Shown here piece after piece: positions 1-64,000 of a DNA stretch of 64,000 nt. Each line of letters begins with the position of its first letter. Position 1 is the stretch's first letter. A program made the position numbers and the translations under genes. The DNA lies in NCBI RefSeq assembly GCF_910592395.1, contig NC_088318.1:13888349-13952348 (forward strand), read 5' to 3'. The stretch is from Lineus longissimus (lineage: Eukaryota > Nemertea > Pilidiophora > Heteronemertea > Lineidae). The notes beneath the pieces were generated by a model. The model saw nothing but the letters and a program-made list of their open reading frames with translations. It was not told the origin of the DNA and did no database searches.

Positions 1-461
1 TGGGGTGCTTCAGGGTCAAATTCCTCTGAAATACAAGCAGCAAAGACAAGTGAATATTATATTTTCTGGTTACTGTTTCACTAGGTATTTGCCAGTGGCA
101 GTGCAGTCGATTAACAACTCGCATTAATTCTCAAGGCCCGAGATCCAGTGCTTCCGAAGCACGGCGCCTGTAATCAAACACACTATTTGTAATAGACATA
201 GAATAGAATACAGTATGACCCAAAAAAGCACTGGAGTGTGAAGTGGAACCAACCATCAGCAATCAACAGCTGGTTTTTGACATTTTTGACAGCCTTAGCT
301 TTGGGAATATCGGGAGATTCAAAAATGTCATCTGGTATATCATCTTCACTGTCATCAAAGCTATCATCCTGATTTCCTTTGTCATTGGGATTCGTCTTCT
401 TTTTGACAAAACTTTGGAAGGAAAAAGGATTTTGCCCATCTTTTTGGCCACCTTCCGCCAT
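1..461 (-). CDS. ENTR1: ENTR1-like (SDCCAG3) endosome-associated protein, first exons, partial
   Basis: The exon read leftward from ATG at 459-461 encodes MAEGGQKDGQNPFSFQSFVK, then a charged, acidic stretch (SFDDSEDDIPDDIFESPDIP). The NPFSF-x-x-F-x-K core close to the N terminus is the recognisable start of ENTR1/SDCCAG3, an endosomal and ciliary trafficking coiled-coil protein. The frame stays open upstream of this Met, but with no further homology. Exon 1 must end somewhere in about 180-290; I could not fix its donor. A second exon piece, EEFDPEAP, lies at 1-25 after a good TTTCAG acceptor, and the gene runs off the window. It is head to head with TMEM70, so the two may share a promoter in about 460-1050. 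Identification rests on the short N-terminal motif and is moderate. Confidence 0.55.
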
Positions 462-1056
462 TTTGATCAGCGCTACCTGGCGAATGCTCAACACACGAAA
501 TGGCCTAATTGCCTCCGTTACGAGGTCTGTGATTGGCCTGTTCCCGAAAATAACCAATATGGCTGCGCCCATGAGAGCTTGATTTTGGAAAAAAATTACC
601 CTTTCAGACCATTTCCCACCTTCATTCTTCAGACGAAACTGACGAAAGATTTCAAGAATGTTGCTTAGATGTATATCTCTGCCTTCATCACGCCAGATTT
701 TGGTTCGGGCCTTTTGTTCTGTGGTGAGCCCAACTTTTATATTTGACCCCTGTGCAAATGCATGTAAATCTATGTACATGTAACTTGTATGTAGGCCCTT
801 ATGAAACGATCAGAATGGTCAGGGTGTTATATAGACCGCAGCATGCTCAATACACATATCGTTGTTGTAAATGCCATATATCAACTTATGCCATGTATCA
901 ACTTTTGTTCTGTTTTGGGGATGGACTCGTATCTAATGATCTGCCTCTGGCATGTCTCAGCCTCTGGTCTTGGCGTGCATGGACTGCCTAGCCTACACTG
1001 GCAATATCAGGATGTAACAGATTAATTACTTATTTTTTATATGGTCTTTTTTCCAG

Positions 1057-1752
1057 CCAAAGCAAATGAGAAGTCACTCAAGTAACCATAGAACCATAGA
1101 CCAGTTACGTCCAGTTGTCCATTTATCAAGTATTGTCCAGTATTCTACATCCGGCCCCAAAATAACGCAGGTTCCAGACAATGACAGTGAACATGGAGAG
1201 TTGGTTTATAAAGGACTTGTTTCCAGTGCGGTGAAAAACGTCAAAATATTTTCCTTATCGACCAGTTTACTCGGAGTAGGTCTGCAACCTATTTTGTTCA
1301 CGCGTGCAGGTGATCTTGGTGCGATAGGAGTAGCCTTCGGTGGAATGTGTAGCTTTTTCATCTTCATGACTCCAGCTCTTTTGCACTGGATAACAAAGAA
1401 ATACGTTTCCGCTGTGTATTTCAAACCTGAGGAGAGGTTGTTTACAGCTGTGACATACTCATTTTTTGTGCGGAAAAAATTGACAGTTTTTACACCAGAG
1501 GATGTTAAAGTGCCCGCTGCTCCTGGTGCTTTTACGTCAGTTCTTGTGAAAGGAAAAGCCCTGTTTATGGATGGTAGGCACTTCGATAACCCTGAGGCTT
1601 ACAAGGTCATGATGGGTTATGATAAACCAATAGACTGGGCTTTCCCAGAGGACATCCAAACACTGCAGCAAGATAGTGATACGGGGGAACAACCTGGTGC
1701 AGTGCATAAAAATTCAGGAGAAGATGAAATTAATAAGAGACGTGTGGAATAG
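1057..1752 (+). CDS. TMEM70: TMEM70 family, mitochondrial ATP synthase / complex I assembly factor (main coding exon)
   Basis: A long 3' exon begins after a TTTTTTCCAG acceptor at 1056 and ends with TAG at 1752. It encodes ELVYKGLVSSAVKNVKIFSL, then two hydrophobic segments (about 70-90 and 95-120 of the exon) forming a hairpin, then a matrix tail that ends the family core with the signature MGYDKP. TMEM70 is an inner mitochondrial membrane protein that helps assemble the c-ring of ATP synthase. The in-frame ATG at 1066 is probably internal: the frame is open back to the acceptor, and a presequence exon should lie upstream in 480-1030, but I did not find it. The C-terminal 35 residues are acidic and basic with no homology. 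A possible ATTAAA poly(A) signal lies near 1868. Confidence 0.8.
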   Translation, partial: PKQMRSHSSNHRTIDQLRPVVHLSSIVQYSTSGPKITQVPDNDSEHGELVYKGLVSSAVKNVKIFSLSTSLLGVGLQPILFTRAGDLGAIGVAFGGMCSFFIFMTPALLHWITKKYVSAVYFKPEERLFTAVTYSFFVRKKLTVFTPEDVKVPAAPGAFTSVLVKGKALFMDGRHFDNPEAYKVMMGYDKPIDWAFPEDIQTLQQDSDTGEQPGAVHKNSGEDEINKRRVE

Positions 1753-4160
1753 ACTTAAATAATGTTTTATTTGTGAGTTGCCTCACAACCTAGATATGTT
1801 GAAAAGTGAAAAGAATAATGGTATGTCCTATACTATGCATTGGCATCTCTACATGTATCTAGCTTCGAATTAAATCCTGGAGCCATGAATGAAAGTTGTT
1901 TGTCTTTTGTAAATTTATTGTGAATATCTGAGCTGTGAGCACACTGGTCCTTGGTACACTTGGTAGACGACTGGATCTGACATGGGGCGTGTCGATGCCT
2001 TTGTCCAGCTCATTTGAAAAGGTATGCGAGGCCGGACATAAAAAAAGACAGATAGCACCTCTCAGGCCTCTATATCACGAACTGTAGGTCCCTGAAGGGT
2101 GATACTCGTCATTGTTTGCGTCTTCATACAGTAATGTCACAATCAGAGAAGTCCTTGTGCCCTTTCTCAAATACTGTGATGTCACAACCAGAGATGTCAT
2201 CATGTTCTGTCTTGGTGATGTCACCTCCTGTCTTAAGTACAGCGATGTTATAACAACCAGGGACGTCGTCACATCCTGTCTTCAATAGAGTGATGTCATC
2301 ACAACCGTGAGGAGAGGGAAGAGAGAGAGCACCTAGACGATGCACAGAGATGGCCCGAGGCGAGGGGGCTGATGTGCCCTTGTGGGGCAACAGCTGGCTG
2401 ATCGCCACTCGGATAAGAACTGGCAGCATGACAGAGGAGAGGACATGAGAGGATAACAGATTTTGCTTGAAATGTTGGAGGGAAGAGGGCCTGTCTAACA
2501 TTCAGTGCCGCTACTCCTCTGATGATACTAAACAAACATCACAACCAGAAATGTCACCACACATGATGTCCAATCCAATTTTATGAGGATTGATGAAAAT
2601 CATCGAGGACAGACAATTGGAGGACACTGCAGAGAGAAGGGCCACCAAATATCATACTGAAAAGGTGATATTCAATATGGATGCCACTTTAAGTTGCCAA
2701 CATTGAAGATGAATTTCATTTTGTGGTGGAGAAATCACAGAGTTATTTGTCACTTGTATCCTTGATTATACCAGGTATGCGCAAGTACATGGAGGTCAAG
2801 ACGTGTGCCTTGGCATAAATCATGACAAGAGTTTTTTAGAAAAAAATATAATTAGCTTTATTTGAAGAATGGACACATTTCACAACTAAAACATTAGGAC
2901 TAGGAAATAACACATATTATTCCAAGTATAGATTTAGGAAAGATTTAATGACTGTCTGACATATATTGTAGCCAATTACTTTAGTGTGCAGACTAAGCAT
3001 TTTTTAAAAGTTAAAAAACCTTGTAAACTAAATTTGACAACCGGTATTTGAATGTGAACACAATGACACTCATTGATGAATTCTAAGTTTCAACAGCTTT
3101 GCAAACTTTGGCTAGTCCATCGCTGTCAAGGCGTAGAATTTACACGATTATGACTAATTCTACAAAATAAGTTAGAAAACTATTAAAAGCATATCTATAG
3201 CGAACAATTTCATGCACTTTATCATAAAATATGAGCAAAGGCAAAAAGTCTGAACTTTTTCTTTTTTCAGCACTCACTTGTAGAAAAATGCAACCTACAG
3301 TGAGCTGCGCTGTGACAGAGATATTTTCATCATAGCTATGAAACTGAGGAAAAGTAAAAAAAACCCTAAAATCGTTAATTTGACACAACTTGTCTTTGGT
3401 AGGAGACCATGGGGAGGCCGGTCAGAGCAAGTCAAACAAACCAACCAAATTGTTTTTCTGTATCTGACTTGTCATAAGTTTTGGGAAGAAGTTTGGATAC
3501 ACAAGTCATTACCAGTGCCAATGGAGAAATAGAATTCTGTCTTAGTATTGCTGTACTGATCACAGAAGCCGCATCAGGCCTAGCCAGTATTGTAAATTAT
3601 TTTTCAAATGATGTCATTTTCTAGTTAAAAAACCCTACCCAAATACAAGTTTGGAAAATCAATGTAGATAATACATATAACATACCTGTACAACCTACTT
3701 CACTTAATAGAAAACAAACCATTCGGCACATATGTGTGTTGAAATTTACAAGATCACTGAGATTGAGACGTGCAAAAATATAGTGTTTAAAGACATTTAT
3801 AAAAATGCAAATTATCCTCATTAAAAATTGTACAAAACATGAAAAATTCATTTACCACATGCAAGTTTAAGTAGAATTGAAGAAATTTGTCATCACGGTG
3901 ACACACAGGACAACTCAATTATTTAGCGGCGCATTCAGGGGCTTTTTCAGCCGTTGGGTGCTTCTCCTTATTTAGAGATTGACTAGGCAACACAGTGGAA
4001 CTGTCAACTTCAGTACTCAATAGATTGGGGCTTTAACATGATATAGGATTCAAATACAATAAATTCCCATTGCCATCTTGTAATTTAAGTAAGACCTGAA
4101 ATGAAATGTGATTGAACCACACAAAGTTGGAATGCAAAACACGGCCAGGCGAATTTTTTG
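1753..4160. other. Intergenic, with a degenerate GATGTCATCACAACC minisatellite
   Basis: No gene was found between TMEM70 and the CUB/lectin gene. About 2120-2305 is a degenerate tandem repeat of roughly 45 bp built on GATGTCATCACAACCAG and CCTGTCTT, with a stray unit near 2540. It gives false ORFs with repeated peptides on the minus strand. The remainder is AT-rich. The 3' UTR of the leftward lectin gene probably occupies the right-hand part (about 3800-4160). Confidence 0.5.
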
Positions 4161-7100
4161 TTATATATTACTGGGAGAATATTCAAATACTGGATGGCCC
4201 ATTGCCTCGTCGTACCCAGGTGGTGCAATGTGCTGATTGGATGGCCTTGGATTTGGTACATAAGCGGGAGGTGACGCTGTGGGGCCTTGTGCATTTGAAT
4301 TTGAAGCGGCCCCAGGTGATTGCATAGCCGGGGACTGTGCATTAACACTGTCATTCGCTGTCTCGACATTTTCCAATCTCAATGATTGTGCTGCATTGTC
4401 CATTTCCACGTTTATTTCTTCCGTTCTTTTATCCCCTTGCCGTCGGCCTTTCTTGATAACTTTGCAGTGCACAACGGCGACGATCACAACAATGACCAGA
4501 ATGAAGATCACCACACCAGCGGATATGAGGCCAATAACCAAAGGTGATGCTTTTTCTAAGGGCTCTAGAAATAGAAGACACACATGCTTTTCATTTCTAA
4601 CGAAATGTAGAACTCAATTCAAAAGAAAGAAGGAAGATTTATTCATTTAATGAAATACCCAGCTGTCTGACTTGCACCAGCTAGTGCATAGTGCATCAAG
4701 TGGAGGAATAAAGACTATAATTGGTTTCTATGGCAAATTGCATCTACTCACCCACTGGATATTCCCCCACCTTTGGAATATTGTAAATAGGAAACGGACC
4801 ACCTGAAATTGAATGATAAACAAGGTTACTATGCTTACCAACAAACGAACAGCTGTGAATAGAGATAATGCATTGGATGATTATGATGTCACTTTTGAGC
4901 AGCAGTCCATCATCATGACTCCACCACATGAGGTCAATGACATAATCTGACATTAATGTGGCAAAGTTCATTGAAAACTGAAATGAACTTGTGCATACTC
5001 CATCCCAAAATCATCCGAATACATATAAGTGCAAAATCCTTACCAGCTATCATACTACAGGCATACGCTGGTTTCTCCTCATCACAATTGCTCTCCAACC
5101 AAACGTTGGTTAATGTACTAACAGATACACAGTCGTCTCTATCAACCCCTGTGTTGCTGCTCAACCTGGAGTGAGAAATTTGAAAATCTTGAAGTGATAT
5201 TTTCATCAACGTTTCAGAGCTTTTCTGGTAACTATATAACATCTTGACCCTCAAGTTTCCGATCCACTCCGCCGAACCTGACTCCGTTACACCAATGAGA
5301 AGAAGTAACAGACAGGGTACCTCTGATGGTTCAGAATGGTCATATATCCCTAAAAGGATTTTACAAAATGTCTTTGTGTATGTAACATTAAGGCAGACAG
5401 AGGTGTTAAACAATCACCCTTGTGTTTCTTTTTGATACAATCAATACTTAATCTGTATTATCACAGAAATTCGATCAGGGATAATGTTACCTGTCGAATG
5501 TCGGCTTAGTCCCATCAATCCACAGAAATACGTTTTCTTTTGCAATATCGTGGAGGCCTATCCAATAGGATGACTGACTTGTGTTCTGTGAGATTTGATC
5601 TGGAACAAAGAGCATGACCAACGAATTGAGATCCTCTGCAAAAATATCATGAAATACAATAACGGTATTTCGGTTACCTTTTACATACAGAAGGGAGTCA
5701 GCAGAGTTATGGTTAGGGCACCAGGCCTTTAAGGTAACCGCTGTGGGTCCTAGTCACATCAAACAACTGATTCATGTTCCTTTAGCAAGACACTTTAGCC
5801 TGCAATGCTTCTCTAAAAGTCAACTGGAATACGGTACTGCACCAACTAGGGTTTGCCACAGAACTCATTTTAAGAGCTACCACTGTTTCTCACTTAACTG
5901 GGGTTTTGCTTGCCCTATAGGCACCAAGGGATGCAATTTTTACCTGCAACAAATACTGCCATGTCCGCAGAGTACATTTTTATGAGATTCGACTGCATCC
6001 ATCCACAATGTTGCTGGGCAGATTTCCATGTGATATTCTCCTGGAAAACTGTGATGCACAGTGATGTATTTCCATTGGACCATTGGCTGGAGATTGGTGG
6101 GCACGACAAACGATCTGAAAAGAGGGTATTTAACATTAGCGTGCGACCAGCAGTCAAGAAAAGCTCCCTTGGCAGTTTACAGTACAATTTGCCACATACA
6201 TAACAGAACGAGTCTCATTGTATTAAGAATTTGATCTTAATCTAAGTTGGAGGCGATTATCAAATTCTGATTAATTTTACGTACTTGAGCTTTAAGAGTA
6301 CAGAGGCCCTTAGCTTGCTTATATGACACCAGCATCTGCATTGGAGAGAGGTATGATTTCGCAATAGGCTCCAAGGAAATGAAATCAATGCATTGTTATA
6401 CCAAAAATGATCATCACTATCAGATAGGAATGGTGATAATTTCTTACCATATGTTCCAAAACGCAAATGAACTCCAGCATATTTATACACATTCTGGGCA
6501 TTTGTCTTGAACTGCAGGAACAGGTACCGCCCGGTACTGAGAAGACTCTGTGGTTTATGGGTTCCACACCACGAGATGATCTCAGTGGCAGCTGATGAAG
6601 ATCCTGCAACAAAATGGAAGATTGAGCAACCTTTGCAAGCAGATCTTCTTTCATTTTTGCATTTTCTTTTGTAAGGGCAGGCCTTTCAATAACATCAAGT
6701 TTACAGTGTTTAACACTAAATGATGATTGCCCCCTGTCCAAAAAAACAATACGCAGTCATTTTTTAAAGTGTATCTTTTTTACTGAAAGATACATTCTGT
6801 AGATCAAACTCTGAGGTACTTCGGTTTTTGAAGCGGGAAACTACTGCTTTCTACTCAACAATTGGATTTGGAATTGTGATAATTCTATGAATAATTCTTC
6901 CGTTTTGCCATAAACCCACCATTTCTAATCCTCATATAGTCATAACCCTCACATATTGCTCCCGAAGGTGCCCACTGCAACTTCGATGTTACAATCTCAA
7001 TCCAGATCCTCTTGTTTGCTCCAGCATCGATGACCCACACGCAATCTCTGTTATCCCCATAGCTACTCTCGCCATTTAGCAGCGTTTTGATCTCTCCAGA

Positions 7101-8226
7101 GGATTCACCGCTGATAGTGATGACATTCCCTGGAGTTGGCGAGCAGTAGTGGACACCTGTAATAGAATGCAGAACTTTCCTTAGCAGACATCAGTGCCAA
7201 CAGGATGCCCTAGCTATTCAGGGCATTGATTCTGGTCACAGTCCCAAGTGAACTTTTCTTTGTAACTATTCTAGCCTCATGCAACAAAGTTTGGGCACCA
7301 ACTGGTATTTCCAGCCAGGTGATTTAGTTAGGCTTGGAGGATTCTATAATAGCCAGCTCTGTTGCTCACTATTGGATAGTTTTTGCTTTCCTAAGTACAC
7401 AGGTAGTCAAGTGTACTTTATCGCTTCAATTCGGTGTGCAAAGGTGCTTAGAATACCAAATCATGGCCTTGACATTTAGTTTTTCAACTGGCTTACCACC
7501 TGTTTTGGGGGTACAATATCAAGTTAGTCCTGTATACTCCCTGAACTATATGAAATAAGTAACTTTTATACATACCCTGAGCCAATCTGCTTACTACAAA
7601 AGCCCAGAAGAAGAAGCAGTGAAGGACCAATGCTGGAAAGAAGTCACATGATATTAGAAAGTCTATTTAAGCTTACAATCATGCCTACAAAATGTTATTT
7701 GATGACTTCAACCTACGGTAGGGCCCAGTAGGGGTAGGGCCTAGTGCCTAGGTCTGGTGGATGCGGCATGGGTGAATGCCATTCAGAATTGACAGGGTCG
7801 GAAGGGCTCATGCGTTGTGGTATCTTGGCATCATGGACATCACTCATGATGTGGGACCATGTGGACCACAGGCACATGACAAACACCCCACCCCCCACCC
7901 CCATTTTATTGACAACACACGTAAAATCAGCACCAACTTCTTCGAAATCATCAAGGAGTGATCGGAGACTACTAACTGCATCAGGCATGCTGCATGGGGC
8001 TGTCACTAGTGTCTGTGCACAGTTAGTTGGGTCAGTGGTGTCGGTCTGTGTGGCAACACTAGCGGCACTGACACACTCATGACTGTAGTGTGTGACTCAG
8101 TCATTGACACTGCACTGTGACTGTGACTGCGTGACTGTCACTCAGTGATCACAGACTGAGCTGTCAGTGTCAGAAATTGAGAAGAGAAGAACGTTTACCT
8201 CTTGGTATTTTCACCATAACATCCAT
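4161..8226 (-). CDS. Type I membrane protein: CUB, C-type lectin domain, TM, PPxY tail
   Basis: Nine exons keep frame to give 456 aa: 8226-8199, 7632-7576, 7156-6920, 6603-6448, 6114-5944, 5635-5491, 5165-5044, 4802-4752, 4564-4161. The first two make a signal peptide (MDVMVKIPRALVLHCFFFWA, cleaved near AQG). Exons 3-4 are a CUB domain (about 33-159; STGRYLFLQF). Exons 5-7 are a C-type lectin fold (about 163-304: CITVFQ, SYWIGLHD, ending DDCVSVS...CDEEKPAYAC). A 17-residue linker exon precedes a long transmembrane helix (about 329-355) with a basic stop-transfer. The tail carries PPAY and PPGY, the PPxY motifs bound by WW-domain (Nedd4-type) ligases. EPN/QPD-type sugar-binding triplets are not seen, so the ligand is unknown. 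Nearly all introns are phase 1, typical of shuffled extracellular modules. Confidence 0.9.
5705..5830 (+). repeat. tRNA-derived SINE-like fragment in an intron
   Basis: Within the intron 5636-5943 is a block with GTTATGGTTAGGGCACC, GTGGGTCCTAG and then TTTAGCAAGACACTTTAGCC. The last string resembles the conserved 'GCAAGACACTTTA' body of many invertebrate tRNA-derived SINEs. It is a single copy here, so the call depends on that resemblance. Confidence 0.35.
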
Positions 8227-9256
8227 GGATTACAAAAACGTTAGGCTTAGCCTATCAGCACTTTCACTTTATTAAAGTTTTACACTATTTGATAACTTTT
8301 GACAAGCTTGCAATATGATAATCATGACGTTTTTGACATAACTGCACGAAAACCGGAAGTAAACCATCGTTTGTAAACATCGTTTAAAGGTGAGGAGTGA
8401 AAAACGAAAGGAAATTAAATGGGACGCGAATAAATAACCCACTGCCAAATATCTTTGTATCTTTTTATATAAAAACTAAAACAAAAATATATGATGCCTT
8501 TTTCTGCTTATATTTGATTTCTTTGTGCAATTTTCTCTATTTTTGTAAATCTTCTGTAGAATTCTGTAATTTGGTTTACTTTTCTTCTCCTAGATGGCGT
8601 TGTTCACCCTTGAAAATTTCTGAATATTCTTCCTCATAAAAGCAATATTTGTGATAAAAGTGAAGAATTATTACTAAATTTCAAATATTAAGTATATGTA
8701 TAGTTATGTAAAATATCATTTGCTATCACGATATCCCACTGTTACACTCAAAATAACTATTTTGGTGAGTGTGAAGTGAAAATGTGGAGAATTTAAATTG
8801 TCTACAGGGTGGCCCAGAATAGGGGGAGAATTATTTTCCCTCACACAATGGATACACAATAGAATTTTATTGTGCACGGGAAAATAATTCTGGGCCACCC
8901 TGTATAGTGTCTGTACACAGGCACGTGAAAATAAGAGCTCAATAGTTCCCCCCCCCCCCACCCTGTAGCTTTGGCAGCCTCTGCTCATATTCATATTCCT
9001 GAGATCATGAGATACGCACAGGGCCAGGCCCAGGGTTGCAGACTTTTCACGCAAAATATCATAATATGGGTTATGGGTATTAAGTCGGGATTGGTAGAGA
9101 ACACCTCCCCGGCCCCGGGCCTAGGAACACAATCCTGCATGTCAAGTCCCTGTACTGTGTAGAGATACACCACCTATTCTGGGAAAAATTGTGCCTGAGA
9201 GTTTTTTCTCTCCTTTTTTTGCAGGTTATGCAAATGCTCAGAAGTAAAGAATCATA
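8227..9256. other. Intergenic spacer between CUB/lectin gene and FASTK-family gene
   Basis: It holds AT-rich sequence, a MITE at 8803-8904 and a poly-C run near 8950. An acceptor-like TTTTTTTGCAG near 9224 suggests that the FASTK-family gene has a 5' UTR exon further left, in this interval. Left of the CUB/lectin start, at 8060-8170, is a TGACTG-rich low-complexity stretch inside intron 1 of that gene. Confidence 0.5.
8803..8904. mobile_element. Tc1/mariner-type MITE, 102 bp
   Basis: The element begins TACAGGGTGGCCCAGAAT (8803) and ends ATTCTGGGCCACCCTGTA (8887-8904), exact inverse ends with TA at both borders. The inner arms (AGAATTATTTTCCC and GGGAAAATAATTCT) also pair, so almost the whole element is one hairpin. 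CAGGGTG-type termini and a TA target are usual for Tc1/mariner-derived non-autonomous elements. There is no coding capacity. Confidence 0.8.
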
Positions 9257-12200
9257 ATGTTAAGAATTTGGTCAAGAGCTTTCACATTTGGAACTGGTCG
9301 GATAGCCCAAAAATGTGCACTATCAACTACAAGTGTTTTTCGTCGCTCAGAGAAAGTAACAATGCGTCCAAAACTCAGGACAAATAGATCACGGATTGGT
9401 GAGGGGATGCAAAGACGTCTTGAAGACATGAAACAAAACAGTGGTCTCCCAAAATATATATCGGAAAAGATGCATGAAGGACTTCGATCTATTGTCCCTT
9501 CAGACTACATCTATACGAGACCAGTTGGTTTATCGTTTGACCTCATCACGAGCCACCTTGTTGACAGATATGAGAATGTTCAAACTCGGGAGGAAAAGTT
9601 GAATTTCTTGGAAACTTTGAGCGATTTGGAATTGCAGCGACTGTTGGTTCTGGTCGGTCAGCAACATCCTAATAAATCGGAACCAACTGATATTCTCGAC
9701 AGCTTGATTATTGAAAGTTGTCGCCGATTCAGGTATTGGGATACAAGAACTCTATTATACACCAGTGATATTGTGTTCCAGATAGATTGTGTGCCCAAAT
9801 TATTTTACAGAAGGCTTATATCCCATGTATCGGGGCAGTGGTCGAATTTGAATTTGTCCTCTTTGGAAATATTACAACTGCTGTTTTATATGGCCTACTT
9901 GGGCGAGACATCGGAACAGCTCATGTTGAAAATTGAAAATAAACTCACTGAGAACATCCAAGACTTTGAAATGGAATATTTGTCAATACTATGTTCTGCC
10001 TTCTTTGTTGTGAACCGTCGTGTAAAAAGTCCAGAGTTGGTCGACTGGATTGCTAAAAGTACTTTAGAAAATTTTGATTCATTGCCTAGACACCAGATAA
10101 ACAACGCCTTGAAGGTTCTGCGCCATGCGAGTTATCAAAACCCGAATCTTTTCGACTCGTTGGGAGCAAAATACCACCACCAATATAAGGATACACTTTC
10201 TGTTGGCCTCTTAAAGGAAGTAATGGAGCCTCTCCGGTGTTACGCGTCTCTCAGAATCTACAACAAAGACCTTCTCAGCCTTGTCCGTGATACCTTTACA
10301 GAACTGCAAAGTAAGAAAGCAGATTTGACCGGGTTGAGATCAAAAGATTTTTCTTACTTGCTGTGGGCCTTGGCAGTGTTCGACTACAAACCTGACATCG
10401 GTACGTTAGGTTACTTGGCGGACTGGTTGAGGACTCTGCAGCAACGCGGCGACTTTGACACGTATCCCGAGTCTTTAGTAAATGGGGTTATGGCACTGGT
10501 GCTGATGGACTACTTCCCGGAGGATCTGATTAGTACAACGTTAGAATCCAAGCTGCTGAACAGAATTAGAGGTATGAATAATGAAATCATGGCTCTTGGA
10601 ACAAAGATTCCCAGAAAAAGGATCTGAAATGTCGGTTCACTCTGCTGTCTATTTCATTGTTGATGTCAATGCTTTTGTAAAAACTTGAGCCATTGATGCG
10701 TCAAAATGCAGAACAGAAAATTGAACTATAGGTGAGTTATAAAAATTCCTTTGTGATACATACCGGTAACTAAGTTTGTTATTCTTTTGTTTCATTGTTT
10801 CAGTTCTACGCCACATGGACAAGTATTACCACCTTTTGATCATAGATGCCTCCACATCCATCCAATGCCCAGACTACAAGGGATTCCAGCTGCCAAAGGT
10901 TAAGATCTTCTCAGGAAGAAAAAAAATAGATTTGAAGAAATTGTCAGGGCAGCAGTTTTGGTGTGCAAGACTTTTTCTCCATGCGCACCACAGGAAAATT
11001 TACGTGGGAACAATCAGTTATGATGAGATGATGATCAACATCATACAAATATCATCTGTTTGATACCTGGGACTGGCTCACTGCTGGTAACCTTGGTCTA
11101 TTAACTTCTACCGGTATTTGATAATCCCATCCTTCGAATAATGGATATTTTTAAACTGAGGTTCTATTTTGCAGGGTTTCATCAACAACTTGCCAAACTC
11201 GGTCCTCGGCAAGATCAACACGGAGTTGGAGGGAAGAGCTGGTCTCCATGCCGTTTTTTCTGCCATACGTGACATATTCATTGAGGAAGACCTCGTCCAG
11301 TGTCACTTTATACTGCCACATTTTCATACTGCTAGTAAGAATGGTTATTTTGATGTCTTCTTGTGCAATTGTAAAGCTGGACTGTTGCTTGTAAACTTGA
11401 TGGGTCCTTGTAGCCATGTTGTTCCACAGCTGATAAAGGAGATTCGATGAATCAAAGAGAAGGCTGTCATTTTTAAAATTCTTTGAGATGGAGTTGGCTT
11501 AGTCATTTATATGGTGTTTTCATAATAAAACATCAACAGTTTCTGCCTTTCGAGTACATGCTGTTTCATTTAAAGTCCGGTTGTTTTTTTAGGTATAGAA
11601 ATTCACCTAGATGCAGAAAACCGTCCAATGAAACTACCTTTCCAGGACGTTCAAAGAGACTTTGCCACTATTTACGAAGGTCTTTTCCGGAGCAAAAACG
11701 GTCACCAACGGCATTCTAAAGGAGTGGCAGTGACGAGTCAACTCCTTCAAGGATTATGTGGACAAAATGGTGGCGAGGACCAAAAAATTGCTGTCGCTAA
11801 ACCAGCAAGAAGGTGATTTTGTTCTTGTCCTCAGATCACAGTCTGAACCTCTCTTACATGTCAGCCTCTAATGTTCTTCTCCTAAATTGTCTCACAATAA
11901 TTTTTTGTGGAAAGTGTTGACCCATTGGGTGATATGAATAAAGACTAGCAAATGCTTTTACTTCAATTTTGTACAGAAAGGCCTAGTGTAAATGTACATG
12001 TAGTTTTAGATAAAAGCATTTGCTAGTCTTTATTCATATCACCCATTGACTCATTTTCATTTTCCGTTTTCAGAATCGCCATAGAAATCCTCGGTTGGAA
12101 CCAAGTGTGCTACAATAAGCAAGAACGCCAACTCATCACAAGTGAAATCAAACAGAGGCATTTGAGGAAACTTGGTTTCGAAGTCATTCTGGTAAGATCA

Positions 12201-12428
12201 TTTTTAAAAGTTGCAAATATATTCGCCATTGTGAAGAATCAAACAGGCATTTGAGGAAGCTATGCTGCTAAGTCATTCTGTTCATCAGAAATCCACAGCT
12301 AATGTACGTATCCATTTTTCTTCCAGATCCATCCAGGCGAGGCTCACTCGATGCAGGACTACAGCCTCCAACACCTCCACCAGTATGCTGAGGACAAGAT
12401 CATGAGACCACTGAATATTCAATTATAA
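9257..12428 (+). CDS. FASTK-family mitochondrial RNA-processing protein (FAST_1/FAST_2/RAP)
   Basis: Six exons keep frame to give 669 aa: 9257-10571, 10804-10898, 11175-11334, 11593-11812, 12074-12191, 12327-12428. The start MLRIWSRAFTFGTGR is basic and Ser/Thr-rich, as in a matrix targeting peptide. Exon 1 is a helical-repeat region; exon 2 carries DASTSIQCPDYKGFQLP, the FAST_2 signature; the last two exons are a RAP domain (RIAIEILGWNQVCYN, then LRKLGFEVILIHP). FASTK proteins act in mitochondrial RNA granules on stability and processing of mt-mRNAs. Length and order fit FASTKD3 or FASTKD4/TBRG4 and cannot be assigned by eye. The open frame of exon 1 continues to 10627, but AG|GTATGA at 10571 is the donor that keeps phase. 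The upstream acceptor near 9224 implies a 5' UTR intron. Confidence 0.9.
11927..12044. mobile_element. Palindromic MITE-like element with 34-bp perfect arms
   Basis: GGGTGATATGAATAAAGACT... (11927-11960) and its exact reverse complement (12011-12044) enclose about 50 bp. It lies in the intron between the fifth and sixth coding exons of the FASTK-family gene. A related single arm occurs near 31243-31275, so this is a dispersed family. Confidence 0.7.
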
Positions 12429-12499
12429 TTATGATTACCATGGTTGAGAATCTGTTATACAATGAAGCTGATATTGCTCAACTACATGTATTGGACTAT

Positions 12500-12600
12500 T
12501 CTGTAGATCAGTGGCGGAGTGGTTTAACAAAGTGATGCTAAACTGGAGGACTTCACTACGATGGAGGTTGATTCTTCACAACGTACTCCTGACACTGTGT
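12500..12600 (+). repeat. tRNA-like SINE head in 3' UTR of the FASTK-family gene
   Basis: TGGCGGAGTGGTTTAAC looks like a Leu/Ser-type tRNA box A, and GGAGGTTGATTCTTCAC, about 45 nt on, looks like box B. The cloverleaf is imperfect and I could not place a clean acceptor stem, so a tRNA-derived repeat is more likely than a working tRNA gene. A second box-A-like string (ATGGTGTAGTGGTTCGGG) is near 12842. Confidence 0.35.
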
Positions 12601-12718
12601 GACCCAAAGGTGTAGAAGGTTAATGGTTGGGCAACTGTTCTATTCAAGAAAATCATGTGTCCTACCACTTGAATTTTTTCGCAGTTTTGCACATTTATTA
12701 CATTTATTACAAATTTAT

Positions 12719-12724
12719 AATAAA
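12719..12724 (+). promoter_or_regulatory. Poly(A) signal AATAAA of the FASTK-family gene
   Basis: AATAAA lies 291 nt after the stop codon, in an A/T-rich 3' UTR. It would put the tRNA-like repeat at 12500-12600 inside the transcript. Confidence 0.5.
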
Positions 12725-13099
12725 AATATATGCAATGTTTTATTTGAATACAATGTTGTCCTTGTTTTGTCAGCCTGTGTTGAGTCGATGCGAGTTTTAC
12801 TGAGAAAGGACGATTATAGTTTGTTGCTGATGTCGAAGTGCAATGGTGTAGTGGTTCGGGTCTCTTTTATTCCCATTGTGAACAAGACATGTAGGCCATT
12901 TCTCATGAAGGACAGTTTGTGACAATGCATTAAACGTTGAGCCAAGGTCTCCCAGCAGAGATCAAAATGTTATGACTGTCTTTTACTCTTCCAGAGCCAG
13001 GGCCTTCTGCAACTTTTCAGGGGTCCCTGTATATCCAACTAGTTTGATGATATGTGACATTGTCCTGGCACCTGAAATCATCGTCCTGATACGACTGCT

Positions 13100-14345
13100 T
13101 CTAAATCGGTCTGATCATCATGGATGTGACTGTCCATTTAGAGTACATCAGTCAGAGATATTAGGAGCTTGTAATCATCCATATAGCTTTGAACATTGGG
13201 ACATCATGGATGTGACCATCCATTTAGAGTAAATGGGTCTTGCTAAGATGTTATCTGGAGGTGGTGACTATACGTTTTTGGCTGAATACGCCAAAGACAA
13301 TATTAGGAGCTTGTTATCATCCATATAGCTTTGAACATTGGGACATCATGGATGTGACCAACCCTTTAGAGTACATGGGTCTGGCAAAGATGTTAGCGGG
13401 AGGTGGTGACTATACATTTTAGGCTGAATATGCCAAAGACATTATTAGGAGCTTGTTATCATCCATATAGCTTGGAATATTGGGACATCATGGTTGTGAC
13501 CATCCATTTAGAGTACATGGGTCTGCCAAATATATTATTGGGAGGTGGTGACTATACATTTTGGGCTGAATACGCCAAAGACATTATTAGGAGCTTGTTA
13601 TCATCCATATAGCTTGGAACATTGGGACATCATGGTTGTGACCATCCATTTAGAGTACATGGGTCTGCCAAAGATATTATTGGGAGGTGGTGACTATACA
13701 TTTTGGGCTGAATACCCCAAAGACATTATTAGGAGCTTGTTATCATCCCCGGGATATCATGGATGTGACCATCCCCATTTAGAGTATTGGGAGGTGGTGA
13801 CTATACATTTTGGGCTGAATACGCCAGACATTATTAGGAGCTTGTTATCATCCATATAGCTTTGAACATTGGGACATCATGGCTGTGACCATCCATTTAA
13901 ATGGGTCTTGCTAAGATGTTATCTGGAGGTGGTGACTATACGTTTTTGGCTGAATACGCCAAAGAAAATATTAGGAGCTTGTTATCATCCATATAGCTTT
14001 GAACATTGGGACATCATGGATGTGACCATCCATTTAGAGTAAATGGGTCTGGCTAAGATGTTATCGGGAGGTGGTGACTATACATTTTGGGCTGAATACG
14101 CCAGACATTATTAGGAGCTTGTTATCATCCATATAGCTTGGAACATTGGGACATCATGGTTGTGACCATCCATTTAGAGTACATGGGTCTGCCAAAGATA
14201 TTATTGGGAGGTGGTGACTATACATTTTGGGCTGAATACGCCAAAGACATTCTTAGGAGCTTGTTATCATCCATATAGCTTGGAACATTGGGACAACTTG
14301 GATGAGACCATCCATTTAGAGTTCATGGTCCTGCCGAAGACGTTA
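13100..14345. repeat. Tandem array of a 142-bp satellite unit, about nine copies
   Basis: The anchor AGGAGCTTGTTATCATCC recurs at 13305, 13447, 13589, 13731, 13836, 13973, 14113 and 14255, with a variant at 13163, so the period is 142 bp with one shortened copy (105 bp). Each unit also holds GGACATCATGGATGTGACC and GGAGGTGGTGACTATACATTTTG. The copies are highly similar and form overlapping false ORFs. The flanks (12725-13100 and 14345-14475) show no gene. Confidence 0.95.
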
Positions 14346-14474
14346 TCTGGAGGTTGTCGCTAATCATTGGGTATAAGCAAGTACACAATGTAGACAAGAG
14401 ACTAATCTATACTTGGTGTACAAATGTCAGAGAGAAACTAAGTACAACACGATTTCATCAACAATCACACTAAT

Positions 14475-14480
14475 TTTATT
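14475..14480 (-). promoter_or_regulatory. Poly(A) signal of NDUFS6
   Basis: TTTATT on the plus strand (AATAAA on the minus strand) lies about 350 nt beyond the NDUFS6 stop. Confidence 0.45.
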
Positions 14481-14825
14481 TATCACCTTGACACTTTGGA
14501 ATTGATGTTTGATGGCAAAATGGTTTCAGAGGTCAGTGCTACATTAGAACACACAGTCAACTTGTTTTTCCCATCGTGACTAAAGTACATGTGTGGACAT
14601 CAAACTTAATCTTCTCCTCAAGAAGGTTCTGCCAATAGTTACCAAAGCGAATTATTTTCAAATACAATTTGTTGAGAAGCAGGTCTACTCGAACCAGACG
14701 AGTTCGTCTTAATTGCAAGTCCACCTCTGTTGACAAAACAAACTTTTGAAGACAACATCTTCCAATATGATGTAATCACTATTTACATAGATATTTACAA
14801 CTGTCTATTTAATTCATTTCCCAGT

Positions 14826-16127
14826 TCAGTGATGATCATCCTTAAAGAATCGTAGTCCACAATAGCCGCAGGCATGGTTCCCTGGCTGGTCCTGTAAAAA
14901 AACAAATTTCGAAGTTTACTTTAATTGAAATCAATTATCCTGAATGTGTGTTACATTTCACAATAAAACAACAAGCTGTGGCCTTAGGTATCTTATAGGG
15001 AAAGATTTGGTCTTATAGAATATCCTGAATGGAGAAGTTCTACTTGAACAATTAATTCAAGCATGTGCAACTGCATATAGACTGAGGGTTAGTGTATCAG
15101 AACCTTGTCAAGATGCAACTGAGAAAGATATAACTTCCTACATGTGTAGCTGATCTGTCCTACACTTGATAAGGAATATTAGCATACTTACAAGATTGAT
15201 ATAAACTTTTGGGTGTCCTAGTGCGCCACCGCCTCCGTCACAAGACACGACACGTTCTTCGCAGGCCTTGGGTGGAATTTCATCAATAAGATCTATCGCA
15301 TACTGCTTGTTGACCTAAAATATAGAGATCAAAGGAATATTACCTTTTCAATATTAACCAGGGTGTCCAAAAATCATCATGAAAAGTTTGAAGACCTCAG
15401 AAGACAGTGGCTGATGTTACACTGATCTGATAGATAAAGAATGTTATTCACATGTGACATATTGTGCACAGTTTATTTTTCAAATTCAACATTTGCTGGT
15501 CAAATCTTTCTATACTCACCAATTTCGATTTATCAACGAACCTCACCAGTCGTACATCATCTTTTTCAAATTTCTGGAGAAAAAGACAATCAAATAGAAG
15601 TAATAACCGTAAATTATCGTTGTTTGAATAATTGGTGGAGTCAGTCCCTGGCACTGTGACTGTGACTGGACTCCTGTGGCTTTGGCGATCGACTGTCACT
15701 CTGTCAGGGACCTTCTTAGAATTCGGGATAGCAAAGCGAATAAATTATTGAAAGTTCAGTCGTCTTGAAAACTGGATCGAAATTTGCACAAAATCAAAGG
15801 CCTGCAACAGGCCAGGGCACCCTCACCGAGGCTAGCCATTCCCATTACTACTCTGTACAAAATGTACATAACCTGTAGTGTACGAAAATGTACACAATTT
15901 CAGATTTGTACACAAAGTGGAAAATACACTACTCAAGGACGAAACAAAACGCGCTGGTATTTATTCATGCTAATGTTTACCTGTCCAGTATGTGTCATTT
16001 CATCTTCTCTAGTGTCTTGGCTTGTCATAGACCGTGCCCCTTGATTAAAAGCGGCTCGATTTAGCCTGACATTTCGAATGAAAGGTGAAAATCTAGAGAA
16101 ATTTTTCAAAGCCCCAAAATTCGCCAT
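14826..16127 (-). CDS. NDUFS6: NDUFS6, zinc-binding accessory subunit of respiratory complex I
   Basis: Four exons, all joined in phase 0, give 129 aa: 16127-15981, 15573-15520, 15314-15192, 14891-14826. Human NDUFS6 is 124 aa. The N terminus ([20 protein letters not shown]) is a mitochondrial presequence, with an alternative Met three codons upstream at 16136. The core has [42 protein letters not shown] and CGYCGLRF, the invariant family blocks; the Cys/His residues in the last two bind zinc. The protein joins the peripheral arm of complex I in the matrix and is needed late in assembly. The only departure is the C-terminal tail (FKDDHH instead of the usual His-rich ending). Confidence 0.96.
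15634..15714. repeat. Imperfect hairpin in NDUFS6 intron 1
   Basis: GTCCCTGGCACTGTGACTGT (about 15645) pairs imperfectly with ACTGTCACTCTGTCAGGGAC (about 15692). It may be a decayed inverted-repeat element. Confidence 0.4.
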
Positions 16128-17032
16128 GTTGTTCATTTGCCGATAAACTTAACTCATGAATTCCTCTTGGGCCGCAGCTCCATCATGAGCGGCTGTCGCT
16201 GGAATTCTGTCGCTCTGTCTACATGATGTAGACTCTTCTTCTCCCCGTCGGTTAACGCTTAAGGTAGTTAGTAGGTTACTTTCCAGCGCCGTGTATAACT
16301 CAGGACTGGATGAGGTGCCAGTCCTCATGTATGTAGTGGTTACATAGTTGTATGAGTAAACAACAGAGAACGTGTATGGAGAAAGTGAAAGTAATAACGT
16401 GTAAAGAGCAAGTCGATAATTTCGAACAACTCACCGGCATGCTACACATGACGTCGGAAGTTTCCCCGATACTTGGTCAAAAAAGAGATACAAGCAAATT
16501 TGTGTAAGGAATAATTTATTTTGTCAATAGTTTAATTTCGTCTTCGTCAGAAGGTGTACAACAATGTATCTGCTTTGTGTAGAAATAAATTGGTCATTTG
16601 TAAAGAATGACCCCAATTGTAACTTTCAGGATTGTATCTGGACATCGCTTCCCAACTGGCCTTGACGGTTCAAGTCTTCAGTAAGCCCCGCCCTTGGAGT
16701 GGGTTTCCCTGGCGTTGTTCCCCTGGTTTCTCTCTCCAACCAAATTTTATAACCCTATCTTATTTTCATCCTCCACCCCCCACCCCCCACCCAATTTGTG
16801 GCCTTTAATCCCTCATGGGATTCCCCTCCTCTTGTGTAAAATACATATTTAAAAATATAGGCCAGCAATTCCAAAGCATTTCCAATTTTTAGTACTTCAC
16901 CTTGATATCTCATCTCCCAGGCATTTTAATCATAGTTTCTCGGATTTTTGTTTCAAAATGTTCGGACAGATATGCATGACCAAGAATTAATAAAGGCTAC
17001 TCTTTCTTAATTCTTGGTCTCCTGGTCTTTCT
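16128..17032. other. Spacer: NDUFS6 promoter side and 3' UTR of the RNase L-like gene
   Basis: No coding exon is seen. The right part, down to a minus-strand AATAAA at 16515-16520, is the likely 3' UTR of the RNase L-like gene. It contains a perfect 13-bp hairpin just after the stop. The left part (16128 to about 16500) must carry the NDUFS6 promoter; no clear TATA box is seen. Confidence 0.5.
16978..17019 (-). promoter_or_regulatory. 13-bp perfect stem-loop in 3' UTR of the RNase L-like gene
   Basis: GACCAAGAATTAA (16978-16990) and TTAATTCTTGGTC (17007-17019) are exact inverse repeats around a 16-nt loop. In the transcript the stem begins about 14 nt after the stop codon. Its role is unknown. 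Confidence 0.6.
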
Positions 17033-20000
17033 CTACATCCGCTGCCTCAGAAAGAACGGGCAGAGCGATTGCCTGCTCTTCCAGTCTGTCTTGTAGACGA
17101 TGTCGTAGATGGGCAGAAAAAGCTTGGGGTAAAGCCTGTCGAAGTAGAATCGTGGGTTGACCAGATTCGACTGGTATTCCAGTGGCCTAAAACGAAAAGA
17201 TCAGCTTATAGCGGCTTAAACGACGCGTAACATCTCCCCAAAGGAAATATTTATATAATGCATGCCCCCCACACGAGAATCCTATAGGCCTAACGCGTTT
17301 GAATCCGAATTTTCTCGGACCCGCGACCATCAGCGTCGACGTCTTGTATGATTTGGCGTCTCCTACGAACGACGATGTCCGAACAACGAAGGCCTGTCGT
17401 GGTGACATTTGCCATTTCTTGTCAAGTTCAGTGTCAGTGGAGTCTTACATTTGCCTGAACCGTCTTGATGTGTCGCCAATGCATCTCAACAGGTCACATA
17501 CTGAACTTGAGTAGACCTCTTCTCCGCGGCGTAAGCCCACCGCTGCCGCCGCCGCCGCTACTGCTTGTTTCTGAAATCAGACAGAATATTGTGTGCAGCC
17601 CTCTCTGAGTACATAGAAGGTAGGGACGTGTCCTCCATAAATAAGCCAAAAGATGGAAAATTAAAGACTAGGCATGGGCGAATTGCTGTCAAGTTACACA
17701 TCTCTCGTTCTTACCCAGTCCGTGCATCCTATCCATTTCGCGTAAGAGTCGATCTCCTTTGTGACAGTGGTCTTCTTCCTGAAATGTTATGAAAATATAA
17801 TGGGTGAGCTACATCAAAAATACTGTGCCTTAGGAATTGTCGTATGGCTAAAGCAGTGTCGTTTTATACGATGGCAATGCCGCAACTTACTTTTCTCTGA
17901 CGTCACTTTGTTCAGCCACGGTGAGTATGAAGGCAAACCGCTTGTTTTCGGGCCAGAAAAGGGGATGACTGAAAAGGAGAAAATACCGATTCATTTCGTC
18001 ACAAAATTATCATTTGGGTGCGCACTGAGACTCAAATACGATGCACTCAATCATGAGTAATGTTACCTGAAAGGAAATTAGAGTGGATGGCTGGCCATGA
18101 TGTGAAAGGGCGGTAAAGCCGTTGAACATTTAAAAATTCAAGATTCAAACTAATCGGAGAAACAAAGTTCTGTTTGCATGTCGTCTTTCAGTCTCAAAGT
18201 GAGTATATATACATGTACTTACAGAAGACATTCACTGATGAATTTCCGCTTGTGCATATCAGGCGGTAGCATCCAGCTCAGGAGATGCTGGCCCAAGAAC
18301 CCCAGCCCCGCGCCGAACCGCGGGTTGCCCGACTTGATGTTGTGTTGGCATTGCATGGCGTCGTCGCCGAACGGGTGGAGTCCACCTGTCAGCACGTAGT
18401 GGATCAACATGCCAGCAACCTGCGAGGAAAAGGAGGTCAACAAAAGCGAAAGAATGTACACATATCTACATGACAAATCGTTTGTCTTTATTTCGGCCAG
18501 AGGAGTTCCAATAATCACGCCCCGGTCTTCGCTTTTCGAGTGGTCTCTTGCCAATTTTGCTTTGCTTACGCATTCTACTTCGCGGCGACGCTACTTATGA
18601 TTTCCTTCTGACCATGGCCACGGCCACCTGATGCAATTTCCATCCTTACCTGAACGTCGGAAGCTGACGTGTACGGGAAACCTTGATATTTAGGATTGAG
18701 CACCTCCGTCGGACACCAACAGACTGGAAAAGGTCACAAGAGAGTAAGAAAATGAATAACGCCAATAAACTTTATCACTGAACTTACGGGTCGTCCATAA
18801 AAAATAAAAAGAATGATAAATCATAGTCAGGGCCTGGTGGTTTGAAATAAGTTTTGTCACTAATGCTGGCATAAGTCTAACTTGGCGTTATCTCCTTCAG
18901 TTGAGCGCTTTGGACTAACGCCAAGTAAGTTAACACCAGCGTTAGTGATGAAACTTATTTTGAACAACCGGACCCAGCATAGTAATTGCCACAAAATAAA
19001 AATGCGATTTCGAGGAGAGGAAAGGCAATTCAACATACCACGTAGAAAACTAGTTGGGGACCAATGTGCTTACCGTTTAGAAGGCTTCTCAACGACTGAC
19101 TGTGAGCCTTTGGTATTCCGTAAAAAAGACCATAGTCCGAGAGCTTGACACGGCCTTCGGCGTCAATGATGACATTGGTTGGCTAAAAAGAAGACAGATA
19201 ATTCGAAAATGACAGTTGAAGCCGATCGTTTGCGGGGCACTTAATAGTCGCACACAAGATTGTTTATTTCGCCGCAATTTTGCAGTGTGCGTGCACCTCA
19301 AGGAAAAGCGCAGTGAGCCCTGGTATGCGAAGTCCCGTTTTTATTCTCTGGTCAGCTTGCACTGCAAATGTCCAGCATTTACCTTCAGATTCATGTGTAG
19401 CATGGCGACATCATGCAGGGCTTGCAGTCCGCACAGAATCTGGTAGCAGATGGGCAACGCCTGCGTCGTAAGCCTCCCCGCGTTGGATAACAGCATCATG
19501 TACTGCGTCAGGTTGTACTCGCACAGCTCCATGGCGAAATAGCCGAAATGGATGTCCTCAATGCAGTCCTGTCAACAGCAAGTAGTGGAACATGACGTTG
19601 AATTCAGGTCTTGCCCAATACGCAGTCTATACTGCCTTTAAACAAAGCCCGCTCGGACCAAGGCCTAAATTCCCATTGGTTACTGTCTTATCAAAGGATT
19701 GTCGGGGCAAATCTTGATAACATCAATCCCCCACCAAACCGCTTTCATGGGTCGATTGGCCTTTCAATGTCTGTCGCTGTATGCATCTGCTTCAACATTG
19801 TCCGCCAGAGTCATGCCAGTGTGCGCATGGTTAAATTTGCCAGAAACACTGGATGGCGCCAGATGTGAAAACCATGAACTGCCGCACATCTATTCAGGAC
19901 CATCAAATGCCTGTCATAGATTCATCTCAATAGAATGGGCTTGACCTTCTTGAACACCTGACCTCGACCTCGAATTAACTTACAAAATATCTTGCCAGGA

Positions 20001-23000
20001 ATCTGTTGTCCATCTGCAGTCTCCGCATCCTTGTCAACCAGGATTCTAAACTCCGGTAATTGACCTTCAGGATTCGCTTGAGCGCGAACTCATGGCCGTC
20101 ATAGGACATGCCGACCATCACCCTGACCCCGTTACTGAAATTAAAAAAACAGTATGATGAAGTGCATTGCGCGCACACTGCCGACTCAATCGAGAACGAT
20201 GGATGGAGCGACCGTGACAGACGATAGGATTTCCTGATCGGAGGAACCTATATAAACCCAGTGGGCTAATAGTTTCCATCACTTTGCCAAAGTATAGTAC
20301 CAGCGTCACCCTCTGTCGTGCGCATTGAAGTTCATGTATCATCGTGGACAATCAAACATTAACGGCAGGAACAGGAACGGCATCCAAAAAAATCCACAAA
20401 CCGAGAACTTCACATGCCGTTTCATGTGCGTTGCGATTTATATGAGGCGCATAGCAAGTAAATGGACTACATTATGAATGTCATGAGTAAACTAGGTGGA
20501 GGAACGATGATGCTACAGGGGATAATGCTGATAATGATGACGATGATGTTTATTATGATGATGGCGGTGTGAGCGTTAATTACCGATGGCTGTATATTAA
20601 AGAGCTCGGATCGCTGCTGCTGAACACGCCCCCTAATCGCAGCTGTATGTTCTCATCCAGGGCGAAGAGCCTCTTGAGTTTGTTGTGCCAGGCCAGAGAT
20701 CGAGGGATCCAAGAACACGGAGCTCCATACCCACCTCGAAACGGAGGGCTCTGGCCGAAACCAAGGGATGTTTCCTGTGGGTTACTTGGACTCCGGCACA
20801 AGCCAGGAGAAGGCTGGTTCGGGTCCGTTGGACTTGATTGAACTGAACTCTTCTGACTATCTTGAAGATTTTGTGACATCAGAGTTGAAAACCCCGGTGG
20901 CGGACTGGTAGTCTGAGGAGATTGATCCGAGTTGTTTTCCTGTAATGACTTCACGTCATGATGAGCAGCAACGGGTGGACTAGCATTTTCGTGAGAAGGT
21001 TGGTTGCCACGGTGGTCGTAATCAATGTTTGAACTTTTCCAATCGAACATACTCGGTATTTTGTCTTCTTCCAGAATGACGTCTTTATTCTGTGAAGTTC
21101 CACTTGAGCCGCTTCTAGGGGTGTCATGGCCAGATTCAGAGCTAACAGAAATGGGCACATTCCATTCAAGATTCCCGTCCGCTTCTGCTCGGAGCTTCGC
21201 CTCGAGATCGACCACCGCTATCGTCTGGTGGCGCTTTTCATGGCCAGTTGTTGGGTGACTGCAATTTTGTTCAAGGGAACTGGACGCTGATGCTATGAGT
21301 CTGGCTTCCAAATCTGATGCAAATATTGCGGTGCGTTCTCCCGCAAGTGCTTCGCGTTCGCCCTGTGAACTTCTACCTGAATTACCAGTACTCAGCAATG
21401 TCTCAAGGTCTTGGGCGAACACGGAGCCCGTTGGCATACTTGGAAAGAAATAGCCTGCAGGGGCGGCCCGCTGTGCCTGTGACAGGACCGTCTCGATATC
21501 GAAAACCTTAGGTGCCTTGGCGATTTTAGATTCAGGGTGGTCAAGATTTCTACGGAGATCTTCTGCAGGGAGTTTGTTTGCAAATGAAGTAAATTCCATC
21601 CCAACCTCTACCCCGTGATCCTGATTTGATTGTTCCACTCTTGGCGACGGGGATCCCTCCTTTACGAAACCCGCAGAGGCATCCAAATCGTCTTTGACTG
21701 ACATCCTGGCGATGTTTTCAACAATTCTACCAGGACCTTGGTTAGTTTGTGTTTCCTTTTGAGTTTGCTCAGCCGGCATCCCGTGACTCGCACAAGTTGA
21801 ATAGGACAATGCCGGTTGTTGTTCGACTTCCGCCATATCTGCAGTCGGACAACTTGAGTAGATATCCTCAGATTCCGAGTCGGAGTCACTACTTTCAGAT
21901 CCGCTCACATGAATGATAAACCGGGTTTGATCAGCCTCGCTTCTTCCGACGTTCTCGGCCCTGTATACCTGTTGAACGACGTTAGGTACAAGAGTTGAGC
22001 TGTGGACCATCTTACGGACATCGTATTCAGGCTGAGTCGTTTTCATGCCTTGTTCTCGTGGCTTGTTTCTTCGCAGGTCGGAGTCGGAGTCACTACTTTC
22101 AGATCCGCTCACATGAATGATAAACCGGGTTGGATCAGCCTCGCTTCTTCCGACGTTCTCGGCCCTGTATACCTGCTGAACGACGTTAGGTACAAGAGTT
22201 GAGCTGTGGACCATCTTACGGACATCGTATTCAGGCTGAGTCGTTTTCATGCCTTGTTCCCGTGGCTTGTTTCTTCGCAGGTTCCCACTCGGCATTTGAT
22301 TGGAGTCCATTATCGCTGAAAAGGACTTGTTTGCTACGTTTTCGAATACCACCTGGCTGAACATATTGTGCTTTTCGTTGTCTGTATCCAGTGCAAGATC
22401 GCCAGCGTCACTCTTTCTGGACGAAAGTTCAGTTTTCATAGTGTTTGGTTGTGACAGCGACTCCGGGCCAAGACCCTTCAATAACATGCCAATGTCATTG
22501 ACTTGCGGGATCTCAATGTTACTGTGGTACTTCCTAATAGTATATTCGCCAGTTTCTTTTCTTTTAGACGGCTCATTGCGACACGGTTCCACAACAATTG
22601 ACGAATGGGTGGTTTCTGATATCAAGTCTTCTCTCTTCATCTCCGAGGGCACCATATTCTTTTCGGTTTGTACACACAAAGCGTCCACTCCTAGAAGTGC
22701 TGGTTCTGTTCTCGCTGTAATCGTAGCCGAGTCGGCTAATTCCAAGTCCGTATCTGTAGTGATGTTCTCAAAGCATTCTGTTTCAGTCAACGCCACATCT
22801 TGCTCTACATCTGATGGCATTACTTCATTGGTAGTCATGGAGGACGCCGACTCGTTTTCTATGTAGTCGGGAGAATTTAATTTAGATTCTTTCAGGTTTT
22901 TTTTGCTGGTACAGGGCTCGCAGTCAATGGCAGCAGAAGTGTCAGTGTGTTTGTAGACACTTCGCCCATTTCCAATTTCCGGTTGAGGTTTCTCTGCATT

Positions 23001-26000
23001 TGATGGATGATTTGTAGCAGTTGCTTCGTGGCAAGCTATATCGGTCGCATTCTTAGTCTCTTCGCGGAACTGTCTCATGACTTCTTGTACCCTTGCTTCT
23101 ATAGCCTTAGCTATCCACTCCGGCATGTCTTCCCAAGCAGGTGGTTGAGTGTTCATCGCATTTGAGCCCACCACATTCGGTGGAAGTTGTCGTTGGTGTT
23201 TTGCATGATTATCGCGTGTTGGTATTTTCACATCAGCATCGTTTTCCGTTCGAGTTGCGTTGGCCCCTGCACCATGCAGATGTGAATTAGTCAGAACTTC
23301 ACTCCAGGAAATATTACCTCTTTGCTCAGGCTTGCCGTCCTTTTCAAAACCGGTGTTCTGCTCAGGCTTCACGCGAGGATCGATTTTAAGAACGGGCTGA
23401 GCTGGCCCGACCTGTGGTTCTGCTTTCGGTGGATGGATCGAAGTGACCACTTCTGCTGGTGTATCTTTGTCCCAATCAATGACAGTAGCAAGGTTCTGAT
23501 GGCTTCTTTCGAATTCTTCACCCAGGTCCTTCAAGGTCGTGGGATTCGGCTTTTTATCCTTAACAGGCAGTTTGTGCAACCCATCCAAGTGCACACCAGC
23601 ATGTGGAGGGACTTTCTCCACGGGTAGAGTCGGAAACTCCTTCGTATCAAGCCCGTAGTCACCAGCCCGCGCAGGGCGTCTCACAGTTCCCTCGACTCCG
23701 CGTGCTTTCATGAAAGCTTTCGCATTTTCGAGTTGCACTTCTTCATTTTTGACTGGAGATTCCTTCAACCTATTGATGAAATCGTTGTACGTTTCCGTTG
23801 ATTTCTTCGGTGTTAATTTGTTAACCTTTATGTGTGAAGATCCGTCAAACAAATTTTCAATGGGTGCAGGGACGTACGTACCTCGGGGTTCTTCCTGCGT
23901 GTTCTGGGCTGGCCAGGCAGACTTATCTTTAATCGCCTGAAGACGTTGGTTATCGTTGGCCTTCTCTTTAAGTTTATTCATTTGACTCTGGAATTGTTTA
24001 TTTGACATACCGGCAGGAATGTTCCTCCTCACTGGAATAGGCCTTCCGCCTGTGCTTCCACAGTGTTGCCTGTTATGGTTTCGGGCAGGGGCTTTCACAG
24101 TCGAAGCGAAGGCGTGTGACTTCGGAGCTGCAATTGATTCAAAAGTAGGTCTACCATTCGGCAAAGGTTTTGGCTTCTTTGTGGCGGACTTTTTGGTGAC
24201 TTTAGCAAATCCTGTGTAATTCTCCGTCGTATTCGTAGTCGTCGTGATAAATCCCCAATATGGACCATCCTCAGTAGCCACAGCATCCCCAGCATCCGTC
24301 CGCACCTCGTCAGCTTCTTGATCGCATTCAGGACTTCGCTGGTCTTTCTTTTTGTCATCAGGTGTGCTGAAAATACCATAGTCCACATCTTCAGGGGAGT
24401 CGACGGAGGATAACTCCGCATCAAGTTCCTTTGTTTTCGAGGGAGTGTCAAAGATACCACAATCTGCATCATTTCCAGCATCATGATCGGACTCATCTGA
24501 ACTCACGATTGAACCTGTCTTTTCCTTCGCCTCCTCGCGTTTTTGTTGTTGTCGTCGCTTCTTCCGGTCTCGCTTTTTTTCGCGTTTTCTCTTCTCGGCC
24601 TCATCCTCTTTAATCAGCTTGTTCATGTTTTTATCCGCAACGCATCTTTCGATGCAATATTTCACAACGTCGATGTTTTTAGCCCTTCCGTTTATATCAT
24701 CGGCGGTCTCGCACCGAATCAACTGAACACATGGGACACTGAACCTCGGGTGAACTGGAGGTTGCATACGACCGCAAAAGCGGCCCTCGAAGTTTGTGAC
24801 TTTAGTCCAGCGTTGAAATTCCTCTCCGTGCTTTTCGACCCATTTTCTCCCTTCATCTTCGCTGCATAAAAAACTTATAATACGGATAAAGTTGAACATC
24901 ATGATGTCGTCTTCCTGGTAGATAGTGACGCACTTCAGAAGTAATTCATCTGCGTTTAGGGAAAAAAAGTCAAGGACGACCGCGCGTTGAGTTTCAGGTT
25001 TCAACGGACGCAAGCGGCAGCGCAGAGCGGTCAACATGAGGAACCATGGTATCAATCGATGCAGTACGTAGCACTGTTGGTCGTGATCGTCTAGGCTTGC
25101 GTCCGATTGGTCCATCAGAACACCAATAGCAGTTCGCCGCAAATCATTCGGCATTAGGCTGGCTTCGAGGAGAAATAGCGGCGGAAGAGATACCATTTCA
25201 GTCAACATGAGCTGGGGGTCCAGTGTGTTTCTCTTGAGAACGTAGATTCGTCTTCTGACGTAGGTTTTGACTAAAGACTTCTCAATGAGTTTCTCCCCCA
25301 GGTACTTCATGCAGTAGTCCGTGGTGTAAGCGGTGACTAGATTGTATGCGGTCCACTGACCCTGAAAAGATGGATGAGCCCGGTTAAGAATGTCACAGTG
25401 AAGGGAAGAGCGTGGTGACCTGTCAGCAAAAGTGGCGACGTGTAGAAATTCAACGAGGTAGATGTATGCAGAGGGGCATTCGCACTTACGCCTGAAGGTC
25501 GCGGCCAGGAAAGGCAAAAGCTGTGTCTTCTATTCCAACATGAATTTAGTATTGGTAGTCATCATTTTACTCACGTCATTAGTGGCTGCCAAGATGTTTG
25601 CATCGCATTGCTCCACGAGGTACTTCATCATGTCCCTGTTGGCTCGGCTAGCAGCTATGATAAGTGCTGTCATCCCGTTCTGAAATCATATTCATAGTTA
25701 CTGTATACCTATCCGCAGAAGAGAGCAGTTTTCTCGCGGAACCAACCACAGGAAACGCCTTAGTGGGTCCACACATAGACCATCGCCATCAGTATAATAG
25801 TTTTGGGAATGTTCTGCAATATGAATAAACGGCTATTCCTTAGCAGCACTTACTTTTGTTGTTACTTCCGTGTTGACGTTGATACCCTTCCAATCCTTCA
25901 TCAGCTTCAGCGCCCTAACATTACCAGTTGATGCCGCGACGGTGAACGCGCTGTAACCAGTCTTGTTCTGGATGTTGACATCGGCGCCGGCCGCCAGAAG

Positions 26001-26987
26001 CAGACGGGTGATCTCAAGGTGGTTGTCGGTATGGATAAAGACAGCTTCCATCAGAGCCGTGTTGCCATTCTTAAAGGTTAAAAAGTATTTTCACGACAGT
26101 CTAGCTCATATTTATTATCAATTTAAGTCAAAACCTACTTCATACAACATCTCAGAAACTGAAATGCGGTTTTCAGCAGACATTTTGACGACTAATTATG
26201 CGCCATGGCACGTGTTATCAGCCATGAAAAACCCTCACAACGGCTTGTTTTACATCGATTTGTTTGTTGAAATACATTTAATTTTACACCACATACGTGT
26301 ATATATGTCATCAGTTTTCATATCCACCATTACTTACGTCCTGTTGCCTGTTGACCTTGGCGCCGTTGTCAATGAGCATCCTGACCATCAGCAGGTCGCC
26401 TCTAGCGCACTCCAGGTGCAGCATGGGCGTTTTATTCTGATGATACGAAAATGAACTGAATCACATAAACTTAAGGGAAGACAATCACGAAACGCTTATA
26501 GAAATGAGGTGTATATATTGAGCGGCCCGGACAAAATGTCGTGCTCTTGGGAGTCACGCTCTATAATAGTGAAATTGACAGTTAGAAACAATAAAACTCA
26601 AAGATTTATAGATATGGACATCTTATTGGCCTACTTTATTTAACTCACCGTGTCCGCCACAAAGTCGACACTCGTAAATTCGAACGTTGCAAGGTTCTGT
26701 TCCGGTATCACTAGCTCTGGTACATAATCATGTAGCTTCAATTTACTGGTGAAAAGATCCTGGATATCCAGGACTTTGACCTGGCGACCATTGAAGCTGA
26801 CGGATTTAAGTTTTTTTGCAAAAAATCGATTTCCTGTGGATAATCTCTGGACCTTCCTGTAGCCGTTTTCATCGCCATTTCGTGGACAGTGAAAAATGGA
26901 AACGAACTTCTCTGCAAGAAGCTCGCCTATCAACAAAACGTCATGTACTTCATCCATGTTGACTATATTTAGATCGGTTATTTTCAT
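17033..26987 (-). CDS. RNase L-like protein: ankyrin repeats, very long linker, pseudokinase, KEN domain
   Basis: Fourteen exons keep frame to give 2,223 aa: 26987-26649, 26436-26338, 26069-25854, 25679-25575, 25361-20584, 20134-19984, 19568-19383, 19182-19074, 18723-18650, 18419-18223, 17968-17891, 17778-17715, 17570-17449, 17186-17033. Residues 1-113 are an unrecognised domain; about 114-300 are ankyrin repeats, one per exon (NKTPMLHLECARGDLLMVRM; NGNTALMEAV). A huge exon holds a helical part, a Lys/Arg-rich block near 510-545, then low-complexity sequence to about 1820. The kinase-like domain has FALKRI (K1865), but HMNLKPTN for HRDLKPxN and SDYG for DFG. The KEN part has HPLFWPENKR, DLLRCIGDTSRRFRQ and YFDRLYPKLF. 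RNase L has ankyrin/kinase-like/KEN order and cuts RNA when 2-5A dimerises it; here the catalytic Arg and His positions are Gly2164 and Arg2169. Exon phases and domains are secure; function is inferred. Confidence 0.9.
18831..18975. mobile_element. MITE-like inverted repeat in an intron of the RNase L-like gene
   Basis: GTTTGAAATAAGTTTTGTCA (18839-18858) onward and its imperfect reverse complement (ending AAACTTATTTTGAAC near 18965) form arms of about 50-60 bp around a 25-nt loop, in the intron 18724-19073. Mismatches suggest some age. Confidence 0.65.
19603..19790. repeat. Dispersed repeat family, copy A
   Basis: It shares GGTCTTGCCCA, CTTATCAAAGG, GGGCAAATCTTGAT and GGTCGATTGGCC, in the same order and spacing, with 43378-43575. 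It lies in the intron 19569-19983 of the RNase L-like gene. Confidence 0.6.
21873..22280 (-). repeat. In-frame 204-bp tandem duplication inside the RNase L-like coding exon
   Basis: Two adjacent copies (22280-22077 and 22076-21873) encode 68-residue units that start LRRNKPREQGMKTTQPEYDV and end in a Ser/Asp run. They differ at very few bases; one protein difference is EADP versus EADQ. Near identity implies a recent duplication or gene conversion. Confidence 0.95.
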
Positions 26988-28035
26988 GGGGAAATGGTGT
27001 GCTTTCAGCACCGTGGCAAATCCCAACCGTTTGAATAAACGTCAGAGGATATCTGGTGACGTCATAGGCTGGGAGCGCGCACTGTTGAGACCCGTGACGT
27101 CACCGACCAAGAAATGCGGCCCGATCGTCACACGGGGAGGCGAGCCGTATAAAATGGGCACTCGGGGTTGCTTTGCTCCGTGTTTCATTTGTTGATGTCC
27201 ATCTAACAATCATTTGTGGTCTTTGAGGAATAATGGACCACATTCTAACAAGATGTATAATGAACAACACCCCGTTTTACCTCCCCTGCATAGGGCACGC
27301 AATTAACGTTCACAAAAAGGGAACGTTGATGGAGTAGGAGGAGATTAAGTAGAAGAAGGGGAAAAAGAAAAAGAAGGGGAAAATCAAATGCACATTGGTT
27401 CTTCTTCAACTCCTTCGGCATGTGCAGTTTAGTCGAAGGGGTACAAATTGTCTCCAAGAGCTTACTTCAAGGGCCCGGTTGTACTGCTTACACGATGTTG
27501 CTTCTTATAGTTTTAGCTTGGCGCTTTTATAGTCGATACTGTTTCTTATATATTGTTAAGAAATTGATTCTGGCGATGAAAGAACTAACTCTGGAGTCAG
27601 CACAGACCTCGTCTTGAATCAGTAGAAACCACCTAGTAAATCAACAAAAACTCTTGTCTTCACAAATTGCATAGTATACACTGTCTAATTTTAAATTTTA
27701 CTCGTATCTGAATACAAATACAACTTTCATGAAAAACTTGCCACCTGATTCTTCTACTAAAGTCAAAATAGTCATTCGTGAAAATATTCCTTCGGTTGCC
27801 TACTTTTGGATAAAATTTGTATCTGAATACAAATACAACTTTCATGAAAAACTTGCCACCTGATTCTTCTACTAAAGTCAAAATAGTCATTCGTGAAAAT
27901 ATTCCTTCGGTTGCCTACTTATGGATAAAATTTGTATCTGTACAAGACAGGGATACTAAAAAATACACAAGCGAACACAACCTTCGCTATTTTAGGGTCT
28001 TGAAAATAGAATATAGAATGTATTTTCATATGACC
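26988..28035. other. Spacer between RNase L-like and F-type lectin genes, with a 115-bp tandem duplication
   Basis: The left end carries the CRE/TATA promoter cluster. At 27705-27934 a 115-bp unit (from TATCTGAATACAAATACAAC) is present twice and nearly identical; a third copy begins and stops near 27940. No gene is seen. The 3' UTR of the F-type lectin gene must lie at the right end. Confidence 0.6.
27039..27154. promoter_or_regulatory. Promoter region with CRE palindromes and a TATA box
   Basis: TGACGTCA occurs at 27057-27064 and 27095-27102, with a half site ACGTCA at 27039-27044, all within 120 bp upstream of the RNase L-like ATG (26987). TGACGTCA is the ATF/CREB consensus and is palindromic. 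A plus-oriented TATAAAA lies at 27148-27154, pointing away from the gene, so a divergent transcript is possible. Confidence 0.55.
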
Positions 28036-31000
28036 CTATTCATGATTGACGGTCGTCAGAATGGACGAGACTGATGCGGGTCGCCTGTCAGTCTCACTCG
28101 TGTCGTCCGCCTCCGAAGGTTCCGAAGCTTCCTTGACCGATATCTTCCTCGCCACCGGAGTTGCGGCCTTCTTCGCCATGAACTGCTTGTAGCCGAAGAA
28201 GCACCCGACCCCAGCACCCGAACAGGCGAGGATACCGACGACGGCACCCACTATTGCCCCGGCGCCACTCGGTTCTGGCTCCGGCTCGGTCACTGGAACG
28301 AAACGAATCTATGAATAAGCTTAACATTTGGTAGCCAGAATCTTTAAAAAGTTATTCACGAAAAACTCGGCCAGCGTGATGAAGGGTGACAAACAACTTG
28401 CGGAAAGAATCTTCTTGCAATGCAGCCATGGTTGGGCGTGGACATCTTGCTGACTATGGACTTCTCAGAAGGCCTCTATAGATTTATTCGCCAGAAGGGA
28501 GGAATCCATCACAAGTCGATTTTCGATCTCATATCAAAATCCGAACCTCAGTATTATTTGAATGGCTCACCTGGCTTTTTGGTCGTCTTCACCGGCGCCG
28601 GGGTCGGTGGCGGGGAAGGCGACGGCGACTCACTCGTGCTTGCAGTTGGCGGCGGTGCAGTCGTTGGGACGTATACCCAGTTCCCAAACGCCTCAACCTC
28701 ACACAAAACCAACGTATTATTGACAGTGTTGTTCTTTATGATGATCATGAACCGTCCAGTCACGTTATTGGTGCACGTGATGTCCACGTATTGTCCAGGA
28801 GCGACTGTTTTGTTAAGTTGTGCGCAGGTTTCAAAAGTCCATGACCCGCCGGCTGGTGCATTCGTCGTGGTCACTGCAGGTGGAAATGAAAACTGTCAGA
28901 GAGGAATTATTAAAACAGCCAATAATACCGAGCTTTTCTCTTGAACAAAGAACAGACTTCCGCCATTGATATGGCATTCGCTTCGTTTTGAGAGAGTTCT
29001 AATTGCTTTAGGATTTCAAGTTCTGCCAAAATGGTGGTGGCATGGATGGTCAACCTTAAACAACGAACAATTCAAGGTGTTTCCTTACCTGTAGAGCTGT
29101 TGGATGTAGTATTTGATCCCCCGGATGAAGGGGATGAACCAGATGTCGAGCTTGGGGCAAAATACGCCCCTGGGTAGCGGATGTTCAAGTCTTCCTGGTT
29201 GAAGTCCATAGTCAGCAAGATGTCCACGCCCACCAAGTTGTCGTCTGTGAGTAAGGGAAGAAGGAACTTAGACACTGGTGACAGAGAGTGTTAGAATTTA
29301 TTACGATTCTCATTACCAAGGCGGGTATATCACATTGGCATATATATGGCTTGTGTACGTTAGCAAAGTTTGAGGGAGTTCGATGACCTTCTGGGCAATT
29401 TCCGACAAATGTGGCATTGAACTTCGGGAAAGATTGTCTGGTGAATAGAATATTTCATTGTGTGATCTTCGATGGCACTCGCCCGAATCTGTCATCGATA
29501 GAGCGGTCAGGCTGCATAGATACATGCCTTTACGCACTGCCATGGCAAGGTGATTTAGAAACGAGAACGCTTGCCCTTTATTTGTCTACTTATTCGTTCC
29601 AGTGCTAAGCCGTAGTCCCAACAGAACCTACCACCCGAGTCAGCACTGTTTGCTATGATGACTCGTTTGATGTTATAGTAATCATCCATGTCAACCATCC
29701 ACCATTCATAAGGGTTGACCCCCTTGGTCTGGGCGCAAGATCCTCCAGCAATCTTCGGGTTTGGTACCCCGTCATTGGCCCCTTGAGATGAGTCCGCCCT
29801 TCCGGAGCCTTCTGTGGAAACTTTGGCGATTTTGTTAAGCAGAAGATTGGCTGAAACAACAGAACGCAAGTTTTGTAAATCTTTCCTAAGTGCCAAATCA
29901 TTTCATATTTTGCATACATGTATTTCGACCCCAAAAGAAAGGGTTGTCTAAATATTGGCTTTTTAAGCATTTCCTACAATTTTTGAACACCATTCGGCAC
30001 ATCTATTTAGAAACTGAAAAACTCACTTTTGTTGTACGTGTAGATCTTCCCGAACACCTCAACCTCGCAAAGTACCAAGGGTTTGTTCTGCGCGGGCGAC
30101 TTCAGAAACAGGACGAAGCGACCTCTGGCGCCCCCTATGCACGTGGCCTTCACAGCCTCCCCTGGGTACAGTGTCTTGTCATTCTTGAAACAGGGTAAGT
30201 ATGATGTCCTGAATACGTCATTGGTGAAGAGTTCTCTGGTGATTCTGCCTTCTACTCCATCAAGGCCCTTGTGGGCGTCGAAGCCTGTAGTACAGAAGAT
30301 TTTCAAACAGAGCTCATTCCTGACGACTACACCTATTATTTGTCAATCTGATTGCATGGAGCAAAAGTCTCCTCAAATTTAACTTTTCGGATCTAGCAGG
30401 CAGTGAATCATTTATGATGAAAGCAAACAGAGGCAAATTGAAAAAGTGAGTCACCTACCGCATGAGGGGCACTTGGCGCTGGCCATCATGACCATACCAC
30501 TGACTGTATACGTCTTGACCAAGTCCACCGCCCACCACTCCGTAGCAAGCTTCCCTGCTGTACTGGAACACCTCTTCCCCAAGTGGTAGTCAGGGGAGAG
30601 CACACCATCTACAGCCATGGATGGCTTGGATTGAGCAAACATTGCGTTACTCTGGTACGCTTTCTTTTTCAGTGCCAAGTTCTCTGGAAGAAAAAAAGGA
30701 CATCATCTTGAGTTTATGAAATACATGATGATGTACTATGTATATGTACATGAAATCTTCAAGCACATTTACCAGAGACGAGCGTGATCTCTAACAGATG
30801 TGTATTGCATGGACTAGGTGCGGTCTTGTACAATCATATTAGGAATGCTGCCTTGAAAAAAGCATTGTGCCACGTTTTTATTCCGCGCTTTCCATGGAAC
30901 TTTCATTTTGGCCTAGCGCAAAGCGCTCATCAGATTGATACCTTGCAGTCGTACCTCTGTAAGGCGAACCATACACCGATAGCTCGCACACACTCAACGG

Positions 31001-34000
31001 ACTGTTCTTATAGAAGTTGTTCTTTCTTAATACCACGTGCTGTCCAACAAGGGCACTTTCGCAATGCATTGACCTTGTCTCACCGGAAGTCATGGATTTG
31101 ATCACTGCGCATGTCTTGAAGTAGTTGGAGGCAAATTTTGAAGAGTCAAATTTCTCGACGACGCTGACGTAAACGTCCTTCATGAGGCTGGCTACATGAT
31201 AACAAGCATAGATTATGAGCTTTAAAAAATAGGAAAAGTTTAAACAAGCATTTACTAGTCCTTATCAATATCACCTAATGGCGAGTGAGGAATCAATCTG
31301 GACCCGTCCGTTTTGAATATTGTCACACATTGAGAATATTGAGTTTGACCCGGTTTCGATCCTTCGGTGCATGTGACAGGTGTAAAGAATAGCAATGTAA
31401 GTCACACAGTAGGCAAGTCCCTTGACCTATGCATCTTTACAAGCGAAGGCCAAGCTCTCGTGACTCGGACATATGCGCCTTGAACTACCTCTTCTTTCCA
31501 CCTTGTACCTACCCCATTTGTTCCGATTCGTCACCGTCACCTTCCTGATAATGTAGCTTGCCGCCAAGTCAACCCCGATCCATTCATACGAGTCCTTACC
31601 GCCGGTCATCGCGCAGGACCCTTCGTCATAGTTCGGGTTCCTCCACCCGTCCACCGCGAGACCAGCTCGGCCTCCAGTCCCGGCTTGGTTGCTACTTTGA
31701 GAGGCAGTCTTCTTTAGGGCAATATTTGCTGGAAAATTATAAGGTTGTAATTTGAAATTAACGCTGGAAGGCATTCAACGTGCTTTGACTTTTATATCAT
31801 AGGAACGTTATACTAATTCATCACTGCCAGCAACACGTGAAACAGTTTCAATACCATATCGCCTCATTAACATTCATTATTAGACGCCACTGTAGCTTAC
31901 AATTAGCATTCTGAACCATCAGAGTTAATCGGTCCGTTACCTCCCCTGGATTCCGGGATGGCGGAGTGCATCCAAGGCTAGAGGGTCAAGATGGCAATTA
32001 GTTAAATTTCGTCAATTTTGAAAAATAGAACTAAAAACTGTCTAATATATTTTGAAACACATAGTATACACCTACGCCATATCAGAGCAGTGTAGATCTC
32101 CACTTCACAAATGGTCAGCGCATATGACGTATCTGATGTCTCAATGATGACGAATCTCCCGTTGACGGCTGACGTGCACGTCAAGCTCTCTACGGAGGGA
32201 CTGACCATAGTGCCAGTGTAGTCGAAGCAGGTCTGGAACGTATTACTGGAGTAGCTGGCGGAGTTAAACGAATCCGTCACAAGGATTTTAAACTTCCGTA
32301 AACAATTGGCTGAAAAAAATGTGATTTGAAAAAATGAACTGTTTGATAAAGCTCCATATAAAAAAACTCGGATTTCTTCAGAGTTTTGAACAGTTAGAAT
32401 ATCGGTATACTTTGTGGCTTCTCTTCTATCCATCGTGGATTTTTTCCGTAGAACAGTGCGCTTACCGTTTATCAAAGCTTATCAGGAACCAATCGCCACT
32501 TACAGCCACAAGACTTGACATTAGATATCTTCAGGCGGCTAATTCTGTATGTAGCCCGTAAATCCACCGACCACCACTTGGGTCCTGTCTGGGTCTTCAA
32601 GGTTTGTGAACAGGTCTTCTTGGAGAAGTCAGGAGAAGCGTCACCGTCAACAGCCAGAATGGGGTCATAATGCCAGTAGGTTGAACTCTGCTTGGATGGG
32701 CCAGCATAGGCCAAATTTGCTAGAAATGAGATCAAATCTCGTTTCATTAGAAATTCTATAGTGCACGTATAACATGTGATGATGGATATGAGGTGTCCTC
32801 TATTGGAACTCTGTCTCAGGACCAAAAGACCAAATGATCGCTCCCGTGGAAAAATGCTTTTTTGTCGGTAAGAATTAGGTGAAGTTTATTTTCGACCAAT
32901 GAGTATTGACAAGTGACGACAGGAATTCTATATAGACCCGGTCGGCAAGGCAAGAATTGATAAAGACCAGTCTCTTTATAAATTCTTGATATTGGAACTC
33001 TTACCATCGTGTTTCGCGCCATAAACTTCGAATTCGCAGAAGTACAACGGACCCTTCTTCGTCCCCATCACGGTGACGTATCGACCGTAGTTAGGTTTGC
33101 ACTTGGTCTGCCAAGACATTCCTGCCGGAATTGACCACCCGGCTGGTGATTCATAACAGGGTAGGTAACTCTTGCTATCTATCGCTGCGGGGTCGAAGTC
33201 AACCGAGGAGACAATTTTTAAATCGCTCAGTGGTTCTGAAAATGCAAACACGTGTGTCAAAATGTATGTTATTTACCCATTACAAAATAATGATGGGTTT
33301 ATCTTGTAAATTATTCTGATATTCATGCACACTAGTACCTTTACATATCATGTAGAAAACTGTTTAGAAAATAACAACCAAATTGATACCGATTAAAAAT
33401 GATCTACTTATTGCAAAGCTTTTTTTGTACAATTTCGTTTCGCCTTGAGCTAGCTGGGCGTGGCGCCGGATTCACCCGAAAGGAGACTACTGGTCTAATC
33501 ACGGATTTAAATCAGATATTGTACACAAGTCCGTGGTATAATCTAAAAACCGATTTGATCAAAATTATTAATGCTCGCTTATATATTTTTGATTAGGTGA
33601 ACCAGCGTGTAAATACACGGAAACAAAGTTTTCCAGTGGGCCGAATTGAAATCTACTTACTATCCTGAAGAGTTGTCAGTATGACCTGATGAATCCTGTA
33701 CACCTTTAGCAGATCTACCGTCCACCAATCCTTAGCAGCCGTACCAGTGGTCGAGATGCACTTCTTTGCGGCGAATGACTGCGGGGCAATCGCACCATCG
33801 ACGGCTTTGGCGGAGACGCTGTTACCGAGGGCGGTGTTGTCCACCTGCATGGCTTGTTTGAACAGGGCGAGGTTGTCTCCTAAAGAGGAGCAAGGATCAA
33901 AAAGTGCTAGATTTAGGTCAGGCCAGCATAATTTTATGAAGATATCGATAACTACACAACACTCATTGACATAAAAGGTTTTCGAGCTTGTGAACCATCG

Positions 34001-37000
34001 CTTTTCTGCAGGTTAAGGCTGTCTCCCCGGCCAGCTGAGCAAGCAGAGGGGCACCAACATGGAGAAGGAGGAGGCCTAACTATTTCCCGGGCATATCACA
34101 AGAAGGCCCTTTCTGACCACGATGACACTTCACATGTTCGTCGAATGTTGTTCCAGCAAGAAGAGGGGCACCAACATGGAGAAGGAGGAGGCCTAACTAT
34201 TTCCCGGGGATATCACAAGAAGGCCCTTTCTGACCACGATGACAGTCCACATGTTCGCCGAATGTTGTTCGAGCAAGACGAGGGGAACAGCATCAGGTTG
34301 TCTGCTGAAAATTCCAAAGGTACAGCTTGGTTTGCAAGGTACAACAACATGCTGGTTCCCGTGCAACAGTGAATTCCCGTATTGCACACAGTAAAATCGG
34401 ACGTTGGAAGGTCACGCACCTTTATCAATCCAATCAGCTCGCTGTTGTTTTCGAAAGGAGGCCGGTTTGAAATAAACGAGCGGTCAAAGTACTGTACCAG
34501 TTGGTACTGTGAAAGCGTTCCTCCCTGCGTAAGTCTGGGAAAAACTTATGAGCGTGTGAATAGCACCAAGTACTCTTAATTTGAAAATGCTTAAAGACGA
34601 TTTCAGGTGAGTGAGTGACATGGAAATCTCGTGGTTCGAATAAAGGTGAATGGTTTGGTATACCTACCGTTCGGTGCATGTCCCAGCACCTCCACATTAC
34701 TAATCGCTAATGACTTCATGCTAGCGTAGGCCTTTATGATGATAACAAACCTAGCCAGCTGTTTGTCGGGGCAAAACAAGGAAATGTGTTCGCCAGGTTT
34801 CAGCGCGGGTTGGCCAATCCCCGCACATTCTTTATACCCGTCCATGTCAATTCCCTTCATCCCCGAAGGAAGAGTGACCTCGTTTTTGGTGAATTTATTC
34901 GATGTGTAGACGGTCGTGTAGCCCAAGAGGTATTCTGAAAGTCAAGTGTGAACATGTGTCAAAACGTTATCGCTGCGGATCATGTCTAACATTATCCACA
35001 GCCTGATGGTTCGGCCAGGTGTTATTCACTGCCTCTGTGATGTGTAGCATAGCACATATAGCACGCCGGAGACATCATAGGGTCCGATCGCAGTCATACT
35101 GTGTAAGTGAAACACCCTGACCGCGATCTTGGCCAAATTGCTATAGCCGCGACCCAAGCCTCTCAGGCACCTCACATGATAAGAGAGCGAGTGCAAGTCT
35201 CGATCGGGGTATGTCGTAAATTCACCGAAGGGTAACCAAACTTACGTTTGTCGATGACGCTGAAGTACATGACGGACGAAAGCGACACCTTCCTGATCTG
35301 GAAGGTCGTAGCCAAGTCCACCATCCACCACTTGTAGATGCCTGGGTCTTTTAGCACAGATCGGAACACTGCCCCGTTCTCGAAGTACTGACTTCCCCAG
35401 CCGTCCACGCACCTGGATGGCTCCATGTTAGTCTGAAGGGCGCCGTACATATCCGCACTTTTCTCACAACTCACGTCATCTGTAAAAGAAGCGTAGATGA
35501 TAAATTCGTCCAAGACGGTAAAATTAAGGATTCGATAGCAGTCATCATCAATGCCTTTACCATAAACGAGTTCGCCACCCGTGCACCAATCATTCTCACG
35601 ATTACGGTACGCAGTTTGTACTAATGAAAGGGACTCATCTTGTGTTACACCAATGAAGATAATTTTTTTTATTCAATTTTCTTGAGATGACAAGTCAATG
35701 TCGGGCATGTTGGCCCTGATTAATCAGTCCAGCGTTTTTTGTTGTTCCCCATATGTTAGTCTTTCAATACAACACTTACTATGTATGATATTCCGACGGT
35801 AGACTTCCACCTCGCACAATGTAAGATAATAATCAGCAGGTTTCTTGTAAAATATGACATATCGGCCGTGAGCAGGTTCCGGGCAGTGGAACCACTTGCT
35901 GCCCCCTTTTGACACATCCAGCTTGGTAGACCCAATAGAGCCGCACTCTGTCCCATTCGTCCAGGCCAGTTTGTCGCCAGTCTGCGCTACCGTAGCGGTA
36001 ACGTAGATCTTGGTGTTGGCAGCTTGATCTAAAAAGAAAAAAGTCGGATATTGAACAGTGTATTCAAGTAGAATTTTCCTCCTTCAAATCTTGCCATTTG
36101 TAAGGGTTACGAGGCAGCTGGCTTTATCTGACTTATAGGACCTCGCATGGCCTTCGAATGTGTTCTGTGAGTCCTCTCCCGAGAATGAGGTTGTTTTATG
36201 CGACCGTGCAAGTGAGTGAGGTTGTTCCTCTGCTTCAAAAGAGGTAGTTCTAATAAGTCCTCGCCTTCAGAAGATGTTGTTCTATTAGACCTGACCTTCG
36301 AATGAGGTTGGTTGTTTTATAATGGGACAGGACGATATGCACGTCAAAGGTGTGGTTCCGAACAAGCGAAATCATTGCTAATGCAATGTGCAGTAGTAGC
36401 GACACCTTTGCGTCGCTTGCTGCATCTTATTCTGGTCACATGATTCTTATAATATAAAGACTCCCTTTAAAATAACAACTCACAATATGTCATTCCGTTC
36501 AGATAAAAGATTGAACCGACATCATATGTCTTGCCCAGGTCCACATACCACCAGTGGGGGTTGGTTTTCTTCAGGAAGGAAACTGCGCAGGAGAACCGAA
36601 CTTCGTTGCTCTCCCGATTCCCGTCCACCGCTCGCGCTGACCCATACGAGGTCGACGCCACGGACGAGATCTTCGTCGTTTTTTTGAAAGCAAGATTTTC
36701 TGCAAGTTTGAAATGCATAAGTGATGTCATGATGTTGAACTGTGACGAAAGATGTGTACTCAAAACGCTATAAAGGATCGAGTATTAAAAAAGGAACACT
36801 TTCGTAAAATATCATCAACAAATTCATTAGCTGCATGTAGCTATAGCTACACCCTCCGGAATTCAGTTTTACAATTTCAGATTTTGAGTGGATAGCGTGC
36901 AGTCGGCTGACAAATGACCACGAAGATAGGACAGCGCAACCGATTTGTGTCCGGCAACACCCATAGAGTATGAAATGCGAAATCAATCTGAAGGAGGCCT

Positions 37001-38117
37001 TTATAAACAGTTAAATTTTCTTACCCGGGCGATGAAGATACGATAAGGCTGAAATTGAAACAGAATTGTCGGTGATCAACATGGCAGGTCCGTAGACCGG
37101 GAAATGAATATAGAGCACCAATAATAGAAAATAAAAACAAAAATGCCCGCCCCGCCAGATTTCATTATCATTATCAATTTTATCATACCTGGTCTAATAA
37201 AAGAACGTAATACATCACTTACATGCTTTTTCTTGGTACTCGTAGTACCAATATCCCCAATACCTGAAAATGGTTGTCGGACACTTAATCTTGTAAAGGT
37301 AGCATCTCCTATAGCTATAGTGATGAAAGTATGATTGGCAAGTACTGTAACTGTTACAAAAAGCCGCGCATTGGTAGGCATAGCGTTGGTTTGAGATATA
37401 ACGTAGCAACGCGGATGACTGGTAGCAGTAGACATTTGCCCCGACGTAACCGTAAACCGTAGCTGAAAAATTAAGAGTGAATTTTGAACTGATGATCACA
37501 GGACGAAAATTCCGCTGTCTACTTATCACAATCAGTGCCCAATCATACGACCGTATTGTGTGGGAAATAGATTTCCGACAACAATAGACCCATCCAATCT
37601 TTTCTTAAACTAATTGAAGAGGGGTGTAATGCACACCTTACACCCCTTAATTTTACCATCCACAAAACATCGGGCGATTCTATTGTTAACTGATGTCTAT
37701 TCCCCACACAATACGGTCGTACGATTAGGTTCTGTGCTTTTCCTGATTCACGTAAGTATAATTTTCCGCAAGTTCTGGTAAAATTGTGACTCGAATCTTG
37801 AAAGAATATAGTAAATGGTAAGGAACTGTTACACAAAAGAATGAGATCTCAGACCAGAGTTTTAATGACTGAATCTTAGGATGCTGATCTATCGGCGCTG
37901 TGGGTCGAAGTAGACCTACATTAGGATTAACATATAACGCCGATTTACAATTGAGGGTATATTGGTAGAAAATTAGAGTCAATACCCTGTTCAAAGGCAC
38001 GAACTATAAAATTGTAGAACGGATGTGATGAATATGAATTTCTCACTTACATGCGCTGTCTGTGACCCGGACCGAGCATCCTACCACAGCCAGTATCGCT
38101 ATCACTCCAATCTGCAT
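28036..38117 (-). CDS. Type I membrane protein with PAN-like domain and seven F-type lectin domains
   Basis: Nineteen exons, every intron phase 1, give 1,355 aa: 38117-38051, 37462-37223, 37048-37025, 36699-36484, 36028-35780, 35479-35246, 34934-34668, 33879-33661, 33235-33005, 32719-32504, 32309-32076, 31728-31513, 31191-30955, 30683-30459, 30284-30027, 29850-29632, 29244-29089, 28873-28571, 28292-28036. Exon 1 is a signal peptide (MQIGVIAILAVVGC); exon 2 a Tyr/Cys-rich PAN/apple-like domain; exon 3 an 8-codon microexon. Each F-type lectin (fucolectin, FTP) domain uses two exons: an N half (AVDG..., WW.VDL) and a C half (GRFV..., LCEVEV.G). Domain 7 uses three because of a Ser-rich insertion. 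Then follow a Pro/Thr/Ser stalk, a Gly-rich TM helix (about 1281-1303) and a tail of about 50 aa. FTP domains classically bind fucose through His and an RxDCC segment; I see no intact RxDCC here, so sugar binding is doubtful. Confidence 0.92.
28433..28464 (+). repeat. Inverted copy of a 32-bp piece of an F-type lectin exon
   Basis: TGGGCGTGGACATCTTGCTG and the next 12 bases are identical, in reverse orientation, to 29201-29232 in the exon 29089-29244 of the same gene. The copy lies in the intron 28293-28570. Flanking sequence does not match further. Confidence 0.85.
31243..31440. repeat. Composite of MITE arm and tRNA-derived SINE-like sequence in an intron
   Basis: GCATTTACTAGTCCTTATCA near 31248 resembles the arm of the palindrome at 11927-12044. 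It is followed by GACCCGGTTTCGATCCTTCGG (box-B-like) and by GGCAAGTCCCTTGACC, a string like the body of invertebrate SINEs. It lies in the intron 31192-31512. Confidence 0.4.
34012..34372 (+). other. Open plus-strand segment with two 117-bp in-frame repeats, inside an intron
   Basis: In the intron 33880-34667 of the F-type lectin gene, the plus strand has an acceptor-like CTTTTCTGCAG (ends 34011), then an open frame to TGA at 34370-34372. It contains a 39-residue unit (34046-34162 and 34163-34279) with EEGHQHGEGGGLTISR, YHKKALSDHDD and HVRRMLF. A third copy starts and degrades. It could be an exon of an unseen plus-strand transcript or a transposon fragment. I recognise no family. Confidence 0.4.
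36110..36325. repeat. Degenerate tandem repeat (roughly 45 bp) in an F-type lectin intron
   Basis: Variants of GAATGAGGTTGTTTTAT and GTCCTC..CTTCAGAA recur at about 36150-36320, in the intron 36029-36483. Copies are strongly diverged. Confidence 0.5.
37541..37726. mobile_element. MITE-like element in intron 1 of the F-type lectin gene
   Basis: AATCATACGACCGTATTGTG... (37541-37572) and its reverse complement (37695-37726) match at 29 of 32 bases. A smaller inverted repeat around GGGGTGTAATGCACACCTTA fills the middle. There is no coding capacity. Confidence 0.75.
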
Positions 38118-39446
38118 TATAGTAGCTCAAATGCGTGTGGGTCCGCAAACATCTTCCTTCACTTCGAGCGCAATATTAAAAATGACCCGAAATCTTAGGA
38201 TTACAACACTACGTACTGAAATCTCGTTATTGTTGTAATATTGGGATTATTTATGCATATATTTCCCGAAGATGCCCTATAGCTATTCTTCATGCCTTTG
38301 AATCTAGAGCACAGGCAATCTTTTCTATGAAAAGTGTATCGGGAAATTCTATGATATCTCAATGAAAAACAGTTTTAAATTGGTACAGGGCGTGACAAAA
38401 TGGACTTGTCATTTTCTAAATACCTGACCCAGAAGCAGGATAGTACTATCGCGGGCAGGGGAAAGGTAGACTCCCTGGACAGCCCATCGCGTCATCCTAA
38501 ATTGGTCTCCTTGTGGGTTAGGGTGAGGAACGAGGCCGGTCCACTGCGTCCAGAGTGTAGGGAAAGGGGACGATTGGGCAGCTGTTGCCGAAGAGGTCCC
38601 CAGTACGTTATTGAAAATACGTATCAGTTCTGTCTTGGCATTTGATAAATCTTTATCACATTTTTCTTCTTTTGGAGTTGGATGCGGCTATACATGTACA
38701 AGACACTGTATCAAAGGTTACGATTCCTATACCGTGTCTGAATATTCAATGAAAGTTTCATGTAGATACCATCCACATGTACGTGAACTCGTTCGGCGTT
38801 CAATTTGGTTGAACAATGGGTTGGCAACATGGTCATGATGTGAGGTTCTGGCTTGGATTTTGTTTCGATTCAGTATAGAATTCATTAACCGACCTTACAT
38901 CGGTGAAATCGAGTTTATTGTATTGAGATCAGGGATGATATTTCACTACATTTTCAAAAGTATACTGAGCAGGCTTTCTTAAATTGGATTACTGGCCTTT
39001 TCGGTGGTTTAATGCAGCGGTATCGATAACAGATTTGAAATAAACAACAACAAGAAAGGAATACACACTGTAAACGTTTAATTTATTATTGAGCAGAAAA
39101 GTATCTCACACGAAGCATGAAGAAATGTAATAAGGGAGCCGAGAGGGACCATTCGAATTTTGAATGCTCCACAATAGTTTTAAGCTCTACATTCGAACAC
39201 CCTCTCACACAAGAAGAAGTGAAGAAAATGTTATACTTGCGCACAAAGTATAATTTTCGAATGTTCCGTGCCTGAAGTTCGAAATTCGAGATACATCCGG
39301 GCCTTCAAAATTTCGCTCATTAATACTATGACTTTTAACACTCAGAAATGATTACCAGAACAACTAAAGACTATAAAAGGACAACATGAAACCAGGAACT
39401 GCAAACTGCCAAAACTTTTGCACCTCGATTGCGATTTGCAAATGAA
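38118..39446. other. Spacer between F-type lectin promoter side and 3' UTR of the CARD gene
   Basis: No exon is recognised. A minus-strand AATAAA at 39082-39087 would end the ankyrin-CARD transcript with a 3' UTR of about 360 nt. The part nearest 38118 must hold the F-type lectin promoter. Confidence 0.45.
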
Positions 39447-42400
39447 TTACATGTAGTAAGAATCGTATTCGCCACTCGAAGACATGGAGTCGTTTGTATC
39501 ATCATCGGAAAGAACCAACGCGCGACAGAAGACGGGCAGGGCATTGCGTCCACGGTAGGGGAGGATGTCGAGTATACGATGAAACTGATTTTCGAAATTG
39601 TCCTGCATGACTTCGATGAACATGGCTTTCGTAAGGACTCTGCAATGTAAAGATAACCTCATTGTACATGTACAACATAGAAAAAACACGCCAACGCTGT
39701 TATATGCCAAGAGGCTCAACAGCTTCAAATTTAATAATGGGAGACAAATAGCAGGCGTACATGCATGGTCTCAGATAAAAGGGAAAGTCGGTCTCGTTTG
39801 ACTTTGTGATAAAGCTTGTACGAGCGCAAACAGTGGCGATGATATATTCGATTCATTCATCAACCCACTACTTACTGCAGACGCGTAGCCTGCAAACCTT
39901 TCTCTTACGTACCCGTTTGATACGAGACTTTTGATGAAGTTCTCTCCGTTGGTCAATGTCATTTTCTCAAGGAGAGAACCGCGGTTTTCCCGGATGAATT
40001 TCCTATGCTCCTCTGGCATGGGCCTGCCCTGTAGTGGGATGCTCGGCATGGGTGAGTCACCATCACTGGTAGGGACGCTTTCTCTACAAAAAACGGATTA
40101 TAGGAACAGCGCAAATAATTAAGAAGAGTAAAGGTTCTTTTCGGATTCTTTTGCATTGAATTGTCATTGCAAAATCGAAATTCTGTGAACTGGTGCATTG
40201 TTTCAGCATTCGAGTGTTCTAAGACAGATTTTTGCCCGCTCGACTTTACCTATATACACGTACTCCCTTCAATAGTTTACTTAGTATCAAATCAGGTTTT
40301 ATTGGAAAGTGTACTTTTGATTTCCCTACTTACTTCATGATTTCCAGGGCATGGAACTGGTCAGTGAGGGTAAGTGCCTTACAGAAGATGGGGAATGCCC
40401 GCCTGCCAACCGTCATTAGCATCTCCAACATCTTCTTACTCTGAGCTCGGCGCCCCGGCTCCTCGGAGATTTCCGCCACTAGGCCTTCGGTGAATATCCT
40501 GAAAAAATCAATTGAGGAAAGTAAAACACCAAAGGCTCATGTTGGCGGCATTTGAGAAAGGGGAGGAAAAGTGAAAAATAGATGTCTCTTCATAACTCAA
40601 CGCCACTGGTATTTTAAAGAGGGCAGGCGTATTCTTGTCATTTAAGACATCACAACTCACCCTTCTGCTTTCAAGACTTCGAGTACTCCCCCTGGGGCAA
40701 CCTCATTCAACAGAGAGTCGAAATTCCCTAACAAGATGCTGCGATGTTCTTTCTCCATAGGAATATCCTTGCGCTTGTGTTTCTTCAGAGCCTGCACGAG
40801 AATTTTCGAGGCCATTTTGAATTCCGCCTTATCAAGTCCGTCGATACCAACACCACTCATAAAAGACGTTTCTAGATTATGTAGCATGTCTTTGACGCCC
40901 ATGAAAATCTTTCGTTGATTTGGGATATTCTTTCCCAACAATCCTATTATTTCCGGCGCAATATCCTTTTTCGAGCAAGCTAGGTCGTAGGCCGAGTTTC
41001 CATCTGCGTCAGGGATTTCGAATGCGTTAGCGTTAGCTTCTAATAGAAGCGTCACAGCTCTAAGACAGTTGTGCTCCACGGCAATGTGGAGTGCCGTGCG
41101 GTATGCATTATTCTGAGTGTCAATATCGTGCATCCGAGTCAGAAGGCGCTTGTATGTTGCCTTTGACAGGCCCGTCCCCATTGTCAAGTGGGGAATAACT
41201 GACTTCCATTTGTCATCTAGGTCTTGTTGTGACCATTCCATCCATTCTAGAGAGTCTGCCGTAAGTTCGTCCCTCGATGCGAGATGCAGCGCATTGTTCC
41301 CATCACGGTCTGCTATGTTGGGATCTACATTTTTATTGAGCATGTGGTCAACTGCTTCGTTGTGACCACAATCTATTGCAGAGTGCAGGGGTGTGTAGCC
41401 GTTCACGTTACGCGTCTCAAACACTCCGTGGTCAGAAACCTTGATCAGTTTAGAAAGCAGGTCAGTGTGTTTACATATGTGTAGGACAGTATTTCCGCTG
41501 CAATCCTTAACCCCTACATCACAACCAGCCTTCAGAAGCCTGTCGACGTAAATCACTTGGTATTCCCTCTTTGCCTTTAGAGCAACATGCAAGGCCGTCT
41601 CTTTCGAGACTGTCGAGGTTAGGTTGACGTCATATCCGACGTCTATGAGATCTTGCGCAATCTTGGGGTTGTCTGAGTACAGAATGGCCGCATGTAAGGC
41701 ATTATAGCCTTGATTCTTCGCTGAGCCAGAACTTTCACCTTCAAGCTCAAATTTTTGTGATTGAACTTGGACCGAGACTTGCTGCATGACACATTCCATG
41801 GAGCTCTTTCCGTCAGCGCTCACTTCGACGACGCTCGACCCAGGCTGCAGAGACATCAGCTCCAAGCCCGCCAAATGAGGCAAGACTTCCTCAGGCAAGC
41901 CCTCAGTCATGTCAGCTAATGTCGAAAAGCCCTGGCCGAGGGAAAGAGTTGTAGGCACATCGCCATCACTTGACTGTATCGAAATTGGTATTTCCTGAAA
42001 AAGGATGAAAATAGCTGACCTTCATTGTATGCCAACCAAGAAAAGTGCATTGTACTCAACTACTGCACATGATAATAATTTAATTTAAAACGGCTCATTC
42101 TCTTAAACCACAATGTTGGTTGGATGTAATGAGTTACAGTTATAAAAACAGTGTTTTTGACCGTGATTTGTGTTTTTAAAAACCCGCTAATTGCGCTAAT
42201 TAGATTTGTAGAGGAAGAGTAGCAATATTTTACGACGCAGTTATGGGCGAATTCTGCGTCATACGTGCTATGGTTACCCTTTTCATCACAAAAACATGTC
42301 AACAAATTAATTGACACCTGATCATCGCGTGAAAAGGGGTGAGAAGAGGTGAAAGGTGAAAATCCGTCAAGTAATAACCGAAGCGCAGCGATACGATAAG

Positions 42401-42604
42401 ACCAAGTACATGTACATTTTATTTTCATTATTCCATTATGTTGATAATATTTCCTTAGGGGATTTATCATGACATAAGCCCTATGTTTCTGACCATTTTG
42501 ATTAGCCTTTTTTGCCTTTCGGTACAAAAGACACATACCTCAGCAGAATGACACGCGCCTTCTTCCCGAACAGCGATCTCATTGCCATAGCTCTGCTCGT
42601 CCAT
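39447..42604 (-). CDS. Ankyrin-repeat protein with two C-terminal CARD domains
   Basis: Five exons keep frame to give 642 aa: 42604-42539, 41994-40661, 40498-40334, 40083-39913, 39639-39447. Residues about 117-390 hold six or so ankyrin repeats (GYNALHAAIL; GYTPLHSAIDCGHNEAVDHM; GNNALHLAS; YRTALHIAVEHNC). Two death-fold domains of the CARD type follow: CARD1 (about 436-520, HRSILLGNF...RRAFPIFCKALTLTDQ) and CARD2 (about 546-632, HRKFIREN...GRNALPVFCRALVLSD). CARDs pair with other CARDs in apoptosis and inflammatory signalling, so a cytosolic adaptor is inferred. Exon 4 ends at the weaker donor GG|GTACGT (39913), because only this keeps CARD2 in frame; a stronger-looking GTAAGT at 39876 would break it. 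Start chosen: MDEQSYGNE, the first ATG in the phase-0 exon at 42604. A possible 5' UTR exon lies near 42690-42750. Confidence 0.88.
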
Positions 42605-43377
42605 TGCTTCTGAAACGGACAAAAGAATGCAATGATTATTACATGTACACGAATATATCCGATGAAGTGCTTTTTTTAGTAACCTTACTGTATCTTTATG
42701 AAGAGGTCTGAGGTGAACAGCCCCACAGGAAATATTATACCCGATTAGCTGAAAAAAAGGCAGGAGAAAATTGGTCATTTCTTCAAAGATTGTGTGATGA
42801 TGACCTAACTTGCTGTCGAGCAGCGTAAAATATCAAAAGCTGAAATTCTGACTTAGACGATTGCTTGCGGAGCGCGATTAAATTGGCGATTAAATCAGAA
42901 AATGGACTCTGTTTGAACAAAATATTAAACAAAACCGTCTTACCTTTATTCCAACTGCTTGTTTCTGATGCGCAAAAATCGATCTGGTCAGATCTAACTT
43001 AAATTCATAAATGAAGAAGATATACCCCCTGAACATCGCCTTCGGGGCTATAGGTGTAATTTCAATATAGGAGGATGACTGGTGACTCTTATGTACACAT
43101 GTACACAGTATATGAACGTGTAGGGTACATGCAAGTTAGCTTGGCACGTAGGCCAAGTTTGACACTTTGGTTTTATCACCCAAGGCATCACTGGGGGTCT
43201 AGAAAGGTTAACACTTTAGCAGTGTCAAACCATTAGGACGTCCCAGCTGACCTGTCTAATGGTCAGTGGCGACGGGAAACGACTTCTGGGGTTTGTGGTT
43301 AATATGAAGCCTTCAGTTATACACGTGTATTCTGGTTGCAACGGCATTACGTCGACCCTTTCCTCCCAATTTAAAGA

Positions 43378-43575
43378 ATTAAGGTCTTGCCCAGTACCAT
43401 CCTGGCATAACCAGTGTTTTTTTAATAAACTCCGCCTGTCGAAACGACCTAAATCAGCCTAAATTTAAATTGTTCTGCACTCTTATCAAAGGGTCATCAG
43501 GACAAATCTTGATGATACCGACCCTGACGCAACAGCTCATGGCGGTCGATAGGCCATATCGAAAGTTATCCACTT
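43378..43575. repeat. Dispersed repeat family, copy B
   Basis: It runs from AAGGTCTTGCCCAGTACC to GGTCGATAGGCCATATCG and matches the order of blocks in copy A at 19603-19790, with many substitutions. Confidence 0.6.
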
Positions 43576-44057
43576 ACTGGTATTGGTGTCTTATTAAAAA
43601 AGATGTTTTAGCCTACTACATAGTCAATAATAATGTTCACTTTGCCACCGTATTTATGCCTGTCAAAATCAGTATTTTGCACTGCTATCAAATGTTTAGA
43701 CATCATCGAACATCATACAATACAGACCATGCATACAATATCGTATCGGTTGTCGTTTTCAATATAACCAATTGACACCAGAAGGGGCCCGCCGGGAGAG
43801 CGTCCCAATTAGCACAGCTCGCCGTTGCTAACTAACGCACCTCGTGTGGGCGAGGGTCCGGGGCGAGGGTCATGATAAACATGTGTCAAGGTGTCTAACG
43901 AACGCATGTTTCACTTTCTTATCAAACCACATATGACCCAATTTGCTACTCAATTCAGTCTCACCCCGTCTAACCCCATGCTGAAGAAACGCCTGTGCTG
44001 GCAACCTCCTTACGACTGCAAGCGGTGATTACAGCACGGCGAGCACCAACGGTAGTA

Positions 44058-44289
44058 TAATGGGTCAATAGCGAGGTTCAGCTTTCGATCCGAGAACAAG
44101 GTGACATCTTTGACTGCGAATAACGCGTTGCCAGTCGTCAAAATTGCAATGAAACTAGTGTATGTGTCTTTAGCGTCTGGTGAGCCTAAAAACAATAATA
44201 CAAAACGTTCAACTTGACTTGATAGCGTCAACAAGAAAAAAATCCCCTCGTTCTCGGATCGAAATCTGAACTTCTCTATTGACCCATTA
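44058..44289. mobile_element. MITE-like element with arms of about 41 bp
   Basis: TAATGGGTCAATAGCGAGGT... (44058-44098) and the reverse complement (44249-44289, ending CTCTATTGACCCATTA) match with few mismatches. The interior is about 150 bp and non-coding. Confidence 0.7.
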
Positions 44290-44850
44290 GTACCAGAAGT
44301 GTGTAATCGAAACTCTCTATTGTGTACGAAACAACGCGTTAAACAACCGTTTTAAATCGCATATATCATAATTAAAAGATAATTGCAAAAAAGGTACTAC
44401 TTGTAGGCAAATTGCTGCAGCACCGAAGATGAGAGTCGGGAATTGGGTTAAAGGATAATTAGTTCCGTTACACGAGACAATTTAAATGGGAATGAGCGTA
44501 ATTATTATGTTTGATTGTAAAAGAGAACTGGAACAGTCACGTGTGTATAAAGTAACGGGGAGTCAAAAGTTGGATTCAACCAGACGATGTACCTCATGCA
44601 CTAGAACACACACGCAAAGATTGAGCCAAGTTAGGTTGAGTTGGAATATAACTTAAATGTGATTGCCAACCAATGTTCAGAGAACTGTCAACGACCTGTT
44701 GCGATTAGCTGCCCCGGGATGTCTAGCCCGTCTAGCAGCTGAGCAGTCTGATATTTCGAAGAATATGTAAGGGCCCGCCATAGTAAGGTAGGCCTATGAG
44801 ATGCAATTAGGTTAACTCGATTACGGTCGTCCTGGGCCTACGAGATTACG

Positions 44851-47800
44851 ATGCAATCACTGGCGTTCTTGTTACTTTGGGGATTATCACGTGTCGGATG
44901 GATTGCTGCGTCTTATCCTGTCACATCGGTCTCGCATGGGTTATCCATCTTCGACCCGGTCACGGGAAAATTAACAACTGGTAAGTTATGATACCCAATT
45001 ACATCATTTGCATATTCAAATCTTGGCGTTTAATATCACGGTTAAAAAACCCCGATCCCTTTCGAATTCAGATGATTCAGAAGAAAGTTCATAAAATCAA
45101 CCGGGTTATACACAATGTGGTAACCTATTTGGCGACGTAACTTATTTGTCAAACAGCACAGAAAGCTGAAACACACAGTAACGTACTAATTATCACGGGC
45201 ATTTTTTTTCAAAGAGTTTCGTACAAAATCCGCAAAAAATTTCGTGAATTTTTTGCTGCGAATCATATAGATAAAGTGACAAGAATATGTACACTCTGTT
45301 TAAACAGTCCTGCAAATAACCTTGAAAGACATCGGTTAAAAGTAGTTGGATCGATTTCTTTTATGGGTTAACTGGATATAACTGGTATGTATGTGATCTA
45401 CATCACGGACCTCTGTGTATTTAAGTCCGTGACAGTCTCTCACAGCAGGTTGCGCTCGTATCACAACATATTGGGGTTCAATAGAATGATTACAGTATAA
45501 AACAGACTTCCCTGCGCATGAACGCCAGGCCTTAGTTTTGATAATGAAAGTTAATTTTGATTCGAAATCGTGCATCCAATAGCATTTGAGCATGATGTTT
45601 TATCTGAAGGTCTATTTCAAGTATGACTACGGGCGTTGTGCAGTGACGCGCATGCTACAAACATTGAAGAAGGGGCAAAGGTGATCAGTGGGTCTCAGGT
45701 CTCGCAAATATCAGTCACGCCGTGACGAGACGGGCGGACCTGAGGCCTCAATCAAAGAACAACGCCGCATATCTCGCCAGGAAAGTTCTATTCGAGTTCG
45801 CATGGAGCAAGTTAAATACAAAAGCAGAGAATTAAATATCTGAAACAAGCACAAAAGCGGAGAGTCAGCAGCGCTTGATGTCTGGCTAGACGGCGGTAGA
45901 AATCTAGGCCAGTCATTGACGTACAATGATGCAAAAAGAAACGAGTCATGACATTCCAGAGTTATTTTGGCTCTCCCGTTTTTTCGTGCGCAATGAGGAG
46001 GTGTTATGATCGATATAAAGTACATGTAGTCCAACATTCAAGAACAATTTCCGACATATCAAGCGTCGTTCACATCGGTCAAACCATTTTGTAATAAGTC
46101 GTATAATAACTCCCTGTCAATAGAAAAGGTTTTCAGTGATTTATTAGAAAATCTTTAATTTTCTTTCCAGCAAACACAAATATGCACCCCTTGAATTTGT
46201 TTTTGGTAAAATGAAAAACCAAATGGTAGTTTTTCGATATTTTGATCCCGAAAATTCACTAAAGGTTTTTCATTTTTCAATGAAAAAAACCTCTATATAC
46301 GGGGTGCATATATTTGTCACCGTCAGCTTGAATGTTTTTCGAAGCGAACTCAACAACCTATATTTCAAATAGTGTGGGCCGATTCACATGATACCCAATA
46401 GATTTTCCATAATATAGACCTAAAATCTCGTTCCACTAAAAGGTGAGTGTCCTGTAAAAAAAAAACTCTGTGCGTACTAATTATGATAAATCCATCATTT
46501 AACAAATTCGTCTCTTTCATTCATCATTATACATTATGATACAACCGGAGCATGAGGGTATCCGTTGCTCGTTTAACCTTCCAGGGGACTAATTATACAT
46601 AATTTCCAACTCTCAGTGAATACATTGTAACTACACTTTTCATTAGATATACTTGTGACCCAATAAAAGAATGATTATAGAGCTTGGCCAAGTTATTTTT
46701 TAATGTATGAAATGCATATCATAATTGATGTTTATATCGGGCACGCGAGGCAGACAAATTAATACTGGTTATAGGACTACACTGGCGATCATGCAGAAAG
46801 TCAAACATAGGTCAGAATCACCCAGTGCCTTGAGCAAGAAACGACCTTAATTTGCTTCATCCTTGAAAACAACCTCATTCCAATATATGCTGCCTTAGCT
46901 TCCGACGGATTCCTCTGCATGGCTGCGCAGACGGACGGGCGTCCCCATAACTTGGCCAAACGAAAAGTTACCGTCTCATTCCATATATACACATCTAAAT
47001 GTCTTTGGACTCCACTTCTTAACAAAAAAAACCCTTCTTTCTATTTCAACAATGTATCGGTACATTGTATAATGTCTTGCTGATAGTTCGAGTCAAACGC
47101 CGTGCGCGCCATTTCAATTTCACTACTGGTTGCGATTTACTGCCAACATTGCGTCTCTTCTTCAGGCAAAGCTTCATACCTTTATCCCTCGATATACAGC
47201 GGACGGCCAGCATTCGACCACAAAAGCTGCCTCCACAGATGCCACACCTATGACCCTCGAAACAGATATCGAAGGCGGATGTTTATGCGCCACGGAAGGC
47301 ATCGGTACAGTTGGAGAAAACCTAAGCCCCAAGTTGCGAGAGCACACTTCGACAGAGTAGTCAAGCAGTGCCTTGACCAGTGTCGGTCGAAAGCTTTTCA
47401 GTGTATGAAGAAGTACGTACTATGTGCCTACATATTGCATGAATCCGTGCATGTGCTCTGAATGACGCCCCGAATATAGCCCCGAAATGTGGTAACGCTT
47501 TCAAGTAGACGCCCTCGAGTTATACCTTGATTTGTACTGATGGATTATGTACCGTAGGTTCCGACTGACTTCGAACCCGATGAATGTCTTTTTTAATAGG
47601 TTGGCGCCAATGCGACCCATACTGAACTTCCAGCGGTATTGCCTCCGTAGCCTCCGCCCATATTGATGCGCGTTGTCTGGAAACTGATGCGACCTGTCTC
47701 GTCACACTGTTTGGAGACGAAATACAATATACTGTACATGTATACAAATTACATTTGCAGATATTGCTATGGCCCCTACAATCCAAACTATAAGGTCAAG

Positions 47801-48103
47801 GAGTGCGATTGGTGGAAGCAGTGCTACGACAAACTGTGTCGCTGCAGCCAATCACAGATCAACCGCGGTCCAAGATGTCGAGACATGATACCAAGAACGA
47901 CGCCGAAACCGGAATTGATCAAACAGACGAGAAAAAGTAAATACATTGGGGAGAGAAATGGTGCCGAATCAATCTTGGCTAGACTGTTGGGTAGGCATCC
48001 AAAGAGGACGAGGCAGAGGACGAGATCTGGGCGATCGCGCCACAGAGGACGGGGTCATGGCCGTTATGGCAAGGATATTCGCGCCGCGTTGCGCCCTAAA
48101 TAA
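44851..48103 (+). CDS. Secreted, strongly basic cysteine-rich protein of unknown family
   Basis: Three exons keep frame to give 239 aa: 44851-44980, 47166-47412, 47761-48103. The start MQSLAFLLLWGLSRVGWIAA is a signal peptide with likely cleavage near AAS. The mature part has 11 cysteines in clusters (SCLHRC; QCLDQCRSKAFQCMKKYCYG; ECDWWKQCYDKLCRC; RCRD), an odd number, which leaves one free or used between chains. Two stretches are very Arg/His-rich: RNRYRRRMFMRHGRHRYSW in exon 2 and the C-terminal 45 residues (RHPKRTRQRTRSGRSRHRGR). No domain is recognised; heparin or matrix binding is conceivable from charge alone. Phases 1 and 2 at the two junctions fit exactly. The long first intron (2.2 kb) holds a MITE; the second holds a SINE-related fragment. 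Confidence 0.7.
46174..46317. mobile_element. MITE-like inverted repeat in intron 1 of the cysteine-rich gene
   Basis: ACACAAATATGCACCCC (46174-46190) and GGGGTGCATATATTTGT (46301-46317) are near-exact inverse ends around an AT-rich interior with its own CATTTTTCAATGAAAAA palindrome. Confidence 0.6.
47615..47660. repeat. Fragment of the SINE-like family seen at 57470-57740
   Basis: The 32 bases at 47623-47654 (TGAACTTCCAGCGGTATTGC and on) are identical to 57573-57604. The flanks, including a degraded region upstream, do not extend the match far. Confidence 0.65.
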
Positions 48104-49207
48104 CACTTGCGTGCAGTGTGATATAATCAGGTGAGATAGTCATCATAACTACAAATATCATGTTTAAAACTCTGAAGATCACCACCAGACCTAGATTTAG
48201 GTAGGGGGATGAGAATTTTCGATTACTTGCATTGCGCCTAGCTAGGTAAGTTACGCCAATGTTTTCGTTTACCTTCGTGATGTTACAACCAGGGCCTGTA
48301 GCGCCAGGCCCGAAGTAACCGCCTCGTCTCCCAGGTCACTACTTCGGGAAAGTCAGGTGTTGTTACTGTGCAGTAGTGGATTCTTTCACTAAGTGTAAAG
48401 CTTGAAAGATCTGCATTGCAGTTGTATATCTTTTTGTGACCTTTGTGAAATCAGTGATGTACAGTGTAGCTGCGACGTGATAAGATCTTCGTAAACAATA
48501 CTTATGTACAGATAACAGCATACGTACAAAATGTATAGTCAATGTTTATAATATGTATCTCTACTTTCATCCATATTACTATTATAAGTGTTAACTTGAA
48601 AAATCGACGAATTTAATCGTTCGTTCAAAATTTCGATTTGGCGGTACCTGGTGTTAGAAATAGGAAACAGATATAGTTGGACCCGGAGTTGAACCAATAG
48701 TAAATATATATGAACGAATGGCGTATACCCCTTTAAAAGATTACAGTTTTAAATGTTTTCCAGATATCTGTTAAGTGTTCTCTAATTATAGCTTGTCCGA
48801 TCTTGCAAACTTTGAATGTTTTCATACCAATAATTCTATTGTCAACCTCTCGCCAGTGTTTGTCCTCACCAATTGGACACAAAAGCCGTTGCGTAACACA
48901 ATACTCGACCAACCTGGGCGAATTGACTTAACGTACCGAGACGTGACTAACCGCAAGAAAATCACTACATTTTGTAATGTTATAAAGCTTTGCGTGAGAT
49001 TAGGGTTTAGGCAGATTGCTTTGAACCCTAATGCATGGAATGCTACCCTTTTGTATTGGACATGTAAATCACTGTCATGATAGTGCATGAACGCGAGACA
49101 CAGTTCTGCAAATTTTCCAATATTTTGGTGATATAACGGACATTTTTCTATTCCTGGATTATCGTACGCAAACACTTGCTTTGTAAAGGAACTGGCGGGA
49201 AGTTAAC
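48104..49207. other. Spacer between cysteine-rich gene and GT32 gene
   Basis: I see no gene. An ORF at 48775-49080 has no family features. The GT32 promoter should lie here; no TATA box is obvious. Confidence 0.4.
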
Positions 49208-50350
49208 ATGATTCAGCGGGCTGGGCTCATCAAGAAAATCGGACTTGTTTCCGTTTTATTGATGTTTGTGTATATGGTTGTCAAAACGTTGTCAAATGGA
49301 GTAAATGGACCCCCGATGAAATCTCTTGAACAACCTAGAGAGCGCGTACGTCTCGAGTACAAGCCGGAAAACTACGTTCCGCCACCGGATATGAAGATCC
49401 CGCGGATCGTCCACGTCACGTGGAAGGATAATGTCCTACCGTCGGGGACGGTCCAGTGGGTAAAACGTTGGGCGACAACCAATTCTGACTGGCAGGTGTG
49501 GTTTTGGACTGATGCAGACGCAAGGCAGCTTGTCGCCAAGAAATTCCCAAGCTATTTAAGGCTATTCGATCGCTACCCTGCTCCGATTTATAAAGCTGAC
49601 GCTATGAGGTATTTCATCTTATTCGAGTATGGAGGCGTTTACGCTGATTTGGATGTTGAACCGTTGCGGAGCTTGAATCCGTTACGCGATCAAACCGCGT
49701 GTGTTCTTAGTCAAGAACCGGACGAACACGCCAAACTCCTTAACGATGTCTTCTCGAATGATCAAAAGATGCTGGCTTGTAATGCGTTCATGGCCTGCAG
49801 GACTGGACATCCATTCTTTTTGTCAGTGTTGAAAAACTTGGAGGCGAATCATAACTTATCCGAGCGGTTCCACCACGCTCCTGGCCGGACAATCATCAGC
49901 ACAGGGCCCGGTATGTTGACGAAAATGTATACCATTTACATGAACAGGTCCCGGAAACACCTCGAGCAGTTCCCCGAGGACAATGTTTGGCTGGCTCCCC
50001 CGGACTATTTTACGCCAATTTTCGACCCCATCAAACTACAAATGATTAAGTTTAAATGTGTCAGACAGTTTCATCTCATGTCACGCTTGAAGAGGCAGGT
50101 GTGTCTGAAATTAAAAAGCCGTGAGTTCCAGAATATCCCGGGAGAGGTCGCTTATACAAGCCATAATTGGTTCCATTCGTGGTTATCAGGAGAGGAAGGA
50201 AAGGAAGGACGGTCGGCAGGGTTTACTAATCTCACACTACAGGAGATTATTCCCGGGATAAAGGAGGCTAAATATCTTGTGGACCTTCAGCCCGAAGCTA
50301 ATGTGACTGGGTCTCGATTCTGTATACCGTTGATCTCTGGAAAGTGCTAG
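49208..50350 (+). CDS. GT32-type glycosyltransferase (DXD sugar-binding family), intronless
   Basis: A single uninterrupted exon encodes 380 aa. Residues 11-29 (IGLVSVLLMFVYMVVKTL) form a signal anchor, giving a type II Golgi topology. The catalytic region starts IPRIVHVTWKD (64-74), then WFWTDADAR and PIYKADAMRYFILFEYGGVY, followed by DLD at 147-149, the DXD metal/nucleotide-sugar motif of the Gly_transf_sug family (alpha-1,6-mannosyltransferase OCH1 and inositol-phosphoceramide mannosyltransferase-like). Several NxS/T sites and lumenal Cys are present. The donor and acceptor sugars cannot be told from sequence. It is complete and has no intron, unlike almost all its neighbours, which suggests a retrocopy or an intronless family member. 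Confidence 0.9.
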   Translation: MIQRAGLIKKIGLVSVLLMFVYMVVKTLSNGVNGPPMKSLEQPRERVRLEYKPENYVPPPDMKIPRIVHVTWKDNVLPSGTVQWVKRWATTNSDWQVWFWTDADARQLVAKKFPSYLRLFDRYPAPIYKADAMRYFILFEYGGVYADLDVEPLRSLNPLRDQTACVLSQEPDEHAKLLNDVFSNDQKMLACNAFMACRTGHPFFLSVLKNLEANHNLSERFHHAPGRTIISTGPGMLTKMYTIYMNRSRKHLEQFPEDNVWLAPPDYFTPIFDPIKLQMIKFKCVRQFHLMSRLKRQVCLKLKSREFQNIPGEVAYTSHNWFHSWLSGEEGKEGRSAGFTNLTLQEIIPGIKEAKYLVDLQPEANVTGSRFCIPLISGKC

Positions 50351-52451
50351 TGGCGCCCCAACTTATGCTTCCATTGTAAATACATGTACGACTCTGCCTC
50401 GTCCACTCCATGGACTTTAGTCAGAATCACAAATGCCATTAGAATGTTTGCTCCACTGGACAGGTGCTGTAATACATGTACATGTACCCATGGACAAGCA
50501 AAGTAGATTCTTAAAAAATTTGTTTTCTTTTCGGGTTCAATGGTAAATGCTGGCGATGAGAATAGTAAGATTTCGATCTCACACGGACTGATAGTTACGT
50601 TTACGAATACGTCCACGCAGTTGTCATTTCCACATACTTTCTGTTCTGACGATTTAGGTACGACAAGCTTGGTCGATTGGTTCTCGGAATGGGATAGCAA
50701 AAACTCATGGGCTGAACTTGGACTGTACACGTACGTCGTCGTGTTTATTCACGCCGAGAATCTTTGCCACTTTCATGTGCAATAGTTATGCGAAGTGTCA
50801 CTCGGGCCTATATTTTCTTAGGCAACCCTTTACGAGCATTTCGCTGAAGCCCCAGAAGGGTACTTTGTAGATACACAGGCATTCTTGGCAACATTACTAA
50901 GAAAAATATTGGGTTTCGACTTAATGTTGTGTTGACACAGTTGAAGTCGACTTGGTCTAAGGACTTCGCACGATTATTTGTAAATCAAACACTTCTTTCT
51001 CAGTTTTCGAACAATAGCTTCGGTTTGTGCAGTGTCAAATCAGTACGGTTATAGATAGTAGTTCCGTAGCAGATAATTTTTTAATTTTTAATGTTTGGGT
51101 ACAAATTAAACGTGCGGGATTTCGCTTGATGCCGGTGTAGAAGTTAGAAATATCCTATGATAGAATGTCCGTGGAACAATGGATTCTATTTATGTGCTGA
51201 AATCTCTGAGCTATTGACGGCCATAACCTCTACAAAACCATATACCAAAATCCGTCAGAATGCGATAGGGTCGGACTTTTTTTCCAGGGTGACGTTTTCT
51301 CCTTCTACACCGGCTCTGCACGACAGCCTCCTGAAAAACAGTGTTTCAGCTCTTGGAAAGCTTACTTTGTGTGAGGAGCACGCTGACTTTTTTGGCATTG
51401 TACGAATGGGACCGCTTACGCGAACGCCTATCCCATTGTTCGACCGCCTGATATCGATGTCGAACAATGGGATAAGCGTTCGCGTTCGGGGCTTTGCGAA
51501 AACTCCCTAATGACGAAACAAGGTTGGTGCATATTACCTTTGACGTAGTCTTTATTATCAGTCGTCGAGTTCTACATGTATAAAATAATGGTGATGATAC
51601 ATTATCGTTTGGTAAAAATAAAAATCACTACAAATATAGATAATAGCAAACAGATGAAAGGCGCAACGTATGTGAAACATTGAAAACAACATTTGCAACG
51701 AACGTGTTTCAGAATTACATGCATCATCGGGCACAGTGCTATGTGACAGCGTGGTAGAGTACATGTAGTAGTGAGGCACGGTGAATAAACATCACTGTCA
51801 GCCTTGTACCAAGTCACTGTGCTACGAAAGCCCAAAAGGCTCAAATTCGAATGTTAAATTCGAATTTGTTGGGATGAGTCTTCTCGGTTAACAGTAACAC
51901 TGATGAATAGCACCAGGTGAAGCACATACATAGATCCCATTTGTGCAGCCCAAGGCACAATGTCTTCTACCATCATATAAATCTCAAACCCTTGATGCGA
52001 CTTTCGAGTCTTCGGGATCATTACGGTACAAATAAGAAACATTGAAAAATGTGATAAGGCCTTTTTCTCAGCACTGTTCCGACAAGCAACACACGCAGAT
52101 CTGTTCTGCACCCCTCCGGCAACTTTACCCCGGTGGCCTCCACATTATTCTCGTGTTGTCCATACGCATTGTCTTTTACATGCTATTAACGTCGATTTCC
52201 AATTAAGAGAATAATTTTTGAGCTTCACTCCGTAGTTCTAGCACCAATATTACACAATGTTCCTTCATGATATTTGAAGCAGAATTCGCATGACCGACCG
52301 ATATGTGCACCAAGACAAACATTTCGACACGACGAAATAGGCACCAAACATTTCAATTTCCGTCGGTCAAATCCAGAAGTATGGATTCTTCTTTCCGCCG
52401 AAAAGTTTAATGTTAATTGATTAACTGTTTAATTTAAGCATCAATCTAAAT
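50351..52451. other. Spacer with a palindromic hairpin; no gene seen
   Basis: Short ORFs here (for example 50347-50730 on the minus strand) carry no family features. A 23-bp inverted repeat lies at 51421-51482. The right-hand end holds the 3' UTR of the leftward receptor gene. Confidence 0.45.
51421..51482. repeat. 23-bp inverted repeat
   Basis: CGAACGCCTATCCCATTGTTCGA (51421-51443, given to 20 bases as CGAACGCCTATCCCATTGTT) pairs with 51460-51482 with one mismatch around a 16-nt loop. The arms extend imperfectly outward. Confidence 0.7.
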
Positions 52452-55400
52452 TCATACAACATATTCCTCGGCTTCCCCCGACAACCTCTGCCGGTGAAGC
52501 ACCGAAAGCACCGACCGCGCGTTATGCACAGGTGAGAAAGTCCTGAATACCTCATCGTCACGCAGGTCAACTGAATCCTCCGCGGTGTCCAATGTGTTGT
52601 ACGGGGTCATTTTTCCATGGGTGCGATCATCAATGGATTCCTGGCTATAGTAGCTCCCTCTGTGACCAGAGTCGTCCGTTGTGGCCGTCGTGACACCCAT
52701 GGTGTCATCCTCTATTTCCTGGCTGCTCTCCGGGATGTCGCTGATGTTGATAAGCTTACCGTTGCCATAACTGCGTTTCCGAGCGACTGGCTGATGGTAA
52801 ATGACACTGAAAGAAACCAAGGAAAAATTTAAATGACTTACTTCAGACAACCCAGTGGCCACGTCAATGGACGGACAAGGCCAACTTTGCAGTAGCATTG
52901 GTATAATTCGTTACCTACCTACTTGGCGCACTCGTAGTGGCAGTTTCAGAATCAGAATTATGTCGACTGTTCAAATCACTTTGGAGATGTTCAAGTTTCT
53001 TTGCCGCTGCAAATAACTGTGACGTCACTGACGTATCCTCTGGCCTGGAATAGAATCAAATGTTCGTTAATGAGACAGAACGATCAGTAACTAAAGGTCG
53101 AGATCAATTCTTCCGGCTCCTGAAATGCCATGGAAGTGCTGCCGAGGAGTTCATAGAGGACGGGCAGATCGATCATGAAGGTAACATTTCAGCGTGACTG
53201 TTAACGAGGTCGTCAACAGTTCTACTGAAATTGTTCACCTTGATTTCGTCACGTGATATCTCAAGGTACGAGATCATTTTACCCCCTCGGATGATTCTTC
53301 AGTCGCGACACAAAGATCAATAAAACAAACTTAAACCAGAGCCTAAATGATGCGGACAGAATATTTACGAATTGACATTTGTAAGAAGGTATAGCTCTAA
53401 CCTTGTGTATTGAGCTTTGGTTGATATTCCCGGTTCTGGCCTAGTCTTGATGAGGTTGGGGGTGGTGGGGCTGACCTGATTTGAAGGCGGCTTCGACATG
53501 GAATGCTCCTTCGTCTGGTAGGCCGAGTCACGGAATTGGTGCTTCCGTCGCATGCTGTGGCTCTCACGTATGGCGATCGGCTTCGGCCTGCATTTGGAAG
53601 GGAGAACCCCGCCGTTCCTGAGGAGTATGTCGTCGGGATCGGATCCCTCTATAGCGCTGATGGAAGTTGACCCAACACTGCTTCGGCGTTTACCCTGCAT
53701 CAAGCCGAGCCCGCTCGAACTTGATGACCGATCGCTCTCTGAAGGGTCAGTTTTATCATTATCCTTTCGCAATTCACTCGGTTGCGCGTTTTGGCTTTCT
53801 GAGTTTATAGGCACCATATTTTCTAGTTCTATGATTTCCAAGTCTGTTCTGTCCCGAGCACCAGGCTTCATAGTATCACGGAATAACCTCTTATCCATCT
53901 GGTTATAGTCAGCTGGGTTGTAGTCCAAACCCTCGGGGACGGAGAGAGCCAAACAGGCAGTAGAATGGGACGGAGAGGAGGCAATCCCACTGCTCGATTC
54001 GTTCGACGCAGAATGATCGTGCTCACTAAACATCTCAGGGACACGCAAAAACCCTTGAGCAGGCATAGAGGCCTTGTTAACTGGCGACTGAGACCTACTA
54101 TTCAAGTAGTCATCTTCACTGTGGGATTTTTGCATCACGGGCCGGTGCCTGTCGACGACGATTGATGGAATGAGACGAACCAAGTCTTTTTCACTCGAGT
54201 AGCCACGATTTCCCGATGATGCCCACCTTTCGTGTCGGACATTTTTACTTTCCTTACTATCAGATCTATGTTTATGCCTATGATGATGCCCTGAGCCACG
54301 TTTCTTACTTTTCTGCTTGAAGTGTTCTTCGTGGTAGCCGCACGCAGATCTGGATGACCGCATACTTGATCGTATTCCTGGGGGCTCCGCAGAGGCAGTC
54401 CGCCGCACACCAATGTGATCTGACGGCAAACTATCAGAAGAGTGCACATCATACGACGCAGGCATGGATTCAAAACTATCCTTCGGGGAGTAGTACTTGA
54501 GATTCCTTCGTCGATGACCATGGGTGTGTCGATGCTTGGACGACGTCACAATACATTTGTCACAATCACACGGAAGATCCAAACTTTCAGTTAAGTATCC
54601 CAAACTCTTCACACTGCCGACGTCTGAACCTGTCGTCGACTCAAATGACAAGTCTCTGTGAGCAAAATTCTTCAAATGCTGACGCAGGACGTCGCGGAGA
54701 TAGCGATTCTGGAGATGTTTGCTCCCAGATTGGTGTTCGCGCATGTCAGTATCACGTGATTGCCCGTGATAGCTGTCACGTGATTGTCGTCTGCCGTACC
54801 TATTTTCTGTTGGCGATGCCTGATCGGAATGCCGTCTCTTTCCATACTTCTTGTGTCGCCTGGAGCTGCGCTGGGAAACATCCCTGGATACCGCAATAGA
54901 GCTTCTCCGAGAGGATTTGCTCGATGGCGAGTGCCCTGCTGATCCTCTCCTGGAGGCCGACCGAGATGGTTCCAAAGATTGACGAACTGACCCGCGTGCG
55001 GAGTGGTCCCGTGACGGCTGGAGAGAATGGCGCCGTGTGCTGTGGCCAGAACCCTCGCGAGATGGTTCCAATGAATGCCTCCTTGATTCCCTAGGGGTTG
55101 GATCAAGTGAACTACCGCGCCTTGAACCACCACAGATATCAACAGAACCACTTCTTGAGCTATGTTCCGAACCGTGCGGCGAGAGCCGTATTGATGTGCT
55201 ATCCCCTGACGAACTCTGCCTCGGTAATCTCTTCTCATATCGCCGTGGATAATCATGATAATCTCCCTGGGCTTCACAGCCATTTCCATCCCGGTGGCCG
55301 AATTCGTCTTCGAAATGAAACATCTCATCTCCACCGGGTACTGGCGACAACTGAATTGTAATCTGTGGTGTTGTTGCGAAGGCCCGCCGCCTCCTTGCGG

Positions 55401-58400
55401 AACTCCGAGCTTCGGGATCCAAATCATCGTCCAACCTATTCTTATGCGGCTCAATAGTTGCTTTCACCTCCCTCCGATTTGGAATCCCAAACTGTAGAAA
55501 CCTGTCATCCGTCTCCACCTCTGTGTCTGAGTGGTGTAGCCCATAATCAAAGGAATGGGATTTGTGAGACGCATGCATGAACCCTCTTCCTCTTCCCCTG
55601 AACCCGTCTCGTCGCCCTCCTTCGCGAGCGCTCTTTACGCGCTTGAGGCCTGGGTCGGTCGAGCGAGCCGCCAAAGGAGTATGGGCAAGGAAGGGCGATG
55701 GCCCGGGAGTAACTGAACCACCTTGAGCTTGGTCTATCGTCAGGTTGGCTGGCGTGAGAAGGATCTGTCCACCCTGAATGGATGAGAAAAAAATGATTTA
55801 ACTATTAACACCCAATTGACCTAAAAAAGCACAAAGCGTATATACGGTGTCGTGCTACAGCTGAGTTCTACGATTAAAGTAAAACAAAGAAATGTATCCT
55901 ATAATGTACTGTACGAAGCAATAAGTATGACATCTGGTTCTCTTCCGAAAATCTACCTGACACCAGAATTGAAGCTATCAACAACATCAGTATACATGTA
56001 TTATGTCTATTCTCAAATGAAATGAAAGATTTTCCCATTTGTATGCCATCACTCCAAGTGGAGCATTAGGTCGACAGCAAGATTTTTCCACTTCACAAGG
56101 GGCTACCACATTCAATGTACATGTTACCATACCTGCACTCCCATATAATTGGCATCGCTGTCCGTGTCATAGGTCGCCCCTGCCGTGTCCATAAGCGTTT
56201 TCTCACGAGTGATGTCGTTCAGGGAGGCAAAGAACCTTGCCGCGGCCGCAGCATTCTGTTCGGGGCCTTTTCTGCTCGGCGCGCCCCACGAGTCCTGAAA
56301 AGTGACGACCGAATGAGTTGCGACCTCATTCAGAAATCCTCTGATGTCCTCAGTGACTGCAACATTTGCAATAGCGTTCCATGTGCTTTTTGATATCACT
56401 GACTGCTATATACCAGTCCGTATTGATATGTAGGGGCTAGCGTCTGTCTGTCGATGGTTGAGTTAAAGGCCGTACGCGTTATTTGTATTTTTTCGTGGCT
56501 CCAGTATTTAGAATGGTACTTGCCCGTGCAGTGTGCCCGCAAGTGTTTCAAATTTGTCAGTCATATACTTGTAGATTTGTATGTAGTGTATCAGTCTACG
56601 CAATACGGCATTGATGATGTCATATCATATTATTAACCATTAAACAATCCTTTTACCTTGTATTCTACTGAGAGACTGTTAGACCGGCTGTCAGACCTGA
56701 TGTATCTTGGGCTCCCCTCCCGTGAGAAGACGGGGTTGTTGTAGACCAATAGATCCCCAGGTGATGGCCGCCGGCTGATATCTGGAGAAGAGGAACAAAC
56801 ATAATGAGAGCGGACTCGTTAAGAGAATATGCTCGATGTGAGTGATGAACTGGAGACCTGACTCAGCTCATATGCTTCAGGCCTTGTCCCTAACGAAGAC
56901 CAGGGAGGAATTGTGACCAAAGGACACCAGCGTGACCACAAAACTCTCGGGCTCAATGGCAGAACTGTCTAGGACAGCCGACCATGTTCCCGAAATGAAC
57001 TGACTGTCTAGCATGCTTCTCAAAAAATGCCGAGTGCTGAAGAAGAAGAAGAAGAAGAAGACGATGATATTAATAATAGTACCAAAACAGCCATTTATGA
57101 GGAAAGTGACGAATGGCGTTCGTTGCACACTCGGTTATCTGCGTGACGCAAACTCGATTTAATCTAATTCATCAAGCAGTCGTCAGGTCAACTGTACCTG
57201 TAAGATGCCATGTCTAAATATATAATTCATCACTCCTGACGTGATACCGCAGGCTGACTGGCGTTAAAGGTCGGAATATTTAATGGCCCCTCCTATTCAC
57301 GCAATGAAACTTTATTGACTCTTTCGAATAGTCTAGATAATGACTGTCTTGCTACATGAGTCATAAATTTAATTTTCTTAGTTTTTGCGATAATGGTGAA
57401 GGTTCGTGTAAGTCAAGCCAAATTACTGACAAACTGCTGCAAAATTGATTAGATTGAATAATCCATGAGGTGACAGCACGCAGGAAAGAGAGTGCGCTGG
57501 GACAGTGGAATGAGAGTGTCCTTCTTCCTTGTGACCAGAAGGTCATGGGTTCGTTGCCCAACCAGTGCATATTGAACTTCCAGCGGTATTGCCTCCGTAG
57601 CCTCACACTGAGGGTCAAGATGGGCCAGTGTCACTTTGTGTACTCTCTGGTTGGCTCGAAATTGCTACGTGTAGCGCAGTGTTACAGAGTGGTTACTGGA
57701 ACAGGCAGGGAATGTAAGCGCCCTGAGATAAAGTGTCACAGATTTCAAAATCGGAAGAATTAGGGGAAATGTTTCTTTCACTTCGTGCTCGCGTGCGTTC
57801 AGATTTTCGTAAACGTCCTAGCCTATATCTCTTTTTTTGTTACAACTACATGAATTTCACGTATACTTTATCGGACCAGAGATACCTACCATGATTGTGA
57901 TTAGCTACCACCTTATCCTTCTTCTGTCGGAAGCAATGGAAGTTGTGGGCGCATTTCTTCCTGAAGCACCAGACGAACACAGTGAGGAAAAGGGCCACCA
58001 AGATGATGATGATTCCGATCCAGAACGGCTCCTCGATCAGCATCTCCCCGAGAGATTTGGTCCCCTCAGCCGACTCGTCGCAGACTTTGCCTGAAATGTA
58101 ACGCACATGTTTGATATACTACATTTCTGATTGGTTTCCTTATCTTAGTCCCCGACTACGCCCTTCTACCATTGCACGAAACGGTGGCAGTGGACTCGAT
58201 TTTCTAACACATGTATCTCGAAAATCCTCACTCAACCTTTCAACGCATTCCCCGCTTCACAAAGTTCCTGCTCTGCGTTCGACTCCGATAAATTGGTGCC
58301 ATTTGGCATCGTATTCAGAAATTTCCGAAAAGGCCGAAAAGTTGTAAAAGTTGCGCACTGCGCGCAGAAGTCTAAAAAATGACTTACCATCCCATCCAGT

Positions 58401-61400
58401 TTCACACTTGCACTGGTAATCTCCATACCGACCAATGGGTTTACACCATCCGTTGTTGCTACACCTGGCCGCATTACACTGGTTCAGCGTCATGTTGCAG
58501 TCGTGTCCAAAGTAGCCCTGGTCGCATTTACAGACATACGACCCGTTCGTTTCGCACTTGCCTTCCTTGCAGGGGCTTGGGCGGAGCTCGCACCAAGTGA
58601 TGTGGCAAAACAAACCTGGAAATGAAGAGACGTAGAATGTTCATGAGATTTTTGTTGAATGAATGAAATAACAGAGCACTGCCGCATACTTTTAACCATA
58701 TGTGGTTACTGCAGAAAAAAATTATTGTTTGCGAGCGCTCAAGACATGGTGAATACGAACGTTACTGGCATTCTCATGGATGGCTATAGAACCATCGATG
58801 AATCTACGTGTAACGCGTTTTCCTGGAAAAGGGACAAAGTTCACGATCCGAACAGCAACGACACTATACCTGTGTGTATTCCATTGCAGTCGCACTCATA
58901 ACCAGATGTAGTGTTACGACACGTGCCGTTATTCTTACAAGTTGTTTTTGAGCACTCATCCAGAGTGATGTTCAGACGTCTGTGGGTCTTGTTCCAGAAA
59001 AATTCGTCTAAAGATACAAATTGGAGTTATCATTAATCAAGAGGCAAAATAATACATGTAATACAGTCCAGATAAAAAGTGAAATGGAGCAATTTTTTCG
59101 CACTTCAGGCGCCCTCGTCGACATTTGTACGAGCGAAGCAAGTCCCGTATTGCACGAAAGGTCATCTCAAAGTGGGTGTCGCTTGCCCGAAGCACGACAG
59201 AGCGATCTTGAAAGACAACACCATCAATAGATAATAAATCTAGGGCCCCACGTATTGATTGATGATCATAACTGGTATGTTTTTGAAGAAATTTTATGAT
59301 TATAAGCCGATTTTGAATGACGCAAATTGAACATTCTCAGTCGGAATTAGCAAGGGTTCATTTCTAACGTCTTCTTCTGCGTTCTAACACGACACTCGTC
59401 TTAAAACCTTAGCCAACATGAATAGAGAATCAGAGAAATGTAAAAAAGAAAGGTTTTTGAGTTTGTGAAAGCGGCAAAGGGTCCTGCCTGGGTTTTGCGA
59501 AACATTCAAATTACGAATCTTTACTACAGTAGTTATATATTAGCGACTAACGTTCAAGTCTCAAGTATCGAAAACGATCTCCATGTAGAAACAGGTCCTC
59601 CAATTACTCACATTTTCCCTTAGGTAGGAAAACCTACACGTTATTGGCTATTTATCAAAAACCATTGATTTTCAATTTTGCAGAATTTTGCAGACGTTCG
59701 CCCCAGTACACTTAATTGTTCTTGAGTGAATAAGTACAATGATGTAATGAGTCGTTTATTGGATAGCTTCAGTTTTAGGTCTCACTGACTATTGAAATTG
59801 GAGGATCAACCTCATACGTACCTTGTTTTACGTGATAAGCGAAGTTGGTTCCCTTAAAACCAAAGTTAGTTCTTGTTTTGGTCTGTAGGCGGACACTGAT
59901 GACGTTCATGTGTGAAATCCACTTCGTAGCCTCGGTCTGATTCCGGCAGAGAACGGCCATCTTGCCTTCTTCTCCTTGCCAGGTTTTTATGTCATCGTTG
60001 ATTGTCACGCTGTCGTAATAGCAATCTCCAGACAGACGGAGGTCGAGATCGACTGGTTGGAGAATTATCTGGTCCATTAGCTTTGTTTTTATCCTGACTG
60101 TGTAATCCAGGTCTACGGGGTAGTCTGTGCCGTAATTCGGGCTGACCACGTGGCCGGTCTCACCTGGGTCGACTGTTATCATATCTACATGGGAGTACAA
60201 GCCGTCTGGAACTGGAGATGGAAATGGTGATACATGTATGCGTTGTATTCCCCTTCAAATATCAAATTCAGAAGAAGAAAACATAAATATTACCAAAGGC
60301 CACATGAAAGTGATAACTTTTGCTAACAAACACCGAGGTCTAACGATTTTGAGAGGGAACTGTTAAGGCTGAATGTTTTCATAGGGTTTACTGACGGAGG
60401 ATCAACAGAATGTACTGTATGTTGTTGCAGTAAACGTTCGCTATCATATAAGTATATACATGTAGCGTGTTTCCAATTAATCCTGAATAGAGCACTATCG
60501 CAAAAGAATATGTTCAATGGACTCTATTTCCGTTTGGAATAGCTCTAAGGCATAACAAAAACACTTACTTGATTTATATTCGGCTTGATATCCGACTGAG
60601 CGTATATTGCTGTCCGAATGAAAACGAAGTACAATTTTGTTATAAAATGACACGAATTTCAACTCATTAACGCGTCCATTTCGATCTCCGCAAAGCTTTA
60701 AAGAAGTCTTCTTCATAGTTGCAGACGACGTCGACTCGGAGAGCGTTATTTCTAAATAATCACTGCAAATATTATCTGTGTAGTCTAACTCAAACTTAGT
60801 AAATGACAACCATATTCGTTTGTTTGTTGCTGCAACGATCCAGGTCTCGCAGTCTAGGTTATCCAGATAGAAAAGCGGGAAATTGAGCGATGAAACTACA
60901 CCGAATTCCTCTGTCACTTTCGTCAAGTTGCATTCCGAAATATCCACTGATTTCCAAGTGAGCGAGTATCCACGACCGGTCTGCGAACTATCCGTAAAGA
61001 AAGTCACGTTAACACTGTTCGAATCTGATGCGTGGTGTAGATCACTTTTATCATAACCACAAAATCGTTTTGATAAGGTAGTGTTGAGATCCATAAAATT
61101 CAAGAAATCGTATAGGCACTGGTATTGGTATTCTAAATCTATAAACGCGATGTCGAAAATGATTCTATGGTCGGCAGGAATGGTGATGATGACGGTGTGT
61201 TTTTCGTTGTTGGTGTAATTTTGGCTAGATGGATGGTAGTCAGAGCTTGCTAAACTGCCAGACGACGCTTCTGTGGTTGTTAAGCTTGCAGTAGAATGTT
61301 CTGAAAATATGGTAATTTTTTTAAGGTGGGTCCGCAAAAATTAAAAAGAAGTAGATTTTGATGGTCGTATGTATATATGTATTAGCAGATGACTTGATGC

Positions 61401-64000
61401 CACCACGGACTTTCAAATCCTGATTGTTATTTAAACGCAAAAACAATGCAAATCAAAACATGATTGAAAGTGTTACTCACCAGAAAATGGTGTCTTGCAG
61501 ATGAAATTTAGTTTTTGGTTACATTCGTTTCCCTTCCGAGACAAGATGGTTCTGTTCTCGAAGACGTAGCAAACACCTGTTTGACTTGGCGAGGTGGCAA
61601 GTGTGACGGTGTCGACCGCTGCTTTCGAACTCGTTTGAGTCGAAGTAAAATTGAAGGATTCTCCGAGCCAGAACGTACTCTCCGGATCTGAAGCGGATGG
61701 AATAAGTATTATTGCACTCTCAAATAAAAGGTTTTCGAGCTTTGAGGTTTTTGAGTACCACATAAAATCATAGAACGGACATCAATATTTCAACCCAAAA
61801 GAGCCTGACAACAGAAAACAGTTTCTGTGTCGAAGGGAACGATAAACTTTGCCGATATCTTACACATTTTAATCATAAATCTAACAAGAGCAATACACCA
61901 TATCCCTCAGTTAAATGAGTTTTTTTTCATTTTTGTTGTAAAAAATAAAAACGCCCTACACTCTGACATACGAGCAGTTGAGCAATGCTTTTAAGTTATC
62001 GAACATCCTGTCCACTCATTTGGAATCTAAAGTCAGCCTGACAAGCGATAAGAGTAAAATAAATCATTGCCATTCTGAATATCATTCATTTTTATGACAA
62101 ATTTGTATTATTCACAGCGTACAAATCCTTTTTTTGTTTCGTGCATTTCAGCGGAAATGAATGAAGCTTAATCCGAGCGCCTGATGATATACTTTTGACA
62201 AGTTTGCGTTGATTTGTGACTTTAGGAAGAGTTTTAACATGTAACTAAAAATTTATATTGGACGTTCAGTCATCAGTAAAAACCGAAAAATGGTTATGTC
62301 ATGTTCCAGTGTCCCATGGAATTCGGGGCTACTATTTCGGGGTGTTCCTCTTAGCATATCCATCCTTGATTTAAACCCAATCCCAATTCAAAATATAATT
62401 GATTCATCACCAATATTAGGCAAGGATATTAAAAAAACCACACCCTAAAGCCTTGTGGCTGACAATGCAAGATACAAATTTAACACTAAAGTCATAGCAT
62501 ATGCCTACACTAATTGTCCGACATGATTGAACTTGATTTTATCATTATTTTTGATTTTACTCAATGAGCGTATAACTTTAAAGTATTCTCAATGAGCATC
62601 AAGCTTTAAAGTTCTTTGAGATACATGTAGAGTAGCAGAACACACACTTACAATGAATATTGATGTACTTTGTGACGAAATTCAACTCTTCTTGGCTCTC
62701 AATCAACAAGGGCTCACTCTTGACATTCTGACACTCCGTGCTGGCATTGCTTAAATCTGTAGTGTCGTTGGCGAAAAAGTAATAACAGCTTTGGCTCCAG
62801 GGGACAGCCGCACTTTCATCACATCTTTTGGGAGCTACAGGAAATATAATAGGTCAGTACTGCAATATTCAACAGATTCTTCTTATTTCTGCTCAGCGTT
62901 CACTCTGCACTTTCAGGTATTATTCTTCAAACCGGGATGAGCATTTTCAACCGATGAAGATTTACCCTGTTCAACTAAATCATTTCTGCAGTCTGTGTTA
63001 CTTGCTTGTCGATGCTTTTGTTACCATGCCGAATTCCCAATGTTGGTGACCGATCGCATCGCCGTCTCTTCTCCTATGAGGGACTTTCTAAAAAGTGCGA
63101 CCAAAACTCAAGTACTTTGTACGTAATGTTACCTATGTAGTGACTAAAAAGTTGTTTTGACCAACTGGACAACAACTCTGTCATCAGCGTCAAAATAGAG
63201 CACAAACTTGGACGTTTTGCTTCTTGAAAAACATCATAACCGGAGATCAAGAATTGGCTCTCACCTGCAAGGACTGCATATCTGACTTTGAATCCCTTTC
63301 GAACCCTCGAGTGATCAGAATGGAACATTAACTGTAAATGATTGTTTGTGCTTGTGTAGTGTAAGAGTTTGACCTTGTCTTCCCAGTCTCCGCAACGCCG
63401 GACAGTGTTCTCGGTCCTCGGGGCGCTGTGGGGGGACGTCAGCTCGAGCAAGTCGTACCGACAGCTGCAAGCGAAAAGCGATCACGTCAATGATAAGCTA
63501 TGAATGGATTCATTATTGATTCCTCATCATTGATCACGTCACTGATAAGTTATGAATGGATTCATTATTGACTCCTCGTTTTTTATTTCTGTAATTTCTA
63601 ACTTGGCGAAACTTACTCGTAACCTAAGGAACTTTTCAGATCAACTCAGAGGCCACCAAATACAATCAACTACATTGTAATCCTTGCGTTGCTGCTTCTG
63701 TTCTTAGCGCCCAATGTGCGCCGCAGACCGAAGATGGGCTGAGTAATGTCAATTGAGGGTCATGATGTCCGTACACGCAACAACATCTTTGGCACAAGAG
63801 CAAATTCGGATGGGAAAACCATCCATGTACCATGAGAGGAATTCTACCCCAGTTCGAAAACGTTGATTCAACTAGATAAACAAATTTTATACCTGCTGTC
63901 CTCTTCGAGTTGGAAATGGGAAAACGTCAAAGCAATCCTGTAGTCGAGTAAAGTAGATATGTTGATGACGCAATCGTCGTTGTTGTTGTAGCTGTTTGGG
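52452..64000 (-). CDS. Receptor-like membrane protein: CUB, C-type lectin, three CUB, three EGF, TM, very long tail (partial)
   Basis: Fourteen exons keep frame for about 1,839 aa; the N terminus lies beyond the window: 64000-63893, 63464-63265, 62834-62652, 61687-61481, 61300-60569, 60205-59822, 59007-58870, 58615-58388, 58090-57890, 56781-56657, 56294-56133, 55773-53402, 53044-52919, 52806-52452. In order: CUB (NNDDCVINI...SRVRKGFKVRY); C-type lectin (SCYYFFANDT...CNQKLNFIC); two CUBs in one exon; a third CUB (VVSPNYGTDYP); EGF (CKNNGTCRN...CDC); two EGFs (CDQGYFGHDC; CKCETGWDG); a TM helix (WIGIIIILVALFLTVFVWCF). The cytoplasmic part is about 1,080 aa, mostly one 2.37-kb exon rich in Ser, Arg, His and Asp, with candidate phosphosites but no recognised domain. 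Extracellular introns are mainly phase 1. It resembles the CUB/lectin gene at 4161-8226 in module use but is not a close copy. Confidence 0.9.
57470..57740 (+). repeat. tRNA-derived SINE in an intron of the receptor gene
   Basis: A tRNA-like head has GCGCTGGGACAGTGGAATGA (box-A-like) and, about 50 nt on, CATGGGTTCGTTGCCCAACC (box-B-like GGTTCGTTGCC). The body includes AACTTCCAGCGGTATTGCCT, shared with 47623-47654, and ends near TGTAAGCGCCCTGAGATAAA, a string common at SINE tails. It lies in the intron 56782-57889. Confidence 0.6.

Follow-up and report, generated by a model that had tools for sequence, protein, structure and literature searches.

The order of ankyrin repeats, pseudokinase and KEN domain is already known from RNase L, which has nine ankyrin repeats. 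ATP binds to the RNase L pseudokinase, whose proposed role is that of a scaffold for homodimerization (excerpt of PMC4718504). In yeast Ire1, the single substitution H1061N cost at least 3x10^5-fold in activity; the mutant oligomerized like the wild type and, in mixed oligomers, first stimulated wild-type Ire1 roughly tenfold and then inhibited it (excerpt of PMC3149027). KEN domains without the RNase motif are also known, as a survey of HEPN domains found the motif conserved in 95% of KEN domains (excerpt of PMC3710099). Four sponges and eight further lower metazoans that have OAS were reported to lack RNase L itself (excerpt of PMC6307210), which makes the output of OAS signaling outside vertebrates uncertain, while the poly(I:C)-responsive genes of Nematostella include a listed RNase L homologue (excerpt of PMC8476169).

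Here, we analyzed a window of 64,000 nucleotides of the Lineus longissimus genome (NC_088318.1, positions 13,888,349 to 13,952,348). At the level of sequence, we demonstrate that it contains an intact gene of an animal family with ankyrins, a helical domain, a disordered stretch, an IRE1-type pseudokinase and a KEN domain; this family has kept its kinase-KEN module but lost the residues needed to transfer phosphate and to cleave RNA. Such a non-catalytic family offers a specific candidate both for the source of RNase L and for a naturally dead relative of IRE1.

The gene encoding this protein (here W) was rebuilt from the raw sequence as 14 exons running from 26987 to 17033 on the minus strand, where all features of W given below lie, and it has 2,223 codons with a sole, terminal stop. 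All 13 introns, 112 to 449 bases long, are bounded by GT-AG with matching phases, so the 14 exons join without a frame break, as the initial annotation had read them; the donor sites fit 6 to 8 of the 9 positions of the donor consensus. Pfam places ankyrins at residues ~130-250, a kinase-type domain (Pkinase, 8.3e-21) and a KEN domain (Ribonuc_2-5A, 1.1e-10; score 42 bits, cut-off 23) in this one predicted protein and reports no other family, upholding the annotated order of ankyrin, kinase-like and KEN parts as in RNase L. When the genome was searched with the last 424 residues of W, 58 matches had E ≤ 1. Ten of these fall at the locus and cover exons 5-14 once each, which is no independent proof of the exons, as they supplied the query. 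The matches elsewhere are to the kinase part (best 2.7e-7), none reaches the KEN part, IRE1's KEN included, and no second copy of W was found in the genome with this query at the same threshold.

Exon 1 (26649-26987, residues 1-113) is an open frame whose donor, ACG/GTGAGT, is in phase with exon 2, and its start codon and limits are unsure. Since its 113 codons had no family match in the Pfam search and no visible counterpart in the insect relatives described below, the N terminus of W must be considered unsure. Exons 2-4 (26436-26338, 26069-25854 and 25679-25575, spanning 25575-26436) are joined by GT-AG introns in phase 0 and encode the ankyrin repeats, residues 114-253 (Pfam Ank, best 1.9e-24). 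Exon 5 is a single exon of 4,778 bases (20584-25361, residues 254-1845), in a frame open for 1,649 codons and joined in phase 2 to exon 6, that contains the end of the ankyrins, the helical domain, the disordered stretch and the start of the kinase.

Several other features were observed in the window. Intron 8 harbors a small-MITE-like inverted repeat (18830-18975), with 40-base arms that are 80% complementary and 66 bases apart, and a satellite-like array of about eight 142-base units lies at 13159-14354. A further ankyrin open frame of 453 codons (40663-42021, minus strand; Ank_2 3.6e-33) may resemble the ankyrin part of NF-kB p105-type proteins. Between 28557 and 36083 on the minus strand there are several short open frames, similar by eye, which may be a cluster of F5/8 type C exons; the one frame tested (29558-29902) gave F5/8 type C (galactose-binding) matches just under the cut-off.

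A giant disordered insert had been described between the ankyrins and the kinase, and this stands for ~1,300 of the ~1,570 residues from 254 to the kinase, whereas residues 254-520 (24561-25361) are predicted, with low confidence (pLDDT 54), to form an all-helical, perhaps armadillo-like domain. The disordered stretch, assigned by composition, covers residues 521-1820 (20661-24560) and includes a 204-base (68-residue) tandem duplication that preserves the frame (21877-22282, 5 mismatches in 204). In the insect relatives, using hand-chosen ranges, the corresponding stretch is ~470-750 residues long. Two motifs, both chosen post hoc, recur in these tails: PPPGF (residue 1740 in W) is common to W and both stink bugs and absent from the cockroach, and EFP[ATS][LV] (EFPTL at 828 in W) is common to W and the cockroach, so that neither is present in all four proteins. 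PPPGF has an expected count of 0.0004 in a shuffled W tail, and the looser PPG[FILMVWY] one of 0.08. PPG-phi is the ligand motif of the GYF domain of GIGYF2 (excerpt of PMC12171015), making PPPGF a candidate GYF-binding motif in the W tail. By hydropathy, no strong transmembrane stretch is present in W (best 19-residue mean 1.4). The helical domain of two insect relatives contains a hydrophobic stretch not seen in W (Nezara viridula ~194-214, mean 1.9; Periplaneta americana ~296-324, mean 1.8), which could be a buried or membrane-seeking helix.

The IRE1-type pseudokinase occupies residues ~1829-2110 (17891-20636; the end of exon 5 and exons 6-11), and among its PDB matches the first 16 of the best 60 listed are IRE1, the top one at 5e-32. 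HRD has become HMN, with Asn1956 (bases 19391-19389) at the Asp position, in agreement with the loss claimed by the initial annotation, while Lys1865 of VAIK, Asn1961 of KPxN and Asp1974 of DFG are kept. The glycine loop is irregular, reading GGVFSSS.

The KEN domain (residues ~2085-2223, exons 11-14; 17033-17968) matches the KEN/HEPN fold by profile and structure, and a KEN profile made from W and its insect relatives had significant matches only to IRE1 (3e-10) and RNase L (2e-7). From DLLR to P, W aligns without gaps with the IRE1 of the same genome (DLLRCIGDTSRRFRQMP against DLLRAMRNKKHHFRELP), and anchors on both sides fix the register of the catalytic block. GDTSRR (17460-17477) lies where IRE1 has RNKKHH, so that Gly2164, Asp2165 and Arg2169 take the places of yeast Ire1 R1056, N1057 and H1061, while the Tyr at the Y1043 place is retained (Tyr2152). 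No His follows His2086, leaving none in the KEN proper, and no Arg-His pair of the HEPN motif R-x4-6-H is present, nor is R-N-x3-H, the active-site pattern whose Arg and His the initial annotation named as Arg667 and His672 in RNase L. The earlier reading of a block CIGDTSRRFR, with Arg, Asn and His turned into Gly, Asp and Arg, is thus confirmed by the ungapped alignment, and the KEN domain, which that reading held to be kept despite the lost nuclease residues, is recognized by Pfam well above its cut-off. In the IRE1 of this genome, an intron splits the catalytic block between RNK and KHH; the intron of W lies inside the Met codon after FRQ.

Intron 13 of W contains RNGKCHH in another frame (the open frame reads ...LTRNGKCHHDRPSLFGHRRS), in which Arg, Asn and His are spaced as a catalytic block requires. 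We rejected it as the true block, as it is in a different frame and lies ~24 codons past DLL, whereas the KEN Arg is the third residue after DLLR; reading through the sequence, no GT-AG pair joining it to the KEN was found, and its frame stops after HRRS. The adopted splice (donor AAT/GTAAGA, acceptor CGTTTTAG) brings the KEN back to its usual length and recovers the R-x-[LM]-P anchor.

Three insect relatives, all uncharacterized proteins, were found in Halyomorpha halys (LOC106684537, P0007), Nezara viridula (P0001) and Periplaneta americana (P0008), and they share with W the architecture, an HxN pseudokinase and a KEN remnant. The family seen therefore has four members, the insect ones representing two lineages, in searches that reach only sequences sharing five-residue words with the query within length limits. 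A shortened W construct of 1,021 residues retrieved no homologues at E ≤ 0.001 among 2,423 candidates, yet P0001 and P0002 score 91 and 81 bits locally there, so this negative carries no weight. Identity is 29-33% between W and the insects and 40% between the cockroach and the stink bugs, which puts the lineage of W probably outside the insects. Pfam reports no KEN in the insect members, and the family is therefore easily overlooked; the best PDB match of the H. halys kinase-KEN is IRE1, with the matched stretch ending near the KEN start, and the cockroach model came from an alignment that included an IRE1-like row and has pLDDT <50 in its kinase part. Both stink bugs repeat once the pseudokinase segment from LHYLH to the ADFG region, with HSK for HRD in the second copy.

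The HRD Asp is replaced by Asn in all four members, the catalytic His and Asn are missing from their aligned places in all four, and the Tyr is retained in every one. The initial annotation had asked whether the loss of Arg and His is common to relatives, and this is so for His, as it is for Asn, though not throughout for Arg, whose place is held by Gly in W, Lys in the stink bugs and Arg in the cockroach (IRAC). The mode of loss also differs across W and the insects, by substitution, partial change or deletion: the stink bugs have deleted the catalytic loop with its whole basic block, and a His three residues after their Lys aligns to the RELP place, while an HH in the cockroach, 18-19 residues after the Arg, is not aligned to the catalytic His. 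The matching losses in relatives argue that the loss in W is not an assembly error. A single old loss in the common ancestor of W and the insects, kept since, is the simplest reading of these sequences and a likely one, and separate losses in W and the insects are possible. In a tree of six rows, namely W, the three insect proteins and two proteins of IRE1 type (the row of the own-genome IRE1 being joined by hand), W fell on the insect side and the IRE1-type pair on the other (100/99).

The proposal that W descends from an antiviral RNase was not borne out. Its C-lobe and KEN match IRE1 at 6e-14 against 1.8e-6 and 0.0024 for RNase L, and its ankyrins do not favor RNase L, although this test is weak because long arrays of repeats reach high scores; these ankyrins match many ankyrin proteins, with RNase L at 4e-23 among the best 60 of 301 matches. 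We infer that W arose from the cytoplasmic kinase-KEN module of an IRE1-type protein joined to ankyrins, although W and RNase L may share an ancestor from which RNase L changed fast. Exon-by-exon searches of this genome revealed no intact gene of the RNase L type; a genome-wide Pfam search scored 3 candidates, of which 2 matched, and found IRE1 but missed W's own KEN. IRE1 is encoded by a gene of its own on contig C1 and, read by eye, has a transmembrane-like stretch and intact HRD and RNKKHH; W is 27% identical to it over the kinase-KEN. The genome also encodes an OAS-like gene (contig C14:15918795-15919217; open frame of 363 residues, OAS1_C above cut-off), whose Asp residues we take to resemble an intact OAS catalytic triad. 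A bolder scenario gives RNase L a non-catalytic sister line older than the vertebrates: an early animal fusion of ankyrins, kinase and KEN would have lost both activities before the split of W and the insects and survived as a nucleotide-gated receptor or IRE1 partner, with vertebrate RNase L as the branch that kept the nuclease. We consider this rather unlikely; if true, the RNase L architecture would no longer be a vertebrate invention, and the lasting value of the fold outside vertebrates would be signaling, not cutting.

The matching losses in insects suggest that a dead enzyme fold has been kept for another job. As both chemistries are lost and yet the module is kept, its use is most likely regulated pairing. 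In the mechanism we propose, the ankyrins and helical domain would bind a ligand or a partner protein, the pseudokinase would bind ATP, and the kinase-KEN module would pair as in RNase L and IRE1, a switch that would present or cluster the long disordered tail, whose short docking motifs would recruit partners; W would then be a nucleotide-gated scaffold, not an enzyme. The irregular glycine loop counts against ordinary ATP binding. The overall explanation, a catalytically dead kinase-KEN family derived from an IRE1-type module and ankyrins and working without catalysis, has in our judgment slightly better than an even chance, and the mechanism taken by itself, from ligand or partner input through ATP-bound pairing to the tail, falls somewhat short of one.

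Pairing could instead occur with IRE1, the dead kinase-KEN of W joining active IRE1 in the cytosol to activate it allosterically or titrate it, similar to engineered H1061N Ire1. The tenfold boost by that mutant (excerpt of PMC3149027), the apparently intact IRE1 in the same genome and the low hydropathy of W agree with such a role, but identity of only 27% means that the interfaces may mismatch, and the more hydrophobic helical domains of the cockroach and N. viridula make a cytosolic location uncertain for the family, and we hold this reading to be unlikely. The RNase L-like domain order, that of the 2-5A receptor, together with the OAS-like gene and its triad-like Asp residues, would also fit a second-messenger receptor without a nuclease, whose ankyrins sense an OAS-type oligonucleotide and whose dead kinase-KEN relays the signal; three to five ankyrins against nine, and the lack of an RNase L preference in the admittedly weak ankyrin test, make this distinctly improbable.

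A role in RNA binding deserves equally cautious treatment. RNA binding has been proposed for inactive HEPN domains (excerpt of PMC3710099), W retains basic residues (SRRFR, LRRGE), and PPPGF, rare by chance in the shuffled tail and found in W and both stink bugs, is of the PPG-phi type bound by GIGYF2, so a dead KEN might still hold RNA while the tail draws in GYF proteins or other factors that repress mRNA. The stink-bug KEN, however, lacks the entire basic block, and PPPGF was picked after the fact, is missing in the cockroach and is far less surprising in its looser form, leaving this scaffold with a small chance. That W is a decaying pseudogene, or an artefact of fusing two genes in one model or of misassembly in the KEN exon, might be supposed from its divergent match and very long insert; we give it almost no credence, as all splice sites and phases are intact, the kinase glycine-loop region is already encoded in exon 5, and the three insect proteins have the same domain order and likewise no His at the catalytic place.

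In comparison with known systems, W resembles RNase L in the order of ankyrins, pseudokinase and KEN, in that no phosphotransfer is expected and in the retained KEN, but it lacks the catalytic Arg, Asn and His, has Asn for the HRD Asp, bears fewer ankyrin repeats (about three to five), has an added helical domain and a disordered stretch of ~1,300 residues, and is nearer to IRE1 in sequence. IRE1 is the closest relative of its kinase-KEN among the listed matches to solved structures (5e-32) and shares the KEN and the kept Tyr, whereas W has ankyrins in place of the luminal part, no strong transmembrane stretch by hydropathy, and neither kinase nor RNase site. Inactive HEPN domains (Swt1 and part of MtlR) have similarly lost R-x4-6-H, and RNA binding instead of cutting is proposed for them, but none of them is a KEN domain accompanied by ankyrins and a pseudokinase, and the W family is not described in the excerpt of that survey (PMC3710099). 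The insect proteins match W in architecture, HxN pseudokinase and a KEN lacking His at the catalytic place, and differ in their shorter disordered stretch, a KEN invisible to Pfam and, in stink bugs, the duplicated kinase segment. Among the titles and abstract openings listed, we recognized no published description of a doubly dead ankyrin-pseudokinase-KEN family. Taken together, the ankyrin-pseudokinase-KEN order and KEN domains without the motif are already known, while a conserved, doubly dead family with a helical domain and a long tail, found in insects and in L. longissimus, appears to be new.
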